From positions 3,658,001 through 3,722,000 of the forward strand of contig NZ_CP029008.1 in NCBI RefSeq assembly GCF_024585165.1: a stretch of 64,000 bases of DNA. The letters are read 5' to 3'. Shown here piece after piece: positions 1 through 64,000 of the stretch (the first letter of the stretch is position 1; every line of letters starts with the position of its first letter). The position numbers and the translations under genes were made by a program. Origin of the DNA: Bradyrhizobium sp. WBOS07. Lineage in GTDB: Bacteria > Pseudomonadota > Alphaproteobacteria > Rhizobiales > Xanthobacteraceae. The notes under the pieces were generated by a model, which was given only the letters and a program-made list of their open reading frames with translations, was not told the DNA's origin and made no database searches.

Positions 1-1905
1 GATCCGTCGGTCCGCAGCAAGACACCTTCCGGCAACGGCGTCGACGGCCTCTACATAAGAGGCTTCTATTACGACGCCGGCGACTATGCGATGAACGGCC
101 TCTACGGCATGGCGCCTGCATATTCGACGTCGGCCAATTATCTCGAGCGCGTCGAGCTTCTTAAAGGGCCCGGCGTCATGCTCGGTGGCATGCCGCCGGC
201 GGGCGCAATCGGCGGCAGCGTAAACTTGGTAACGAAGCAAGCTCCCGACTTCGACATCACCCAACTTACCGGCGTGTACATTTCCAAATCGCAGTTCGGT
301 GCTTTCATCGACGTGGCGCGTCGCTACGGCGAGCACAAGGAGTTCGGCATTCGCTTCAACGGCGGCGGGCGAGGCGGAAACACCGCGATCGACCGTCAGA
401 CCGACGAGCTTGGAAACGCGGTCCTCAATATGGACTATCGCGGCGAGCGTGCACGAGTCTCCGTTGATCTCGGTTACCAAGCCGAAAATCTCACGCCGCC
501 GCAGCGTTTCCTGACGTTTACGTCAAGCCCGCCCTTCCCGTTCACTATTCCCGTGCCGCCTCCGCCTCGGCCCGGCACCAACTACATGCCGGACTGGGCG
601 AGCTGGAAGACGAAGGATACGTTCACGATGGCACGGGCCGAGGTCGACATGACCGACTGGCTCACCGTTTACGCTGCCGGCGGCTATCACCGGAGCGACG
701 TCGATTTTCAATACGTATCGCCGCGCATCACCAACGTGGGTGGCCTTGGAAATTGGTCAAATCCCGCTCTGAAGGGGTATGACACCTTCGAGAACTATGC
801 GAGCGACATCGGCTTTCGCGCAACCGGTAACACCGGCCCTGTCAAGCATCTCTTCACGATGAACTATTCGACGTTCGACCGAGACTACACGTCCTTCGGC
901 AGGTCTGGCGGTATCATCAATTCGAATCTGTACAACCCCATTCCGAGCCCCCTGCCGAACTTCACCACCATCGTGCAGAATCTGAAAACTCAGACAAATA
1001 TGAGAAGCGTCGGCATTGCCGACACGATGTCGATGTTCGGCGACCGCCTGCAGCTCATCGTGGGCGCGCGGCGGCAATCGGTCGGTGCGGACAGCCAGAC
1101 TTTTCTGACGCCGCCGACCGCCTCGCATATCGAAGGCTCGGTATGGAGCCCCGGCTACGCAATCATCGTGAAGCCCGTCGAGAATGTTTCGCTCTACGCG
1201 AACTACATCGAAGGCCTTAAGCTGCCGGAAATAGTCTCTGGAGCGACAACATATTCGAACGTCGGCGAAATTCTGCCGCCCGCTCAAACCAAACAAATGG
1301 AAGCCGGCGCCAAGATCGATGTGGGTCGCATTACGTTCACCACTTCTTACTTCGATATCACGGCTCCGAACGCATCGTCGGTTCCTGTGGCGGGGCGGCT
1401 GCCCGCACGACGGCTCGTCGGCGAACAGCGCAACCGTGGCATCGAACTCTACACGTTCGGTGAATTGGCTCCCTGGTTTCGGGTGCTCGGCGGTGTGACG
1501 ATCATCAACGGCGAGGTGGTTTCCCAGAGGTACGCGTACCCGGGCGGCGCCACATTCAACTACAACGGCAGGACGCCGGTCGGTATCTCGACGGTGAACC
1601 TCAATATCGGCGCTGAATGGGATACTCCTTTCGTCGATGGCCTGACGCTTACGAGCAGGGTCATCTACACCGGCGAAAGTTTTGCCGACGATGCCAACAC
1701 ACAAGTGCTGCCTGACTGGACGCGGGTCGATGTCGGGGCACGTTACACCTTTGCTTCGCCGTGGAACGGCAAGCCCATTGTCGTGCGCGCGAGCGTCGAG
1801 AACGTTTTCAACGTGGCCTACTACAACTCCTACCGCACGGTCAGCAGCGCAGTCTCGCTCGGCGCGCCGCGCACCTATCTGATGTCGACCACGTTTAATT
1901 TTTGA
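1..1905 (+). CDS. TonB-dependent siderophore receptor, 3' part
   Basis: Outer-membrane receptor that imports ferric siderophores using TonB energy. The frame is open from base 1, so the signal peptide and the start of the plug domain lie upstream of the window; 634 residues are visible. The plug motifs DGLYIRGF and ERVELLKGPG...GGSVNLVTK are typical of the FhuA/FpvA subfamily. The rest is an alternating beta-barrel pattern, and the protein ends in aromatic Phe (STTFNF), as outer-membrane barrels do. The next gene starts inside its stop codon, so it heads an iron-uptake operon. The substrate cannot be told from the sequence. Confidence 0.93.
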   Translation, partial: DPSVRSKTPSGNGVDGLYIRGFYYDAGDYAMNGLYGMAPAYSTSANYLERVELLKGPGVMLGGMPPAGAIGGSVNLVTKQAPDFDITQLTGVYISKSQFGAFIDVARRYGEHKEFGIRFNGGGRGGNTAIDRQTDELGNAVLNMDYRGERARVSVDLGYQAENLTPPQRFLTFTSSPPFPFTIPVPPPPRPGTNYMPDWASWKTKDTFTMARAEVDMTDWLTVYAAGGYHRSDVDFQYVSPRITNVGGLGNWSNPALKGYDTFENYASDIGFRATGNTGPVKHLFTMNYSTFDRDYTSFGRSGGIINSNLYNPIPSPLPNFTTIVQNLKTQTNMRSVGIADTMSMFGDRLQLIVGARRQSVGADSQTFLTPPTASHIEGSVWSPGYAIIVKPVENVSLYANYIEGLKLPEIVSGATTYSNVGEILPPAQTKQMEAGAKIDVGRITFTTSYFDITAPNASSVPVAGRLPARRLVGEQRNRGIELYTFGELAPWFRVLGGVTIINGEVVSQRYAYPGGATFNYNGRTPVGISTVNLNIGAEWDTPFVDGLTLTSRVIYTGESFADDANTQVLPDWTRVDVGARYTFASPWNGKPIVVRASVENVFNVAYYNSYRTVSSAVSLGAPRTYLMSTTFNF

Positions 1906-2222
1906 GCGAGGTCCACCGTTTGGCAGCGTCGCATTCAAAGGTGCGGAATCGCAGCCGCTGGCATCCCTGGCTGCGGGCCCTGCTGGCAGGACCGTGCGCG
2001 CTCGCACTCACCGCGCTGATCTTGTCCGTGATGCCGTTCTGGATGCCGAAAGGCGCCGGAGGCGTTGACCACATCGCGTTTCCATTGTTCTTCATGCCCG
2101 CGATCTGGGGCATCATCTTCTTTTATGCCCTGCTGGATCGGAACCTCGGCCGCGTTGCGATTACAATGACGGTCATCGCCGCCATTCACGCAATCGCACT
2201 AAGCCGCATGTTTGCCGGTTAG
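1902..2222 (+). CDS. Small membrane protein of iron-uptake operon (DUF3649-like)
   Basis: A 106-residue protein with three predicted membrane segments (about residues 25-47, 57-78 and 83-102). The start is TTG at 1902, overlapping the receptor stop as TTGA, which suggests translational coupling. Operons of receptor, DUF3649, PepSY and DUF3325 are common in Proteobacteria; the DUF3649 assignment rests mainly on position, size and topology. It probably assists inner-membrane handling of the siderophore or iron, but its biochemical role is unknown. An internal start cannot be excluded because TTG is weak. Confidence 0.7.
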   Translation: MSEVHRLAASHSKVRNRSRWHPWLRALLAGPCALALTALILSVMPFWMPKGAGGVDHIAFPLFFMPAIWGIIFFYALLDRNLGRVAITMTVIAAIHAIALSRMFAG

Positions 2223-2239
2223 CTCGCGGGGAGAAGCAT

Positions 2240-3823
2240 GTGATCAATCTGAAAGCACGCGAAACCAAGACGCTGGTAGCGGTTCATGGCTGGGCCGGCG
2301 CCGTGTTAGGCCTCTTGCTCTACGTCGTCATCGTGACGGGCATGGCGGCGGTGTTCTCGAACGAGATCAAAGCCTGGTCGGGCGGACTGCTCGGTATCAG
2401 CGATCCGCTGAACCAACCGCTCGGCGCTGTGCTGGCGCGGCTCGAAGCGCAAACACCTGAGGAATTTCGTGACGACCTCGGTCTTCGAGCCACACCGGCC
2501 GGCAACGTTCATGCGTTCTTCCATGCCGATGAAACTGTAAACGGCGTCCGCCGCGAGCGCGGCGTCCTGTACGAGATCGGACCGAACGAAAGCGTGATCT
2601 CGCGCCAGGAAGGACTTGGGAACGAACTTGCGGCCAATGATCCCCACGCCGCGCTCGGACGCTTCTATGTGGATCTTCACGTGCGCCTGCACGTGCCCAA
2701 TCCGTGGGGACTGATCCTGACTGGCATCTTAGGTCTTGCCATGCTGGTGGCGGCGGTCTCGGGTATCCTGATGCACCGGCATCTGTTCCGGGACATCTTC
2801 CTGATGCGCGGACGCGATCGGCTTGTCGGCCTGCGCGATCTGCATTCCGTCGCGGGGACATGGACGTTGCCGCACGCCTTCGTCCTGGCCTTCACTGGAG
2901 CTTATCTCAGCTTTGCCATCGCCGTGGCGCTGCCGATGTTGGCGAAAATCGCTTTCAAAGGCGACGTGCGCGAAATGGTCACGACGCTGAATGGCTTGAA
3001 TAACGTCGACGCCCGTCCGGCGGCAATTGCCGACATTGATCGCATACTGTCCGATGCGCGTCAGCGTGCCGGTGCCCCGCTGATGAGTGCAGGATGGGAA
3101 AACCGCGGTCGCGCCGATTCGCGGATCACGGTCTTTCCGGCGCCGCGGAGCGGGGACCTGACGGCGATGCGCTTGATCTACAACGGATCGACCGGCCAGT
3201 TGATCCGCGAGCGGCCGATCATCGGCTTGAAGCCATCTTGGGGTGCGTCGCTTCTTGGCCTCATCGGCCCAGTTCACTTTGGCAATTTTGCCGGCTGGTG
3301 GTCGCGTTCGGTATGGTTCGCGCTGGGTGCTGCAAGCGCGTACGTCGCATGGAGCGGATTGAATTTATGGGTTCGTCGTCGCTCCAACCAACGTGGCTGG
3401 CGTGGGCTTGGCCGCGCCACGGCCTGGGTGGGGGGCGGATTGCCATTCGCGATGACGGTTGCAGCCGCGGCTTATTTTGCCAGCCTGCCGTCGCTCGCCA
3501 CGGTGTTCTGGACTCCTGCGGCCTTTCTGATTGCGGCCGCCCTTGCGCTGATTCCCGCGATAGTGATGCGCTCGGTCGAACGAGTCCCGCCGCTGCTATT
3601 CGGCGCGACCGGCATTTTGATGGTCGTGATCCCGGTGTTGCGCACTGCCGTTGGAGGACCCGATTGGAACGCGGCGCTCGCGGCAGGCCAGAGCGCGATA
3701 CCCGTAATGGATGGACTGGTAGTGCTCGGCGGCCTTGTGTGCGTAGTCTCGGCTGGCTTGTCTTTGCGCCGTCGCGAGCAAACGACATTCGGCGCGGGCG
3801 CCGTCATGCAGTCGGCCGAATGA
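2240..3823 (+). CDS. PepSY-associated membrane protein (PiuB-like iron reductase candidate)
   Basis: A 527-residue inner-membrane protein of the PepSY_TM family. A first membrane helix follows VAVHGWAGA, a periplasmic PepSY-like region follows, then helices with conserved histidines (GILMHRHLF, DLHSVAGTW, LPHAFVLAF, GPVHFGNFAGW), and finally a hydrophobic C-terminal bundle. Relatives of this family are proposed to reduce ferric siderophores with haem held by the membrane histidines; that role is family knowledge, not shown here. The start is GTG at 2240, preceded by GGGGAG at 2228-2233; the ATG at 2238 runs straight into a stop. The stop overlaps the next start (ATGA). Confidence 0.88.
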   Translation: MINLKARETKTLVAVHGWAGAVLGLLLYVVIVTGMAAVFSNEIKAWSGGLLGISDPLNQPLGAVLARLEAQTPEEFRDDLGLRATPAGNVHAFFHADETVNGVRRERGVLYEIGPNESVISRQEGLGNELAANDPHAALGRFYVDLHVRLHVPNPWGLILTGILGLAMLVAAVSGILMHRHLFRDIFLMRGRDRLVGLRDLHSVAGTWTLPHAFVLAFTGAYLSFAIAVALPMLAKIAFKGDVREMVTTLNGLNNVDARPAAIADIDRILSDARQRAGAPLMSAGWENRGRADSRITVFPAPRSGDLTAMRLIYNGSTGQLIRERPIIGLKPSWGASLLGLIGPVHFGNFAGWWSRSVWFALGAASAYVAWSGLNLWVRRRSNQRGWRGLGRATAWVGGGLPFAMTVAAAAYFASLPSLATVFWTPAAFLIAAALALIPAIVMRSVERVPPLLFGATGILMVVIPVLRTAVGGPDWNAALAAGQSAIPVMDGLVVLGGLVCVVSAGLSLRRREQTTFGAGAVMQSAE

Positions 3824-4095
3824 TGCTGCTCGGCTGGCTCGGCTTGGGGGCGGCTTTCTTCAGCGCCATCTGCGTCGCGATCCTTGCAAGACTTGATCGG
3901 AGACGTCGTAACGGCATCACCGTGCGCCCGGGCATCCGGCGATTGCTCCTGCTGGCGATGTTGATGCCGGGACTCGTCCTCGGCTTTGCCGGAAGATGGA
4001 GCGACTTCCTGATTTGGATCGGCGCTGCCGCGATTTTCGGCTGGGCGGTTGCGGCATTAACGAATATGCGCGGCAATCAGGATCAACCATCTTGA
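3820..4095 (+). CDS. Small membrane protein (DUF3325-like)
   Basis: A 91-residue protein with three hydrophobic segments (about residues 3-22, 44-60 and 66-84) separated by a basic Arg-rich loop. The ATG at 3820 overlaps the PepSY stop as ATGA; a second ATG follows at 3823. It is the last gene of the iron operon that starts with the receptor at base 1. Size, topology and place match DUF3325 proteins, which close this kind of operon. No catalytic motif is visible. About 270 bases without any supported gene follow before the convergent DUF2147 gene. Confidence 0.72.
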   Translation: MMLLGWLGLGAAFFSAICVAILARLDRRRRNGITVRPGIRRLLLLAMLMPGLVLGFAGRWSDFLIWIGAAAIFGWAVAALTNMRGNQDQPS

Positions 4096-4367
4096 GCTCG
4101 TTTGCATTCGGCACCTTAAGCTGGCCGAGCACGCCCGGGATGAGGCTCACTTATCTTCGCTCGTCGCGCGACCTCCACCCGCTCACGCTCTGTGCATCGC
4201 GCAGAGAGCGTCAGGGTCGGATCCACTTTGCCAAATGGCAGACGGGCATGCTTCGGTCACAGCGACTTGCAACATAATCGGGCCCGACCCGGACTTCAGG
4301 TTCCGCGTTTGCGCCGCTCGCGGGGAAAGCGGACATCGGTCGGGCGCTTATGACCCGCCCAACGGCT

Positions 4368-4958
4368 CTACTGCTTCGGCGCCGGCGCCATCATGCCGCC
4401 GCCCTTCTTCGCCGGCGCCGTTTGCTTGGTGGCCGTGGCCTGGGCGGGCAGATATTTTGCCACGATGGCGGGATCGACCTGGGCGATGTTGGCGTCAGGC
4501 AGGCGCGTCCAGGTCTCGTCCTTGCCGAGCAGCGAAATGCCGAGATAGCCGCGCAGGGTCAGGGTCTGGCCGTCGGGACTGACCTTCATGTTGGCCTTCC
4601 AGATCTGGCCGTCGCGCGGATTGAGCACGTTGCCGCCTTCGTACTTCAAGCCTTCGCGCTTCATGTTGCGGACGAAGGAGATGCCGAGCACCGGCGCGTT
4701 CTTGCGATCGTCGGTGCACTTGCTGCAGACCTCGTTCGGATCGTCGCCGGGACGCGGGAAGGTCTTTGCGATCACGCCTTCGAAGATGCCGCCGCGGTCG
4801 ATGAAGAGAAACCATCCGACGGTCTTGCCGTCTTCGACCTTCTGCCACAGACCCGCCGCCGTGGGCTCGGCGGTCTGCGCCGCAGACGGCGTCACCGTCG
4901 CGAGCGAAAATGCGAGCGCGAGGAAGGGCAGCAGCCGAAAGCTGGAGAAATTCCGCAT
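4368..4958 (-). CDS. DUF2147 family exported protein
   Basis: A 196-residue protein with a signal peptide (about residues 1-28, cleavage after PSAAQ). The mature part carries DUF2147 hallmarks: a GLWQ opening, a CSKC cysteine pair, the [10 protein letters not shown] segment and a [14 protein letters not shown] segment, which suggest a small lipocalin-like beta barrel in the periplasm. The tail is a basic Ala/Pro/Lys stretch. Such proteins often bear on envelope stress or metabolite binding, but no function is established. It is transcribed alone and converges with the iron operon. Confidence 0.88.
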
Positions 4959-5065
4959 TAGATCACCCTAGTTATTCCACGACCGGAATGGCCGCAGACT
5001 ACGGCGATTTCGCGAACGGTTCCAGCACCAGAAACATGGGGCATGCCTTGCCGCCCCCGTCGCCG

Positions 5066-6745
<1,680 letters not shown>

Positions 6746-6761
6746 TCTCGTCGAGGGACGA

Positions 6762-7082
6762 TCAGGCCTGGCGTTCCGGCGTCGTCACGACGAGACCGTC
6801 GAGGTCGTCGGTGACCTTGATCTGGCAGGACAGGCGCGAATTCGGGCGCACGTCGAAGCCGAAGTCGAGCATGTCCTCTTCCATCGGGGTCGGGCTGCCG
6901 ACCTTCTCGCGCCAGGCTTCGTCGACATAGACATGGCAGGTCGCGCAGGCGCAGGCGCCGCCGCATTCGGCCTCGACCCCGGGAATGCTGTTGCGGATCG
7001 CGGCTTCCATCACGGTTGCGCCGTTCTCGATTTCCACCGTGCGGGTTTCGCCCTTGTGGTCGACAAAGTGAATCTTGGCCAT
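6762..7082 (-). CDS. [2Fe-2S] ferredoxin, adrenodoxin/FdxB type
   Basis: A 106-residue electron carrier. The cluster ligands are visible as CGGACACATC (C-x5-C-x2-C, with an additional Cys inside) and the distant Cys in LSCQIKV. The acidic stretch between them (DEAWREKVG..., EEDMLDF) is typical of ferredoxins that dock to reductases and cytochromes P450 or to the Fe-S assembly machinery. The start is the ATG at 7082, matching [11 protein letters not shown]; the upstream in-frame extension has no family support. The ferredoxin-NADP reductase at 5066-6094 on the same strand could reduce it. Confidence 0.93.
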
Positions 7083-7259
7083 GTGTGCTCGTGTTGCCGC
7101 GGTGCTGGGAATGAAGGAGGGTCCGGGCTGTCCTATAACGGGTCGATCAGCCCGGCGCCATAGGGTTTTGATGCGAAGTGAATGCCGCTTTGCGGCAAGA
7201 AAATGCGTCAAAACAAGAGGCTAAGACAAGAGCCTGGTATCCGGCTCGGCCGCGCGGTC

Positions 7260-7634
7260 TCAAGCCTTCAGGATCGCCTCGATGGCGGCGCGAGCCTCGG
7301 TCACCGCCTCCTTCAGCGCGGCGAAGGCGTGGCGCTCGTTATGGCCGATCTGGATCGCGGTCTCCAGGCTCGCGGCGGCATCGGCCACCGCAAAGGCGCC
7401 GATCCCGCGCGCCGACCCCTTGAGCTTGTGGGCAAGCGCGCCGGCCTCGGCCGGCAAGCCCGCCATCGCCGCCACCAGGCGGACCGCCTGCTCGGCGAAC
7501 ATGGCCAGCACTTCCTGCTCCAGCTCGGCGTCGCCGAGCGTCATCCGGGATAGATGGTCGAGGTCGAGCGGGCTGTCGATGGGTGCAAGCGGGGGCGAGG
7601 GCATCCAGTCCATCCGTTGCAGTTCAGGCGTCAT
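7260..7634 (-). CDS. Lone histidine phosphotransfer (Hpt) protein
   Basis: A 124-residue helical protein with the Hpt motif AHKLKGSARGIGA; the phosphorylatable His is at about residue 69. No kinase or receiver domain is attached, so it would act as a phosphorelay shuttle between a hybrid kinase and a response regulator encoded elsewhere. The ATG at 7634 is preferred; an ATG at 7652 and a TTG at 7697 would add 6 or 21 residues. Its upstream region is shared with the divergent GPR-like gene and holds CtrA-type sites, which hints at a cell-cycle link. Confidence 0.85.
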   Translation of the reverse strand: MTPELQRMDWMPSPPLAPIDSPLDLDHLSRMTLGDAELEQEVLAMFAEQAVRLVAAMAGLPAEAGALAHKLKGSARGIGAFAVADAAASLETAIQIGHNERHAFAALKEAVTEARAAIEAILKA

Positions 7635-7705
7635 GGCGAAAGGCCCCGGCATCGCGCGACGGTTCCGCCGGTCCGGCGGTGAGATCACTTCACCCAAGCA
7701 TGGAA

Positions 7706-7713
7706 ATGGTTAA
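7706..7713 (-). promoter_or_regulatory. CtrA half-site candidate
   Basis: ATGGTTAA on the plus strand, which reads TTAACCAT on the minus strand, the classic CtrA half-site. It lies just upstream of the hpt gene and in its orientation. An 8-base match alone is weak, but it shares the region with a full CtrA box. Confidence 0.4.
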
Positions 7714-7839
7714 CGAAATGTTTGGGGTCGAAGACGCAGTTCTGCCCGTTTATTGACGAAAAGTTGCCGCAATCGACCGAGTCCGGTGGAGAATTTCATT
7801 TATTGCTAAGGCGTTACGGCGCGATCCTGTTAACGATGA

Positions 7840-7854
7840 TTAAGAATGTCTTAA
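7840..7854. promoter_or_regulatory. CtrA box candidate, TTAA-N7-TTAA
   Basis: TTAA GAATGTC TTAA is an exact match to the spacing of the CtrA cell-cycle regulator site, about 180 bases upstream of the GPR-like start codon. A further TTAA at 7830-7833 precedes it at six bases. CtrA controls polarity and division genes in alphaproteobacteria, which fits the predicted role of the downstream gene. Confidence 0.55.
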
Positions 7855-8032
7855 TCGCGGGCATTTCATTCGCGACGCTCTGCCAATAGGATGTTGCGGA
7901 AATTGGCGGACAAGCCGTCCGGGTGGGGACGGCTCGGAGATCCGCGCAAGCGGCATGATCCGGTCTGTGGGCTTGCGCAGGGCGCAGGGCTCGCGGGGGG
8001 ACGCGTACAAGTAACGAGGGCTCGGACTGAAC

Positions 8033-11000
8033 ATGGCGAACACTCCGAAAAAGGTCAAAGACCCCACAGAAGTCGCGCTTTCTGCAATCCAGGAAGCCCT
8101 CAACATCAGCGACACCGCTGCAGATACCAGCCGCAACGCCGCGATGCGCAGCGAGACGGCGCCCCCGGTGACTCCTCCGGCCTTCGACGAGCCGAGCTTC
8201 GAGCCGCGCCCTGCCGCGAACGAACGCTCGACCGTGTTCGACCCGGTCGAGGAGCCGCGCGCCTCGCGTCGCGCAGCCAACGATGACCGCGAGACCATCG
8301 GCCAGCTGCTGCAGGCGCTGCAGAAGGGCCGCCCTGCCCGCAGCGTCTATACCTTCGCCACCATCTTCGCCGGCGTCTGGCTTGCCGCCTGCGCCGCGCT
8401 GACGTTCGGATTCCTGCCCTCGATCCAGGCCGCCATGGGCCAGAGCGGCGGCGTGCTCGTCATCGCCGGCCTGATCGCGATGTTCTTCGCGCCGATCATG
8501 CTGTTCTACTTCCTCGCCAGCCTGGTCTGGCGCGGCCAGGAAATGCGCATGATCGCGCAGGCGATGGCGCAGGTCGCGATCCGCTTCTCCGAGCCCGAGG
8601 GCTCGGCCTCCGATTCCATGGTCACCGTCGGCCAGGCCATCCGCCGCGAGGTCGCGGCGATGGGCGACGGCATCGAGCGCGCGATCGCGCGCGCCGGCGA
8701 GCTCGAGACGCTGGTCGCCAACGAGGTCGCCGCGCTCGAACGCGCCTATTCCGACAACGAAGTGCGCATCCGCGCCCTGCTCCAGGACATCGCGCATCAG
8801 CGCGACAACCTGGTCGGCCAGGCCGAGCAGGTCCGCAGCGCCATCTCCGGCGTGCAGATCGATCTGCGCCACGACATCGCGCTGATCTCGGACGCGATCG
8901 CCTCGCGCGTCGATGAGGTCGCCAAGTCCATCACCGGCGCGCTGGAAGAGCGCGGCGCCCACATCACCAGCGCGCTGAGCAATGCCGGCGACAACATGAT
9001 CCTGGCGCTCGGCGAGCGCGGCGGCGACCTGCTCGACCGCCTCGAAGAGGCCAGCAACGAGACCACGCGTGCCGTGCTCGACGCCAGCGAGCGGCTGACC
9101 ACCAGCCTCAACTTCAAGACCGGCCACGTCCACGACGAGTTCGTCGACCTCGCCGACCGCGTCCACGAGATGCTGAACGAGCGAATCGACCGCATCACCG
9201 GCGAATTCGAGCAGCGCTCGGCTGCGATCGTCGACGGCATCTCCGAGCGCACCGAGCAGGTGCACGACAGCCTGAAGAATTCGTCCGACTCGCTGCTACT
9301 CGAGCTCGAGCTGCGTTCCAACGACCTTTCCGCCAAGATCGACGACGCCGGCAACCGCCTCGCCGGCCAGATCATGACGAGCGGCGACAAGGCGAGCGAG
9401 GCGCTCGACGCCACCGTCAACACCCTGGTCGCCAAGGTCGTCAGCCAGACCGAGACCGCGCACGATTCGCTGTCGCTGCAGATGAGCGCGTTCGACGAAC
9501 TGGTCAGGAACCAGGGCACCGAGCTGGTCGAGAAATTCGCCCGCGATTCCGGCACGCTGGGCGCCCTGATCACGCGCCACATCTCCGAGTTCGACCGCAC
9601 CGTGAAGACCTTCGGCGGCGAGATCGTCGAACGCATGGGCCAGCGCACGCAGGACATCCATGAGTCGCTGAAGACCTATGTCGACAATTTCGACACCCGC
9701 TTCACCGCCAACGGCGGCGAGATCACCGCGATCCTCGACCAGCGCCTGGCGCAGTTCGAGACCACCATCGGCGAACGCGTCAGCAATTTCGACGCCTCGC
9801 TGAACGGCAAGATCACCGGCCTCGATTCCACGATCGAGGGCCACATCAAGACCTTCGACGAGCAGCTCGGCGGCCGCGTCACCGCGCTCGAGCAATCGTT
9901 CGACAGCCGTGCGAAGTCGATGACCGAGACGATCGACGGACGCATCAACACGCTCGCCTCGTCGCTGACCGACGGCGCCGCCCAGGCTATCCAGTCGATC
10001 GACAGCCGCCTCACCCACCTCACGAGCACGCTGACCGACGGCGCGTCGCAAACCATCCACTCGATCGATACGAGGCTGACGCATCTCACGACGACGCTCA
10101 CCGGCGGCGCGACGCAGGCGCTCGAATCGATCGACTCCCGCCTCACCTACCTGACCACCGCGGTGACGAACGGCGCATCGCAGGCCGTGCAGTCGATCGA
10201 CACGCGCCTGACGCTGCTGACCTCGACGCTCACCGACGGCACCGCGCAGGCGATCGAAGCGGTCGACCGCCGCATTACCGGCGTCACCGAGATCATCGAC
10301 GGCCGCAGCATGCACCTGACCGACACGGTCACCGCGCGCTTCCAGGAGATCCAGCAGGCCATCGAGACCAAGGTCGGCTCGGTCGCGAGCGACATCGACG
10401 TGCGCGTGGCGCAGTTCGAAGACCTGCTCGGCTCGCGCGTCGAGGCCGTTGCCGGCCGCATCGAAAGCAGCGGCCGCCAGGCCAGCGAGGACATGATGTC
10501 CCGCGCCGAGATGATCTCGACCGCGATCCGCTCGCATGTCGAGGACGCCGAGCGCTCGCTCACCAACCTCGTCGTCAACACCAGCGAGACGATCCAGACC
10601 GGCGCACGCGCCGCCCAGCAGTCGCTGATGACGGTCTCCTCCGACGTCAACGCCCAGCTCAAGATGACCTCCGCAGAGGTCGAACAGGCGTTGACCGCGG
10701 TCGGCACCGGTGCGGCGAACTCGATCCTGAGCAGCGCCCGCGAGGCGCAGTCGACCCTGGTCGCGGCGTCGGGCGAAGCCTCCACCCAGATCAAGGGGCT
10801 CGCGACCGACGTCGAGCGCACGCTCTCGGCGGCAGGCTCGGCCACCGCAGCCTCGATCCTGGCCGGCGCCCGCGAGGTGCAGACCACCCTCGTCACGGCG
10901 TCCTCGGACGCGGCCAACCACGTCAAGACGCTGACGGCCGACGTGCAGCGCTCGCTGTCGCTGGCCGGCACCACCACGGCAGAATCGATCACCGCCGGCG

Positions 11001-13795
11001 CCCGCGACGCGCAGAGCGCGCTGATCGCGGCCTCGAGCGAGACCGCCAACCAGATCAAGGCGCTGTCCTCAGACGTGCAGCGTTCGCTCACAATGGCCGG
11101 CACTTCGACCGCCGAGATCCTCACCACCGGGGCACGCGAAGCGCAGAACACGCTGGTCGCCGGCTCCGCGGATGCGGCGGCCCAGGTCAAGTCGCTCACC
11201 GCCGACGTGCAGCGCTCGCTCTCGATGGCCGGCACCTCGACCGCCGAAACGATCACGGCCGGCGCGCGTGAAGCGCAGAGCATGCTGGTCACGGCGTCGT
11301 CCGAGGCAGCCAACCAGGTCAAGTCGCTCGCGGCCGAGGTGCATCGTTCGCTCTCGCAGGTCGGCCAGTCGACCGCCGAGACCATCACCACCAGCGCCCG
11401 CGACGCCCAGAGCACCCTGCTCACGGTCTCGGCCGAGCAGACCAGCCAGGTCCGCTCGCTCGCAGCCGAGATGCAGCGCGCGCTGGCGACTGCCGGCGGC
11501 GCCACCATCGAGGCGCTGACCAGCGGCGTGCGCGAGGCCCAGGGCACGCTGATCACGGCTTCGACCGACGCGGCGACCCAGATCAAGTCGCTGACCACCG
11601 ACATCGAGCGCACGCTGACCGCGGTCGGCGCAGACACCGCCTCGACCATCCTCAACAGCGCGCGTGAGGCCCAGACCTCGCTGACCTCGACCTCGGCGGA
11701 CGCCGCGAGCCAGATCCGCACGATCTCGACCGAGATCGAGCGCACGCTGAGCGCGGCCGCCGCCAACGCGACCAACGACATCCAGACCAGCGCGCTCAAC
11801 GCCCAGAACGCGCTGATCTCGGCCTCCAACGAGGCGAGCTCGCGGGTCAAGTCGAGCTCGGCCGACGTCGAACGTTCGGTGCTCGCCGCCAGCTCCAGCT
11901 TCGGCCAGGCCATGACCGGCAAGACCGACGAGATCGTCACCTACGTGCAGCAGCAGGCCGACCGCCTGTCGAACATGATCGACGCCAAGCGCGGCGCCCT
12001 GGTCGACGCGATCGGCTCGAAGACCAGCCAGCTCACGCTCGACATCGACCGCGTCACCTCGGACGCGCTGAAGTCGATCGAGACGCGCGGCCAGGCCTTC
12101 TCGCAGACCATGATGGGCAACGGCTCGGAAGTCGCCCGCACCATCAACGCGGCGAGCGAGATCGCCACCAGCGCGGTCGGCAAGTCGCTCAAGGACCTCG
12201 AGCAGGCCTCGCGTTCGGCGATCGACCAGTCGCGCCAGGTCTCGGTCGCGGCCGTCACCGAGATGCAGGAGACCAGCAAGATCCTGCGCACCGACACCGT
12301 GGCGCTGTTCGAGCGTCTGCGCGAAGGCAACATCCTGCTCCAGGAAGTGCTGACCGGTGCGCACGACAACCTCAACTCGCTCGAGCGGGCGCTGGTGACG
12401 CGCGTCGCCGACTTCGTCTCGGCGATGAACGACGTCACCTCGCGCAACGGCGCGGCGACGCAGAACCTGGAAGAGCAGCTCAACGTCTTCAACAGCAAGA
12501 CCACGAAGGCGCTGCAGGATCTCGGCGAGCTGTCGACCCAGTTCGACGCGCACGGCAAGGCGCTGGTCGAGGCCGCCCAGGTCGTCGAGCAGAGCAACAA
12601 GAACACCACCGCCTCGCTCGCCGAGCGCAAGCAGGCGCTGGAATCGCTGGTCACCACGATCGACCTGCGCACCGCCGATCTCGACCAGCGGCTGTCGCGC
12701 TTCACCGGCCTGCTCGACGAATCGCTGGCCGCGGCCGAGGAGCGTGCCCGCGACATCGCCCGCGTCGTCGCCGAGACCGCCGGCGCCGGCTCGGCCGCGA
12801 TCACCCGCCAGTTCGAGGCGGTGCGCGTGGCCTCCGAGGAGGAGCACCGCCAGACCATCGAGGCGATGCACGACATCTACCGCCAGACCACGGACGAGGC
12901 GGACGCGATGTTCAAGCAGTCGACCGAGAAGTTCACCAACCTCGTCGCCAGCATGAAGCAGATGGCCCTCGAGATGCACAACGAGCTCGAAGCCACCCGC
13001 AACGAGCTGCGCCGCGGCGTGCTCGAGATGCCGCAGGAGGCCGCCGAGAGCACCGCGCAGATGCGCAAGGTGATCGTCGACCAGATCGAGGCGCTCGCCG
13101 AGCTGAACCGCATCGTGGCCCAGCACGGCCGCGGCCTCGACGTCACCACGGCGGGCCGCGCCTCCGTCGCCGTGCATCGCCAGGAAGAGCCGGTGATGGC
13201 CGTTGCGGCCGCTCGCGCGACCGAGACCCGCATGCGCGACACCGGCAGCGCCTCCACGCTGCCGCCGCCGGACCTCGGCATGCCGGCCGCGCGCCGCACC
13301 GAAGCGCCGCCGGTCGCGCCTTCCGGCAACGACCAGGGCCGTGACGGCTGGCTGTCGGACCTGCTCAGCCGGACCGACGCCAATCAGGGCGCCCCGACCG
13401 GACGTGAGGCTCCCCGTGGCCGCCCCGCGCCGCAGCCGCAGGCCCCGCAGGCCAGCAGCAATCCGCTGGAATCGCTGTCGCTCGACATCGGCCGGCTGAT
13501 GGACCGCAACCTCGCCGCCGAGATGTGGGACCGCTACCAGCGCGGCGAGAACAAGGCCTTCACCAAGCGCCTCTACACGCCCGCCGGTCAGAAGGCCTTC
13601 GACGAGGTCGCCCGCAAGTACCGCGCCGACCGCAACTTCAAGGGCACGGTCGACCGCTACGTCGCCGAGTTCGAGCGCCTGCTCGACGAAGTCGCCCGCG
13701 ACGGCCGCGGCCCGCAGGAGCTGCGCAGCCACCTGACCTCGGAGACGGGTCTGGTGTACACGCTGCTGGCGCATGCGGCGGGACGGCTGGGGTGA
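8033..13795 (+). CDS. Giant membrane-anchored repeat protein, GPR/RgsE-like polar growth scaffold
   Basis: A 1920-residue protein. Residues 1-100 are polar and probably cytoplasmic; two membrane helices follow (about 105-130 and 140-166). Then comes about 1500 residues of continuous Ala/Ser/Thr-rich helix without prolines, including five 22-residue repeats (645-754) and ten 44-residue repeats (843-1282) of the apolipoprotein A/E type. A proline-rich linker (about 1745-1815) leads to a compact conserved-looking C-terminal domain (about 1817-1920). This architecture matches the growth pole ring protein GPR of Agrobacterium and RgsE of Sinorhizobium, which form a ring at the growing pole needed for rod shape. 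The homology is inferred from size, order and repeat type; kinesin-like or chemoreceptor-like labels would be misleading. A strong terminator follows. Confidence 0.85.
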   Translation: MANTPKKVKDPTEVALSAIQEALNISDTAADTSRNAAMRSETAPPVTPPAFDEPSFEPRPAANERSTVFDPVEEPRASRRAANDDRETIGQLLQALQKGRPARSVYTFATIFAGVWLAACAALTFGFLPSIQAAMGQSGGVLVIAGLIAMFFAPIMLFYFLASLVWRGQEMRMIAQAMAQVAIRFSEPEGSASDSMVTVGQAIRREVAAMGDGIERAIARAGELETLVANEVAALERAYSDNEVRIRALLQDIAHQRDNLVGQAEQVRSAISGVQIDLRHDIALISDAIASRVDEVAKSITGALEERGAHITSALSNAGDNMILALGERGGDLLDRLEEASNETTRAVLDASERLTTSLNFKTGHVHDEFVDLADRVHEMLNERIDRITGEFEQRSAAIVDGISERTEQVHDSLKNSSDSLLLELELRSNDLSAKIDDAGNRLAGQIMTSGDKASEALDATVNTLVAKVVSQTETAHDSLSLQMSAFDELVRNQGTELVEKFARDSGTLGALITRHISEFDRTVKTFGGEIVERMGQRTQDIHESLKTYVDNFDTRFTANGGEITAILDQRLAQFETTIGERVSNFDASLNGKITGLDSTIEGHIKTFDEQLGGRVTALEQSFDSRAKSMTETIDGRINTLASSLTDGAAQAIQSIDSRLTHLTSTLTDGASQTIHSIDTRLTHLTTTLTGGATQALESIDSRLTYLTTAVTNGASQAVQSIDTRLTLLTSTLTDGTAQAIEAVDRRITGVTEIIDGRSMHLTDTVTARFQEIQQAIETKVGSVASDIDVRVAQFEDLLGSRVEAVAGRIESSGRQASEDMMSRAEMISTAIRSHVEDAERSLTNLVVNTSETIQTGARAAQQSLMTVSSDVNAQLKMTSAEVEQALTAVGTGAANSILSSAREAQSTLVAASGEASTQIKGLATDVERTLSAAGSATAASILAGAREVQTTLVTASSDAANHVKTLTADVQRSLSLAGTTTAESITAGARDAQSALIAASSETANQIKALSSDVQRSLTMAGTSTAEILTTGAREAQNTLVAGSADAAAQVKSLTADVQRSLSMAGTSTAETITAGAREAQSMLVTASSEAANQVKSLAAEVHRSLSQVGQSTAETITTSARDAQSTLLTVSAEQTSQVRSLAAEMQRALATAGGATIEALTSGVREAQGTLITASTDAATQIKSLTTDIERTLTAVGADTASTILNSAREAQTSLTSTSADAASQIRTISTEIERTLSAAAANATNDIQTSALNAQNALISASNEASSRVKSSSADVERSVLAASSSFGQAMTGKTDEIVTYVQQQADRLSNMIDAKRGALVDAIGSKTSQLTLDIDRVTSDALKSIETRGQAFSQTMMGNGSEVARTINAASEIATSAVGKSLKDLEQASRSAIDQSRQVSVAAVTEMQETSKILRTDTVALFERLREGNILLQEVLTGAHDNLNSLERALVTRVADFVSAMNDVTSRNGAATQNLEEQLNVFNSKTTKALQDLGELSTQFDAHGKALVEAAQVVEQSNKNTTASLAERKQALESLVTTIDLRTADLDQRLSRFTGLLDESLAAAEERARDIARVVAETAGAGSAAITRQFEAVRVASEEEHRQTIEAMHDIYRQTTDEADAMFKQSTEKFTNLVASMKQMALEMHNELEATRNELRRGVLEMPQEAAESTAQMRKVIVDQIEALAELNRIVAQHGRGLDVTTAGRASVAVHRQEEPVMAVAAARATETRMRDTGSASTLPPPDLGMPAARRTEAPPVAPSGNDQGRDGWLSDLLSRTDANQGAPTGREAPRGRPAPQPQAPQASSNPLESLSLDIGRLMDRNLAAEMWDRYQRGENKAFTKRLYTPAGQKAFDEVARKYRADRNFKGTVDRYVAEFERLLDEVARDGRGPQELRSHLTSETGLVYTLLAHAAGRLG
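9965..10294 (+). repeat. Five tandem 66-bp repeats coding 22-residue units
   Basis: Units such as LTDGASQTIHSIDTRLTHLTTT recur five times without gaps, covering residues 645-754 of the giant protein. The third unit starts LTGGATQALESID and the fifth has drifted (LTDGTAQAIEAVD). The 22-residue (two times 11) period is that of apolipoprotein amphipathic helices. Confidence 0.85.
10559..11878 (+). repeat. About ten tandem 132-bp repeats coding 44-residue units
   Basis: Each 44-residue unit follows the pattern L-x-x-A-G-x-x-T-A-x-x-I-x-x-G-A-R-E-A-Q-x-x-L, then an Ala/Ser-rich stretch, then a D/E-V-x-R-S end. Ten consecutive copies cover residues 843-1282; the central copies are most alike and the ends degenerate. 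44 equals four hendecads, consistent with a long amphipathic or right-handed coiled helix. Confidence 0.85.
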
Positions 13796-13831
13796 GCGGC
13801 AAATAGCGAGTGACGGATAGCGAACGCAAAA

Positions 13832-13858
13832 CGGAGGCCTCGCGGCCTCCGTTTTTTT
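13832..13858 (+). terminator. Rho-independent terminator after the GPR-like gene
   Basis: Perfect 8-bp stem CGGAGGCC / GGCCTCCG with a TCGC loop, followed by seven T. It lies 36 bases after the stop codon. Confidence 0.9.
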
Positions 13859-13877
13859 GTTTTGCATCCTCGCTGCC

Positions 13878-14020
13878 GTGCCCCGGACGCAGCGCAGCGC
13901 CCCCTTCGGCGGTGCGCGGCAGAGCCGGGGCCCATGTCTCCGCGTGTACCGTGTTGCCGCTTGGGTCCCGGCTCTGCGCAGCAACGCTGACCCGTTGCCG
14001 CTTGTCCGGGACACGAGCGC
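13878..14020. repeat. Interspersed palindromic repeat, family A copy 1
   Basis: Outer arms GTGCCCCGGAC and GTCCGGGACAC and inner arms GCAGAGCCGGGGCCCA and TGGGTCCCGGCTCTGC form a nested inverted repeat. A related copy lies at 20653-20773. It fills the space between the giant gene and the mlaD end. Confidence 0.7.
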
Positions 14021-14026
14021 ATTCGC

Positions 14027-14893
14027 CTACCGTCTCGGCGCCGCCGCCGGCTTCGGCGGTTCGGGCGGCGGTGCGGGCTGTGACGAGTTGCTGGCGCCGA
14101 ACAGCACGCGGGTGGGGTTGCGGTCGAAATTGTTCACGGCGCGGCTGATGTCGCCGAGGGTGCGGCGGCCGTCGGCCATCAGCGCGCCGGAGCGCTTGTC
14201 GAAATCGTCGGCGAGCTCGCGGATCGACTTCACCGCCTGGAACAGTTCGCCGCCGTCCTTGCCGCCGGCCAGCGTGTTGAGGCCGAGCATGAGATTGTCG
14301 GCCTTGAGCATGACGCCGTCGACCTTGGCCATCACGCCGTCGATCTTCTCGGAATTGCGCGCCAGCGAGTTGGTGAAGGTCTCCAGATTCTTCAGCGAGT
14401 TCTTCACCGATTCCTGATTGTCGGCGACGATCTTGTTGACGTTCTGCAGCGTGGCGCGGATCGCCTCGGTGACGTCCTGCAGCTTGTTGGGATCGGCGGT
14501 GAGCGTCGGGATGCCGTCCTGGTCGAGCGGCGGCGGGGCTGCCGCCTCGTCGCCGCCCTTGAGCGAGATCGCGGCGACGCCGGTGAGACCCTGGAATTCG
14601 AGGCCGACCAGGGTGTCCTTGCGGATCGGGGCGTTGTTCTCGATCATCGCGAGTGCGACAACCCGCCGCGGATTGTCCAGCTTCACCGAGACCACTTCGC
14701 CCACCCGGATACCGTTGAAGTTGACGCTGCCGCCGTTGCGCAGGCCCGCCGCCGGGCCCTCGAACACGACACGCAAGGGGCTGCGCTGCTTGGTGGTATG
14801 CAGCGACTGAAACCACAGCACGAAGCCGATCGCCGCGGCGATCACCGCCAGCGTGAACGACCCGATCAAGATGTAGTTCGCCCGCGTTTCCAT
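14027..14893 (-). CDS. mlaD: MlaD-type MCE lipid-binding protein
   Basis: A 288-residue periplasmic, inner-membrane-anchored component of a phospholipid transport ABC system. One N-terminal helix (about residues 7-28) is followed by an MCE domain (about 38-115, with FNGIRVGEV and the GLTGVAAISL segment), then a long helical region (about 130-250) that in MCE hexamers forms the central tube, and a Pro-rich tail. It is the last gene of mlaE-mlaF-mlaD, 16 bases after mlaF. The system normally moves phospholipids between outer and inner membrane to keep outer-leaflet asymmetry; the direction and substrate are not visible here. Confidence 0.9.
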   Translation of the reverse strand: METRANYILIGSFTLAVIAAAIGFVLWFQSLHTTKQRSPLRVVFEGPAAGLRNGGSVNFNGIRVGEVVSVKLDNPRRVVALAMIENNAPIRKDTLVGLEFQGLTGVAAISLKGGDEAAAPPPLDQDGIPTLTADPNKLQDVTEAIRATLQNVNKIVADNQESVKNSLKNLETFTNSLARNSEKIDGVMAKVDGVMLKADNLMLGLNTLAGGKDGGELFQAVKSIRELADDFDKRSGALMADGRRTLGDISRAVNNFDRNPTRVLFGASNSSQPAPPPEPPKPAAAPRR

Positions 14894-14909
14894 CAGGTGC
14901 TCCGGCTAC

Positions 14910-15704
14910 TCAAGTCATGACCGCGCGGGCGCGCTTGCCATGGAAATACTGCCTCAACCAGGGATGCTGCGAGGCCTGCATGTCGGCGATCGACCCTGCC
15001 GCAATGATCTTACCGTTCCCTAAAACGGCGATGCGGTCACATGCTGTGTATAGGCTGTCGAGATCGTGGGTTACCATGAAAACCGTCAGCCCCAAAGTGC
15101 GTTGGAGCGTCCTGACCAACTCGTCGAAGTCGCCGGCGCCGATGGGATCGAGGCCCGAGGTCGGCTCGTCCAGGAAGACGAGGTCCGGATCGAGCGACAG
15201 CGCCCGCGCCAGCGCCACGCGCTTGATCATGCCGCCGGAGAGCTCGGACGGAAAGCGCTCGGCCACTTCCGGCTTGAGGCCGACCATGGCGAGCTTGGCC
15301 ATGGTGATCTCGTCCATCAGCCGCTGCGAGACCCGCAGATATTCGCGCATCGGAAACTGGATGTTCTGCCGCACCGTCAGCGAGGAGAACAGCGCGCCCT
15401 GCTGGAACAGCACGCCCCAGCGCCGCTCGACGTTGCGGCGCTGCGCGGTGCTCGATGAATCCAGGTCGACGCCGAACACCTCGATGGAGCCTGCGACCTT
15501 CGGCACGAGACCGATGATGGTGCGCGTCAGCACCGACTTGCCCGCGCCCGACGGGCCGACGAAGCCGAGGATCTCGCCGCGCTTGACGTCGAGGTTGAGG
15601 CCGTCGAGCACGCGCGTCGTGCCGAACTGCACGGTGATGCCGCGGACGCGGATGATGGGATTTTGAATCTCGCTTTGAATTTCTCTTTGAACTTCTCTTG
15701 CCAT
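14910..15704 (-). CDS. mlaF: MlaF-type ABC transporter ATPase
   Basis: ATPase of the MCE lipid transporter, 264 residues. It shows the Walker A motif GPSGAGKS, the signature LSGGMIKRVALARAL, the Walker B segment LVFLDEPTSGLDP and the H-loop MVTHDLD. The single-domain length and the SGGM signature variant fit the MlaF family. The start is ATG at 15704; an in-frame GTG at 15710 overlaps the stop of mlaE and is an alternative, as GTGACG precedes the ATG. It lies between the mlaE permease and mlaD on the same strand. Confidence 0.92.
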   Translation of the reverse strand: MAREVQREIQSEIQNPIIRVRGITVQFGTTRVLDGLNLDVKRGEILGFVGPSGAGKSVLTRTIIGLVPKVAGSIEVFGVDLDSSSTAQRRNVERRWGVLFQQGALFSSLTVRQNIQFPMREYLRVSQRLMDEITMAKLAMVGLKPEVAERFPSELSGGMIKRVALARALSLDPDLVFLDEPTSGLDPIGAGDFDELVRTLQRTLGLTVFMVTHDLDSLYTACDRIAVLGNGKIIAAGSIADMQASQHPWLRQYFHGKRARAVMT

Positions 15705-15706
15705 CG

Positions 15707-16840
15707 TCACATCCCGATCGAGGCGAAGAAGATGGCGAACACGCCGTCCATCACGATGACGAAGAAGATGCCCTTCACCACCGAGGCCGTGGTGTGCTGG
15801 CCCAGCGATTCCGCGCTGCCCTGCACGGCAAGCCCTTCGACGCAGGCAACGATGCCGATCACGGCCGCCATCACCGGGGCCTTGACGATGCCGACGATGA
15901 AATGATCGATCGAGATGGCGTCGCGCAGGCGCAGCAGGAAGGCCTCGGGCTCGACGCCGCCATAGAGCCAGGCCACCAGCCCGCCGCCATAGAGCGCGGC
16001 CATGGCGCCGAGGAAAGCCAGGATCGGCAGCGCCAGCACCAGCGCCATCATGCGCGGCAGCACCAGCACCTCGATCGGATCGAAGCCCATGGTGCGCAGC
16101 GCGTCGATCTCCTCGCGCATCTTCATCGAGCCGAGCTCGGCGGTGTAGGCGCTGCCCGAGCGGCCCGCGACCATGATCGCGACCAGCAACACGCCGATCT
16201 CGCGCAGCACCAGCACGCCGAGCATGTCGACCACGAAGATGTCGGCGCCGAACCGCCGGAAATGGAAGATGCCTTGCTGGGCGATGATGCAGCCGATCAG
16301 GAAGGTGATCAGCACGATGATCGGCACCGCGCGCCAGCAGACCTGCTCCATGTGGTGCACGGTCGAGGTCAGGCGGAACGAGCGCGGATGTATCAGCACG
16401 CGAAACCATGCCGCGAGCACGGCACCGAGCATGTCGACGAGGCCCGCGACCGTCCCGGCCAGGCCGGCCACGGTCCGGCCGATCTGCTCCAGCATGCCGG
16501 CGATGGTGATCGGGCTGCTGTCGACCACGGCCCCCGCCCTGACCCGCCGCACCTCGTCGACGAGGCTGGAATAATTGGCGGACAGCCCTGCGATCTGGGC
16601 CTCGACCGCGCCTTGGGTCAGGCTGCGGCGCAGCCGCTCGATCAGCCAGGCGCCGAAAGTGTCAAGCTTGGCGACTTCGGAGACGTCGATGAAGATGCTT
16701 TGGGGGCCGCCGGCGAGTTTCTCGGCGTCGGCGACCATCCGTTCCAGCGCCGGCGCGAAGCTCGCGGTCCAGGTCCCAGTGGCGCAAAGTGCCAGCGCGT
16801 TGCCCTTGGCAATCCGTTCCAGCTTCGGATCGCTATCCAA
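15707..16840 (-). CDS. mlaE: MlaE-type ABC permease with N-terminal STAS-like domain
   Basis: A 377-residue permease. Residues 1-110 form a soluble STAS-like domain (IFIDVSEVAKLDTFGAWL), as in rhizobial MlaE proteins that carry MlaB-like function in cis. The remaining part has about five membrane helices and the MlaE signatures, including GRSGSAYTAELGSM with the nearby EEIDALRTMG coupling segment. It is the first gene of the mlaEFD operon. The fusion removes the need for a separate MlaB, and no mlaB or mlaC gene is present here. Confidence 0.92.
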   Translation of the reverse strand: MDSDPKLERIAKGNALALCATGTWTASFAPALERMVADAEKLAGGPQSIFIDVSEVAKLDTFGAWLIERLRRSLTQGAVEAQIAGLSANYSSLVDEVRRVRAGAVVDSSPITIAGMLEQIGRTVAGLAGTVAGLVDMLGAVLAAWFRVLIHPRSFRLTSTVHHMEQVCWRAVPIIVLITFLIGCIIAQQGIFHFRRFGADIFVVDMLGVLVLREIGVLLVAIMVAGRSGSAYTAELGSMKMREEIDALRTMGFDPIEVLVLPRMMALVLALPILAFLGAMAALYGGGLVAWLYGGVEPEAFLLRLRDAISIDHFIVGIVKAPVMAAVIGIVACVEGLAVQGSAESLGQHTTASVVKGIFFVIVMDGVFAIFFASIGM

Positions 16841-16973
16841 ATGTCCGCTCCCGTACTGGGGCGGAGAAAATCACAGAGTTGCGCACGCGCCCTTACCCAG
16901 AGAAGGTATCCCCAAGTGGTTAATGTTAGTTGCTAGAGGTAACTAGCAGGTTCAGATTTCGCCAGAGTTCAAA

Positions 16974-17969
16974 ATGACTTCCACGAAATTTGCCTCCCTG
17001 GCGGCGCGAATCGAGCGCTTCCCGATCGCGGGCAGCTTCACCATCAGCCGCGGGGCGAAAACCGAGGCCGTGACCGTCATGGTGGAGGTCAGCCGGGACG
17101 GGCTGACCGGCCGCGGCGAGTGCGTGCCCTATCCCCGCTATGGCGAGACGCCCGAGGCGACGCTGGCGGCCATCCAGGCCATGCAGCAGGCCGTCGCCGA
17201 CGGTATCTCACGGCAGGCGCTCCAGGCCGCCATGGCGCCCGGCGCAGCCCGCAACGCCCTGGATTGCGCCCTGATCGACCTCGAGGCCAAGGCGGCGGGC
17301 TTGCGGGCCTGGAACTTGCTCGAGCGTCCGGTGCCGGGCGAGCGCACCACCGCCTACACGATCTCGTTAGGGGCCCCCGAGGCCATGGCGGAGGCGACCG
17401 CCAAGGCGGCGCACCGGCCGCTGCTCAAGATCAAGCTCGGCGGCGACGGCGATCCGGAACGGATCGCGGCGGTGCGCAAGGTCGCGCCCGAAGCCGAGCT
17501 GATCGTCGATGCCAACGAGGCCTGGACCGAAGCCAATCTGGAAGCCAACCTCGCCGCCTGCGCCGCCGTCGGCGTCATCCTAGTGGAGCAGCCGCTGCCG
17601 GCGGGCCGGGACGAGGCGCTGGCGCGGATCAAGCGGCCGCTCGCGGTCTGCGCCGACGAGAGCGTGCATGACCGCTCCTCGCTTGCACCCTTGCGCGAGC
17701 GCTACGACGCCGTGAACATCAAGCTCGACAAGACCGGCGGCCTCACCGAGGCGCTCGCGATGGCCGATGCGGCACAGGCACTCGGCTTCGAGATCATGAT
17801 CGGCTGCATGGTCGCGAGCTCGCTGTCGATGGCCCCGGCCATGCTGGTGACGCCGCAGGCGCGCTTCGTCGATCTCGACGGCCCGCTGTTGCTGGCACGC
17901 GACCGCGACCACGGGCTGCGTTACGACGGCAGCCTGGTCTATCCGCCGGACGCCTCGCTCTGGGGCTGA
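16974..17969 (+). CDS. L-Ala-D/L-Glu (dipeptide) epimerase, enolase superfamily
   Basis: A 331-residue enolase-superfamily enzyme. The pattern fits L-Ala-D/L-Glu epimerase: KIKLGG with the KxK base, metal ligands in VDANEAW, VEQP and CADES, and the second base Lys in INIKLDKTGG. The enzyme would convert L-Ala-D-Glu from recycled peptidoglycan into L-Ala-L-Glu for degradation. Other dipeptides are possible, as specificity varies in this family. Its 3' end overlaps the convergent MFS gene by 31 bases. Confidence 0.87.
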   Translation: MTSTKFASLAARIERFPIAGSFTISRGAKTEAVTVMVEVSRDGLTGRGECVPYPRYGETPEATLAAIQAMQQAVADGISRQALQAAMAPGAARNALDCALIDLEAKAAGLRAWNLLERPVPGERTTAYTISLGAPEAMAEATAKAAHRPLLKIKLGGDGDPERIAAVRKVAPEAELIVDANEAWTEANLEANLAACAAVGVILVEQPLPAGRDEALARIKRPLAVCADESVHDRSSLAPLRERYDAVNIKLDKTGGLTEALAMADAAQALGFEIMIGCMVASSLSMAPAMLVTPQARFVDLDGPLLLARDRDHGLRYDGSLVYPPDASLWG

Positions 17970-19135
17970 GCCATGAGCCGGTGCCGCGCCGACCAGATCA
18001 GCAGCGCGCCGCCGGCGGCCATCGCGGCCATGACGTAATACAGGCCGTCACCGATGCGGGCGTAGATCGCGCCTGACGCGATCGAGGTGGTGGCGCCCAA
18101 CAGGCCGTTGCAGGCGGCGTAATAGCCCTGCCCGCGTGCGATCTGATGCGGCGGCACGCGCTGCACCAGGAGATTCATCGTGCCGACGATGGTCATGCCG
18201 AAGGTGAAACCGTGGCCGAGCTGCACGATCGCGAGCAGCGCCAGCGGCGGCTCGTTGGCGGTGACGATCCAGCGCACCACGGCGCTAAGCCCGCCGATCG
18301 CGATCATGGTGGAGGGATGCAGCGAGAAGCGCGGCGACAGCGCGAACACGACGATCTCCGCGATCACGCCCAGCGTCCACAGGCCCGCGATGGTCAGCCC
18401 GCTGATCCCATGGAGCTGCCAGTTGATGGCCGAGAAGGTGTAATAGGCGACGTGGCTGCCCTGGATCAGCGCCGCCGAGACGATGACGGCCCAGAAGCCG
18501 GCATCGCGCAGCAGCGCCTTGCCGGCATGCCTCTCCGCCGTCTTGCGCCTGAGATCGTCGAGCGGCTGAAGCAGCAGGCTGGCCGCGACCGCAACGACGG
18601 CCCATGCGACGATGATCCAGATCAGGTCGCGCGCGGCGATGACGTCGACGAGATAGCCGCAGGCGAGCGAGCCGGCGGCGAAGGCCGCCGAGCCCCACAG
18701 CCGCAACGGCCCGTAATCAAGCCCGTACCGGGCGACGCCGCGCAGCGCATAGGCATCGGTCAGCGGCATCGTCGGCGTCCACATCATGCAGGTCAGCGCA
18801 TAGATCAGGAACAGCGCCAGCGGCTGCTGCTGCAGGCCGACCGCCGTAAACCCGATCGCGGTCGCCAGCACCGACAGCATCATGGCCGCGCGGATCGCCT
18901 GTCGCTTCTCGGCAAAGGCGGTCACTTGCGGCAAGGTGGTGAAGCGGGTGATCGCCGGCAGCGCGTTGATCAGCCCGATCCAGGCCGCGTCGATGCCGAT
19001 CGCCTTCAGCCACACCGGGAAGAACGGCAGATGCGTGCCCGAAACCGCGAACACGGCCGAATAGAACAGGGCGAGGCTGACGGCGAATCGCCGCTTCCTC
19101 GATGCCGCGATGGGGATTTGTGATTCGGACTGCAT
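17939..19135 (-). CDS. MFS transporter, HcaT / nucleoside-symporter-like
   Basis: A 398-residue, twelve-helix major facilitator protein. The N-terminal part (LPFFPVWLKAIGI, GLINALPAITRF) resembles the 3-phenylpropionate (HcaT) and LacY-like branch, and the TPLTDAYAL-like motif appears here as PTMPLTDAYALR. The start is ATG at 19135; the longer open frame upstream runs antisense through the next gene and is rejected. It overlaps the epimerase 3' end and is divergent from the Ala-rich gene at 19211. Coupling with dipeptide recycling is only a guess from position. Confidence 0.87.
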   Translation of the reverse strand: MQSESQIPIAASRKRRFAVSLALFYSAVFAVSGTHLPFFPVWLKAIGIDAAWIGLINALPAITRFTTLPQVTAFAEKRQAIRAAMMLSVLATAIGFTAVGLQQQPLALFLIYALTCMMWTPTMPLTDAYALRGVARYGLDYGPLRLWGSAAFAAGSLACGYLVDVIAARDLIWIIVAWAVVAVAASLLLQPLDDLRRKTAERHAGKALLRDAGFWAVIVSAALIQGSHVAYYTFSAINWQLHGISGLTIAGLWTLGVIAEIVVFALSPRFSLHPSTMIAIGGLSAVVRWIVTANEPPLALLAIVQLGHGFTFGMTIVGTMNLLVQRVPPHQIARGQGYYAACNGLLGATTSIASGAIYARIGDGLYYVMAAMAAGGALLIWSARHRLMAQPQSEASGG

Positions 19136-19170
19136 CAAACCAATTGCGATTCGGTCGATATCGTGGTGAT

Positions 19171-19183
19171 CGTTACAGTAACG
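19171..19183. promoter_or_regulatory. 13-bp palindrome in divergent promoter region
   Basis: CGTTAC A GTAACG is a perfect palindrome between the MFS start (19135) and the next start (19211). It is an operator candidate for a dimeric repressor, but none is encoded next to it. Confidence 0.35.
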
Positions 19184-19210
19184 CGTAGTGATTTGCGCGA
19201 CGAGATCGTC

Positions 19211-20632
19211 ATGGCCAACGAAGCATTCGCCCTCTCGCCTATGTCTGCCCGCGCGGCCGAGCCGAACGAGCAGGATTACGACGCGATCCGCGAGGCCTTC
19301 ATGGAGACCGCGCGCGGCCGCTGGTTCCTCGGCGAATACGCCAAGCGCAACCGCAATGCCGACACGCGCATGGTGCTCGACGCGGTCGCCAAGATCGAGG
19401 AAACCCTTGCGGCGCAGCGGCAACCCGTCGTCGAGGACCGCCTGCCCGAGGCGCTGGTAGAGATCCGCCGCGCGATCCGCGAGGCCGAGACCATTGCGCT
19501 TGCTGCGTTCGATCCCGCCGCGATCGAAGCCAGCCTCGCGCCGATTCCGCGCGGGGTGCGCATCATCAAGGAGATCTCCTGGCGCTGGCGCGAGATCGGC
19601 GCCGACGGGCGAATCTGCGACCTCATTGATTCGCAGCTCGCCTCGATCGAGGCCGCCTGCTGTCAGGCCCAGGCCATCGATCCCCGCGTCGAGCTCAGGA
19701 TCGCCTTCGATCTGCTGAAGGATCGGGTCGAGCAGACCGAGGGCGGCGCAACGAAGCCGGCGGCTTCCCCGGCTCCGGTGCAGGAGGCGGCGGCCCCCGT
19801 TGCCGAAGCGCCGGTCGAGACCGCGCCGGAGGCGATGGCCACCGAAGCACCCGTGGCCTTTACGGAGACGGCGCCGGACGTCGCAGCAAGTGCCGCGCCT
19901 GAAGCCGCCGTGGAGACAGCCGGCGCCACCGAAGCGTTCGCCGCGGCCGAGCAGGCAATGGACACGGCGGTCGCGACGGAGATCGCGGCCGAAAGTCAGG
20001 TCGCTTTCGAAAACGCCGCGCTCGACCAAGCCGCGCCGGAACATGTCGCGCGTGCAGATGCCGCGCCTGAAGACGTCTCGTTTGAAGAGCCGGCAACTGA
20101 ACCCACCGCCTTGTCGGACGTCGCCGACGCGCTCGCGCTCGATGCCGCCGCGCAGGCCGAGGACGATGCCGTGCTCGAGGCCATCGCGCTCGAGATGGCA
20201 GCCCCCGATCCGGAGTTCGACGAGATCATCGCACCGGCGGAGATGGACGCGGCCGTTCCGGAGCCTAGTCTCGCGGAGACCGCAGCGCCCGTCGCTGCCG
20301 AGCCGATCGCGCCTCAACCGGTCGTCGCTGCCGTGGTCGAAGAGCCCGCCGACGCACCGATATCGATGGACTCGCTCGCGCGCCTCACCGACGCCATCGC
20401 GGAGGCCGCCGCCGAGGTGAGGGAGCAGCCGGCCCCGGCGATGGCGGCCAGTGCCATCTTGGCCGCGGCCCCGGCTACGACGCTACCGACGCCCTCGCCC
20501 GTGCCGGAGCCCTCGCTCGGCGCCACCATCCTCGCCAGCGGCATTCTGCAAAAGCCCCGCGCCCCCGCCAACGACCCCCTGGCCCCGATCCGCCGCATGA
20601 CCCAGGCCGAGAAGATCGCGTTCTTCTCGTAA
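19211..20632 (+). CDS. Ala/Pro/Glu-rich protein with ordered N-terminal domain and C-terminal motif
   Basis: A 473-residue protein of unknown function. Residues 1-175 look folded and helical (AFMETARGRWFLGEYAKRN, then several amphipathic helices with a Cys-Cys). Residues 175-440 are an acidic Ala/Pro/Glu-rich low-complexity linker. The last 17 residues (LAPIRRMTQAEKIAFFS) are non-repetitive and read like a short interaction motif. There is no signal peptide or membrane helix, so it is probably cytoplasmic. The ATG at 19211 is preferred over the open frame upstream to 19163. I do not recognise a named family; related proteins in Bradyrhizobiaceae would be expected to keep both ends and vary the linker. 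Confidence 0.75.
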   Translation: MANEAFALSPMSARAAEPNEQDYDAIREAFMETARGRWFLGEYAKRNRNADTRMVLDAVAKIEETLAAQRQPVVEDRLPEALVEIRRAIREAETIALAAFDPAAIEASLAPIPRGVRIIKEISWRWREIGADGRICDLIDSQLASIEAACCQAQAIDPRVELRIAFDLLKDRVEQTEGGATKPAASPAPVQEAAAPVAEAPVETAPEAMATEAPVAFTETAPDVAASAAPEAAVETAGATEAFAAAEQAMDTAVATEIAAESQVAFENAALDQAAPEHVARADAAPEDVSFEEPATEPTALSDVADALALDAAAQAEDDAVLEAIALEMAAPDPEFDEIIAPAEMDAAVPEPSLAETAAPVAAEPIAPQPVVAAVVEEPADAPISMDSLARLTDAIAEAAAEVREQPAPAMAASAILAAAPATTLPTPSPVPEPSLGATILASGILQKPRAPANDPLAPIRRMTQAEKIAFFS

Positions 20633-20652
20633 ACGGGCACGCTTGCTCACCC

Positions 20653-20773
20653 TCGTGTCCCGGACAAGCGAAGCGCAGATCCGGGACCCAGAGGCCGCAA
20701 TCTCAGTCGCAGCATGGGCCCCGGCTCAGCAGCGCATCGTCGAAGAGACGCTGCGCTGCGTCCGGGGCACGAG
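20653..20773. repeat. Interspersed palindromic repeat, family A copy 2
   Basis: CTCGTGTCCCGGACAAGCG at the left and GCTGCGTCCGGGGCACGAG at the right, with inner arms CCGGGACCCA and TGGGCCCCGG. It is the same family as 13878-14020 in opposite orientation. It lies between two unrelated genes and codes for nothing. Confidence 0.7.
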
Positions 20774-20805
20774 CCCTTCAAATGTTCTCCTCGCTGTTTC
20801 AACAG

Positions 20806-20841
20806 CGTCATTGCGAGCGCAGCGCTGCGCTCGCAATGACG
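20806..20841. repeat. Perfect 36-bp palindrome
   Basis: Arms of 18 bases (20806-20823 and 20824-20841) starting CGTCATTGCGAGCGC are exactly complementary with no loop. A degraded relative lies at 24303-24333. CGTCATTGCGAGCGCAG-type elements are scattered in many proteobacterial genomes. It could work as a bidirectional terminator or RNA hairpin after the gene at 20867. Confidence 0.8.
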
Positions 20842-20866
20842 TGCTGAAGCAGCGGGCGTTACGCAA

Positions 20867-21226
20867 TCACCCGCAATTCCACACCGCCCCGATCGGCGTG
20901 CGGGTCCAGCACGGGCCGAAGCTGCCGCCGTTGTAGCGGCCGCCGTTGAAGCCGGGGCGGCCGAAATAGTGCCACTCGCCGTCCCAGCGGTAATATTGCG
21001 GAACCGGGTCGATGTACCAGTGGCGGCGCTCGTTGCGCGCGAGGCGCCGCATCGCGTCCTTCTGCTTGTAGAGCGGGATGCTGTTGCTCAGCGGCTGGCG
21101 ATAGCCGGGCAGGAACCCGTAGCCTTTCCAGACCGGCTTGGGACGCTTTTGCGCGGACTCGGCGGGCGCGACCGCCGGCAGCAGCGACAGGACGACGGCA
21201 ACAAATAGACACATGAGGCGAGACAT
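20867..21226 (-). CDS. Small exported protein of unknown function
   Basis: A 119-residue protein with a signal peptide (MSRLMCLFVAVVLSLLPAVA, cleavage near residue 22). The mature part is basic and rich in Tyr, Trp, Gly and Pro (YGFLPGYRQP, DGEWHYFGRPGFNGGRYNGG) and ends with two Cys (GPCWTRTP and WNCG) that may form a disulphide. This is characteristic of small periplasmic Gly/Tyr-rich proteins in Bradyrhizobium whose role is unknown. The ATG at 21226 is chosen because it places the signal peptide at the start; 12 more codons are open upstream. Confidence 0.75.
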   Translation of the reverse strand: MSRLMCLFVAVVLSLLPAVAPAESAQKRPKPVWKGYGFLPGYRQPLSNSIPLYKQKDAMRRLARNERRHWYIDPVPQYYRWDGEWHYFGRPGFNGGRYNGGSFGPCWTRTPIGAVWNCG

Positions 21227-21373
21227 GAGGCGACAATAGACAGTCGGCTCGAGACACGCCATTCAAATTCGAGTGCGGGATGTTTCGCCGCTTCTGCTGA
21301 TCGGCCGCGCCGGCTAGGCTGCGAGACCCGCACGAGCGTTGCGATCACGGCTTGCATGATCCGGAGTGAGTGA

Positions 21374-21757
21374 ATGTCGGAGACCCCGCGCGTCGGCGCC
21401 TTTGCGATCGTTCCCAGCAACGATCTTCCTGCGGCGATTCCGTTCTGGGAACGTCTCGGCTTTGCGCGCACCGGCGGCGACGCCGGCTATGTCATCATGA
21501 GCGGCTGGGGATGCGAGGTGCATCTCACGCAGGCTGGCGATGACCCATGGCGCGTGCCGGCGCACAATCCCTTTGGCGTCTTCATCCGCACGCCCGAGGT
21601 CGAGGCCATCGCCGCGCGCGTCGACGATCTCATCATCCGTCCCGGCGGCGTGCTGCGGCACCGGGAATGGGGCATGTATGAGTTCGGCATCAACGGCCCT
21701 GACGGCCTCCTCGTTAGGATCGGCTGGCCCTCGGCGCTGATGAGGCCCGCTAGCTGA
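21374..21757 (+). CDS. VOC family protein (bleomycin-resistance/glyoxalase fold)
   Basis: A 127-residue single vicinal-oxygen-chelate domain. The paired beta-alpha-beta units show AIVPSNDLPAAIPFWERLGF at the start and YEFGINGPDGLLVRIGWP at the end, the arrangement of Ble-type binding proteins that sequester small molecules as dimers. The metal ligands of true glyoxalases are not clear, so binding rather than catalysis is more likely. The start is ATG at 21374 after a CCGGAG ribosome site. The 3' end overlaps the convergent FucU gene by 8 bases. Confidence 0.85.
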   Translation: MSETPRVGAFAIVPSNDLPAAIPFWERLGFARTGGDAGYVIMSGWGCEVHLTQAGDDPWRVPAHNPFGVFIRTPEVEAIAARVDDLIIRPGGVLRHREWGMYEFGINGPDGLLVRIGWPSALMRPAS

Positions 21758-22193
21758 TCACGCCCTTCCTGATCAGGAAGCAACCATAGCCCCTGCTGTC
21801 GCCGACCTGCACCACGCCGAAACCAGCCGCGGCCGCGCGATAGAAATCGGCGCGCGAGAGCTTGCCGGGACTGACCGGACCGCCGCTGGCGCGTTCGATC
21901 TCGGCGAGCACCGCGCGCTGCACCTCGGGTACGCGATCGGCATCATCGACCGGCATCATCACGCGCACCGGATCGGGATCGAAATCGTCGAGCGGATAGA
22001 CCGACATGATGGCGCGGACGGCCGTCTCCATCGTCATGCCCGGCAACTGGATCAGCCACTGCGACGATGTGCTGCGAGCGATATGCGTGGCCGGGTGGTT
22101 GGCGTCGACGACCACGAGATCGTCGCCGTGGCCCATGGAGGCCAGCAGCCAGAGCAGGTCGGGCGTCAGGATCGGATCGATCGATTTCAGCAT
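21750..22193 (-). CDS. RbsD/FucU family sugar mutarotase
   Basis: A 147-residue protein of the RbsD/FucU family, which interconverts anomers of fucose or ribose. It shows MLKSIDPILTPDLLWLLASMGHGD at the start (His of the active site in MGHGD), the DANHPA motif, and the C-terminal GYGCFLIRKGV with its conserved Tyr. FucU is more likely than RbsD because of the length and the DANHPA motif. No fucose transport or catabolic gene is adjacent. The start is ATG at 22193; the open frame to 22346 is not supported. Confidence 0.88.
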   Translation of the reverse strand: MLKSIDPILTPDLLWLLASMGHGDDLVVVDANHPATHIARSTSSQWLIQLPGMTMETAVRAIMSVYPLDDFDPDPVRVMMPVDDADRVPEVQRAVLAEIERASGGPVSPGKLSRADFYRAAAAGFGVVQVGDSRGYGCFLIRKGVIS

Positions 22194-22357
22194 GTGACGG
22201 CGGCTCCTCTCAGCGATCGCTAACCATAGCAGGTTCCAAGCGTGATTCAGGTCACGTCCACCGCCATGGTGACAGGGATCACGGACCTCGCGCTCGAACG
22301 CGGCCAGGCTTGGTCGCAACCAATCTCGTATCGAGATGAGTGCCAAAGGAGCACGCC

Positions 22358-24157
22358 ATGTTCCGCCTAAAGCCTTTTTTGATGACGGCCGGCCTCGTGG
22401 GAAGCCTGTTCGGCTTCACCTGCGGGCCCGTTTCCGCGCAAGTCGCCCCGGTCCAGCCTGCCCCCACCGCGCTGCAAGGCCCGGAGCAGCGGGTGGCGCT
22501 GGTGATCGGCAATGCGAACTACCAGAGCGCGCCGCAGCTGGCGAACCCCGACGATGATGCCCAGTCGATCGCCCAGTTCCTGAATTCCGCCGGCTTCGAG
22601 GTGGTCGCAGCGACCGACCTGACCCAGAACGACATGCTGCGTGTCGTCCAGGACTTCTCCGCCAAGGTCGCTTCGCGCGGTCCGAACACGGTGGCGATGG
22701 TCTATTACGCCGGCCACGGCGTGCAGCTCGCCGGCGAGAACTATCTCGTTCCGGTCGACGCCAAGGTCTCCAGCCCGACCGAGCTCGTCAACAATTCAGT
22801 GCGCCTCGTCGACGTGATGTCGACACTGGAGACGATCCCGAGCCGCATGCGCATCGTCATCCTCGATGCCTGCCGCAACAACCCGTTCCCTGAGGTCAAC
22901 GACGCCGGCCGCGGCCTTGCCATCGTCGATGCGCCGAACGGCTCGATCGTCGGCTACTCGACCGCGCCGGGCGCCGAGGCGCTCGACGGCACGAGCGGCC
23001 ACAGCCCGTACACGCAAGCCTTCCTGAACGTGGCGCGCGAGCCCAACGTGCCGATCGAGCAGCTGTTCAAGCGCGTCCGCCTGCAGGTCAACCAGACCAC
23101 CAGCGGCGCGCAGATCCCGTGGGAGAGCTCCTCGCTCACGTCGGACTTCACCTTCTTCGGCGACACCGCTGTCGCCGCCAACCGCGCGCCGGTGAAAGCG
23201 CCGGTGGTGCAGATGGCCTCCAACCTGCCGAGCCGTTCGACGCGCCAAGCCTATGACTACGTCGTGTCCGAGGGCCGGCCGGAATATTATCAGGAGTTCA
23301 TCCGGATGTATCCGCACGACCCGCTGTGCGACCATGTCCGCTGGCTGCTCAACAACATCATGATCTCGCAGGCCTGGCACAAGACCGTGCTGGCGAACTC
23401 GCCAGTCGCGTACAAGAGCTTCTATGACAGCTACGGCAACAGCCCGTATGCGCAGGTCGCGCTGAAGCTGCAGGCGCAGCCGAAGCAGATCCCATTGATG
23501 CAGGCGACCAAGTTCCTGGCGCCGCAGACCATTGCTCCGACCATCAAGATCGGCAATCTCGGCCAGCCGAAATACATGCCGCTGCTGCAGCAGGGCAATG
23601 GCGGCGGTCAGCTCGATGGCAACCTGCCGATCGTGCAGAAGCCGATCGACGGCAATGTCATCGGCAAGCCCGGCAATGGCGGCCAGATCGTCAATCTGCC
23701 GGCTGGCAACAACAACCAGCAGAACGGCACGCCGTCGCAGACCCCGGGCAAGATCGTCACCCTGCCCGCGCCGACCACCACCAACAAGGGCGGCATCGGC
23801 AAGATCGTGACGCTGCCTGCGACCAGCAACAAGCCGGACGGCGGCAACGTCAATGGCAAGCCGGGCAAGATCGTGAGCATGCCGGTGAACGTCGGCAAGG
23901 GCGGCTCGACGATCGACGCAAAGCCGGTCGTTCAGACCCAGAACCAGCCGATCCGCGTCAACAACGGCAACACCGGCATCGTGAAGCTCAACAACAACCC
24001 GGTGAACAAGGTGCAGAACAACGTGCAGACCAACCGTCCGCAGCTGAACACGATGCCGAGCCGCATGGTCAACAGCAACAGCAACTTCCGGCAGTCGATG
24101 AACCAGGCGCCGAGCATGAGCAATGGCGGCAATCGCCGCAGCGGCTTCATGCGCTGA
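22358..24157 (+). CDS. Secreted caspase-like peptidase (orthocaspase) with Asn/Gly-rich tail
   Basis: A 599-residue protein. A signal peptide (residues 1-28) leads to a peptidase C14 p20 domain (about 43-270): RVALVIGNANYQ, catalytic His120 in YYAGHG and Cys172 in LDACRNNPF, both intact. A middle region (about 300-400) has a conserved-looking helical segment with paired Tyr (ASRQAYDYV-like, PEYYQEFIRMYP). The tail from about 420 is Asn/Gly/Lys/Pro-rich with recurring GKIVTLPA units. The start is ATG at 22358, after AAAGGAG; an upstream GTG at 22340 has no such site. It would act in the periplasm or outside. Substrate specificity after Arg/Lys is typical for the family but not demonstrated. 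Confidence 0.88.
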   Translation: MFRLKPFLMTAGLVGSLFGFTCGPVSAQVAPVQPAPTALQGPEQRVALVIGNANYQSAPQLANPDDDAQSIAQFLNSAGFEVVAATDLTQNDMLRVVQDFSAKVASRGPNTVAMVYYAGHGVQLAGENYLVPVDAKVSSPTELVNNSVRLVDVMSTLETIPSRMRIVILDACRNNPFPEVNDAGRGLAIVDAPNGSIVGYSTAPGAEALDGTSGHSPYTQAFLNVAREPNVPIEQLFKRVRLQVNQTTSGAQIPWESSSLTSDFTFFGDTAVAANRAPVKAPVVQMASNLPSRSTRQAYDYVVSEGRPEYYQEFIRMYPHDPLCDHVRWLLNNIMISQAWHKTVLANSPVAYKSFYDSYGNSPYAQVALKLQAQPKQIPLMQATKFLAPQTIAPTIKIGNLGQPKYMPLLQQGNGGGQLDGNLPIVQKPIDGNVIGKPGNGGQIVNLPAGNNNQQNGTPSQTPGKIVTLPAPTTTNKGGIGKIVTLPATSNKPDGGNVNGKPGKIVSMPVNVGKGGSTIDAKPVVQTQNQPIRVNNGNTGIVKLNNNPVNKVQNNVQTNRPQLNTMPSRMVNSNSNFRQSMNQAPSMSNGGNRRSGFMR

Positions 24158-24177
24158 TCGCGCGAAAAAGGAGGTGC

Positions 24178-24219
24178 GCTCCCTCCCCCGCTTGCGGGGG
24201 AGGGTTGGGGAGAGGGTGC
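24178..24219. repeat. Interspersed C/G hairpin, family C copy 1
   Basis: CCTCCCCCGC TTGC GGGGGAGGG followed by TTGGGGAGAGGGTG. A near-identical sequence occurs at 37519-37560, so it is a dispersed element and not a chance hairpin. Confidence 0.7.
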
Positions 24220-24247
24220 TTCCGCAACGGGACAATCCCCAAGACAA

Positions 24248-24285
24248 GACGAAGGGGCAGAGCGGTGACGCTCTGCCCCTTCGTC
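24248..24285. repeat. Hairpin with perfect 16-bp stem
   Basis: GACGAAGGGGCAGAGC, loop GGTGAC, then its exact complement. No T run follows on either strand, so it is not a standard terminator, though it could stop or protect the caspase transcript 90 bases downstream of the gene. Confidence 0.75.
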
Positions 24286-24346
24286 ATCAGCCATTGAACG
24301 TCGTCATTCGGGAGGCGCTTCGCTCGCAATGACGAGGGGAGGTCTC

Positions 24347-24441
24347 GTAGGGTGGGCAAAGCGAAGCGTGCCCACGTCGTCTCTCTTTGGAATCACTGAA
24401 AGGTGGTGGGCACGGCGCTTTGCGCCTTTGCCCACCCTACG
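24347..24441. repeat. 95-bp inverted repeat, family D
   Basis: The left arm GTAGGGTGGGCAAAGCGAAG and right arm (ends TTTGCCCACCCTAC) are complementary; a second internal pair is GTGCCCAC and GTGGGCAC. GTAGGGTGGGCAAAG elements are common in Bradyrhizobium intergenic DNA. Confidence 0.7.
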
Positions 24442-24484
24442 GCACTGGATTGCTTCGCCGAAAGGCGCGGGCCCGGAATGACGG

Positions 24485-25468
24485 CTAAGCCACCAGCTCG
24501 GCGAACAGATCCGCATCGACATTGCCGCCGGAGAGCACGATGACGACGTTCTTGCCGGCGACGTCGAGACGTCCCGCCAGCAGGGCTGCAAGACCCACCG
24601 CGCCGCCCGGCTCCACCACCAGCTTGAGCTCGCGATAGGCGAAGGCGACGGCGGCGCCGACTTCAGCATCGGAAGCCGTGACACCGCGCGCCAGCAGCTT
24701 GCTGTTGATCGCAAAGGTCATCTCGCCGGGGATCAGGGCCATCAGCGCATCGCAGATGGTGCGGCCCGCGGGCCCGTGCGGCTCGCGATGACCCGCGCTC
24801 AGCGAAATGCCGTGATCGTCGAACGCCTCGGGCTCGGCCACCACGATCTCGGCGAGCGGATAGCGCGCCTTCACCGCGGTCGCGACGCCCGCGATCAGGC
24901 CGCCGCCGGACGCCGGTGCCACCACGATGTCGGGGGAAAGGCCAAGCGTTGCCATGTCCTCCGCGATCTCGCGGCCGGCGGTGCCCTGCCCTGCGATCAC
25001 GAACGGATCGTCGTAGGGCCTCACCAGCGTCGCGCCGCGCTTCTCGGCGATGCCGCGCGAGATCGCCTCGCGGTCGTCCTTGTCGCGATCATAGAGCACG
25101 ACCTCGGCGCCGTAGGATTTGGTGCGCTCGCGCTTGGACAGCGGCGCATCCGCTGGCATCACGATGGTCGCCTGCATGTCGAGGATTTTTGCCGCCGCCG
25201 CCACGCCCTGGGCGTGATTGCCGGAGGAGAACGCGACGACGCCGCCGGCGCGCTTGTCCTGCGGGATCGAGAACACCTTGTTGAACGCGCCGCGGAACTT
25301 GAAGGAGCCGGTGCGCTGGAGCATCTCCGGCTTCAGGAAGACTTTGGCGCCAACCCGCTCGTTGAGCACCGGAAAGGACAATAGCGGGGTGCGGATGGCG
25401 TAGGGCGCGATCACGCGCGCTGCGGCGTCGATGTCGGCGGGGCCGATCGGGAGAAGCTGTTCGGTCAT
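24485..25468 (-). CDS. Threonine/serine dehydratase, PLP fold type II
   Basis: A 327-residue enzyme that deaminates threonine or serine to 2-oxobutyrate or pyruvate. The PLP Lys lies in SFKFRGA near residue 57, the Asn of SSGNHAQG binds the cofactor, the Gly loop ASGGGLIAG binds its phosphate and a Ser-Gly-Gly-Asn segment near the C-terminus closes the site. It lacks the regulatory ACT domain of biosynthetic IlvA, so it resembles catabolic dehydratase or serine/aspartate racemase relatives. Start ATG at 25468 (MTEQLLPIGP). Confidence 0.88.
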   Translation of the reverse strand: MTEQLLPIGPADIDAAARVIAPYAIRTPLLSFPVLNERVGAKVFLKPEMLQRTGSFKFRGAFNKVFSIPQDKRAGGVVAFSSGNHAQGVAAAAKILDMQATIVMPADAPLSKRERTKSYGAEVVLYDRDKDDREAISRGIAEKRGATLVRPYDDPFVIAGQGTAGREIAEDMATLGLSPDIVVAPASGGGLIAGVATAVKARYPLAEIVVAEPEAFDDHGISLSAGHREPHGPAGRTICDALMALIPGEMTFAINSKLLARGVTASDAEVGAAVAFAYRELKLVVEPGGAVGLAALLAGRLDVAGKNVVIVLSGGNVDADLFAELVA

Positions 25469-25530
25469 ATCAGACCTTATCGCGGCCATCGAGCCGCGGG
25501 CAAGACACCTCCGCGCGAGGAATCTTCCCT

Positions 25531-26589
25531 TCAGGCGACGAAGCGCGGCTGTTCCGTGCCGTCCCGGCCCGGCAGCACGGCCCCCACCGCCTGGATGTTA
25601 TCAACAAAAGCCCTCGCCGAGGCTTCCCAGGTGTAATTGGCGGCGAATTCGACACAGTCCTGCCGGGAGATATCGAGCGCCGCGAAGCAGGCGTTGCGCA
25701 GGTCGTGATCGAGGGCGCCGACCGGGGCGTCGCCGATCACGTCGCGGGGCCCCTTCACCGGAAAGGCCGCGACCGGCAGGCCGCTCGCCAGCGCCTCCAA
25801 CAGCACCAGGCCGAACGTGTCGGTCTTGCTCGGGAACACGAACACGTCGGCCGCCGCATAGATGTCCGCCAGGGCCTCGCCGTGCTTCTCGCCGAGGAAG
25901 ATCGCATCGGGATAGGCCTCTTCCAGCGCGGCGCGCGCCGGGCCGTCGCCCACGATCACCTTGGTGCCGGGCAGATCCAGGTCGAGGAACGCTTCGAGAT
26001 TCTTCTCCACCGCGACGCGGCCGACCGACAGGAACACTGGTGCCGGCAGGCAGAGGTCGATGACGCGCGGGTGGAACACCTTTGTGTCGACGCCGCGGGG
26101 CCACAGTACGACATTGTCGAAACCGCGCTCGGCCAGCTCGCAGGCGAGCGCAGGCGTTGCCGCCATCACGGCACGGCTGGGGGCATGGAAGCGGCGCAGC
26201 GCCCGCCAGATCAGCGAGCCCGGAACCGGCACGCGGGCGCGGACATATTCGGGAAAGCGGGTGTGGAAGCTGGTCGTGAACGGCAGCCGGCGCTGGCGGC
26301 AATAGCGGCGGACCATCAGGCCGATCGGCCCTTCGGTCGCGATGTGGATGCTGTCCGGGCGCGCCTCCTCGATCAGCCTGGCAATGCGCGCCGGGCGCGG
26401 CATCGCCAGGCGCACGTCGCGATAGCTCGGCATCGCGAAGGTGCGGAACGATTGCGGCGTCAGGAAGGTGAACGCAACGCCGGAACCCTCGACATCAAGC
26501 CCCTCAGCCGCGTCCGCAAGCTTGGTCAGCGTCCGAACCACACCGTTGACTTGCGGGTGCCAGGCGTCGGTCGCGACCAGGATGCGCAT
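25531..26589 (-). CDS. GT4 glycosyltransferase, Agt-like, partner of PlcP-type phosphoesterase
   Basis: A 352-residue GT-B glycosyltransferase. The N-terminal domain begins ILVATDAWHPQVNGVVRTL, a hallmark of the mannosyl/glucuronosyl-diacylglycerol branch; FTTSFHTRFPEYV carries the acceptor-side His, and the C-terminal nucleotide-sugar site has PSKTDTFGLVLLEALASG with the EX7E Glu. It follows the metallophosphoesterase gene by 13 bases on the same strand. In rhizobia and marine bacteria the same pair (PlcP-Agt) converts phospholipids to glycolipids during phosphate limitation, with Agt glycosylating diacylglycerol. That role is inferred from pairing and domain type. Confidence 0.85.
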   Translation of the reverse strand: MRILVATDAWHPQVNGVVRTLTKLADAAEGLDVEGSGVAFTFLTPQSFRTFAMPSYRDVRLAMPRPARIARLIEEARPDSIHIATEGPIGLMVRRYCRQRRLPFTTSFHTRFPEYVRARVPVPGSLIWRALRRFHAPSRAVMAATPALACELAERGFDNVVLWPRGVDTKVFHPRVIDLCLPAPVFLSVGRVAVEKNLEAFLDLDLPGTKVIVGDGPARAALEEAYPDAIFLGEKHGEALADIYAAADVFVFPSKTDTFGLVLLEALASGLPVAAFPVKGPRDVIGDAPVGALDHDLRNACFAALDISRQDCVEFAANYTWEASARAFVDNIQAVGAVLPGRDGTEQPRFVA

Positions 26590-26602
26590 CGGGCGGCCTC
26601 TG

Positions 26603-27415
26603 TTATGCGGCTCTGGCTGCGACCTGCGGGACGGCCGCCGGCTTCTGCAGATGATCCGCCCAGGTGATGATCTCGAAACGGCCGTCGTCGTGCTCGACCA
26701 GCGCGGTGCAGCTCTCGACCCAGTCGCCGCAATTCATGTAGCGAATGTCGCCCTCGTCGCGGATCACGGCATAGTGGATGTGGCCGCAGATCACGCCGTC
26801 GGCGTCGTAGCGCCGCGCCTCGGCGGCGAGCGCCTGCTCGAACGCGCCGATATAATTGACCGCGTTCTTGACCTTCTGCTTGGCCCATTGCGACAACGAC
26901 CAATAGGGCACCTTGAATAGGCGGCGGAAGAAGTTGACCAGGCGATTCATCTGGATCGCGAAGTCGTAGGCCTTGTCGCCGAGATGGGCGAGCCAGCGCG
27001 CGTTCTGCACCACGAGATCGAAGATGTCGCCGTGGATGACGAGATAGCGCTTGCCGTCGGCGCCGGTGTGGACGGTGTTCTCGACCACGTCGATGCCGCC
27101 GAAATGCGTGCCGTAATAGTTGCGCAGGAACTCGTCGTGATTGCCGGGGATGTAGATGACCTTGGCACCCTTGCGCGCCTTGCGCAAAAGCTTCTGGACC
27201 AGATCATTGTGCGATTGCGGCCAGTGCCAGCTCGATTTCAGCGCCCAGCCGTCGACGATGTCGCCGACCAGATAGATCGTGTCGGCATCGTGGTAGCGCA
27301 GGAAGTCGAGCAGGAGATCGGCTTGAGAACCGCGGGCTCCGAGATGAACGTCGGAGATGAACAACGTGCGAAAGCGCCGCTCGGGGCCCTCGTCACTCAC
27401 ATCGTAACTTCCCAT
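26603..27415 (-). CDS. PlcP/LpxH-like metallophosphoesterase
   Basis: A 270-residue calcineurin-fold hydrolase with the five metal motifs in order: ISDVHLGARG, GDIVDGW, GNHDEFLR, IHGDIFD and GHIHYA. These proteins are often annotated as UDP-2,3-diacylglucosamine diphosphatase, but the PlcP branch acts as an intracellular phospholipase C that cleaves phosphatidylcholine and related lipids to diacylglycerol under phosphate starvation. The tandem glycosyltransferase 13 bases downstream favours the PlcP reading; an LpxH function in lipid A synthesis is the alternative. The ATG at 27415 is the only Met near the N-terminus. Confidence 0.87.
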   Translation of the reverse strand: MGSYDVSDEGPERRFRTLFISDVHLGARGSQADLLLDFLRYHDADTIYLVGDIVDGWALKSSWHWPQSHNDLVQKLLRKARKGAKVIYIPGNHDEFLRNYYGTHFGGIDVVENTVHTGADGKRYLVIHGDIFDLVVQNARWLAHLGDKAYDFAIQMNRLVNFFRRLFKVPYWSLSQWAKQKVKNAVNYIGAFEQALAAEARRYDADGVICGHIHYAVIRDEGDIRYMNCGDWVESCTALVEHDDGRFEIITWADHLQKPAAVPQVAARAA

Positions 27416-27787
27416 GCGCCAGCCTGTAACAATGTCCCGTGACAGGGGGATGACCGGTTGAACCCTTGAGGCAACTCTAGATACGAATCACGCCTGGCCT
27501 CGCCCTCCCTGCGAATATCAGTCGCATGCGACAATCAGGCGACGGCGCCGCAGAAGGCACTGGTTGACGCTACCCTCCCCTGGAGGGGGAGGGTCGATCG
27601 CGCGCAGCGCGAGCGGGGTGGGGTGATCTCTCCACTCGGGCACTGTTGGCTGTGGAGAAACCGTCACCCCACCCCGTCTCACGTTTCGCTACGCTCAATG
27701 TGAGCCGACCCTCCCCCTCCAGGGGAGGGTAAATTGGCTGCACCACGTGTGCTGAACCGTAAACAGCTTGGCTTCCGCGCGCCCGCG
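27416..27787. other. Intergenic region between plcP-like gene and thiD
   Basis: About 370 bases without a supported gene. The promoter of the phosphoesterase-glycosyltransferase pair must lie in 27416-27560; the remainder is the long inverted repeat at 27570-27731. Confidence 0.6.
27570..27731. repeat. 162-bp inverted repeat, family C-related
   Basis: The arms begin TACCCTCCCCTGGAGGGGGA and end with its complement; inside are the further pair GGGGTGGGGTGA and TCACCCCACCCC. Each arm also folds alone. It lies just 3' of thiD and may serve to end transcription. Confidence 0.75.
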
Positions 27788-28588
27788 TCAGTAGAACTTG
27801 TGAAAATGATGGATCGGGCCGTGGCCGTGTCCGACGCTGAAGCGGTCGGCGGCGGCGATCGCCGCGCTTATCCAGGTCTTGGCGCTGCGCACGGCGCTTG
27901 CCAGATCCTCGCCCCGGGCGAGCCCTGCGGCGACCGCCGAGGAGAGCGAGCAGCCAGTGCCATGGGTGTTGCGGGTCGCCACGCGCGGCGCTGCCAGCGC
28001 GAGCGTTCCCTCGCCACTGACGAGATAGTCGATGCTCTCGGCGCCCTCGCCGTGCCCGCCCTTGATCAGAACCGCTCGGCAGCCGAGCGCCAGCAGGCGT
28101 CGCCCCTGGCTTTCGATCCCCGCTTCGCTTGCCGCGACCGGCTCGTCGAGCAGCGCCGCGGCCTCCGGCAGATTGGGCGTGATCACCGACGCCAGCGGTA
28201 CCAGTTTTGTGCGCAGCGCATTGACGGCCTCCGCGGCGAGCAGGCGATCCCCCGACGTCGCCACCATCACGGGATCGAGCACGACGTGCCCCGGCGACCA
28301 GCGCAACAATGCGGCCGCGATCGCCTCGATGCTGGCGACCTGGGCCACCATGCCGATCTTCACCGCGCCGATGTCGAGATCGGAGAACACCGCATCGATC
28401 TGCTCGGTGACGAATGCCGCCGGCACGGCGTGGATGCCGGTGACGCCGCGCGTGTTCTGCGCGGTCAAGGCCGTGATGACGGACGCGCCGTAGACGCCGA
28501 GCGCCGCAAACGTCTTCAGGTCGGCCTGGATGCCGGCGCCGCCGCTGGAATCGGAGCCGGCGATGGTGAGTGCGACCGGGGTCGTCAT
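27788..28588 (-). CDS. thiD: Hydroxymethylpyrimidine (phosphomethylpyrimidine) kinase
   Basis: A 266-residue ribokinase-fold enzyme of thiamine synthesis that phosphorylates HMP and HMP-phosphate to the pyrophosphate. Evidence: the N-terminal [41 protein letters not shown], and the catalytic base loop [18 protein letters not shown]. The start is ATG at 28588 ([13 protein letters not shown]); the open frame 99 bases upstream is not supported. It is a single gene here with no other thi gene adjacent. Confidence 0.95.
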
Positions 28589-28754
28589 CGCCGGGCACCT
28601 TTGCTGGATACGGACACCGCCATGGCCTGTCCTAGCGCGACCGCAGAATAGCGGCAAGGCCTCGGGCCGGCCGCCGGCTGCCAGCAAGCCCGCTTGCTAA
28701 ATCGTGCCGGGTTTGGCCTATTAGCCGGAAGAATACGCTTTCGGAGTGCCCGCG

Positions 28755-29000
28755 ATGGTTCCTTTCTTCGTCCAGATCAAATGCAAGCTCGGCCAGTCCT
28801 ACACGGTGGCCAATGCGCTTGCCGAAGCCGAGATCGCCTCCGAGATCTACTCCACGGCCGGCCAATACGACCTGCTCGTGAAGTTCTACGTCGACAAGGA
28901 CACCGACATCGGCCATTTCGTCAACGAGAAGGTGCAGGTGCTGCCGGGCATCCAGGACACCCTCACCATCATCACGTTCAAGGCGTTTGGCGCCAGCTAG
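28755..29000 (+). CDS. Stand-alone Lrp/AsnC ligand-binding (RAM) domain protein
   Basis: An 81-residue protein consisting only of the effector-binding RAM domain of Lrp/AsnC regulators (FVQIKCKLGQ, STAGQYDLLVKFYV, PGIQDTLTIITF). It has no DNA-binding helix-turn-helix. Such stand-alone domains form decamers and may bind amino acids or modulate full-length Lrp proteins. The ATG at 28755 follows GGAG by 8 bases; a GTG at 28746 is an alternative. The 3' end overlaps the stop of the convergent cytochrome gene by 4 bases. Confidence 0.9.
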   Translation: MVPFFVQIKCKLGQSYTVANALAEAEIASEIYSTAGQYDLLVKFYVDKDTDIGHFVNEKVQVLPGIQDTLTIITFKAFGAS

Positions 29001-29926
29001 CCCCCGGCTTCCTTGCGCTTCGGTCGCGGCGGACCGTCCACCGGCGGCAGCGATTTGAGATACTCCGCCATCGCCGCAATATCCTCGTCGGGCAGTTGCG
29101 AGGTGTTCTTGATCACGCGCGTCATCGCGCCGCCGACGCTGTCGCCGTCGGGCAATTCGCCGTTCTTGAGGAAGTAGGCGATATCCTTCACGCTCCACTC
29201 GCCGAGGCGCTTCTGGGTGATGTTGGGCACCCAGCCCTCGCCTTCGGGATTGGGCCCGCCGGCGAAACGCTGGCTCGAGATGATGCCGCCCAACGCGTTG
29301 CGCGGGCTGTGGCATTCGGCGCAATGGCCGAAGCTGTTGACGAGATAGGCGCCGCGATTGAATTGCGGCGACTTGCTGCTGTCGGCGGTGAGTGGCTTGT
29401 CATCCAGAAACAGGAACTTCCAGATGCCGACATTGCGCCTGACGTCGAAGGGAAACTGCATGTCGTGGTCGCGCACCTTGCCGGTCACGGGCGGCAGCGT
29501 CTTCAAGTAGGCGAAGAGATCGAGCACGTCCTCACGCCTGGCGTGCTGATAGGACGTGTAGGGGAAGGCGGGAAAATAATGCTGCCCGCCCGGCGAGACG
29601 CCGTGCATCACCGCGTTGACGAAGTCGGCGTCCGTCCATTTGCCGATGCCGTCGTTCGGATCCGGAGAGATGTTCGGCGCATAGAACGTTCCGAACGGCG
29701 ACTTGATCGCGACGCCGCCACCGAGCCTGCCACGATCGGGCTGGCCGGGCGTGGCATGGCAGGACGCGCAGCCCCCGGCGTTGAACATCACCTCGCCATT
29801 GGCAAGGTTGGCCGCATGGGCCGGCGCGTTGCCCGCGGCCGCACCCTTCGGCGCGCTGAGCCACCAATAGGTGCCTGCGGCAACGAGCGCCGCGAGCAGC
29901 CCGATGAGAATTGTTCGTTGCAACAT
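28997..29926 (-). CDS. Membrane-anchored dihaem cytochrome c
   Basis: A 309-residue c-type cytochrome. An uncleaved or signal helix (residues 5-24) is followed by two haem domains, with CASCH near residue 53 and CAECH near residue 200, each with later Met candidates as sixth ligands. The spacing matches the cytochrome subunits of periplasmic alcohol, aldehyde and sugar dehydrogenases, which pass electrons to the respiratory chain. No dehydrogenase gene is adjacent, so the donor is unknown. It converges with the Lrp-domain gene. Confidence 0.88.
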   Translation of the reverse strand: MLQRTILIGLLAALVAAGTYWWLSAPKGAAAGNAPAHAANLANGEVMFNAGGCASCHATPGQPDRGRLGGGVAIKSPFGTFYAPNISPDPNDGIGKWTDADFVNAVMHGVSPGGQHYFPAFPYTSYQHARREDVLDLFAYLKTLPPVTGKVRDHDMQFPFDVRRNVGIWKFLFLDDKPLTADSSKSPQFNRGAYLVNSFGHCAECHSPRNALGGIISSQRFAGGPNPEGEGWVPNITQKRLGEWSVKDIAYFLKNGELPDGDSVGGAMTRVIKNTSQLPDEDIAAMAEYLKSLPPVDGPPRPKRKEAGG

Positions 29927-30081
29927 GCAGATCCATTCAATCGTCGCGGCGAACTTATGACCGATGTCGTCGCGGCTCCAGCCACGAAGAATTTAGCCCG
30001 CCTCGGCCGGACACGGGAATAAACTGAAATGCCGGCTGTTGGAAGTTTGCCAGCCCGAACGGGTTCAGCAGGGAGAATGTC

Positions 30082-30498
30082 ATGAACAAGACCGTCATTG
30101 CCGCCCTGGCGCTCGGTGCCGTGACCTTCGCAGGCCCGGCCAGCGCCGAAAAGCTCAAAGCAACCCTCGACGGCAAGTCCGAGGTGCCGCCAACCACCGG
30201 CAGCGGCACCGGAACCGCCGAACTGAACTATGATGCCGCCAGCAAGAAGCTGTCCTGGACCGTCACTTATTCCGGACTCTCCGGTCCCGCCACCGCCGCG
30301 CATTTCCACGGGCCCGCCGAAGCCGGCAAGAACGCCGGCGTCGCGGTCGCGATCCCGAACGCCGCCGCAAGCCCGGTCAAGGGCGAAGCGACGCTGACGG
30401 ATGCGCAGGCCGCCGATCTGCTCGGCGGCAAGTATTACATCAACATCCACACCGCGGCCAATCCGGGCGGCGAGATCCGCGGTCAGGTGACGAAGTAA
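30082..30498 (+). CDS. CHRD domain exported protein
   Basis: A 138-residue protein with a signal peptide (residues 1-22, cleavage after ASA) and one CHRD domain: EVPPTTGSGTGTAEL, TAAHFHGPA and NIHTAANPGGEIRGQV. CHRD domains are named after chordin and form small beta folds; a role in bacteria is not established, with extracellular or periplasmic binding suspected. A good ribosome site (AGGGAG) precedes the ATG. A terminator follows. Confidence 0.92.
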   Translation: MNKTVIAALALGAVTFAGPASAEKLKATLDGKSEVPPTTGSGTGTAELNYDAASKKLSWTVTYSGLSGPATAAHFHGPAEAGKNAGVAVAIPNAAASPVKGEATLTDAQAADLLGGKYYINIHTAANPGGEIRGQVTK

Positions 30499-30522
30499 GC
30501 CGCAACACTGCTTCGGCGCGAA

Positions 30523-30554
30523 GGCCGGGCGCAGGAGGGGGCGTCCGGTCTTTT
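30523..30554 (+). terminator. Rho-independent terminator after the CHRD gene
   Basis: 10-bp stem with two G-U pairs (GGCCGGGCGC / GCGTCCGGTC), an 8-base loop and TTTT, 24 bases after the stop codon. Confidence 0.65.
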
Positions 30555-30578
30555 CGATTCCGAGGGCAGCTCAGCTCC

Positions 30579-30664
30579 GTAGCCCGGATGGAGCGCAGCG
30601 CAATCCGGGACAGACTTCGAGCGGTGAACATCCCGGATTACGCTTGCGCTCCATCCGGGCTACG
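30579..30664. repeat. 86-bp inverted repeat, family B copy 1
   Basis: Begins GTAGCCCGGATGGAGCGCAG and ends with the complementary GCGCTCCATCCGGGCTAC, with inner arms AATCCGGGA and TCCCGGATT. An equally long copy with other spacer bases lies at 32180-32265. Confidence 0.8.
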
Positions 30665-30680
30665 CGCTTTTCGACCGCGC

Positions 30681-31964
30681 TCAAGCCGCGTTCAGCGCCT
30701 GCGCGAGGTCGGCGATCAGGTCCGACGGGTTCTCGATGCCGATCGACAGCCGGATCGTGGAATCCAGCACGCCGATCTTGTGGCGGATGTCGGCGGGAAC
30801 GCCGGAATGGGTCATGGTCGCGGGCAGGCTCGCAAGCGATTCGGTGCCGCCGAGGCTCACCGCCAGCTTGAGGATCTGCAGCGCGTTGAGAAACTTCACC
30901 GCCGCGTCCTTGCCGCCGACGATGTCGAACGAGAAGGTCGACCCCGCCCCGAGGCACTGCCGCGCGAACACGCGGCCCGCCGGCGACGCCTCTTCGTGAT
31001 GACCGAGATAGTGGACCTTGGCCACCTTGGGATGATCGCGCAGATAATCCGCCACGAGGCGCGCGTTGCTGTTGGCCTTCTCCATGCGCAGGCTCAGCGT
31101 CTCCAGCGAGCGGTTGATCATCCAGCAAGAATGCGGATCGAGCTGGGTGCCGATGGCGCCGCGCAGCGCCTTGATGCCCTTCATGATCGCCTTCGAGCCG
31201 AGCGCGGCGCCCGCGATCAGATCGGAGTGACCGCCGACATATTTGGTCAGCGAATACAGCGACAGGTCCGCGCCGTGCTCGATCGGGCGCTGAAACACCG
31301 GACCCAGCAGCGTGTTGTCGCAGGCGATCACCGGCGTGTGCCCCTGCGCCTTTCCGATGGACTCGGCAACACGCCGGATCATGGCGACATCGACCAGGCC
31401 GTTGGTCGGGTTGGCCGGGGTTTCGATCAGGATCATCGAAACGCGCCCCTTGGCCATGGCCTCTTCCGCGGCCTGCCTGACGGCTGCTTCGTCGATCCCG
31501 TCGGCGAAGCCGACGGCACCGATCGACAGACGCGCCAGCGTGTTGGTCAGCAGCGTTTCGGTCCCGCCGTAAAGCGGCTGCGAGTGCAGAATGACGTCGC
31601 CGGGGCGGACGAAGGCCAGGATCGTGGTGGCGATCGCCGCCATGCCGGACGAGAACAGCGCGCAGCTCTCGGTGCGTTCGTAGATCGCGAGCCTGTCCTC
31701 GACGATCTCGCTGTTGGGATGATTGAAGCGCGAATAGACCAGGCCCGCGCCCATGCCTGCGGGCGGCTCGCGCCGGCCGGCGACGTAATCGAAGAAGTCC
31801 TGCCCGTCATCGGCCGTCTTGAACACGAAGGTGGAGGTCAGGAACACCGGCGGCTTGATGGCGCCTTCCGACAATTGCGGGTCATAGCCATAGGTCAGCA
31901 TCAGCGTTTCGGGATGCAGCATGTGGTTGCCGATGTGCGTCTTCGACGGAAACGGTTTTGCCAT
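30681..31964 (-). CDS. Cys/Met-metabolism PLP enzyme (methionine gamma-lyase / cystathionine gamma-synthase family)
   Basis: A 427-residue fold-type I PLP enzyme. It has [15 protein letters not shown] with the phosphate-contacting Tyr-Arg pair, [22 protein letters not shown], and [15 protein letters not shown], which holds the Schiff-base Lys. Members cleave or replace sulfur side chains of methionine, cystathionine or O-acetylhomoserine; which reaction applies here cannot be decided. The start ATG at 31964 ([12 protein letters not shown]) is preferred over the open frame to 32027. Family B repeats flank both sides of the gene. Confidence 0.88.
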
Positions 31965-32136
31965 GGCCTGTCTCGCTGTTGATTGAGATCCTCGCCGCGC
32001 GCTGGAGCTCCCGATGTCATGAGGCAATCGGGAAAGAGACGCGACTCATCGCATCAACGCCGCGGCCGCTGCTGCGAACATAACCGTTCGGACGGCGATC
32101 CGTCAGACCTTGTGAACGGAAAAACCTTGTAAACGG

Positions 32137-32168
32137 AAAAAGGGCGGCTGCTTTCACAACCGCCCTTT
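32137..32168 (-). terminator. Rho-independent terminator for the cytochrome c' gene
   Basis: On the minus strand a 9-bp stem AAAGGGCGG / CCGCCCTTT with a 12-base loop ends in a run of T. It lies beyond the repeat copy downstream of the cytochrome gene. Confidence 0.7.
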
Positions 32169-32179
32169 CTGAATTCCGA

Positions 32180-32265
32180 GTAGCCCGGATGGAGCGCAAG
32201 CGCAATCCGGGACGGAGGAACGACTCGGACAGCCCCCGGATTGCGCTTCGCTCCATCCGGGCTAC
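32180..32265. repeat. 86-bp inverted repeat, family B copy 2
   Basis: GTAGCCCGGATGGAGCGCAA ... TTGCGCTTCGCTCCATCC...GCTAC, with the same outer arms and exactly the same length as copy 1 at 30579-30664, but a different centre. Confidence 0.8.
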
Positions 32266-32282
32266 GAATCTTTTCCTTGGCC

Positions 32283-32729
32283 TCAGCTGTTCTTGATGCG
32301 GTAGGTTTCGTGGCAGCCGCCGCATTCCTTGCCGATCGCGGGCATGCTCGCCTTGAGCGAATCCAGGTCCTTGATCTTGGCCTTGGCCTCGCTGACGACC
32401 TTGGCGAAGCTCGCGACCTTCGCGTCGAAGCCGGCCTTGTCCTCCCAGACCTTCGGCGAGGTCGAGTAGTCGCCGTCGAGCTTCACGCCTTTGGCGCTGG
32501 CCGGAAACAGGTTCGGCAGCTTCTTGGCGGTATCCTCGAACTGCGCCAGCGCGCTGTCCACGGTAGCCTGGTCGTAGGGCTTCTCGCCCTTCACCATCGC
32601 CGACATCGCGCCGGCGTTCTTGCCGTTGCCCTTCATGAGGGCCTGAACTTCCTTGGCGGAATCCTGCTGCGCCCAGACGGCGCCCATCCCGAGCAGCAGC
32701 GCGCCCCCGACGATCAATACTCGCTTCAT
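32283..32729 (-). CDS. Cytochrome c' / c556 family protein
   Basis: A 148-residue periplasmic monohaem cytochrome of the four-helix-bundle class. It has a signal peptide (residues 1-20, cleavage after VWA), four helices (GNGKNAGAMSAMVKG, QATVDSALAQF, KVASFAKVVSE and DSLKASMPAIG) and the C-terminal haem motif CGGCH near residue 138. The family binds NO or carries electrons. The start is ATG at 32729; the open frame upstream adds 44 non-secretory residues and is rejected. Confidence 0.9.
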   Translation of the reverse strand: MKRVLIVGGALLLGMGAVWAQQDSAKEVQALMKGNGKNAGAMSAMVKGEKPYDQATVDSALAQFEDTAKKLPNLFPASAKGVKLDGDYSTSPKVWEDKAGFDAKVASFAKVVSEAKAKIKDLDSLKASMPAIGKECGGCHETYRIKNS

Positions 32730-32882
32730 TCGCAAAATCCCTTTCCCTGATGCAGGATCGTGCCGACCCCTGAATGGCCAACACCGATTGGCAGATTTCA
32801 TTCCATCCGGAGCGGGACGATAAATCGTCGCACTCCGGGTCATTTGGCTGAGCCGCAACACGCGTTCCGCGTTTGCCTGGAC

Positions 32883-35192
32883 TTACAGGCTGTGGCGGCG
32901 ATGGTGCTCGCTGATGGCAACCCACACCCGCTCCGGCGTCGCCGGCATGTCGATGTGGTCGATCTTGTACTCACGCCAGAGCGCATCGACGATGGCATTG
33001 ACGATCGCCGGGCAGGAGCCGATCGCGCCGGCCTCGCCCGCCCCCTTCACGCCCATCGGATTGGTCTTGCACGGGACGTTGTGGGTCTCGAACACGAAGG
33101 CCGGGCCATCCGCCGCGCGCGGCAGCGCGTAGTCCATATAGGTCGCGGTGATGAGTTGGCCGTCGGTGGCGCCATAGACCACCTGCTCCATCAGCGCCTG
33201 GCCGATACCCTGCATGGCGCCGCCATGGACCTGACCGGCCAGCAGCAGCGGATTGAGCGTCTTGCCGAAATCGTCGACGATCACGTAGTTGACGATCTTG
33301 ATGATGCCGGTGGCCGGATCGATCTCGACTTCCGCAACATGGGTGCCGTTGGGATAGGTGCCGTCGGCGCTGGCGAAGGTCGCGCTGCCGTTCAGCTTCG
33401 ACGGATCGACGCCGGGCCTCTTGGCAAGGTCGGCAAACGAGATCGAACGGTCGGTGCCGGCGATCCGCACCACGCCCTCGGAGATCTCGAGGTCGCCGGC
33501 GCCGGCCTCCAGCGCCTGCGCCGCGATCTCCTTCAGCTTCTGGCCGAGCTCGCGCGTGGCACGCTCGACGCTGACGCCGCCGGAGGGAATCGAGGCCGAG
33601 CCGCCGGTGCCGAGACCGGTCTTGATCTCGTCGGTGTCACCCTGATGGATGTGGACACGCTCGGGCGCGACGCCGAACTGCTCGGCGACGATCTGGGCGT
33701 AGGCGGTCTGGTGGCCCTGCCCGCTCGATTGCGTGCCGATCAGGACAGTGACATCGCTATTGGGATCAAGCCGCACATTGGCGGTCTCCTCGCCCATGGT
33801 GCCGCAGACCTCGACATAGCTCGCCAGCCCGATGCCGCGGATCAGGCCCTGCTTCTTGGCAAGCTTCGCGCGCTTGGGAAAGTCCTTCCACTCGGCAATC
33901 TCCATCGCACGCTTCAGATGCGCGGCGAAATCGCCGGAATCGTAGACCTTGCCCGTGGCCGTCTTGTAGGGCAGCGCCTTCGGCGGGATGAAGTTCTTGC
34001 GGCGGACAGCATCCGGCGTCATGTCGAGCTTGCGCGCGCAGGCGTCGACGAGGCGCTCGATGACGTAGGCGGCCTCGGGCCGGCCCGCACCACGATAGGC
34101 ATCCACCGGCACGCTGTGGGTGAAGACGGTGCGCACCCGGCAATGGAAGGCCTGGATGTCGTAGAGGCCCGGCAGCATGCCGGCGCCGCCATGCGGGATG
34201 TAGGGCCCGAAGGTCGACAGATAGGCACCCATGTCGCCCATCAGGTCGCAATCCATCGCGAGAAACTTGCCGTCCTCGGCCAGCGCCATCTTCGCGGTGG
34301 TGACGTTGTCGCGGCCCTGGGCGTCGCCCATGAAATGCTCGGAGCGGTCGGCCGCCCATTTCACCGTCTTCTTCAGTTTCTTCGCCGCGACCGCCATCAG
34401 GGCGTATTCGCGGTACGGGAACAGCTTGGTGCCGAAGCCGCCGCCGACATCAGGACAGATCACCCGCATCTTGTCGGTGGGGATGTTGAGCACGTTCTGG
34501 CACAGGATGTCGCGTAGACGATGGCTGCCCTGGCTGCCGACCGTCAGCGTCAGATGGTCGCGCTTGGAATCGTATTCGCAGACCGCCGCGCGCGTCTCCA
34601 TGAAGCTCGCGACCACGCGCGGATTGACGATCGATATCTCGGCAACCGCATGCGCCTTGGCGAAGGCCGCTTCGGTCGCAGCCTTGTCGCCGATCGAGAC
34701 GTCGAACAGCACGTTGCCCGGCTTGTCCGGCCAGACCTGCGGCGCGCCCTTCTTCACGGCATTGACGACGCCGGTCACCGCAGGCAGCGGGCTCCATTTG
34801 ACCTCGATCGCCTCGATCGCGTCGCGGGCCTGATCGATGGTCTCGGCAACCACGAAAGCGACGGCATCGCCGACATGGCGCACCTCGTCCTTGGCCAGAA
34901 TCGGATAAGGCGGTCCGGTGAACGGATCGGTCTCGAGATTGAACAGGCAGGGCAGATTGCCGAGATCCGCAACGTCGTCGGCGGTCAGGATCAGCGCGAC
35001 GCCGGGCAGGCCGCGGGCGCGGCTCACATCGAGGGTGTACTTGGCATGCGCATGCGGCGAGCGCAGCACCAGGCAGCGCAGCGCGGCCTGCGGCGCATAA
35101 TCGTCGGTATAGCGGCCCTTGCCGCGGATGAGCGCGTCATCCTCCTTGCGCAGCACGCTTTGGCCAACGCCGAACTTGATGGGAGCCGCCAT
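32883..35192 (-). CDS. Molybdenum hydroxylase large subunit (xanthine dehydrogenase / CoxL family)
   Basis: A 769-residue molybdopterin-binding subunit. The N-terminal aldehyde-oxidase domain (LRKEDDALIRGKGRYTDD, then the paired-beta HxxG region) is followed by the Mo-cofactor domain with GGGFGTK, DAYRGAGRPEA, TQSSGQGHQT, GGSASIPSGG and the catalytic Glu in GVKGAGEAGAIG. AYRGAGR is the form II signature; the AYXCSFR of true aerobic CO dehydrogenase is absent. No adjacent [2Fe-2S] or FAD subunit genes occur in the window, so partners must lie elsewhere. The ATG at 35192 is preferred; 42 more codons are open upstream. Confidence 0.92.
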   Translation of the reverse strand: MAAPIKFGVGQSVLRKEDDALIRGKGRYTDDYAPQAALRCLVLRSPHAHAKYTLDVSRARGLPGVALILTADDVADLGNLPCLFNLETDPFTGPPYPILAKDEVRHVGDAVAFVVAETIDQARDAIEAIEVKWSPLPAVTGVVNAVKKGAPQVWPDKPGNVLFDVSIGDKAATEAAFAKAHAVAEISIVNPRVVASFMETRAAVCEYDSKRDHLTLTVGSQGSHRLRDILCQNVLNIPTDKMRVICPDVGGGFGTKLFPYREYALMAVAAKKLKKTVKWAADRSEHFMGDAQGRDNVTTAKMALAEDGKFLAMDCDLMGDMGAYLSTFGPYIPHGGAGMLPGLYDIQAFHCRVRTVFTHSVPVDAYRGAGRPEAAYVIERLVDACARKLDMTPDAVRRKNFIPPKALPYKTATGKVYDSGDFAAHLKRAMEIAEWKDFPKRAKLAKKQGLIRGIGLASYVEVCGTMGEETANVRLDPNSDVTVLIGTQSSGQGHQTAYAQIVAEQFGVAPERVHIHQGDTDEIKTGLGTGGSASIPSGGVSVERATRELGQKLKEIAAQALEAGAGDLEISEGVVRIAGTDRSISFADLAKRPGVDPSKLNGSATFASADGTYPNGTHVAEVEIDPATGIIKIVNYVIVDDFGKTLNPLLLAGQVHGGAMQGIGQALMEQVVYGATDGQLITATYMDYALPRAADGPAFVFETHNVPCKTNPMGVKGAGEAGAIGSCPAIVNAIVDALWREYKIDHIDMPATPERVWVAISEHHRRHSL

Positions 35193-35332
35193 TTTCTGAT
35201 CCCGTCCTATGGTTGTTTTGCGGGCATATTGCCGTGGAAAAACTGGCAAGGCAAATGGCATTAGGCCGGCGCCGGACTCACCCGGTGCTGGCCTGTAAGT
35301 CGGGGCAATCGCATCCAATTGACGTGTGGCCG

Positions 35333-35395
35333 TCCTTCGAGACGCCCCGCCGCCGAGCGCGGCCCGACGACCGGCTCAGCGGTCGTCTCGAAGGA
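35333..35395. repeat. 12-bp inverted repeat with 39-bp spacer
   Basis: TCCTTCGAGACG (35333-35344) and CGTCTCGAAGGA (35384-35395) are exact complements. It lies just past the 3' end of the DUF1127 gene. Confidence 0.6.
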
Positions 35396-35401
35396 GAGGC
35401 G

Positions 35402-35677
35402 TCACATCCCACCACGGCCCCACAGAGTCCTCGCGTTGTCTCTCACCCTGTCGATGACGCGCTCAGGTGCGATGCAGTCGATCTCGCCGCGCGTCAGGCC
35501 GATGTCCATCAGCTCCCTGTCGCTGAGGTCATGCAAGCTGACCGGTACACGGGACCGCCGCGCCTGAAATGCAAGCCAGTATCGCTTGAGCAGGCTCAAG
35601 ACCATCGAGAGATCGAGGCCGCGCCTTACGGCATCGATCTCAATTTCGGGTGAGATGTTCGTCAGTTGGGGTGGCAT
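35402..35677 (-). CDS. DUF1127 family protein
   Basis: A 91-residue basic protein. The DUF1127 core LHDLSDRELMDIGLTRGEID lies at about residues 48-67, after an Arg-rich helix (LLKRYWLAFQARRSR); the N-terminal 35 residues are an extension compared with the usual 47-75-residue family members. DUF1127 proteins in rhizobia and Agrobacterium bind RNA or influence phosphate and C1 metabolism, without a settled mechanism. It is transcribed alone; a terminator at 35716-35748 separates it from the upstream murJ transcript. Confidence 0.9.
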   Translation of the reverse strand: MPPQLTNISPEIEIDAVRRGLDLSMVLSLLKRYWLAFQARRSRVPVSLHDLSDRELMDIGLTRGEIDCIAPERVIDRVRDNARTLWGRGGM

Positions 35678-35715
35678 CGCACGCTCCTGCTGTTGAGCCG
35701 GCAGGGAGCGGGGCC

Positions 35716-35748
35716 AAAGAAAAGGCCCCGTCCGATGCCGGCGGGGCC
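35716..35748 (-). terminator. Rho-independent terminator between murJ side and DUF1127 gene
   Basis: On the minus strand GGCCCCG, an 11-base loop, CGGGGCC, then TTTTCTTT. It lies downstream of murJ and of the small ORF at 35774, and upstream of the DUF1127 start. Confidence 0.75.
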
Positions 35749-35773
35749 TGGTGGAAAAGATGTCGTCGAAATC

Positions 35774-35875
35774 CTAGCGCACGACTCCTTCCACGGCCCA
35801 GCCGAAGCGGGTCATGTGGTTGCGGTTGAGGGTGCGCGACGATTTGATCATGCAGCGCGAATACCACGGGAACAT
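35774..35875 (-). CDS. Possible 33-residue protein downstream of murJ
   Basis: An ORF starting ATG at 35875, reading MFPWYSRCMIKSSRTLNR and onward, and ending at a stop at 35774. It is basic and aromatic and has no signal or membrane segment. Support is limited: it lies 59 bases after the murJ stop and 25 bases before a good terminator on the same strand. No strong ribosome site precedes it, so it may be no more than the 3' end of the murJ transcript. Confidence 0.3.
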   Translation of the reverse strand: MFPWYSRCMIKSSRTLNRNHMTRFGWAVEGVVR

Positions 35876-35934
35876 CGCAAAATCAAGAGATGTGCGGATG
35901 TTCACTGCAGCCTGGAGGCGAATGCCCTGCTGGC

Positions 35935-37461
35935 TTAACCACGCACCAGGGAAACTAGCCAGCTACGGCCGAACAGGATGAGGATCGCGAGCGCGTAGAC
36001 GATGCTGCCGCCGACTGCGAGCAGGACGAGCATCAACTCATTGTGGAAATGCATCGAGGCGAGAGATGCAGCACCGAAGCGCGCGATCAGCCAGAACGCG
36101 GCGGCGAGGACGATCCCGGTCAGCAGGAATTTGCCCAGCGACGTCAGCCAGCCACGGTCCAGCACGAGAAAACCGCGCCGCACGGCGAAGAACAGGACCA
36201 GCAAGAGATTGGTCCAGACCCCGACGGCCGTTGCGAGCGCGAGGCCGATCTGCGCGAGCGATCCCATCAATGCGACCTTCAGCGCGACGTTGACGGCGAT
36301 GCCGGTCAGCGAGGCCCGCACCGGCGTCGCGGTGTCCTTGCGCGCGTAGAAGGTCGCGACTGCGCTGCGGATCAGAACGAACGGGATCAGGCCGATGGCG
36401 TAGGCCGCGAGCGTCGCGCCGGCCACGGCCGCGTCGGCCTGCGAAAACGCGCCGCGGGCGAACAGCGCCCGCATGATCTCGTCGGGCACGGTGAGGAAGG
36501 CCGCCACGAACGGAATCGAGAACAGCAACGTGAAATCGAAGGCGCGGCGCTGCGCCTTCATCGCGCCGTCCTGGTCATTCGCGGTGATCCGCCGCGACAT
36601 TTCCGGCAGCAGCACCGTGCCGATGGCGATGCCGATGACGCCGATCGGCAATTGATTGAGGCGGTCGGCGTAATACAGCGCCGAGAGCGCGCCGGCGGGC
36701 AGGAAGGTGGCGATGATGGTGTCGGCAAACAGCGCGAGCTGTGTGCCCATCGAGCCCAGCGTCGCCGGGCCCAGTGCCTTGAAGAAGTCGCGGACATCTT
36801 CGTCGAGCTTGAGCGGCGCAAAGCGCGGCAGGCCGCCGTGGCGCGCGAGATCGCCGGCGAGCAGGAAATATTGCAGGAAGCCGGAGATCAGCACGCCCCA
36901 GGCCGCGGCGTGGCCCGCGGTCGGAAACCAGGCGGCGAGCGCCAGCGTCATCATCATCGCGACGTTGAGGAAGATCGAGGCCGCCGCGGCGCTGGCAAAG
37001 CGCTGCATCACGTTGAGCATGCCGCCATAGAGCGTCACCAGCGTGATCAGCAGCAGATAGGGAAAGGTGATCCGGGTCAGCTCGATCGCGAGCTTGCGCT
37101 GCTCGGCGTCGTCGCTGAAGCCGGGCGCGAGAATGCTCATGGCCTGCGGCATGAACAGCCAGGCGACGATCAGCAGCAGAACCTGTGAGGCCAGGAGCAG
37201 CGTGAAGATGCGGTCGGCGAACAGATGAGCTGCCGCCTCCCCCTTCTCGCCATGGACATGGGCGTAGGCCGGCACCCAAGCGGCGTTGAAGGCGCCCTCG
37301 GCGAAGATCGCGCGGAAATGATTGGGCAGCCGCAGCGCCACGAAAAAGGCGTCGGCGACGGGACCAGCGCCGAGGATCGCCGCAAGCATGATGTCGCGGG
37401 CAAATCCCGTCAGCCGCGAGAGCAGCGTGTAGCCACCAACCGTGAAGATGCGTCCGAGCAT
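35935..37461 (-). CDS. murJ: Lipid II flippase MurJ
   Basis: A 508-residue polytopic protein of the MOP flippase superfamily that moves lipid II across the inner membrane for peptidoglycan synthesis. The MviN/MurJ signature is visible: LSRLTGFARDIMLAA near the start, ADAFFVALRLPNHFRAIFAEGAFNAAWVP with the essential basic and acidic residues, and about 14 membrane helices. The length is usual. The start is ATG at 37461. It sits upstream of a small ORF and terminator and downstream, across a repeat-rich gap, of the polysaccharide genes. Confidence 0.95.
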   Translation of the reverse strand: MLGRIFTVGGYTLLSRLTGFARDIMLAAILGAGPVADAFFVALRLPNHFRAIFAEGAFNAAWVPAYAHVHGEKGEAAAHLFADRIFTLLLASQVLLLIVAWLFMPQAMSILAPGFSDDAEQRKLAIELTRITFPYLLLITLVTLYGGMLNVMQRFASAAAASIFLNVAMMMTLALAAWFPTAGHAAAWGVLISGFLQYFLLAGDLARHGGLPRFAPLKLDEDVRDFFKALGPATLGSMGTQLALFADTIIATFLPAGALSALYYADRLNQLPIGVIGIAIGTVLLPEMSRRITANDQDGAMKAQRRAFDFTLLFSIPFVAAFLTVPDEIMRALFARGAFSQADAAVAGATLAAYAIGLIPFVLIRSAVATFYARKDTATPVRASLTGIAVNVALKVALMGSLAQIGLALATAVGVWTNLLLVLFFAVRRGFLVLDRGWLTSLGKFLLTGIVLAAAFWLIARFGAASLASMHFHNELMLVLLAVGGSIVYALAILILFGRSWLVSLVRG

Positions 37462-37518
37462 GCGGATGTTTTAGAGCATGGAGCGATTAGGTCTAGGTGC
37501 AAGCGGCGGTGGAGGTCT

Positions 37519-37640
37519 GCTCCCTCCCCCGCTCGCGGGGGAGGGTTGGGGAGAGGGTGTCTCGACGACGAAGACTCCCCCAGAGGAGAGAACCCTCACC
37601 CGGCGCTTCGCGCCACCCTCTCCCGCAAGCGGGAGAGGGG
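37519..37640. repeat. Interspersed C/G hairpin, family C copy 2
   Basis: CTCCCTCCCCCGCTCGCGGG and following GGGGAGAGGGTG match 24178-24219; the right arm CACCCTCTCCCGCAAGCGGG closes an inverted repeat of about 120 bases between murJ and the aminotransferase gene. Confidence 0.75.
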
Positions 37641-37654
37641 AAGAAGGGCGAGAA

Positions 37655-38848
37655 TCACCCCGCCAGCGCGCCGCGGACGGCGGCAATGATTCGTTCCTGG
37701 TCGGCTTCGGTCAGATAGGCATGCATCGGCAGGCTGATGACGTCCTGCGACAGGCTCTCGCAAGCCGGCAGGCCGCCATCGGCGACCGGGTATTGCTTGT
37801 AGGCGGTCTGCTGATGCATCGACTTGCCGTAATAGATCGCGGTCGGCACGCCCTGGGCCTTCAGCGCGGCGGCAAAGCCGTCGCGGTCGGTACCTTCAGG
37901 CAGGCGGATCGTGTACTGCGCCCAGACCGAGGTATTGCCGGGTGCCAGGCGCGGCACCGTGACGACGTTGCTCAGGCCACGCGCGTAGCGCTCGGCGACC
38001 CTGTTTCGGGCGGCGATCTCGTCGTCGAAGATCTTCAGCTTCTCGATCAGGACCGCGGCCTGCATGGTGTCGAGCCGGCCGGTCAGGCCGAGCCGGACGT
38101 TGTCGTATTTGTCGACGCCCTGCCCGTGCACGCGGATGCTGCGCAGCGTCGCCGCGAGCTCGTCGTCATCGGTGAAGATCGCGCCGCCGTCGCCGAAGCA
38201 GCCGAGCGGCTTTGCCGGGAAGAAGCTGGTCGCGGTGGCGAGCCCGAAGGTGCCGAGCTTGCGGCCCTTGTAGCTGGCGCCGAACCCTTGCGCGGCGTCG
38301 TCGAGCACGAACAGGCCTTCGGCCCTGGCGATCTCGGCGATGGCGTCGTGATCGGCGGGCTGGCCGAACAGGTCGACCGGAATCACCGCAACCGGCTTGA
38401 GGCCGGCCTTGCGCGCGGTCGCGATGCCGCGCTTGAGCGAGTCCGGGCTCATGTTGAAGGTCGTCTCGTCCACGTCGACATAGACCGGCGTCGCGCCGGT
38501 CCGCGCCACCGGCGAGGCGGTCGCGATGAAGGTGAAGGACGGACACAGCACGGCATCGCCGGGCCCGACATTCTTCGCCATCATCACCATCAGGATCGCG
38601 TCGGTGCCGCTGGCGCAGCCGATGACATGCTTGGCGCCGGAATAGGCGGCGAGCTGCTTCTCGAGCTCAAACACCTCGGGGCCGTTGACGAACTGGCAAT
38701 GATCGAGCACGCGCTTGACGGCGGCATCGAGCGAGGCGCCGAGCCGGCGGCGCTGCGAGGCGACGTCGATGAAGGGAATCGGTTCGGAGCGCAGATGCTG
38801 GTTCATGGCCTGGTTCTTGGCGCCTTGCTGGTCTTGAGCGGTCGACAT
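37655..38848 (-). CDS. DegT/DnrJ/EryC1 family sugar aminotransferase
   Basis: A 397-residue PLP aminotransferase that would add an amino group to a keto nucleotide sugar. It shows the VNGPEVFELEKQLAAYSGAK region, ASGTDAILMVMMA, DDAAQGFGASYKGRK and SFFPAKPLGCFGDGGA with the PLP Lys. This last motif matches the WbpE/WlbC branch, which forms 3-amino sugars after oxidation by a Gfo/Idh enzyme. Such an enzyme is encoded 9 bases upstream on the same strand, supporting a two-step pathway. An ATG at 38806 is an alternative start. Confidence 0.9.
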   Translation of the reverse strand: MSTAQDQQGAKNQAMNQHLRSEPIPFIDVASQRRRLGASLDAAVKRVLDHCQFVNGPEVFELEKQLAAYSGAKHVIGCASGTDAILMVMMAKNVGPGDAVLCPSFTFIATASPVARTGATPVYVDVDETTFNMSPDSLKRGIATARKAGLKPVAVIPVDLFGQPADHDAIAEIARAEGLFVLDDAAQGFGASYKGRKLGTFGLATATSFFPAKPLGCFGDGGAIFTDDDELAATLRSIRVHGQGVDKYDNVRLGLTGRLDTMQAAVLIEKLKIFDDEIAARNRVAERYARGLSNVVTVPRLAPGNTSVWAQYTIRLPEGTDRDGFAAALKAQGVPTAIYYGKSMHQQTAYKQYPVADGGLPACESLSQDVISLPMHAYLTEADQERIIAAVRGALAG

Positions 38849-38857
38849 GGACAGGGA

Positions 38858-39862
38858 TCAGCCGGCGATACGGCGCGGCCCCTTGAGGGCGGGCGATTTG
38901 GCCGCGGGCCGTGACGGCGTCTCCAGACACTGGGTGGCGATCTCGAGGCTGGCGACGCCTTCGTCGCCGGTGACCGCCGGCGTCTCGCCGTTGCGCACCG
39001 CCTTGAGGAACGCGATCAGCTCGGCACGCAGCGGCTCGTCATGGCCGACCGGCAGGTGCCGCATCGAATAGCTGCCATCGGGCTTGAAGCCGAAGCACTC
39101 GGTGACCTGGCGCGTCAAGAGATCGCCCATCACGTACTTGCCGCGGGTCGCGACCGTGACGCTGCGCGCCTTGAACGGCGTCAGCCAGTTGGTGTTGATG
39201 TGGGCGAGCACGCCGTTGGCCGTGCGGAACTGCAACAGCGCGATGTCCTCGCGCTCGGCGACCGCGCTCGACAGCTGCGGCTGCACCTCGACGATGTCGG
39301 ATTCGGTGAACCAGCGGATCAGATCGATGTCGTGCACGGCGAGGTCGATGACGACGCCGACATTGGACATGCGCGGCGGGAACGGGCCGACGCGGGTGAT
39401 CGCGATGGAGAGAATGTCCTCGCCCGCGATCGCCTGCTTGACGGCGGCAACCGCCGGATTGAAGCGCTCGACATGGCCGACCATCAGCGTCACGCCGGCC
39501 TTGTGCGCGGCGGCGACGATCTCGCGGCCCTCCTCGACCGTGGACGCGATCGGCTTCTCGACCAGGACATGGATGTTCTTGGCGATGCAGGCGAGCGCGA
39601 CCTCGTGATGCAGATGCGTCGGCGCGGCGATGGTGACCGCGTCGACGCCGGCGGCGATGAGCTGGTCGAGTGTCTCGAAGCTCGGGCAGTTGGCCAGTTC
39701 CGTGGCGCGGGCGCGATGCGTGTGCGAAGGATCGACGACGCCGACGAGGCTGATGCCGGGCAGGCCGCTGAGCACGCGCGCATGGTTGCTGCCCATCACG
39801 CCGGCGCCAATGACGCCGACGCGCAAGCCGGCCTTTGCCGGTGCAGATCCCTTGGAACTCAT
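38858..39862 (-). CDS. Gfo/Idh/MocA family nucleotide-sugar oxidoreductase
   Basis: A 334-residue NAD(P)-dependent dehydrogenase. The N-terminal Rossmann fold begins VGVIGAGVMGSNHARVL; the EKP motif that contacts the nicotinamide is in VLVEKPIAS, and the catalytic Lys-x-x-x-His pattern occurs in the second domain (DLAVHDIDLIRWF). It resembles WlbA/WbpB, which oxidises a UDP-amino-uronic acid at C3 for the DegT aminotransferase encoded just downstream. The substrate is inferred from the pairing only. Confidence 0.88.
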   Translation of the reverse strand: MSSKGSAPAKAGLRVGVIGAGVMGSNHARVLSGLPGISLVGVVDPSHTHRARATELANCPSFETLDQLIAAGVDAVTIAAPTHLHHEVALACIAKNIHVLVEKPIASTVEEGREIVAAAHKAGVTLMVGHVERFNPAVAAVKQAIAGEDILSIAITRVGPFPPRMSNVGVVIDLAVHDIDLIRWFTESDIVEVQPQLSSAVAEREDIALLQFRTANGVLAHINTNWLTPFKARSVTVATRGKYVMGDLLTRQVTECFGFKPDGSYSMRHLPVGHDEPLRAELIAFLKAVRNGETPAVTGDEGVASLEIATQCLETPSRPAAKSPALKGPRRIAG

Positions 39863-39979
39863 CTGAGCAAACCCCGATTCAACGCAAATCCCCGGCGCGC
39901 TTCTAGCACAGACGCCACATTTGTGGCGAATGCCGCCCTCGCGGCCCGGACACGATTTGATTCAAAAAGTTACACGTTC

Positions 39980-40019
39980 CCCGGGCCTTAAGCGGAAAAA
40001 TAGCGCTTGTCGGCCCGGG
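39980..40019 (-). terminator. Double-stem hairpin after the manC-like gene
   Basis: CCCGGGCC and GGCCCGGG enclose a second pair AAGCG / CGCTT. On the minus strand it lies 24 bases downstream of the guanylyltransferase stop and is followed after 11 bases by five T, so termination is plausible but not textbook. Confidence 0.45.
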
Positions 40020-40042
40020 TCTGGTGATTCGGAGCTTGGTGG

Positions 40043-41461
40043 TTACGACCTTTGATAATCGTCTTCAATCCGGATGATGTCGTCTTCCCCGAGATAGCTT
40101 CCAGTCTGGACCTCGATCAGTTCCAGCTGGATCTTGCCCGGATTCTCCATGCGGTGGACGGCGCCCATCGGGATGTAGATCGATTCGTTCTCGTGCACCG
40201 TCTTGACGGTCTCGTTGACCGTCACCTGGGCGGTGCCGCGGACCACGATCCAATGCTCGGCACGATGATGGTGCTTCTGCAGCGAAAGCCGCCCGCCCGG
40301 CTTCACCACGATGCGCTTGACCTGGTGGCGCTCGCCATTGTCGACGGACTGGTAGCTGCCCCAGGGCCGATGCACCTTGAGGTGCTCCTCGGTGACCTTG
40401 GGCGCGACCGCCTTCAGCTTGGTGACGAGACGCTTCAAGCCGTTGGCATCCTTCTGGCGCGAGACCAGCACCGCATCCGCGGTTGCGACCACGACGAGAT
40501 CGTCGACGCCTTCGAGCGCGACCAGCGCCTGGTCGGTGGTGACGTTGCAATTGCGGGAATCTTCGAACACCGCGGCACCGTGCGCGGCATTGCCCTGCGC
40601 GTCCTTCTCGGACAATTCCCACACCGCGTGCCATGAGCCGACATCGGACCAGCCGCACGAGACCGGAACGACCGCCGCGCGCGAGGTCTTCTCCATCACG
40701 GCATAGTCGATCGAGATCGCCTTCGCCGCGCCGAATGCCTCCGGCTCCAGCGTGACGAAGCCGAGATCGCGGCCGGCATTGTTGACGGCATTGGTGACCG
40801 CCTCGACGCTTGCCGGATCGACCTTGCGGTATTCGTCGAGCAGCACGCTGGCCGGAAACATGAAGTTGCCGCTGTTCCAGAGATAGCCCGAATTGACGTA
40901 GTCGGAGGCCTTCACCGCGTCCGGCTTCTCGACGAAGCGCGCCACCGCATGCACCTCGCCGGAGATCACCTCGCCCGGGTTGATGTAGCCGTATTCGGTC
41001 GCCGGCCGCTCCGGCTTGACGCCGAAGGTGACGATGCGCCCGGTGCTCGCGGCGGCAAGGCCTTCGCGGCAGGCGGCGACGAAAGCGGCATTGTCCTGCA
41101 CGACGTGATCGGCGGCGAGCGCGAGCACGATCGCCTCACTGGCGCGGTTTTGAGCGAACACCGCGCCGGCTGCGATCGCAGGGCCGGAATCGCGCCGCAT
41201 CGGCTCGAGGATCACGTCGGCCTCGATGCCGATCTCGGCGAGCTGCTCCAGCACCATGAAGCGATAGGACGCGTTGGTGATGACGATCGGCCGGTCGAAC
41301 AGGGAGGGATCGGACACGCGCAGCAGCGTGTCCTGGAAGGTCGAGCGCGTGCCGAACAGCGGCAGGAACTGCTTGGGCCGCACCTCGCGCGAAGCGGGCC
41401 ACAGCCGCGTGCCGGCACCGCCGCACATGATCAGGGGGATTATGCGTTTGTCCATCGTCAT
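40043..41461 (-). CDS. manC: Bifunctional mannose-1-phosphate guanylyltransferase / mannose-6-phosphate isomerase
   Basis: A 472-residue type II enzyme. The N-terminal part is a GDP-mannose pyrophosphorylase (CGGAGTRLWPASR, KQFLPL, ALAADHVV and FVEKPDA) and the C-terminal cupin (about 360-470) carries the isomerase motif HRPWGSYQSVDNGERHQVKR, with HHHRAEHWIVVRG providing metal ligands. It makes GDP-mannose for polysaccharides or lipopolysaccharide. The ATG at 41461 follows AAGG and starts 1 base after the stop of the upstream epimerase gene; another ATG is at 41455. Confidence 0.92.
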   Translation of the reverse strand: MTMDKRIIPLIMCGGAGTRLWPASREVRPKQFLPLFGTRSTFQDTLLRVSDPSLFDRPIVITNASYRFMVLEQLAEIGIEADVILEPMRRDSGPAIAAGAVFAQNRASEAIVLALAADHVVQDNAAFVAACREGLAAASTGRIVTFGVKPERPATEYGYINPGEVISGEVHAVARFVEKPDAVKASDYVNSGYLWNSGNFMFPASVLLDEYRKVDPASVEAVTNAVNNAGRDLGFVTLEPEAFGAAKAISIDYAVMEKTSRAAVVPVSCGWSDVGSWHAVWELSEKDAQGNAAHGAAVFEDSRNCNVTTDQALVALEGVDDLVVVATADAVLVSRQKDANGLKRLVTKLKAVAPKVTEEHLKVHRPWGSYQSVDNGERHQVKRIVVKPGGRLSLQKHHHRAEHWIVVRGTAQVTVNETVKTVHENESIYIPMGAVHRMENPGKIQLELIEVQTGSYLGEDDIIRIEDDYQRS

Positions 41462-41462
41462 C

Positions 41463-42452
41463 TCAAACCTTGAAATAGTCCCGATACCAGGTGACAAAAT
41501 TGTGGACCCCATGCTCGATCGGCGTTGACGGTGCAAAGCCGGTGTCGCGCATCAGATCCTCGACATCCGCGAACGTTTCCAGCACATCTCCCGGCTGCAT
41601 CGGCAGCAATTCTTTGATCGCCGTCCGGCCCAGCTCCCGCTCCAGAAGACCGACGACGTGCATCAGTTCCTCCGGGTGGTGATTGCCGACATTGTAGAGC
41701 TTAAACGGCGCATTTGCGGCAGCCGGATCGTCCCCAGGCACGAGATCGATCAGCTTCGAGACGACGCGCGTCACATCGTCGATGTAGGTGAAGTCGCGAC
41801 GCATCCTGCCATGGTTGAAGAGCCGGATCGGCTTGCCCGCCATGATGGCGCTTGCGAACAGAAACATGGCCATGTCGGGCCGTCCCCATGGCCCGTAGAT
41901 GGTGAAGAAGCGCAGGCCCGTGACCGGCAGGCGATAGAGATGGCTGTAGGACTGCGCCATCACCTCGTTCGCCTTCTTGGTCGCGGCGTAGAAGCTCACC
42001 GGATGATCGGTGCGGTCCGCAACCGCAAATGGCATTTTTGTGTTGGCGCCATAAACGGAGGATGACGACGCGTAGACGAGATGACGACAGCCGTTGTTGC
42101 GGCAGCCCTCGAGCACGTTGAGGAATCCGACGAGATTGGACTCTGCGTAGGCGTGCGGCTGCTCGATCGAGTAGCGCACGCCGGCCTGCGCCGCCAGATG
42201 CACGACTTTGGCAAAACGATGTTGCGAGAACAGCGCGGCCATCGTCTCGCGGTCGGCGAGATCGGCCTCGACGAAGGAGAAACGGGGTTCCTCCTTGAGC
42301 AGCGCAAGTCGCGCCTTCTTCAGCGCCGGGTCGTAATAGCTGTTGAGATTATCGAGCCCGACGACGGACCGGCCTTCGCCCAGGAGCTGGCGGGCGACGT
42401 GAAAGCCGATGAAGCCGGCCGTGCCGGTAACCAAAATCGCCTGATCTGTCAT
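41463..42452 (-). CDS. UDP-glucuronate 4-epimerase-like NAD-dependent epimerase
   Basis: A 329-residue short-chain dehydrogenase of the extended type. It has VTGTAGFIGFHVARQLL with Gly-rich NAD site, LAAQAGVRYSIEQPHAYAESN typical of UDP-glucuronate epimerases, the catalytic YAATKKANE (Tyr-x-x-x-Lys) and GRPDMAMFLF. It should convert UDP-glucuronate to UDP-galacturonate for surface polysaccharides. A clear AGGGA ribosome site precedes the ATG at 42452. The manC-like gene starts one base after its stop. Confidence 0.92.
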   Translation of the reverse strand: MTDQAILVTGTAGFIGFHVARQLLGEGRSVVGLDNLNSYYDPALKKARLALLKEEPRFSFVEADLADRETMAALFSQHRFAKVVHLAAQAGVRYSIEQPHAYAESNLVGFLNVLEGCRNNGCRHLVYASSSSVYGANTKMPFAVADRTDHPVSFYAATKKANEVMAQSYSHLYRLPVTGLRFFTIYGPWGRPDMAMFLFASAIMAGKPIRLFNHGRMRRDFTYIDDVTRVVSKLIDLVPGDDPAAANAPFKLYNVGNHHPEELMHVVGLLERELGRTAIKELLPMQPGDVLETFADVEDLMRDTGFAPSTPIEHGVHNFVTWYRDYFKV

Positions 42453-42686
42453 CCTGTTCCCTGGGGATCCAAGCCGGCCCTGTTTAGCCGCCGGCTCGAT
42501 CGGCTCGCAATAGGCCCGCAGCGCTTCATGAGGACTCCTCTCAGCGTCCTTAACGGGGCTGTTGAACGAGGGCGATCGAACAAGGGCTATTGCAAGATTG
42601 GCGCCAAAACCATACCAAAGCGGCCGAATTCGGCGCCTTGCGTCGGGTTGCCTCAAATCTTCGCAAACCCAGTTCATGCGGGCGAA

Positions 42687-43646
42687 ATGCGCCGAATCCT
42701 GCTTTCCGCGGCCAAAATCATGATTTCCGCGGCGCTGCTCTATCTGGCGCTGCGCAAGGTCGACCTATCCGAGCTGTTTTCGCGCTTCACCGTGACCAGC
42801 CTGCTCTGGATCGGCGTGGCGATCGCGATCACGTTTCTGCAGATCCTCGTCGGCGTGCTGCGCTGGCGCGAGATCAGTGCTGTCTGCGGCGCGCCGCTCG
42901 AGCTCAGCCGTGCCATGCGCTACAACGTGATCGGCTCGTTCTTCAACCAGACCCTGCCCTCGGCGATCGGCGGCGACGCGGTCCGGCTGTGGCTGGTCGC
43001 GCGCGCCGGCGCCGGCTGGCGCGCAGCCACCTATTCGATCTTCGTCGACCGCGCCATCGGCCTGATCGCGCTCGCGGTTCTCATCGTCGCGAGCCTGCCC
43101 TGGAGCTACACCCTCATCACCGATCCGCACGGGCGCTCGGCGCTGCTGCTCATCGACCTTCTGGCGCTCACCGGCGGCCTCGGCTTCCTGATCTTCGGCG
43201 CCCTGAAATGGCGCTGGCTCAAGACCTGGTGGGCCACGCATCATCTTCACGCCTGCGCGGTGATTGCCAACCGCGTGATCTTCAATCGCCGCAGCGGACC
43301 GGTGATCGCGATCCTGTCGATCCTCGTTCACGTGCTCGCCGTCGTCATTGCCTGGTGCGTAGTGCAATCGATCGCGGCCCCGGTCCGGTTCAGCGACGTC
43401 TTTCTGCTTGTACCGCCCGTGATGCTGATCACGATGATGCCGATCTCGATCGCCGGCTGGGGCGTGCGTGAGGCCACGATGGGCCTGGCGTTCGGCTTCG
43501 CCGGACTGGCCGCCAACGAGGGCGTCAACATCTCGCTGCTGTACGGCGCCGTGTTCTTCATCGTCGGCGCGGTCGGCGGCCTGGTCTGGATCCTCAGCGC
43601 TGAAAAGGCCGCGCAAGGGTCGGCTCCGATCGGAGTGCCGGAGTGA
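42687..43646 (+). CDS. Flippase-like membrane protein, LPG-synthase transmembrane family
   Basis: A 319-residue inner-membrane protein with about eight helices of the UPF0104 / aglD-MprF membrane-domain family. NVIGSFFNQTLPSAIGGDAVRLW, FVDRAIGLI and PISIAGWGVREA are the family signatures. These domains are thought to translocate or transfer lipids and polyprenyl-linked sugars. It overlaps the next gene by four bases (GTGA), a coupling that fits a role beside polyprenyl-phosphate sugar transfer. The start is ATG at 42687. Confidence 0.85.
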   Translation: MRRILLSAAKIMISAALLYLALRKVDLSELFSRFTVTSLLWIGVAIAITFLQILVGVLRWREISAVCGAPLELSRAMRYNVIGSFFNQTLPSAIGGDAVRLWLVARAGAGWRAATYSIFVDRAIGLIALAVLIVASLPWSYTLITDPHGRSALLLIDLLALTGGLGFLIFGALKWRWLKTWWATHHLHACAVIANRVIFNRRSGPVIAILSILVHVLAVVIAWCVVQSIAAPVRFSDVFLLVPPVMLITMMPISIAGWGVREATMGLAFGFAGLAANEGVNISLLYGAVFFIVGAVGGLVWILSAEKAAQGSAPIGVPE

Positions 43647-44662
43647 GCTCGACCACCGATGCGCTCGCCGGCGCGCCCGTGCTGCTTGCCGTTGCGATCG
43701 CCGCGCTGATCTCGGCGCTCGTCACCTGGACCAGCCGCCCCCTGCTCCAGCGCTACGCACTGGCGCGACCGAACGCGCGGTCCTCGCATCGCATCCCGAC
43801 CCCGCAGGGCGCGGGCATCGCGGTGATCGCCGCGACCCTGATCGTCGCCGCGCTCTGGGGCGCCTCGGCCAATGTCGCGATTCCGCCGGCGCTGGTCGCG
43901 GCGACGGTCGTGATCGCATTGGTCGGCTTCGCCGACGACATCGTGTCACTGCCCGTGCTCGTGCGGCTGGTGCTGCAGGCAGCCTGCGTCGGCGCGGTGG
44001 TGTTCACCGCGCCCGAGGCCGCGCGCATCGTGCCGGCGCTGCCGCTTCCGCTGGAGCGCGCCCTCATCGTCCTTGCCGGAGTCTGGTTCGTGAACCTCGT
44101 CAACTTCATGGACGGTCTCGACCTGATGACGGTAGCGGAAGTCGTGCCGGTCACCGCGGCGCTGCTGCTGCTCGGATGGCTCGGGGATCTCTCGTGGCCG
44201 GCTGTGCTGATTGCCACCGCGCTGTGCGGCGCCATGCTCGGCTTTGCGCCGTTCAACCGTCCGGTCGCAAAGGTCTTCCTGGGCGATGTCGGCAGCCTGC
44301 CGATCGGCCTGTTGCTCGGCTGGTGCCTGCTGGAGCTCGCCTGGCACGGCCAACCCGCCGCAGCGCTGCTGCTGCCGGCCTATTACCTTGCGGATTCCAC
44401 CATCACGCTGTTTCGGCGCATCATCCGGCGCGAGCCATTCTGGTCGGCGCACCGCACCCACTTCTATCAACGCGCAACCGACAATGGGTTTACGGTCCCG
44501 CAGGTGATCGGCGAGGTGTTCGCGCTCAATCTCGTGCTGGCGATGCTTGCCATCGTCACCGTTCGCGCCGGCTCGACAACGATCATTGTTGCGTCCTTGG
44601 TCGCAGGCGCGGTCGCCGTCGGTTTCGTGCTGCGGCGCTTTTCCCGCCGTCAGGCGTCCTGA
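43643..44662 (+). CDS. Polyprenyl-phosphate sugar-1-phosphate transferase, WbpL/WreU-like
   Basis: A 339-residue membrane enzyme of the MraY/WecA family, with about ten helices. Evidence: SSHRIPTPQGAGIAV near the start, GFADDI, VNFMDGLDL with catalytic acids, VFLGDVGSLPIGLLLGW, and the cytoplasmic HRTHFYQRATD loop. It starts O-antigen synthesis by moving a sugar-1-phosphate to undecaprenyl phosphate. In rhizobia relatives with this arrangement use QuiNAc-1-P; the two sugar-synthesis genes that follow on the other strand support this. The GTG start overlaps the previous stop. Confidence 0.88.
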   Translation: MSSTTDALAGAPVLLAVAIAALISALVTWTSRPLLQRYALARPNARSSHRIPTPQGAGIAVIAATLIVAALWGASANVAIPPALVAATVVIALVGFADDIVSLPVLVRLVLQAACVGAVVFTAPEAARIVPALPLPLERALIVLAGVWFVNLVNFMDGLDLMTVAEVVPVTAALLLLGWLGDLSWPAVLIATALCGAMLGFAPFNRPVAKVFLGDVGSLPIGLLLGWCLLELAWHGQPAAALLLPAYYLADSTITLFRRIIRREPFWSAHRTHFYQRATDNGFTVPQVIGEVFALNLVLAMLAIVTVRAGSTTIIVASLVAGAVAVGFVLRRFSRRQAS

Positions 44663-45597
44663 TCCGACAGCGCCAGCCGCACCCCCTCCTCGAGGGAGAC
44701 CTGCGGCTGCCATCCGGTGGCGATCGCCTTGGAGATGTCGAGCTCGAGCGAGCCGATCAGCCCGTCCCGCATCTCCTGACGGCCCATCACGCGCAGGACC
44801 GTGCCGAGCAGGTTCGGCGGGACGCCGAACAGCCGGGCAGTTTTGCCGGAGGCTCGCGCCATGCAGGCGATGAATTCAGGCGTCGAGACCCGCTCCCGGT
44901 CGGCCAGCAGGAAGATCTCGAAATTGCTCGCCGCGTCAGGATGGCGCAGCCGATGCAGGATGAATGACGACAGGTTCTGCACCGCAAGAAAGTTGCGGCG
45001 ATTGCGGATCGCCGCAAAGGGCAGCGGCAGCCCCAGCCTGATTGCGCGCGCCAGCAGCGGGAAGTTGCCCTTGGCGTGCGCGCCGTAGATCAGCGGCGGC
45101 CTGATCACCGAGATTTTCATGTCGACGTCGCGGGCCAGCGTCCTCAAGCCCGCCTCCGCCGCGGCCTTGGATGTGCCGTAGAGGCCACGCGGCGTCGGCG
45201 AATCGTTCTCGCTGAACGGCGCGCGGCCGTCATTGCTGCGGCCATGCACCAGAACGGTGCTGATGAAGATGAAATGACGCACGCCGGCCGCTGCTGCGCA
45301 GCGTGCCAGGCGCAGCGTGCCCTCGACATTGACCTTGCGGTAGAGCTCGGCCGCGTGCTCGTCGTTCTTGTAATGCACGCGTGCGGCGAGATGAATGACG
45401 GCGTCGACGCCCTCGAGCGCCGCCTGCCAATCGGTGTCGGGACCGATCGAGTCGATCACGACCTCACCGTCAGCCCCTTCCGGGCTGCGCACCGCGCGGC
45501 GGACCGACCAGCCCTCGCGCGTCAATGCGCTCACGACGTGACGGCCGACGAAGCCGCTCGCTCCCGTCACCAGCGCGACCGGCTTCGTCTCGCTCAT
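44650..45597 (-). CDS. Nucleotide-sugar 4-ketoreductase, WreQ/WbpV-like
   Basis: A 315-residue extended SDR. The NAD site is VTGASGFVGRHVVSAL; the catalytic triad lies in FISTVLVHG (Ser/Thr) and YGTSKAAAE (Tyr-x-x-x-Lys). The family reduces UDP-4-keto-6-deoxy-GlcNAc to UDP-QuiNAc, which fits its place 46 bases after the 4,6-dehydratase gene and next to the WbpL-like transferase. Other epimerase functions remain possible. The start is ATG at 45597. Its 3' end overlaps the convergent transferase gene by 13 bases. Confidence 0.85.
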   Translation of the reverse strand: MSETKPVALVTGASGFVGRHVVSALTREGWSVRRAVRSPEGADGEVVIDSIGPDTDWQAALEGVDAVIHLAARVHYKNDEHAAELYRKVNVEGTLRLARCAAAAGVRHFIFISTVLVHGRSNDGRAPFSENDSPTPRGLYGTSKAAAEAGLRTLARDVDMKISVIRPPLIYGAHAKGNFPLLARAIRLGLPLPFAAIRNRRNFLAVQNLSSFILHRLRHPDAASNFEIFLLADRERVSTPEFIACMARASGKTARLFGVPPNLLGTVLRVMGRQEMRDGLIGSLELDISKAIATGWQPQVSLEEGVRLALSDQDA

Positions 45598-45643
45598 CGT
45601 CTCTCCGACAGGATAGCGCGCAACACCCCATCGACCGGCATGG

Positions 45644-47608
45644 TCAGGCCGCCGTCGACCCGAATTCCGGCACCGCATCCTTCAGGATGGTCCTGATGGT
45701 GGCGCGGTCCTCGCGCGCGACGGCCTGCTCCAGCGCGCTGATCCATTTGCGCAGCGTCTGCATCGGCGGCTGGTTCGGCTGTGCGGCCATGATGCCGGCA
45801 ATCCCGATCTCGCGGGTCGGTTCCTCGGAGGCGAACAGGATCTCATACAGGCGTTCGCCCGGCCGCATGCCGGTGTACACGATCTCGATGTCGTAGCCGG
45901 GCTGCAGTCCGGAGAGGCGGATCATGCGCTCGGCGAGATCGACGATCTTCACCGGCTGGCCCATGTTGAGCACGTAGACCGAGACATCAGCACGCTGCGC
46001 GCCGAGCGCGTGCGTGGCCGCGGTGATGACGAGATCGCAGGCCTCGCGGATGGTCATGAAGTAGCGGACCATGTCGGGATGCGTCACCGTGACAGGACCG
46101 CCGGCCTCGATCTGGGCCTTGAACTTCGGCACCACCGAGCCGTTCGACGCCAGCACGTTGCCGAACCGGACCGAGATCAACCGCATCGGCGACCTGGCGC
46201 CGCTAGCTGCAGCGAGATCGCGATCGAGAGCCTGGCAGTACATCTCGGCGAAGCGCTTGGTGAGGCCGAGCATCGACACCGGCTCGATCGCCTTGTCGGT
46301 CGAGATCATCACCATGGCTTCGGCGCCGGCGTTGTGCGCGGCGTCGGCGACATTGATCGAGCCAAAGATATTGGTCTTGACGCCCTCGCTCCAGTCGCGC
46401 TCGAGGATCGGCACGTGCTTGAGCGCGGCGGCATGGAACACGATATCCGGCCTGAACTCGGCCATCAGGCGCATGATGCGCTCGCGATCGCGAATGTCGG
46501 CGATCCGCCCTTCGATCTCGGCTGCCACACCCCGCGCGGCGAGCCGTTCCGTGATCGCGTAGAGCGCCGGCTCGGAATTTTCGACGATCAGGAGCCGCGC
46601 GGCGCCGAAGGCGACGACGCGCTCGCAGATTTCGGAACCGATCGAGCCGCCGCCGCCGGTGACGATCACCGCCTTGCCGTTGATCAAGGCTTCCAGGCGG
46701 GCATAGTCGATCGCCTCGCTCGGCCGCAGCAGGAGATCTTCGACCGCGACGGGGGTGAGCCGCGGCGTATCGCCGCTCTCGAGCGAGGGCATGCGGCTGA
46801 CGATCATACCCAACTTGCGCGCCCGCATCAGGACCGATTCCGGATGCGCCTCCGGCTCGAACGCCGACGGCGTCATCACGAGGCGGGCAATCGGCTTGTT
46901 GCGTTTGGCGAAGTCCGCAATGATGTCCTCGACATCGTCGATGCCGCCCAGCACCGGCAGGTTGCGGATGATTTGGCCCCGGTCCGAAAACGACGGCGAC
47001 AAGACGCCGACCGGCCAGATCCGCTTGATCGCCCCGCTCTCGATGCCGCGCAGCAGCACCTCTGCGTCCGCGGCGCGGCCGATCAGCAGCGTCGGCGCGG
47101 CATCACCGCCTCTCGCATGGCGCCGCACCCGCGTATAACGGAAATAGCGATAGGTCATGCGCAACGCGCTGAGGAAGGCGATCTCCAGGAACCAGTAGAG
47201 GACGATCGTCGCCTTGCCGAGGAAGAAGGCGCCGCGAACGTTGGGGGCAACGAAGATGTAGTCGAGCACGAGCAGGGCAACCGTCAGCACGGTCGCCGCG
47301 CGAATGATGTTCAGCGCGTCGGGCAGCGAGATGAAGCGCCATTTCGTCGTGGTCAGGTTCAAGACGAAGAACACGACGACGCTGAAGGCTAGAAAATAGG
47401 GAAGGATCTGGAACAGCAGCGGCAAACGCTCGTAGAAGCCGTCTCCGCCCTCGAATCGCACGTAAAAGGCGGCAAAAAGCGCCGCCGTCGTCGCCAGCAC
47501 ATCGTGCAGCGCGATCAGGAAATTGCGCGAGGTGAGATGCGATAAACGCGTCATCCGCCGACCGATGAAAATCCAGTTAGATGCAACCTGTCCGCGCTGA
47601 TAGCCCAT
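45644..47608 (-). CDS. Membrane-bound UDP-GlcNAc 4,6-dehydratase, WbpM/WreV/CapD-like
   Basis: A 654-residue protein with four N-terminal membrane helices (about 30-150), a CoA-binding-like Rossmann domain (about 165-290) and a C-terminal SDR domain with VTGGGGSIGSEICERV, HAAALKHVPILE and MLGLTKRFAE. In WbpM-type enzymes the usual catalytic Tyr before Lys is replaced; here the residue four before Lys is Leu. The product UDP-4-keto-6-deoxy-GlcNAc is the precursor of QuiNAc. The ATG at 47608 is used, with MTRLSHL at 47554 as an alternative without the 18 first residues. Confidence 0.9.
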   Translation of the reverse strand: MGYQRGQVASNWIFIGRRMTRLSHLTSRNFLIALHDVLATTAALFAAFYVRFEGGDGFYERLPLLFQILPYFLAFSVVVFFVLNLTTTKWRFISLPDALNIIRAATVLTVALLVLDYIFVAPNVRGAFFLGKATIVLYWFLEIAFLSALRMTYRYFRYTRVRRHARGGDAAPTLLIGRAADAEVLLRGIESGAIKRIWPVGVLSPSFSDRGQIIRNLPVLGGIDDVEDIIADFAKRNKPIARLVMTPSAFEPEAHPESVLMRARKLGMIVSRMPSLESGDTPRLTPVAVEDLLLRPSEAIDYARLEALINGKAVIVTGGGGSIGSEICERVVAFGAARLLIVENSEPALYAITERLAARGVAAEIEGRIADIRDRERIMRLMAEFRPDIVFHAAALKHVPILERDWSEGVKTNIFGSINVADAAHNAGAEAMVMISTDKAIEPVSMLGLTKRFAEMYCQALDRDLAAASGARSPMRLISVRFGNVLASNGSVVPKFKAQIEAGGPVTVTHPDMVRYFMTIREACDLVITAATHALGAQRADVSVYVLNMGQPVKIVDLAERMIRLSGLQPGYDIEIVYTGMRPGERLYEILFASEEPTREIGIAGIMAAQPNQPPMQTLRKWISALEQAVAREDRATIRTILKDAVPEFGSTAA

Positions 47609-47638
47609 CTGAACCAGACTTGCCAGCCGCGCGGCCGC

Positions 47639-48925
47639 TCAGGAACCGGCTTCCCCCATCTTCGCCTGGCCCCGTTGTGCCCGGATCACCATGCCGCCGG
47701 CGACGCCGACGCCGATGACGTACATCCAGCCCTCATGGAAGTCGAACAGATGGGAGTTGAACAGCGAGGTAAAGACGTTCTGCACCACCACCAGCAGCCC
47801 GATCCAGTTGGCAAGCCCGTCGCCGCGAAACAACAGCAGATGCAGGATCCAGATCGCATAGAGAATGAGGATGCCGATCGCGCCCCATTGCACGGCAACG
47901 TTGAGGGTCTGGTTGTGGGGATTGCCGATCACCTCGGCCGAGGCCCGGTTCTGACCGGCGGGCGCCGCGGCGCGTTCGAACAATCCGCGCGTCGAGCCGG
48001 TGCCGTGCCCCATGATCGGCGCCTCCGCCAAGAAGCTCAACGACTTCCGCCAGAATTCGAGCCGCAGGCCCATGGAGGTCGCCTCGCCCCTTTCCACATA
48101 GCCCGCGTAGTCGTCGGTAAACCTCTCGGCGGTATGGCGCAATTGCGGAGAGGCGTGCCAGGCCAGAACGGCGCCGGCGAGCAGAGCGGCGGAGATGATC
48201 GCGATGCTGCGCCATTTGAGGTGCAGCAGCGCGAACACGCCGAACATGATCGGGATGGTGACGAGCGCGGTACGCGACACCACCACGAAGGTCATGTTGA
48301 CGAAGAAGCTCAGCGCCAGCGCCGTCAGCAGTCCGGCGAGCCAGTAGCGCTTCTCGCGCAGCAACGTCACGATCGGATAGGCCAGCGCGACCGCGCAAAG
48401 CGCGAATTCCTGGCTCTGGTCGATGTAGTTCTTGACGAAGATGCCGCGCTCGGCCGGACCGGACTTGAGCGCGAGGTTGGGATAGAACGCGACCAGCCAG
48501 GACATCAACGACAACAAGGCGCAGGACACCAGAAAGGCGATGAAGATCCAGTGGCCGCGGGGCGAGCGCTCGAAATGATAGAGCAGCAACGGCAGCACGA
48601 GCAGCTTCACGGTCGGATTGACCGCATAGAATCGCGCCCCCCAGGTCGCGTCCGACCAGAGTGTCCCCACCAGCGCCAGCAGCACCAGCGCGATCGGGGC
48701 CGCACAGATCGGACGCTTCAAGAACTCCAGCAACGCGCGGACGTCGAGGAACGGGACCATGCAGACCAGCATCAGCGCGTTGAAGATTCCCGCAAGCGAG
48801 GTTGACCAGGGCAGCGAGGCCGCGGTCAGGACTGCGAATATATCGACCGTCTCGCGCCAGGCGGCCGGGCTGCGCAGACGGCGAAGCAACCTTTCGCCGG
48901 TCGTCTCGCGTGCGAGCACCGTCAC
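47639..48925 (-). CDS. O-antigen ligase / polymerase family protein (WaaL- or Wzy-like)
   Basis: A 428-residue membrane protein with about eleven helices. The Wzy_C/O-antigen-ligase region (about 300-350) contains [12 protein letters not shown] and a [14 protein letters not shown] segment with the His required in WaaL ligases. It probably joins O-antigen to lipid A-core in the periplasm; polymerase activity cannot be excluded. The GTG at 48925 overlaps the hldE stop (GTGA), so it is translationally coupled to the heptose-synthesis gene, which supports a core-ligation role. Confidence 0.86.
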
Positions 48926-50406
48926 TTGCCCCCTCCCCGCGCGCGATGCACCAGTGCCGTCGTGCTGAAGCCCTGGAGGATATCGACCAGCACGACCGCC
49001 CCGCCCGCTTGCTCGACGACCTCGTGGCCCACCACCTGCTCGCGGGTGTAGTCGCCGCCCTTCACCAGCACGCCGGGCTTGATCCGCCTGATCAGGTCGA
49101 TCGGCGTGTCTTCCTCGAAGATGACGATGAGATCGACGGCCTCCAGCGCGGCGAGCACCTCGGCTCGCGCGCGCTCGTCCTGGACCGGCCGCTCCGCGCC
49201 CTTGAGCCGCCGCACCGAGGCGTCGCTGTTGAGGCCCACGATCAGGCGGTCGCAGGCGGCGCGCGCCGCGGTCAGCACCTTGACGTGGCCCGGATGCAGG
49301 ATATCGAAACAGCCGTTGGTGAAGCCGACGCGCTGGCCCTGTCTCTTCCACTCGGCGAGCTGGGCGTCGAGCGTATCAGGATCGAGCACGATCTTTTCCT
49401 CGGCCGCGAGACTGGCATGCGGCAGGATCTTGCGGCGCAGCTCGGCCGCGCTCACGCTGGCGGTGCCCTGCTTGCCGACCGCGACGGCGGCCGCGGCGTT
49501 GGCCATGCGCAATGCCGTGTCCCAGTCCGCGCCGGCCGCAAGCGTCACCGCGAGGGCGGCGGCGACGGTGTCACCGGCACCGGAGACGTCGCGCACTTTC
49601 ACCGGGAAAGCCGGAACGTGAACGGCCTCGCCGCCGCGTGGCACCAGCGTCATGCCGTGCTCGCCCTGGGTAACCAGGATCGCCTCGCAATCTGCGAGCC
49701 GCATCACGTCCTCGCTGGCATCGACGATGCTCTGCGGCGTGTCGGCGCGGCTGCGCGTCGCTTCGGAAAATTCCTTGCGGTTGGGCGTGAGCAGCGTGGC
49801 GCCGCGATAGATCGCCCAGTTCAGGCTCTTGGGATCGACGATCACGGGCTTGCCGAGCTTTCGCGCCGTGTCGATAGTGTGGCGGATGACGCGCGCCGTC
49901 AGCACGCCCTTGGCGTAGTCCGAAAGCAGCACGAGGTCGGCGCGCGCGATTCCCGGCAGGATAGCCTCGATCAGCTTGGTCTCGACCTCATCGGATACGG
50001 GCGCCGCCTGCTCCCAATCCGCGCGCAGCATGTGCGTGGAAAAATGTTCGGAGACGAAGCGGACCTTTCGCGTGGTCGGGCGCGCGGGATCGCACACCAG
50101 CACGCTTTCGATCGCAGCGAGCTCGTCCAGCGCCGTCTTGAGCCGTGCACCGGCATCGTCCTCGCCGACGAGGCCGACGAAGATGCAGCGCGCGCCGAGC
50201 GAGGCGACGTTGCGCGCGACGTTGCCGGCGCCGCCGATGTGGATCTCGCTGCGCTGCGCCGTGATGACAGGCGTCGGCGCTTCCGGCGAAATCCGCGACA
50301 CCTCGCCATAGACGAACTCGTCCAGCATGATGTCGCCGATGCACAGCACCGTGCGGCTTGAGATGGCTTGCGCGAGAGCGTCGAAATCGAGAATGGGCGT
50401 CGGCAT
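48922..50406 (-). CDS. hldE: Bifunctional heptose 7-phosphate kinase / heptose 1-phosphate adenylyltransferase
   Basis: A 494-residue fusion. Residues 1-330 are a ribokinase-fold HldE kinase ([28 protein letters not shown] and [13 protein letters not shown]), and residues 355-490 are the nucleotidyltransferase ([13 protein letters not shown] with the HxGH site). It makes ADP-heptose from sedoheptulose 7-phosphate for the inner core. It is 12 bases after hldD and overlaps the WaaL-like gene. Confidence 0.96.
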
Positions 50407-50418
50407 GGTCAGGGAGCC

Positions 50419-51399
50419 TCAGCGGAAGCGGTCGGGCCGGTCGAGGTAATCCCCGACATAGGCCTTCACCGCGTCCTCGAGCGTCGTGAAGCCGCCGTTA
50501 TAGCCGGCGCGGCGGAGCCGATCGACCTCGCTCTGGGTGAAGTACTGGTAGGCCGCACGGATCTGCTCGGGCATGTCGATGTATTCGATGTTGGGCTTGG
50601 TGCCGAGCGCCGCATAGGCAGCCAGTATCAGGTCCCTGAAGCTGCGCGCCTTGCCGGTTCCGACGTTGAACAGTCCGGAGACCGACGGCGTCGCCAGGAG
50701 CCACATGATTACGCGCACGACGTCATCGACATAGATGAAATCGCGGCGCTGATCGCCGTCTTCGATGCCCTCGCGATGCGATTTGAACAATTGCACGACG
50801 CGGCCGGCCTTGACGTCGTCGAAGCGGCGCGCCAGCACGCTCATCATCGAGCCCTTGTGGTATTCGTTGGGGCCGAACACGTTGAAGAATTTCAGGCCGA
50901 CACATTGCGGCGGCAGCGGATCGCCATTGGCCACGCGCCCGGCGGCCGCAAGATCGAACATGTGCTTGCTCCAGCCGTAGAGATTCATCGGCCGAAGCTT
51001 CTTCAATGCGGGGATCGAAGCATCGTCGTCGAAACCGCTTTCGCCGTCGCCATAAGTCGCCGCCGAGGAGGCGTAGATGAAGGGCACCACGCTTGCCGTG
51101 CACCAGTCGAGAAGGCGCATCGACAGACGAAAATTGGTCTCGAACACGAGGTCGCCGTCGGTCGCCGTGGTCGCGGAAATCGCCCCGAGATGGATCACGC
51201 CATCGAGCTTGCGGCCTTTCAGCCAGTCCATCAATTCGGCCGGCGGAATGATATCCACAAGCTGGCGCTTGGCGAGGTTCCGCCACTTGCCGTCGGTGCC
51301 GAGCAGATCGCAAACCACGACGTCGCTGCGGCCCGCGTCATTGAGCGCGGCCACGACATTCGACCCGATAAAACCGGCCCCGCCGGTCACCAGCAACAT
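50419..51399 (-). CDS. hldD: ADP-L-glycero-D-manno-heptose 6-epimerase
   Basis: A 326-residue SDR epimerase. It has VTGGAGFIGSNVVAAL, the NADP-type motif D-L-L-G-T-D-G-K-W-R-N-L after the second strand, YASSAATYGDGESGF, YGWSKHMFD as catalytic Tyr-x-x-x-Lys, and FFNVFGPNEYHKGSM characteristic of HldD. It inverts C6 of ADP-D-glycero-heptose, the final step of ADP-L-heptose synthesis. It is the first gene of hldD-hldE-waaL and divergent from waaF across 156 bases. Confidence 0.96.
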   Translation of the reverse strand: MLLVTGGAGFIGSNVVAALNDAGRSDVVVCDLLGTDGKWRNLAKRQLVDIIPPAELMDWLKGRKLDGVIHLGAISATTATDGDLVFETNFRLSMRLLDWCTASVVPFIYASSAATYGDGESGFDDDASIPALKKLRPMNLYGWSKHMFDLAAAGRVANGDPLPPQCVGLKFFNVFGPNEYHKGSMMSVLARRFDDVKAGRVVQLFKSHREGIEDGDQRRDFIYVDDVVRVIMWLLATPSVSGLFNVGTGKARSFRDLILAAYAALGTKPNIEYIDMPEQIRAAYQYFTQSEVDRLRRAGYNGGFTTLEDAVKAYVGDYLDRPDRFR

Positions 51400-51555
51400 T
51401 CCGAAATCCCTGCCCGATTTTTCTGCGATCCGGTCCTGCCGTAGCGCATGAGCCGCTAAAGTGTAAGCGGTTTTGGGATTGAGCGGTTTGCCGGCTTTAC
51501 CTGCCGGCTGGGAGCGGCTACCGAACCGCCCAAATCATTGCGGCCCCTTCAACGA

Positions 51556-52626
51556 ATGAACCAAAATTCACAACTTAGTGGAGATCCAGACCGGAGCGAT
51601 ACCCGCCCGATTCTGATCATTCCCTACATGTGGATCGGCGATTTCGTCCGGAATCATACCGTGGTCCGGGTCCTGAAGGAGCGCTGGCCCAACCGGCCGG
51701 TCGATCTCCTCACCACGTCGCTGTGCGCTCCTTTGGTCGATTACATGCCCGGCGTGCGCGAGGGGATCGTCTGGGACCTGCCGCGCGGCCGGCTGGCCGT
51801 GGGCCGTCAGCTGGCCTTGGCGAAGCTGCTGCGCAAGCGAAACTACGGCACAGCCCTGGTGCTGCCGCGCACCTGGAAGGCTGCCATCGCACCCGCTTTG
51901 GCCGGTATTCCCGAGCGGGTCGGCTTCGTCGGCGAGTTCCGGTTCGGCCTGATCAACCGCTGGCGCTGGGGCGAAAAGAAGCTGCCCCGCTTCATCGACA
52001 AGAACGCCGCCCTGGCCCAGCCCGACGGGGCCCCGCTCCCCCCTGAATGGCCGGTGCCGCAATTGCGGGTCCCGGCCGAGGACATCGTCCGCTGGCGGCA
52101 GGCCAACGGCCTTGGCGCCGGAGCCGCGGTGGCGCTCGCTCCCGGCTCCGTGGGCGTCTCAAAGCGCTGGACGTACTATCCCGAGGCCGCCCGCCTGCTG
52201 GCCGGGCGCGGGCTGGAGGTGTGGGTGGTCGGCGGCCCCGCGGAAAAGGGCCTCGCCCAGGAGATCGTCGCGGCTGGCGGTCCCGGCGTGCGCGACCTCA
52301 CCGGCAACGATTTGCGCAACGGCGTGCTGGCCATGGCGGCCGCTGGCGTCGCCATCTCCAACGATTCCGGCCTGATGCACATCGCGGCCGCCCTGGGCAC
52401 GCCCACCATGGGCATCTTCGGCCCGACCAGCCCCTATCTCTGGGCCCCTCTCAACGGCCTTGCCGCCACCGTGGTGCAGGACAAGGAGGTGCTGTCCTGC
52501 CAGCCCTGCCAGAGCACGATCTGCAAGATCAACGACCACAGGTGCATGCGGAATATCGCGGCCAGCGAGGTGGCGGCGATTGCGCAGCGGGTGCTGAGCG
52601 AGGCGGGAGGGAAGGCGACGACGTGA
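51556..52626 (+). CDS. waaF: ADP-heptose:LPS heptosyltransferase II
   Basis: A 356-residue GT9 enzyme that adds heptose to the inner core. It has ILIIPYMWIGDFVRNHTVVRVL, LAPGSVGVSKRWTYYPEAARLL and SNDSGLMHIAAALGTPTMGIFGPTSP, the heptosyltransferase signatures, and a late Cys cluster (CQPCQSTICK, HRCMRNI) usual in rhizobial WaaF. The ATG at 51556 is chosen; a TTG at 51538 is in frame. It is divergent from hldD, which makes its donor sugar. Confidence 0.92.
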   Translation: MNQNSQLSGDPDRSDTRPILIIPYMWIGDFVRNHTVVRVLKERWPNRPVDLLTTSLCAPLVDYMPGVREGIVWDLPRGRLAVGRQLALAKLLRKRNYGTALVLPRTWKAAIAPALAGIPERVGFVGEFRFGLINRWRWGEKKLPRFIDKNAALAQPDGAPLPPEWPVPQLRVPAEDIVRWRQANGLGAGAAVALAPGSVGVSKRWTYYPEAARLLAGRGLEVWVVGGPAEKGLAQEIVAAGGPGVRDLTGNDLRNGVLAMAAAGVAISNDSGLMHIAAALGTPTMGIFGPTSPYLWAPLNGLAATVVQDKEVLSCQPCQSTICKINDHRCMRNIAASEVAAIAQRVLSEAGGKATT

Positions 52627-52646
52627 GCCGGGCGGTCGCCGATAGA

Positions 52647-53030
52647 TCATGCTTGCGCGCGCGTTAGCTCATATGGAGCTGTCAGAACAGCAATTGGAAT
52701 GCTCCATTCCTTGCTGATGGTACGGATCATGTCCAGCGTCAGTGGACGGACGCGATTCAAAATTTCGGATGCCCGATTGCGTCCGATCAGAGCCGCCAAT
52801 TCTGACTGCGAGCGTCCCATGGATTCAATTGCAAAATGGAGAACGTCGATTGGATCGCCGTGAGTGGTGGCGAAGTGATTGTCCTCGTACTCCTTGATGA
52901 GTGAAGACAAGACTTCGAAACGATCACCGTCAGGCGTGCCGGGAGCAGGCTCGGCCGCAAAATAGCGGGATACTTCCCCGATCGCCCAATCGTAGTCCTG
53001 TTCGTTGCGAAGCGGCCTTACGTCCATCAT
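52647..53030 (-). CDS. higA: HigA-type antitoxin
   Basis: A 127-residue antitoxin. A helix-turn-helix (about residues 73-125) with SQSELAALIGRNRASEILNRVR fits the HigA family, and residues 1-60 are an extension that binds the toxin or acts as dimerisation arm. The ATG at 53030 overlaps the toxin stop by one base (TGATG); GTG at 53033 and ATG at 53027 are alternatives. The toxin gene comes first, the normal order for higBA. The pair is AT-richer than the flanking genes. Confidence 0.9.
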   Translation of the reverse strand: MMDVRPLRNEQDYDWAIGEVSRYFAAEPAPGTPDGDRFEVLSSLIKEYEDNHFATTHGDPIDVLHFAIESMGRSQSELAALIGRNRASEILNRVRPLTLDMIRTISKEWSIPIAVLTAPYELTRAQA

Positions 53031-53332
53031 CACACGGTCTCCGCGTCTATTCCGTCGTACTCTGCGTGCGTGCCGACAAACTTGATGAGAGCTGTTTTGA
53101 ACTTGTAGGAGAAGTGAACCACAAGGCGATACTTGTTGCCGCCTATGTCGAAGATGGCTCTGTTGTCGCCAACAAAGTCGATATTGTTTCCAAACGCTCT
53201 CTTCAGATCTGCGGGGCCGCTCCAGTCACCCTTCGAAACGATTTCGTACCAGGTGTCCAAGGGAGTTTCCGCTTGGGGGTGTCGCTCCCAAAAGACCTTG
53301 AGCGCCCTTCTAGCTATTACGTTCATAGCCAT
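53030..53332 (-). CDS. higB: HigB-type mRNA interferase toxin
   Basis: A 100-residue toxin of the RelE/ParE superfamily, HigB branch: MNVIARRALKVFWERHPQAE, AFGNNIDFVGDNRAIFDIGGNKYRLVVHFSYKF and the FVGTHAEYDGID end typical of this group. It should cut mRNA on the ribosome. The ATG at 53332 is preferred (ATG at 53326 also possible); a TTG at 53356 lies inside the operator and is unlikely. Two inverted repeats directly upstream are candidate operators. Confidence 0.9.
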   Translation of the reverse strand: MAMNVIARRALKVFWERHPQAETPLDTWYEIVSKGDWSGPADLKRAFGNNIDFVGDNRAIFDIGGNKYRLVVHFSYKFKTALIKFVGTHAEYDGIDAETV

Positions 53333-53338
53333 AGCATG

Positions 53339-53376
53339 TTCCCAGTTCGGGATCAATTAAATTCCCAAAATGGGAA
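53339..53376. promoter_or_regulatory. higB: Paired operators of higBA
   Basis: TTCCC AGTTC GGGAT (53339-53352) and the perfect TTCCCA AAA TGGGAA (53362-53376) have centres 23 to 24 bases apart, about two helical turns, just upstream of the toxin start. Antitoxin HTH dimers would repress here. Confidence 0.65.
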
Positions 53377-53505
53377 CATAATTGTAGCGCGGACGCAATT
53401 TCGCACAAGCTTGCACGAGCGCCAAACCATTGATTTCGCTGGCCTCGCCTACTGTGCATGGGGTTGTTTTCGCATTTTTTGGTTGGTGGCTCCGAGGGCG
53501 GCAGT

Positions 53506-54543
53506 TCAGAGCAGCGACCGATAGACCTCGCCGATCCGCGCCGCTTCGGCATCGAGGCTGAACTTTGCCAGCACCCGCGCCCGCCCCCGCTCGCCCATCG
53601 CCGTCGCAAGCGTCACATCGCGCATCAACGGCTCCAGCGCCGTCGCGAGCGCGTCGGCATCTCCCGTCGGGATCAGCACGCCGCTCACACCATCCTCGAC
53701 CACGAGCTCGGCCGCGCCGGCGCGCGCGGCGACCAGTGCGCTGCCGGCCGCCATCGCCTCGATCAGCGTCAGGCCAAAGCCCTCGTTGCGAGAGGTGAAG
53801 GCGTAGATCGTCAGCCGCTGATACCAGCGCTGCACCGCCTCGATCGGCAGCTCGCCGGTGATGACGATGCGCGATTGCAGGCCGGCGGCCTCGATCCGCT
53901 TGTTCAGATCGTTGGCAAAGGGCGTCTGCTCGGCCGTGACCTGGCCGACGATGATCGCGGTGAAATCCGGATAGCGCGGCAACAGGCGGCACATCGCATC
54001 GACGAAGAGGTCGGTGCCCTTCTGCGCACGCACGCGGCCGAAGCAGCCGATGGCGTAGCGGCCCGGCAGACCGCTTTCGGCGAAAGCAGCGGCGCGATCG
54101 ATCGGCGGCGCGTAAACGTCGGTGTCGACGCCGTGCGGGATCACCGTCGCCTTCACCTTCAGGAACGAGGCGGAGATGTCGCTCGTCGCGATGATCGCGT
54201 CCATGCGCCGGATCAGCCAGCGCGTGATCCAGCTATGATGCCGCTGCGCCGCCGAGGTGAACACGAGCCTCAAGGGCCAGCCGAGCGCACGCAGCACGAC
54301 GCCGGCGATCATCTCGTTGTTGCGCCGCGCATGCCAGATCAGCGGCGCCTTGCGACGCCATAGCTTGAGAAAATCGGCGATGCCGAGCCGCGCGATCCCG
54401 GCCGGCGCGTCGGAGCCGAACCAGGCGGCGCGATACAGCTTTGCCAGCCGCGGGGCCACCATCCGGTTGGTCGCGGTGACCCCGGAATAGCGCCTGTGCA
54501 GATTTGGCACGATCACTTCGAGATCGCCGGGGAAATTGGCCAC
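53506..54543 (-). CDS. GT4 lipopolysaccharide core glycosyltransferase (LpcC-like)
   Basis: A 345-residue GT-B enzyme. The N-terminal acceptor domain starts FPGDLEVIVPNLHRRYSGVTATNR; the donor domain has YAIGCFGRVRAQKGTDLFVDAM and SRNEGFGLTLIEAMAAGSALVA with the EX7E Glu. It resembles rhizobial LpcC, which adds mannose to Kdo in the inner core. Its place between waaF and galE supports a core role. The acceptor and sugar are inferred. Confidence 0.82.
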   Translation of the reverse strand: MANFPGDLEVIVPNLHRRYSGVTATNRMVAPRLAKLYRAAWFGSDAPAGIARLGIADFLKLWRRKAPLIWHARRNNEMIAGVVLRALGWPLRLVFTSAAQRHHSWITRWLIRRMDAIIATSDISASFLKVKATVIPHGVDTDVYAPPIDRAAAFAESGLPGRYAIGCFGRVRAQKGTDLFVDAMCRLLPRYPDFTAIIVGQVTAEQTPFANDLNKRIEAAGLQSRIVITGELPIEAVQRWYQRLTIYAFTSRNEGFGLTLIEAMAAGSALVAARAGAAELVVEDGVSGVLIPTGDADALATALEPLMRDVTLATAMGERGRARVLAKFSLDAEAARIGEVYRSLL

Positions 54544-54669
54544 ATCACGCTCCGTTTGACCGGCCCCCTATACGCAACATTAAGCATAGTGACCAGTTCG
54601 GCCGCGCCGATACCCCCTCTTCACCACGCAGACGTTAGCTTGCAGCGTTGATCGAAGACGGGTGAGATC

Positions 54670-55683
54670 ATGACTGTGCTAGTCACCGGCGGCGCCGGCT
54701 ATATCGGAAGTCACACGGTGCTCGCGCTGGCGGAAGCCGGCGAGGATGTCGTGGTGATCGACGATCTCTCCACCGGTTTCTCCGCCTATCTGCCTGAGGG
54801 CGTGCCGCTGTTCATCGGCGATGCCGGCGACGAGAACCTGCTCGAAGGCGTGATCGCCCAGCACGACATCGAAAGCATCATCCATTTCGCGGGGTCGGTC
54901 GTCGTCCCGGACTCGATGCGCGATCCGCTCGGCTATTACCGCAACAACTTCACGACCGCACGCAACCTGCTGAACGTCGCGGTCAAGCGCGGTATCAATC
55001 GCTTCATCTTCTCCTCGACCGCCGCCGTCTATGGCAATCCGGACCAGGTCCCAGTGCCCGAGCACGCGCCGACCCGGCCGCTGTCGCCCTACGGCTCGTC
55101 GAAGCTGATGACCGAGATCATGCTGCACGACGTTGCCGCCGCCTACGGCATGCAATACGTAACCTTGCGCTATTTCAACGTCGCCGGCGCCGATCCGCAC
55201 GCCCGCATCGGCCTTGCCACCGTCGGCGCCACGCATCTGCTCAAGATCGCGGTGGAAGCTGCGACCGGCCAGCGCGCCAAGATCGACGTGTTCGGCACCG
55301 ACTATCCGACCCCGGACGGCAGCTGCATTCGCGACTTCATCCACGTCACCGACCTCTCGCAGGCGCATCGTTCGGCCCTCGCCTATCTGCGCAACGGCGG
55401 GGCCTCGACGACGCTGAATTGCGGCTATGGCCGCGGCTATTCGGTGCTGGAGACCATCGACGCCGTGCGCCGCGTGTCGGGCCGCAGCTTTGCCGTGCAA
55501 TACGCGCCGCGCCGGCCAGGCGACATCATGACCATGGTCGCCGACACCAGCCGCATCCGCGGACTGCTGGACTGGAAGCCGCAATACGAGGACCTCGAGA
55601 CCATCGCGGCCCACGCGCTGGCCTGGGAGGACAAGCTGTTCCACGAGCGCCATGGCGAGCTTCGCCACGCCGCCTCCGCCTAG
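54670..55683 (+). CDS. galE: UDP-glucose 4-epimerase
   Basis: A 337-residue SDR that interconverts UDP-glucose and UDP-galactose. It has VTGGAGYIGSHTVLALAEAGEDVVV, IHFAGSVVVPDSM, FSSTAAVYGNPDQVPV, YGSSKLMTE as catalytic Tyr-x-x-x-Lys, and RYFNVAGADPHARIG. It supplies galactose for LPS and exopolysaccharide. Upstream are the divergent glycosyltransferase gene and a 126-base intergenic region. A hairpin after its stop is followed by A, not T. Confidence 0.95.
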   Translation: MTVLVTGGAGYIGSHTVLALAEAGEDVVVIDDLSTGFSAYLPEGVPLFIGDAGDENLLEGVIAQHDIESIIHFAGSVVVPDSMRDPLGYYRNNFTTARNLLNVAVKRGINRFIFSSTAAVYGNPDQVPVPEHAPTRPLSPYGSSKLMTEIMLHDVAAAYGMQYVTLRYFNVAGADPHARIGLATVGATHLLKIAVEAATGQRAKIDVFGTDYPTPDGSCIRDFIHVTDLSQAHRSALAYLRNGGASTTLNCGYGRGYSVLETIDAVRRVSGRSFAVQYAPRRPGDIMTMVADTSRIRGLLDWKPQYEDLETIAAHALAWEDKLFHERHGELRHAASA

Positions 55684-55801
55684 AATCATCCCAAGCGCAA
55701 GCCCTTAATTGGGCTTGAAAAACCGTAGCTGAGCGGGCACAGAGGCCCATCGATCCCTGACGCGCGGGCAGGCTTTGTCCTGCGCCGTCAATGGACCCCG
55801 G

Positions 55802-57607
55802 ATGGCCCAGTTTCCAAAAAAGATCACCGACGATCCCTATGCGGCAATGGCCCTGGTGCGCCGCCTGGTCACGGAACAGGGGATCGTCTACTGGCGGCGC
55901 TACCTCGTTGCTTTCGCGCTGATGGCGGTGGCCGCGGCCGCGACGGCGTGCGCGACCTACGTGCTCGGCCAGGTCATCAACCAGGCCTATGTCGACAAGA
56001 ACATCCCGGGCATCGCGATGTTCTCAGGGCTCACGGTGATCCTGCTCTTCATCAAGGGCGTGGCCACCTACGGCCACATGGTGATCCTGACCAAGATCTC
56101 GAACGCGATCCTTGCCACCAACCAGCGCCAGCTGTTCGCAAAATTGATGCGCGAGAGCGTCGGCTTCTTCTCCGAGCGCCATTCCTCCGAATTCCTGGCG
56201 CGGCTGACGGCCGGCGCCAAATCCATCACCGACGTGCTCAACATGCTGGTCAACGCCATCGGGCGCGACCTGCTGATGCTGCTCGCCATGATCGGCGTGA
56301 TGGTGTGGCAGGATCCGCTGATGTCGTTCATCGGCCTCGTCGCGGTGCCGCCGGCGATGCTGGTCCTGCGCAAGCTGGTGAAGCGCATCAAGGGCCTCGC
56401 CTACAACCAGTTCACCGGCACCGCCGACATCATGGAGACGATGCAGGAATCGCTGCAGGGCATCCGCACGGTCAAGGCGTTCACGCTGGAAGAGACCATG
56501 CAGAAGCGCATCGACGAGAACATCGCGATCGTCGAGCGCAACGCCAACAAGATGGCGCGCGTCGCCAACCGCTCCAACCCGTTGATGGAGATGCTCGGCG
56601 GCTTCGCGGTCGCCGGCTGCCTGATGTACGGCGGCTACAGCGTGGTCGCGCTCAACGCCACGCCCGGCGCGTTCTTCTCCTTCATGACCGCGTTCCTGAT
56701 GGCGACCGAGCCGGCCAAGCGGCTGGCGCGGCTCAACATCGATCTGAACAGCCAGCTCGTCGGCGCCCGCATGCTGCTCGAAGTGGTCGACAGCCCGGCC
56801 AGCGAACGCTCCGACGACGACAAGCCGGCGTTGAAGCTCACCGACGCGCGGATCGAACTGCGTGACGTCAGCTTCGCTTACCGCACCGGCGAGACCGTGC
56901 TCAACCGCATGAGCTTCGTCGCCGAGCCCGGCAAGGTCACCGCGCTGGTCGGCCCCTCCGGCGGCGGCAAATCGACCGTGCTGGCGCTGCTGCTGCGCTT
57001 CCATGAGGTGACGCAGGGCGACATCGTGATCGACGGCCAGTCGATCGGCGCGGTCTCGCGCAAATCGCTGCGCTCGCAGACCGCCTATGTCGGCCAGGAC
57101 GTCTATCTGTTCCGCGACACCATCCGGAGCAACATCGCCTTCGGCAAGCCGGGCGCGAGCGAGGACGAGATCATCGAGGCGGCGAAGGCGGCCTGCGCGC
57201 ATGACTTCATCATGGGCTTCCCGCTCGGCTACGACACCCCGGTCGGCGAGCACGGCACGCAGCTGTCCGGCGGACAGCGCCAGCGCATCGCGGTGGCGCG
57301 CGCGCTGATCAAGAACGCGCCGGTCATCCTGCTGGACGAGGCCACCGCGGCGCTCGATTCGGAGTCCGAGCGGCAGGTGCAGGAGGCGATCGAGCATCTG
57401 TGCCGAAACCGCACCACCATCGTGATCGCCCACCGTCTGCACACCATCATGCACGCGGATGCGATTCTCGTGGTCGAGGGCGGCGAGATCGTCGAGCAGG
57501 GCCGGCATGACGAACTGCTCCGCCGGGGTGGCCGTTACGCCTCGTTCTTCCGCCTGCAACACCACCACGATTCCGGCGCGCTGGCGCCGATCAGCGCAAC
57601 CGCATAG
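55802..57607 (+). CDS. ABC exporter with fused permease and ATPase (MsbA-like)
   Basis: A 601-residue half-transporter. Six membrane helices (about 30-320) with long cytoplasmic loops lead to an ATPase with GPSGGGKSTVLALLLRF, LSGGQRQRIAVARALI, VILLDEATAALDSESE and HRLHTIMHAD. It resembles MsbA and the glucan exporter NdvA. The position in an LPS cluster favours export of lipid A or polysaccharide precursor. The ATG at 55802 is used; an in-frame TTG at 55775 has little support. Confidence 0.9.
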   Translation: MAQFPKKITDDPYAAMALVRRLVTEQGIVYWRRYLVAFALMAVAAAATACATYVLGQVINQAYVDKNIPGIAMFSGLTVILLFIKGVATYGHMVILTKISNAILATNQRQLFAKLMRESVGFFSERHSSEFLARLTAGAKSITDVLNMLVNAIGRDLLMLLAMIGVMVWQDPLMSFIGLVAVPPAMLVLRKLVKRIKGLAYNQFTGTADIMETMQESLQGIRTVKAFTLEETMQKRIDENIAIVERNANKMARVANRSNPLMEMLGGFAVAGCLMYGGYSVVALNATPGAFFSFMTAFLMATEPAKRLARLNIDLNSQLVGARMLLEVVDSPASERSDDDKPALKLTDARIELRDVSFAYRTGETVLNRMSFVAEPGKVTALVGPSGGGKSTVLALLLRFHEVTQGDIVIDGQSIGAVSRKSLRSQTAYVGQDVYLFRDTIRSNIAFGKPGASEDEIIEAAKAACAHDFIMGFPLGYDTPVGEHGTQLSGGQRQRIAVARALIKNAPVILLDEATAALDSESERQVQEAIEHLCRNRTTIVIAHRLHTIMHADAILVVEGGEIVEQGRHDELLRRGGRYASFFRLQHHHDSGALAPISATA

Positions 57608-57642
57608 AGTTCGTTCCACCTCAAGAGCAGCGAGACCGCTTC

Positions 57643-58350
57643 ATGAACGCCGCCTCCTACGTCATCCCGCTTCCGCCCCAGGCTTCGCTTCCCGTCGTCG
57701 GGGAAAGCGGCCGTTATCCGGTTCGCCGCATCTGGTGCGTCGGCCGCAATTATCTCGAGCACATCCGCGAGATGGGCAATGACGAGCGCGCCCCGCCGTT
57801 TTTCTTCGCCAAGCACGCCGACATGCTGGTGCCCGACGGCGCCACCATTCCCTATCCGCCGCTGACCAAGGACCTCCATCACGAGGTCGAGCTGGTCGTG
57901 GCGATGAAGAGCGGCGGCCTCAACATCCCCGCCGACAAGGCGCTCGATCACGTCTACGGCTACGCCGTCGGCATCGATCTCACCCGCCGCGACCTCCAGA
58001 TCGCCTCGCGCAAGAAGGAGCGCCCCTGGGAGATCGGCAAGTCGTTCGACGGCTCCGCTCCGTGCTCGGCGATTCAGCCGGCCTCCAAGATCGGCCATCC
58101 CGCCAAAGGCAAGATCTGGCTCACGGTCAACGGCAAGGAAGCCCAGAAGGGCGACCTCACCGAGCTGATCTGGAACGTACCCGAGATCATCTGGCAGCTC
58201 TCGCAACAGGTGAAGCTTGCCGCCGGCGACATCATCATGACGGGCACTCCGGCCGGCGTGTCCCAGCTCCAGCCCGGCGACAAGCTCGAATGCGGCGTCG
58301 ACGGTGTCGGCACGCTGAAGGTGAGCATCGGCCAGCCCGAGCAGGCTTGA
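57643..58350 (+). CDS. Fumarylacetoacetate hydrolase family protein
   Basis: A 235-residue FAH-fold hydrolase or decarboxylase. The metal site is formed by DLHHEVELVVAM (His-x-x-Glu) and later Asp in GIDLTRRDLQ; GTPAGVSQLQPGD is the conserved C-terminal loop. Members cleave C-C bonds in acylpyruvates or decarboxylate oxaloacetate; the fragment SIGQPEQA ends the protein. It follows the exporter by 35 bases, so read-through is possible, but no functional link is evident. Confidence 0.9.
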   Translation: MNAASYVIPLPPQASLPVVGESGRYPVRRIWCVGRNYLEHIREMGNDERAPPFFFAKHADMLVPDGATIPYPPLTKDLHHEVELVVAMKSGGLNIPADKALDHVYGYAVGIDLTRRDLQIASRKKERPWEIGKSFDGSAPCSAIQPASKIGHPAKGKIWLTVNGKEAQKGDLTELIWNVPEIIWQLSQQVKLAAGDIIMTGTPAGVSQLQPGDKLECGVDGVGTLKVSIGQPEQA

Positions 58351-58351
58351 A

Positions 58352-58442
58352 TCGTAGGGGGATTGGCGAAAGCGTAATCCACCACCGTCTTGTTGCGTCG
58401 AGGTGGTGGATTACGCTTCGCTGATCCACCCAACACGCTACC
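58352..58442. repeat. Inverted repeat overlapping the 3' end of the SnoaL-like gene
   Basis: Left arm AGCGTAATCCACCACC and right arm GGTGGTGGATTACGCTTCGC fold on each other around a 15-base loop. GTAGGG...-type borders as in other Bradyrhizobium intergenic repeats are present. It extends into the last codon of the next gene. Confidence 0.6.
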
Positions 58443-58944
58443 AGGCCTTCACCGGCCGATTGGCATGGCTTGTCTGCGGGACACCGCGATTGAGTGACAT
58501 GTGCGAATGGACGCACAGCCAGCCGTCGCCACATCTTGAAAACACCATCGTCGCTCGGCCGGGACGTGGAAATGGGCTGCCATCTTGATGATAGCCCGTG
58601 CTCGTCCACGGCGCGATCACGGTTGCCATCGTGCCGTCGGGCGATGCCAGGATCGAGGCCTGATCGAGCACGAATCGGAAGTCGGTCGTCTTGGGCCAGA
58701 CATTGTCCCATTGGGTCGCGACCCATTGATCGAGGCCGGGGATGACGTCGTTGTGGGTGCCGAAGGCCAGGACGTCGGGATGAAAGAGCGGCCGCGCCGA
58801 GGCGTAGTCGACCTCGCGAACATAGCCCGCGAAGGTTTCCAGCCAATCGCGGAAGAACTGCTCGATCTCAACATTCGCGGTCGGCAAGGAGGCCATCACC
58901 TGCTCCACATTCGGCAATTTGATCGCGGTAACGTTTGTTGCCAT
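58438..58944 (-). CDS. SnoaL/NTF2-like domain protein
   Basis: A 168-residue single-domain protein of the cone-shaped NTF2/SnoaL fold (FFRDWLETFAGYVREVDYASARPLFHPDVLAFGTH, FVLDQASILASPDG and WLCVHSHMSLNRG). These proteins bind small molecules or act as isomerases; the DNA gives no substrate. The start is ATG at 58944. It diverges from the Spy-like gene and its end overlaps an interspersed repeat. Confidence 0.85.
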   Translation of the reverse strand: MATNVTAIKLPNVEQVMASLPTANVEIEQFFRDWLETFAGYVREVDYASARPLFHPDVLAFGTHNDVIPGLDQWVATQWDNVWPKTTDFRFVLDQASILASPDGTMATVIAPWTSTGYHQDGSPFPRPGRATMVFSRCGDGWLCVHSHMSLNRGVPQTSHANRPVKAW

Positions 58945-59058
58945 GGGCCGGACGATCCAGCAAGATTTCAGCCCCGAGATCACTCGATCGCGATGGGTAA
59001 CGTCGCACCCGGGTCCGTTGCTTCGGCATGGCCGGCCCGACTTGATGGAGCCAGATTC

Positions 59059-59601
59059 ATGAACCGCCTCCTTCTGCTTGCCGCCTCTCTCGTCCTCACC
59101 GCCAGCGCGGCCGGCGCCCAGTCCAGCCACCCTTATGCCGGCATGGAAAGGCGCCCGATCAAGGCGCTGTCACAGCAGCAGATCGACGACCTTCGCGCCG
59201 GACGCGGTATGGGCTTGGCTCTTGCTGCGGAGCTCAATGGATATCCCGGTCCCAGCCACGTGCTCGAGCTCGGCGACAGCCTCGACTTGACAGCCGATCA
59301 ACGCGTCGAGGTCCGGCGACTGTTCGATGCCATGAAACAGGAAACCGTTCCGTTGGGTCACAAGCTCGTCGAGCAAGAGCGAGCGCTGGAAGACCTTTTC
59401 TCGTCCCGTGCGGTCACGTCGGAAGCGCTCAAGACGAGCATCGGGGCCATTGCCGAAACCCAGGGACAGCTCCGCGAGAGCCATCTCAAATATCATCTGT
59501 CGACCGCCGCCTTGCTCAATCAGAACCAGATGCAGCGATATGCAGAGTTGCGAGGCTACCAGCGTCCCGACAGCTCCGCAGGGCACAAGCACCGCCACTA
59601 G
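59059..59601 (+). CDS. Spy/CpxP-like periplasmic chaperone or metal-resistance protein
   Basis: A 180-residue exported protein. A signal peptide (residues 1-20, cleavage after AGA) is followed by a helical domain with the LTxxQ motif (LTADQRVEVRRLF) typical of Spy/CpxP/CnrX proteins, and a second QMQRYAELRGY repeat of the same helix type. The C-terminus is His-rich (HKHRH), which suggests metal binding. It has no adjacent two-component system. The ATG at 59059 gives the signal peptide; the longer open frame is rejected. Confidence 0.85.
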   Translation: MNRLLLLAASLVLTASAAGAQSSHPYAGMERRPIKALSQQQIDDLRAGRGMGLALAAELNGYPGPSHVLELGDSLDLTADQRVEVRRLFDAMKQETVPLGHKLVEQERALEDLFSSRAVTSEALKTSIGAIAETQGQLRESHLKYHLSTAALLNQNQMQRYAELRGYQRPDSSAGHKHRH

Positions 59602-59710
59602 ACGCAGCCGACCGAGATCGGACGATCGTGGCAGGACGTCCGAAAGCAATCCGCATATCGGCACGACGCAAGGGCGAACCAAGCTTCGCCGATCCGCCCC
59701 ATGTGTCGCT

Positions 59711-60640
59711 TCAATTCAGTGCCGAATACACGATGAGACCGAGAATCAACGCCGCCAGCGCGTATTTCAGCGTGTAGTAGACGTTGCGATTCCACTCCTT
59801 GACCTTGCGGCTGGCGAGATGAACCTCGTAGAGCTTGCCGAACACCTTGTTGAGCACGCCGACATTCTCGCCGTCGACGTTCTGGGTCGCCGACGCCTTG
59901 ACGATGTGATGGCTGACCCAGCGGTTGATTGCGGTCATGAAGCCGAACTTCATTGGGCGCTCGACGTCGCAGAACAGGATGATGCGGTTGACGTCGGTCG
60001 CATTCTCGGCGCTGTGAATGAAGGTCTCGTCGAACATGAAGGCTTCGCCGTCGCGCCAGACGCATTCGACGCCGTCGACCACGATGCGGCACTTGTTCGA
60101 GTTCGGCGTGACCAGGCCGAGGTGATAGCGCAGTGAGCCAGCGAAGGGATCTCGGTGCGCGCCCAGCCTGCCACCCGGCGGCAGCATCGCGAACATCGCG
60201 CCGTGCACGCTCGGGATCGACTTCAGCAGCTCAACCGTCTTCGGGCACAGCGTGTTCGCCGAGGGCAGGAAGTCGTCATACCATTTCAGGTAAAACCGTT
60301 TCCAGCCGCTCTTGAAGAACGAGTAGAAACCCCAGTCATTGTTCTTGGCCGCCGCGCGGATAAACCCTTCGTCGAACAGGCGCACGGCTTCGTCGCGGAT
60401 GGTCTCCCAGTTCTCGCTCAGCGGCTTCAGCTCGGGAAACTGCTCGACCGGGATCACCGGCTTGTTCGGCACCGCCGAGCCCGCATACATCAGCACATTG
60501 TAAGGGGCCAGATAGGTCGAGTGGTCGCCGAGCTGGCGGGCAAAGCACAGCCGCTGCTTGCCGCGGAAGTGAACGTAAATCGTCGAGGCCGCGAGCACAT
60601 AAAGAATGACAAGCTGCGGCGCAAAAAGCTGATTCAACAT
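59711..60640 (-). CDS. lpxO: Lipid A hydroxylase, aspartyl/asparaginyl beta-hydroxylase family
   Basis: A 309-residue Fe(II)/2-oxoglutarate dioxygenase anchored by an N-terminal helix (residues 8-24) and a C-terminal helix. The iron facial triad is seen in GAHRDPF and FDETFIHSAEN, and RYHLGLVTPN and RDGEAFMFDE match LpxO. It would hydroxylate the secondary acyl chain of lipid A. Lipid A in rhizobia is highly modified, which fits. The gene stands alone beside an inverted repeat upstream of the start. Confidence 0.9.
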   Translation of the reverse strand: MLNQLFAPQLVILYVLAASTIYVHFRGKQRLCFARQLGDHSTYLAPYNVLMYAGSAVPNKPVIPVEQFPELKPLSENWETIRDEAVRLFDEGFIRAAAKNNDWGFYSFFKSGWKRFYLKWYDDFLPSANTLCPKTVELLKSIPSVHGAMFAMLPPGGRLGAHRDPFAGSLRYHLGLVTPNSNKCRIVVDGVECVWRDGEAFMFDETFIHSAENATDVNRIILFCDVERPMKFGFMTAINRWVSHHIVKASATQNVDGENVGVLNKVFGKLYEVHLASRKVKEWNRNVYYTLKYALAALILGLIVYSALN

Positions 60641-60649
60641 CTCCCCGTT

Positions 60650-60736
60650 CCCCAGTGAACTCAGCCGGGGACGTCATCTACTCCGGCCGAACGTGTGCGA
60701 CAAGATATTCGCCGCTGGGTTGCGTTCACACTGGGG
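60650..60736. repeat. Inverted repeat upstream of lpxO
   Basis: CCCCAGTGAAC (60650-60660) and GTTCACACTGGGG (60724-60736) are complementary except for two extra bases. It lies in the leader of lpxO and encodes nothing. Confidence 0.45.
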
Positions 60737-60776
60737 AGAGCAGACGGGGGAACCTGGTGGTGGTCAATCGACCCCA

Positions 60777-60932
60777 TCACGCCCGGGACAGCGCCTGGAG
60801 ACCCTTGAAGGTCAGGCGCTTGGGGTCGGTGACGCCGGCCAGATAGAGACGGCGGATAAAGGCGATGACGGCATCGCGGTCGCAATCGGTCAGCGCGACG
60901 ACGGCATCGACGGCGATTCTCTGGGCTTCCAT
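60777..60932 (-). CDS. Small hypothetical protein, 51 residues
   Basis: A short ORF beginning MEAQRIAVDAVVALTDCDRD and ending QALSRA. It is predicted as two helices with an acidic Cys/Asp turn and has no signal or membrane segment. Support: an exact GAGGTGAG ribosome site seven bases before the ATG at 60932, high third-position GC and codon use as in neighbours. I do not recognise the family. It is shorter than the usual 60-residue cut-off. Confidence 0.65.
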   Translation of the reverse strand: MEAQRIAVDAVVALTDCDRDAVIAFIRRLYLAGVTDPKRLTFKGLQALSRA

Positions 60933-61077
60933 TGGGCTCACCTCGGCCTTGCGAGTAACCCCGGCCGAGACAGGCTAGGATTGATCCGTAAATTCGGCGT
61001 TAACCGTTCGGGAACATGGCCCGATTCAGCGAGGCGGCCGTATACGCAAAACAACGCATTGCCAGGCGCGCGGCGGC

Positions 61078-62001
61078 TCAGCGCGCCTTGATGCTCTTCC
61101 TCAGCTGCGCAAAGTGCTTCTTCAGCCGGGGCACGGCAAAATCGGTGAAGGCGCGCACCTTCGGCACAGCGAGCCGGCCCTGCGGGCAGATCAGGTGGGC
61201 CGGCATTTCAGGATCCGCATCACCAGCCAGTACAATCTCGAGCTCGCCGCGGGCGACCTGCTCGGCCACCTGGTAAGAATACATCCGCGCAACGCCGCGC
61301 CCGGCGACCGTGGAGGCGACCGCCGCATAGGTGCTGTTGACGACAAGCCGAGGTGTGAACTGAACCGTGCGCGGCACTGACGCGCCGGCCTGCGGCGCAA
61401 AGGTCCAGGAATTGGGCAGGTGCGCCATCGCCACGATCTGGTGCTTGGCGAGATCGCCGGGCTCGTTGATGTGTGGATGCTGCTTGAGATAGCGCGGTGC
61501 TGCCACGACGATGCGGCTGATCTCGCCGACCCGCATCGCGATCATGGCTGAATCCGCGAGGGGCCCGATGCGAAGCGCGATATCGATGCCCTCTTCGATC
61601 AGGTTGACCGCCCGGTCGAACAACAGCAGCTTGGCCGACACGGTCGGATAAGCGTCGAGGAACGCATCGAGGATCGGCCGCAAGACCATTTCCCCCGAGA
61701 CCACGGGAGCCGTGATCGTGAGCAGGCCGCGCGGCGCGGTGCGCGGTCCAGCCGCGACGTCGTCGGCTTCCTCGAGTTCGGCGAGCACACGGCGGCAGAT
61801 CGCGGCATAACGTTCCCCCTCCTCGCTCAGCTTGATCGCGCGAGTCGTCCGGTGCAGCAGTACGGCGCCGACGCGTTCTTCCAAAAACGCGATGGCCCGG
61901 CTCACCGCAGCCGGCGAGCGGCCGAGCTTGCGCCCGGCGCCAGCCAAGCTGCCCTCGTCCACGGCCAGGACGAATACTTTCATCGCATCCAGACGATCCA
62001 T
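61078..62001 (-). CDS. LysR family transcriptional regulator
   Basis: A 307-residue regulator. The N-terminal winged helix-turn-helix (MDRLDAMKVFVLAVDEGSLAGAGRKLGRS...SRAIAFLEERVG) is followed by a substrate-binding domain (about 90-295) with SAKLLLFDRAVNLIEEGIDIALRIG. It belongs to the DsdC/CatR-like AaeR group. It is divergent from the SDR gene and may regulate the SDR and tautomerase; the inducer is unknown. The start is ATG at 62001. Confidence 0.93.
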   Translation of the reverse strand: MDRLDAMKVFVLAVDEGSLAGAGRKLGRSPAAVSRAIAFLEERVGAVLLHRTTRAIKLSEEGERYAAICRRVLAELEEADDVAAGPRTAPRGLLTITAPVVSGEMVLRPILDAFLDAYPTVSAKLLLFDRAVNLIEEGIDIALRIGPLADSAMIAMRVGEISRIVVAAPRYLKQHPHINEPGDLAKHQIVAMAHLPNSWTFAPQAGASVPRTVQFTPRLVVNSTYAAVASTVAGRGVARMYSYQVAEQVARGELEIVLAGDADPEMPAHLICPQGRLAVPKVRAFTDFAVPRLKKHFAQLRKSIKAR

Positions 62002-62110
62002 TCCCTTCCCGTCGCCCCCTGAGCTTCCGCTCGCAGGCTAGGCGCTCGCCGCAAGCTCGACAACCACCGCCGGGGCGGCCGCCCCCGCATTCGCTCGCGC
62101 GGCGAAAGAG

Positions 62111-62123
62111 TGTCTGCCGGACA
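62111..62123. promoter_or_regulatory. LysR-type operator candidate
   Basis: TGTCTGCCGGACA is an imperfect palindrome in the divergent region between the LysR gene and the SDR gene. It is a weak candidate for the regulator's binding site. Confidence 0.3.
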
Positions 62124-62217
62124 GCGGATATTTGCGACCGGCCCGTCGCAGCGTACCTCAGCACGCAAGCCGGCCGCTGCCGGCACAGATTCTCGGAGCC
62201 AACAACAGGAGCCCATC

Positions 62218-62928
62218 ATGGGTATCGAACAGAAGGTCGCCATCGTCACCGGTGCATCGCAGGGCATCGGCGCCGCCCTGGTCCGGGGTTTTCGCGATCG
62301 CAATTACCGCGTCGTCGCCACGGCTCGCTCCATCAAGCCGTCGGGTGACGATGATATCCTCGCCGTGCCCGGCGACATCGCCGATCGGGCCACTGCCGAG
62401 CGTGTGGTCTCTCAGGCCCTCGCCCGCTTCGGCCGTGTCGACACGCTGGTCAACAATGCCGGCATCTTCGTCGCAAAGCCGTTCACCCAGTACACGGTCG
62501 AAGACTATGCAGCAGTGATGGGCACCAACGTCGCGGGCTTTTTCAACATCACCCAGCTCGCCATGGCCGAGATGGAGAAGCAGGGGTCCGGCCACGTCGT
62601 CCAGATCACGACCACGCTGGCGGATCAGGCCAATTCGAACGTGCCCTCGGTGCTGGCCTCGCTGAGCAAGGGCGGGCTGAACGCCGCGACCAGATCGCTC
62701 GCGATCGAATACGCCAAGCGCGGCATCCGGGTGAACGCGGTGTCGCCCGGCATCATCAAATCGCCGATGCACCCGGTCGCGACGCATGCGCAGCTCAGTG
62801 CGCTGCACCCGGTCGGTCACATGGGCGAGATGTCCGACATCGTCGATGCGGTGCTCTATCTCGAGGGGGCCTCCTTCGTCACCGGCGAGATCCTGCACGT
62901 CGACGGCGGGCAGAGCGCGGGACATTGA
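62218..62928 (+). CDS. SDR family oxidoreductase lacking the catalytic Tyr
   Basis: A 236-residue short-chain dehydrogenase. The cofactor motif TGASQGIG and NNAGIFVAKPF are intact, but the active-site Ser position reads ITTT and the segment before the Lys reads LASLSKGG, so the residue four before Lys is Ala and not Tyr. PGIIKSPMHP and VDGGQSAGH are normal. Either catalysis works differently, or the protein binds cofactor only. It is followed by the tautomerase after 16 bases. ATG at 62218 has AACAGGAG before it. Confidence 0.88.
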   Translation: MGIEQKVAIVTGASQGIGAALVRGFRDRNYRVVATARSIKPSGDDDILAVPGDIADRATAERVVSQALARFGRVDTLVNNAGIFVAKPFTQYTVEDYAAVMGTNVAGFFNITQLAMAEMEKQGSGHVVQITTTLADQANSNVPSVLASLSKGGLNAATRSLAIEYAKRGIRVNAVSPGIIKSPMHPVATHAQLSALHPVGHMGEMSDIVDAVLYLEGASFVTGEILHVDGGQSAGH

Positions 62929-62944
62929 GACGAGGAGACGCACG

Positions 62945-63181
62945 ATGCCCATCGTCACCATTCAAGTGACCCGCGAGGGAACGACGCCGGGGGCGGCGTC
63001 GCTCTCGGCGGCGGAGAAGGCCGCTCTGATCGAGGGTTCGAGCCAGCTCCTGCTCGACGTGCTCGGCAAGCCGCTGGAGTCCACCTTCGTCGTGATCGAA
63101 GAACTCGACACCGCCAATTGGGGCTGGGGCGGGCTGCCCGTGCAGGAATTCCGACGCCGGCGCGCTGCCCAGACGGAATGA
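62945..63181 (+). CDS. Tautomerase of 4-oxalocrotonate family
   Basis: A 78-residue protein with N-terminal catalytic Pro1 after Met removal (MPIVTIQVTREG), an Arg/Lys-rich helix and the SSQLLLDVLGKPLESTFVVIEE region. It has the conserved Trp-Gly-Trp-Gly-Gly (NWGWGGLPVQEFR), seen in the hydroxymuconate or phenylpyruvate-like branch. The gene pairs with the SDR, so a common pathway is likely. Substrate unknown. Confidence 0.88.
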   Translation: MPIVTIQVTREGTTPGAASLSAAEKAALIEGSSQLLLDVLGKPLESTFVVIEELDTANWGWGGLPVQEFRRRRAAQTE

Positions 63182-63276
63182 TCGGCCGGTCATGCGCGCA
63201 AGGGGGGCCGTGACCGACGCAGACACGAAGCAGTCCATCGCGCCCCGGCCGAAACGGCATTGCGGAGGAGGCGCCG

Positions 63277-64000
63277 TCAGGAGTAGCGCATCACGCCGTC
63301 GTCGATCCGGCCGAAGCGCAGGGACACGATGTCGAGCGCGTAGTTCTGGTACAGCCGCCACGGCCGCTTCGAGCCCTGCTTCGGCATCTTGGCCACCGAG
63401 CGCTGCACATAGCCCGAGGTGAAATCCAGCGACGGCTGCGCTGTGATGGTCGAATCGTCGTTGTGCGGCACGCATTGACGGAAATTGTGCCGATCCATGT
63501 AGTTGATGAGACGGCAGACATATTCGCAGGTGAGATCGCATTTCAGCGTCCAGGACGCGTTGGTGTAGCCGAAGGCCGAGGCCATGTTGGGCACGTCGGC
63601 ATACATCATGCCCTTGTAGGTCAGGATCTTGGCAAAATCGACGGCGCGGCCGTCGACACTGACCTCGAGTCCGCCGACGACCTGGAGCACCAATCCGGTC
63701 GCCGTCACGATGATGTCGGCCGCAAGCTCGCTTCCATCCTTCAGGCGGATGCCGTCACGCGTGAACGTGTCGATTTCGTTGGTCACGACGCTGGCGCGCT
63801 GCTCGCGGATCGCCTTGAAGAGGTCGCCGTCCGGCACCAGGCACAGCCGTTGGTCCCAGGGATTGTAGCGCGGGGTGAAATGGGTTGCGACGTCGTAGTC
63901 GGGACCGAGCGCCATTCGCACGCCCTTGAGAATGAGGTCCTTGACCTTCGCAGGCTTGCGCCGGCTGAGCTGGAAGAAGAACATCCCCCACATCACGTTG
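63277..64000 (-). CDS. Flavin-containing monooxygenase (Baeyer-Villiger type), C-terminal part
   Basis: The 3' portion of a flavoprotein monooxygenase; the frame stays open to the window end, so the FAD/NADP motifs of the N-terminal half are outside. Visible are the NPWDQRLCLVPDGDLF region, the second Rossmann ATG motif DIIVTATGL and the conserved ending YALDIVSLRFGRIDDGVMRYS. It resembles EthA-type Baeyer-Villiger enzymes. It probably oxidises a ketone with NADPH and O2. Function beyond the family is not visible. Confidence 0.88.
   Translation of the reverse strand, partial: NVMWGMFFFQLSRRKPAKVKDLILKGVRMALGPDYDVATHFTPRYNPWDQRLCLVPDGDLFKAIREQRASVVTNEIDTFTRDGIRLKDGSELAADIIVTATGLVLQVVGGLEVSVDGRAVDFAKILTYKGMMYADVPNMASAFGYTNASWTLKCDLTCEYVCRLINYMDRHNFRQCVPHNDDSTITAQPSLDFTSGYVQRSVAKMPKQGSKRPWRLYQNYALDIVSLRFGRIDDGVMRYS

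Follow-up and report, generated by a model that had tools for sequence, protein, structure and literature searches.

The window, a 64,000-nucleotide stretch of the genome of Bradyrhizobium sp. WBOS07, contains a gene for a 1920-residue protein, most of which is a predicted helical rod. The locus raises two questions, to which family the protein belongs and how a rod of this length is put together. The sequence-only reading had placed the protein with the growth pole ring proteins GPR of Agrobacterium and RgsE of Sinorhizobium on the order of its parts. That order is confirmed, with membrane peaks followed by a proline-free rod of 1478 residues, a Pro-rich linker and a C-terminal domain. The gene and its parts are as follows.

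8033..13795, + strand, GPR/RgsE orthologue gene (ATG at 8033, uninterrupted frame of 1920 codons, 1920 residues)
8342..8533, + strand, two predicted membrane helices, residues ~104-131 and ~133-167 (from hydropathy; RgsE is homologous there)
8597..13030, + strand, helical rod, residues 189-1666 (1478 residues), delimited by the absence of proline
13190..13465, + strand, Pro-rich linker, residues ~1720-1811
13493..13792, + strand, C-terminal domain, residues 1821-1920, compact, with a predicted five-helix fold

The S. meliloti frame L156:13716-19985 (SMc00190, annotated 'kinesin') was located by tblastn and is taken as RgsE because its 2089 residues equal the RgsE length given in PMC7327166. 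Residues 1821-1918 of the window protein match the C-terminal end of RgsE with 53% identity (E 2e-32), and residues 24-210 match RgsE with 34% identity (E 3e-21); the best E among 50 shuffled decoys was 0.96 for these two segments. Shuffled decoys reached E 7e-9 for one rod segment, so that similarity of the rod alone is no evidence for homology. The first 328 residues of RgsE match a single place in the Bradyrhizobium genome, a single contig of 6.73 Mb, namely the gene at 8033-13795, which is single copy there; the best-scoring named loci for its product are from Bradyrhizobium. Similarity to GPR/RgsE in the coiled coil only had been named beforehand as the result that would speak against membership of the family. 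Compared with RgsE, the homology is found outside the coiled coil, at both ends of the protein, and it supports the proposed identity. The first 320 residues of the window protein are matched in 40 of 41 Rhizobiales genomes (40 families), at one place each, and the C-terminal domain was found in 156 of 159 Rhizobiales genomes; G036, G178 and G233 gave no match to it at E 0.001. It is present in 34 of the 36 Rhizobiales loci inspected, L123 being cut by a contig end and L136 being without the domain. L136 (from G036) encodes a rod protein of 1732 residues in which the C-terminal domain was not found.

AlphaFold2 (16 sequences) predicts five helices for the C-terminal domain, with a mean pLDDT of 87.8 for the best model and a range of 87.8-68.8 over five models. 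Foldseek against the PDB gave zero matches at E <= 0.001, and a PDB sequence search with the domain gave nothing convincing (best E 0.013, a designed protein). With Pfam, at E <= 1, any one family matched the domain in at most 3 of 35 members; the best E was 0.0029, in one member. Agrobacterium GPR is reported to require its last 221 residues for function (PMC8262873).

The genes on either side of the giant gene were compared among the Rhizobiales loci.

7260..7697, - strand, Hpt-domain gene, divergent from the GPR gene (Pfam)
6762..7211, - strand, 2Fe-2S gene (Pfam; found in 32 of 36 Rhizobiales loci)
14027..16840, - strand, MlaD, ABC ATPase (MlaF-like) and MlaE genes, convergent with the GPR gene (Pfam)
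16974-17969, + strand, MR_MLE (enolase superfamily) gene (near GPR in 22 of 36 Rhizobiales loci)

The synteny comparison proposed with the family assignment agrees with it. The order 2Fe-2S, Hpt, giant gene is the same in the window and at the S. meliloti rgsE locus, and in both the giant gene is transcribed away from the other two, which share a strand. An Hpt gene lies by the GPR gene in 30 of the 36 Rhizobiales loci, divergent in 28, and a divergent Hpt gene is found at 2 of 40 GPR-homologue loci of other alphaproteobacterial orders; polar growth could conceivably be linked to phosphotransfer. MlaD, the MlaF-like gene and MlaE occur together close to GPR in 13/36 Rhizobiales loci and in 6/40 loci of other orders, which points to a long-standing association with lipid-transport genes. 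Some members of the enolase superfamily are dipeptide epimerases in peptidoglycan recycling. Further along the window are a protein with a caspase (Peptidase_C14) domain at 22340-24157 (+ strand, E 1.5e-47) and a gene for the lipid II flippase MurJ at 35935-37461 (- strand), ~22 kb from the GPR gene. The S. meliloti sequence used here, CP090106.1 (L156, 3.7 Mb), is labelled plasmid pSymB; as it holds rgsE, fol and cytochrome bc1 genes, it may be a mislabelled chromosome. Homology and gene order together show that 8033-13795 is the Bradyrhizobium orthologue of RgsE/GPR. By analogy with these relatives, the protein would have a role in polar growth. RgsE of S. meliloti is reported to interact with TolQ, RgsA and RgsS (PMC7327166), and a membrane anchor, a ring and a deletion series have been published for Agrobacterium GPR (PMC8262873).

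The Pfam Apolipoprotein model PF01442 matches the 1920-residue protein in seven stretches (E 1.2e-60). Half of the control genomes (7 of 14) also give matches to it, below the cut-off; the match alone is therefore weak evidence, and we rejected it as proof of GPR/RgsE membership. Two NCBIfam models of ZorA, from the Zorya defence system, give weak matches (E 0.0011 and 0.024) and would make the protein a ZorA-like motor tail. This is extremely improbable, and the assignment was rejected: both matches fall within the coiled coil, their scores (17.3 and 13.6 bits) are below the respective cut-offs (190 and 500), and Pfam showed no ZorB-like product among the 20 frames of the window that were scanned.

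The rod itself has a regular internal structure, which is made up of the following elements.

8777..12178, + strand, 104 consecutive hendecads in a single register, residues 249-1382
9963..10267, + strand, tandem 66-bp (22-residue) array (TRF; identity 0.38 at lag 22 within residues 600-800)
10736..11923, + strand, nine 44-residue units, residues 902-1297

A hydrophobic stripe of period 11/3 runs unbroken through residues 249-1382. The hydrophobic power of the rod is 109.8 at a period of 3.664, 97.4 at exactly 11/3 and 2.9 at 3.6; the maximum in 20 shuffles was 8.6. One core position is occupied by V, I, L, M or F in all 104 hendecads (L44, I35, V16, F5, M4), and when the Pro-free rod was shuffled 300 times, such runs reached 9 at most. 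Measured in stretches of 66 residues, the phase keeps within -92 to -147 degrees for starts 255-1377 and is lost beyond residue ~1382. Over residues 255-1377 the two strongest core positions contain zero charged residues; across the wider run 249-1382 the second of them holds one Arg, and its commonest residue is alanine (28/104 hendecads). Only these two of the 11 positions are strongly hydrophobic, and Arg is found on one flank only. The net charge is -53 over the 1123 residues 255-1377 and -71 over the Pro-free rod, where Lys makes up 2.4%. At the DNA level, TRF reports 132-bp arrays (44-residue units) at 9952-10273, 10734-11616 and 11526-11763. The 22- and 44-residue arrays lie within the hendecad register, which also passes through stretches of low repeat identity. 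The sequence-only reading had suspected a lineage-specific repeat composition, and the numbers of 22- and 44-residue units do vary among Bradyrhizobium-group orthologues.

The length of the rod changes among orthologues in quanta of 11 residues. Length was measured from one anchor (residues 200-248) to another (residues 1390-1440), which needs no alignment within the rod. In all 80 orthologues the difference from the window is zero or a multiple of 11 (54/54 for the loci that passed an initial motif filter and 26/26 for the remainder, read separately); it is non-zero in 68 and ranges from -143 to +88. The frames of L007, L038, L052, L057 and L064 stop short of the C terminus and have both anchors. 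As the orthologues are related, the 80 differences represent fewer than 80 independent events. The lengths of two control segments scatter across most residues modulo 11. In alignments of 54 orthologues with the window, 121 of 130 indels in the rod are multiples of 11; outside the rod, none of 343 indels, 1-13 residues long, is. Merged net indels within residues 249-1382 are multiples of 11 in 121/121, 118/118, 119/121 and 107/123 cases at four gap settings, the lowest count coming from the setting harshest on long gaps. At one gap setting, 34 distinct classes of position and size were distinguished.

These quanta could reflect DNA slippage in tandem repeats alone, without selection on the register. 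The 66- and 132-bp arrays are present and many of the indels fall inside them. Their slippage alone would give steps of 22 and 44 residues; steps of 11 and 33 residues are also seen, the register continues where repeat identity is low, and the multiples of 11 among the merged indels within 249-1382 contrast with the 343 indels outside the rod. We regard slippage alone as quite unlikely.

Of 113 genomes sampled from other alphaproteobacterial orders, 45 are matched by a profile of the C-terminal domain built from 35 rows, at one place each except in G139, where there are two. Homologues beyond Rhizobiales have been reported in Emcibacterales and Rhodospirillales (PMC7327166). We read the rods at 40 loci from 39 of the 45 matching genomes. 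At least two N-terminal hydrophobic peaks are present at 32 of these loci, one at six and none at two, where the frames start at a contig or stretch end. The rods have a different register: 34 of 40 peak at periods of 3.558-3.588, near 25/7 (six of them at 3.580-3.588, between 25/7 and 18/5), and none peaks at 11/3. The strongest sequence lag is 25, 50 or 75 in 24 of the 30 other-order rods with more than 400 Pro-free residues. Among 35 Rhizobiales rods, 25 peak at 3.648-3.670, eight at 3.618-3.628 (near 29/8) and two elsewhere; L143 and L152 have near-equal power at two periods. By arithmetic, periods of 25/7, 29/8 and 11/3 would follow from repeats of 7+7+11, 7+11+11 and 11 residues.

Two uses of the stripe have to be weighed, packing against other rods and contact with lipid. 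The protein is probably anchored in the membrane and forms a nearly straight coiled coil of hendecads as a scaffold for polar growth, the mode of packing being deduced from the residue pattern. The N-terminal membrane helices would anchor the protein with both ends cytoplasmic. Rods would pack along the hydrophobic stripe to give a nearly straight coiled coil, whose 1134 residues at 0.15 nm each come to ~170 nm. Partners may be held by the linker and C-terminal domain. Partner chains would have to keep in step, so that length changes of 11n would survive. Hendecads are described as supercoiling very little, close packing requiring small core residues or higher oligomers, and the hendecad dimers FilP and Scy have an alanine-rich core (PMC9858780).

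Zupan et al. proposed a lipid-binding belt of the apolipoprotein kind, with the 11-residue-repeat helices of the rod lying on the membrane and sorting lipid at the growing pole. The PF01442 match and the nearby Mla-type genes, in Rhizobiales and in other orders, are in line with this. Apolipoprotein helices also have an 11-residue periodicity. Among seven other-order homologues, PF01442 matches two (best 39 bits, cut-off 90) and ApoLp-III four, once above the cut-off (36.6 against 36.3). These models match rods of period 25/7 as well as the 7 of 14 control genomes, and for this reason they say little about lipid. Lipid-binding apolipoproteins are characterised by a broad hydrophobic face with basic flanks. 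The window rod has neither, with a narrow stripe, Arg on one flank, few lysines and a strongly negative charge; the two hydrophobic positions of 11 and the net charge of -71 favour a stripe for packing over a lipid face. Quanta of 11 residues are also not obviously needed by a lone helix lying on the membrane. The lipid belt is in our view the less likely of the two, and rather doubtful in itself.

Some observations do not sit easily with a packed coiled coil. The 11/3 phase ends after residue ~1382, and the phase of RgsE drifts; both speak against it. GPR foci are 50 nm wide (PMC8262873), a poor fit to a fully extended rod. The same paper gives 600 nm for 1,700 extended residues; taken as alpha-helix with a rise of 0.15 nm, 1,700 residues would by arithmetic measure ~255 nm and the Pro-free stretch of the window protein ~222 nm. 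The published deletions can be compared with the register post hoc. The 20-residue deletion A-IV-4cc (21 in the abstract and methods) causes, to the authors' surprise, the severest interference with wild-type GPR and gives no paired foci, but alone it shows partial function and paired foci (PMC8262873). Mutant and wild-type rods might be out of step only when mixed, neither 20 nor 21 being a multiple of 11. The A-IV-1cc deletion, also of 20 residues, shows paired foci despite the wild type and complements well (PMC8262873), and it speaks against the register reading, which fits A-IV-4cc only. Since both 20-residue deletions give paired foci alone, ring formation tolerates a break in the register.

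Rgs proteins and MreB have been suggested to be mutually exclusive (PMC7327166). We called MreB at E <= 1e-60. By this threshold it is present in 18 of 159 Rhizobiales genomes, all of which have the GPR C-terminal domain. Frames of at least 1500 residues are found in 98/125 MreB-less and 0/16 MreB-bearing Rhizobiales genomes; for family medians of at least 1500 residues the counts are 24/35 and 0/8. Nine frames below 700 residues (two from MreB-bearing genomes) were dropped from the length count, nine of the 159 genomes have no listed length, and the lengths are those of open frames, possibly shortened by contig ends. Within Rhizobiales, long rods accompany MreB loss, as a correlation. It may represent one or few events, as the DnaK tree (38 genomes) is poorly resolved, with the outgroup not one clade and one (starred branches) to three independent pairs. 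There are MreB-bearing Rhizobiales with 11/3 rods (G037, G038 and G039) and MreB-less ones with short 29/8 rods (G030 and G033). Five of the 40 other-order frames reach at least 1500 residues (L170, L184, L197, L203 and L205), in genomes with MreB, so rod length does not everywhere track MreB loss. MreB is present in 37 of the 38 other-order genomes carrying the C-terminal domain that were searched for it.

This distribution also bears on whether the Bradyrhizobium protein acts in pole marking or division, like TipN, rather than in building a growth ring. GPR is reported to be similar to Caulobacter TipN (PMC8546619), which is a new-pole marker (PMC4460556), and the C-terminal domain occurs in those 45 other-order genomes, nearly all of the searched ones having MreB. 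Against a TipN-like role, nothing in the Bradyrhizobium genome matches MreB at E <= 1e-60 (the best, 2.7e-16, is taken as DnaK), its rod is of the 11/3 type as in RgsE, and depletion or overproduction of RgsE and of GPR is reported to alter cell shape similarly (PMC7327166). A TipN-like role in Bradyrhizobium is unlikely.

We offer a wider proposal tentatively as a possibility. The rods may be length-quantised spacers whose period passed from 25/7 in other orders (two heptads and a hendecad), via 29/8 in several short Rhizobiales rods (a heptad and two hendecads), to the pure hendecads of 11/3 as MreB was given up and tip growth adopted; 11-residue units would set the spacing of the growth ring. 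Scy of Streptomyces, a tip organiser with a hendecad rod of some thousand residues, would then be a parallel case of independent origin. Through the difference in register between the orders, rod structure would be tied to how tip growth evolved, as a correlation only.

The GPR family was already known; the new part is the register of hendecads, the length quanta of 11 residues and the differing register of the other orders, none of which was met in the openly licensed literature searched. The text of PMC8262873 does not contain 'hendecad', 'heptad', '11-mer', 'periodic' or 'repeat'. In the openly licensed literature, hendecads together with polar growth led to Gram-positive proteins, and hendecads together with alphaproteobacteria to none. 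A proteome-wide hendecad survey reportedly exists and may already mention the GPR family. The 11-residue steps and a core kept over 104 repeats bear on whether the 'apolipoprotein' helix of GPR meets lipid or other rods. The steps also suggest how such rods pack and evolve, and offer an account of one dominant-negative result.

Of the known systems, RgsE is alike in its membrane region, C-terminal domain, Pro-rich linker, long Pro-free rod with a period near 11/3, and neighbouring Hpt and 2Fe-2S genes. It differs in length (2089 against 1920 residues) and in its Pro-free stretch (1192 against 1478 residues), and its drifting register is less perfect, with a longest run of 61 hendecads against 104 in the window. 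Agrobacterium tumefaciens GPR (2115 residues), which is 42% identical to RgsE (PMC7327166), has the same order of parts, as judged from the description in PMC8262873. The homologues of other orders share the C-terminal domain, the N-terminal hydrophobic peaks and a long rod with the window protein, but differ in that their rods lie mostly near 25/7. The Streptomyces proteins Scy and FilP act at growing tips. They are described as heptad rods expanded by hendecads, Scy having more than 1000 residues in nearly all hendecads (PMC9858780). They differ from the window protein in a DivIVA-like N-terminal part; we claim no homology to GPR, and the likeness is at most a parallel.
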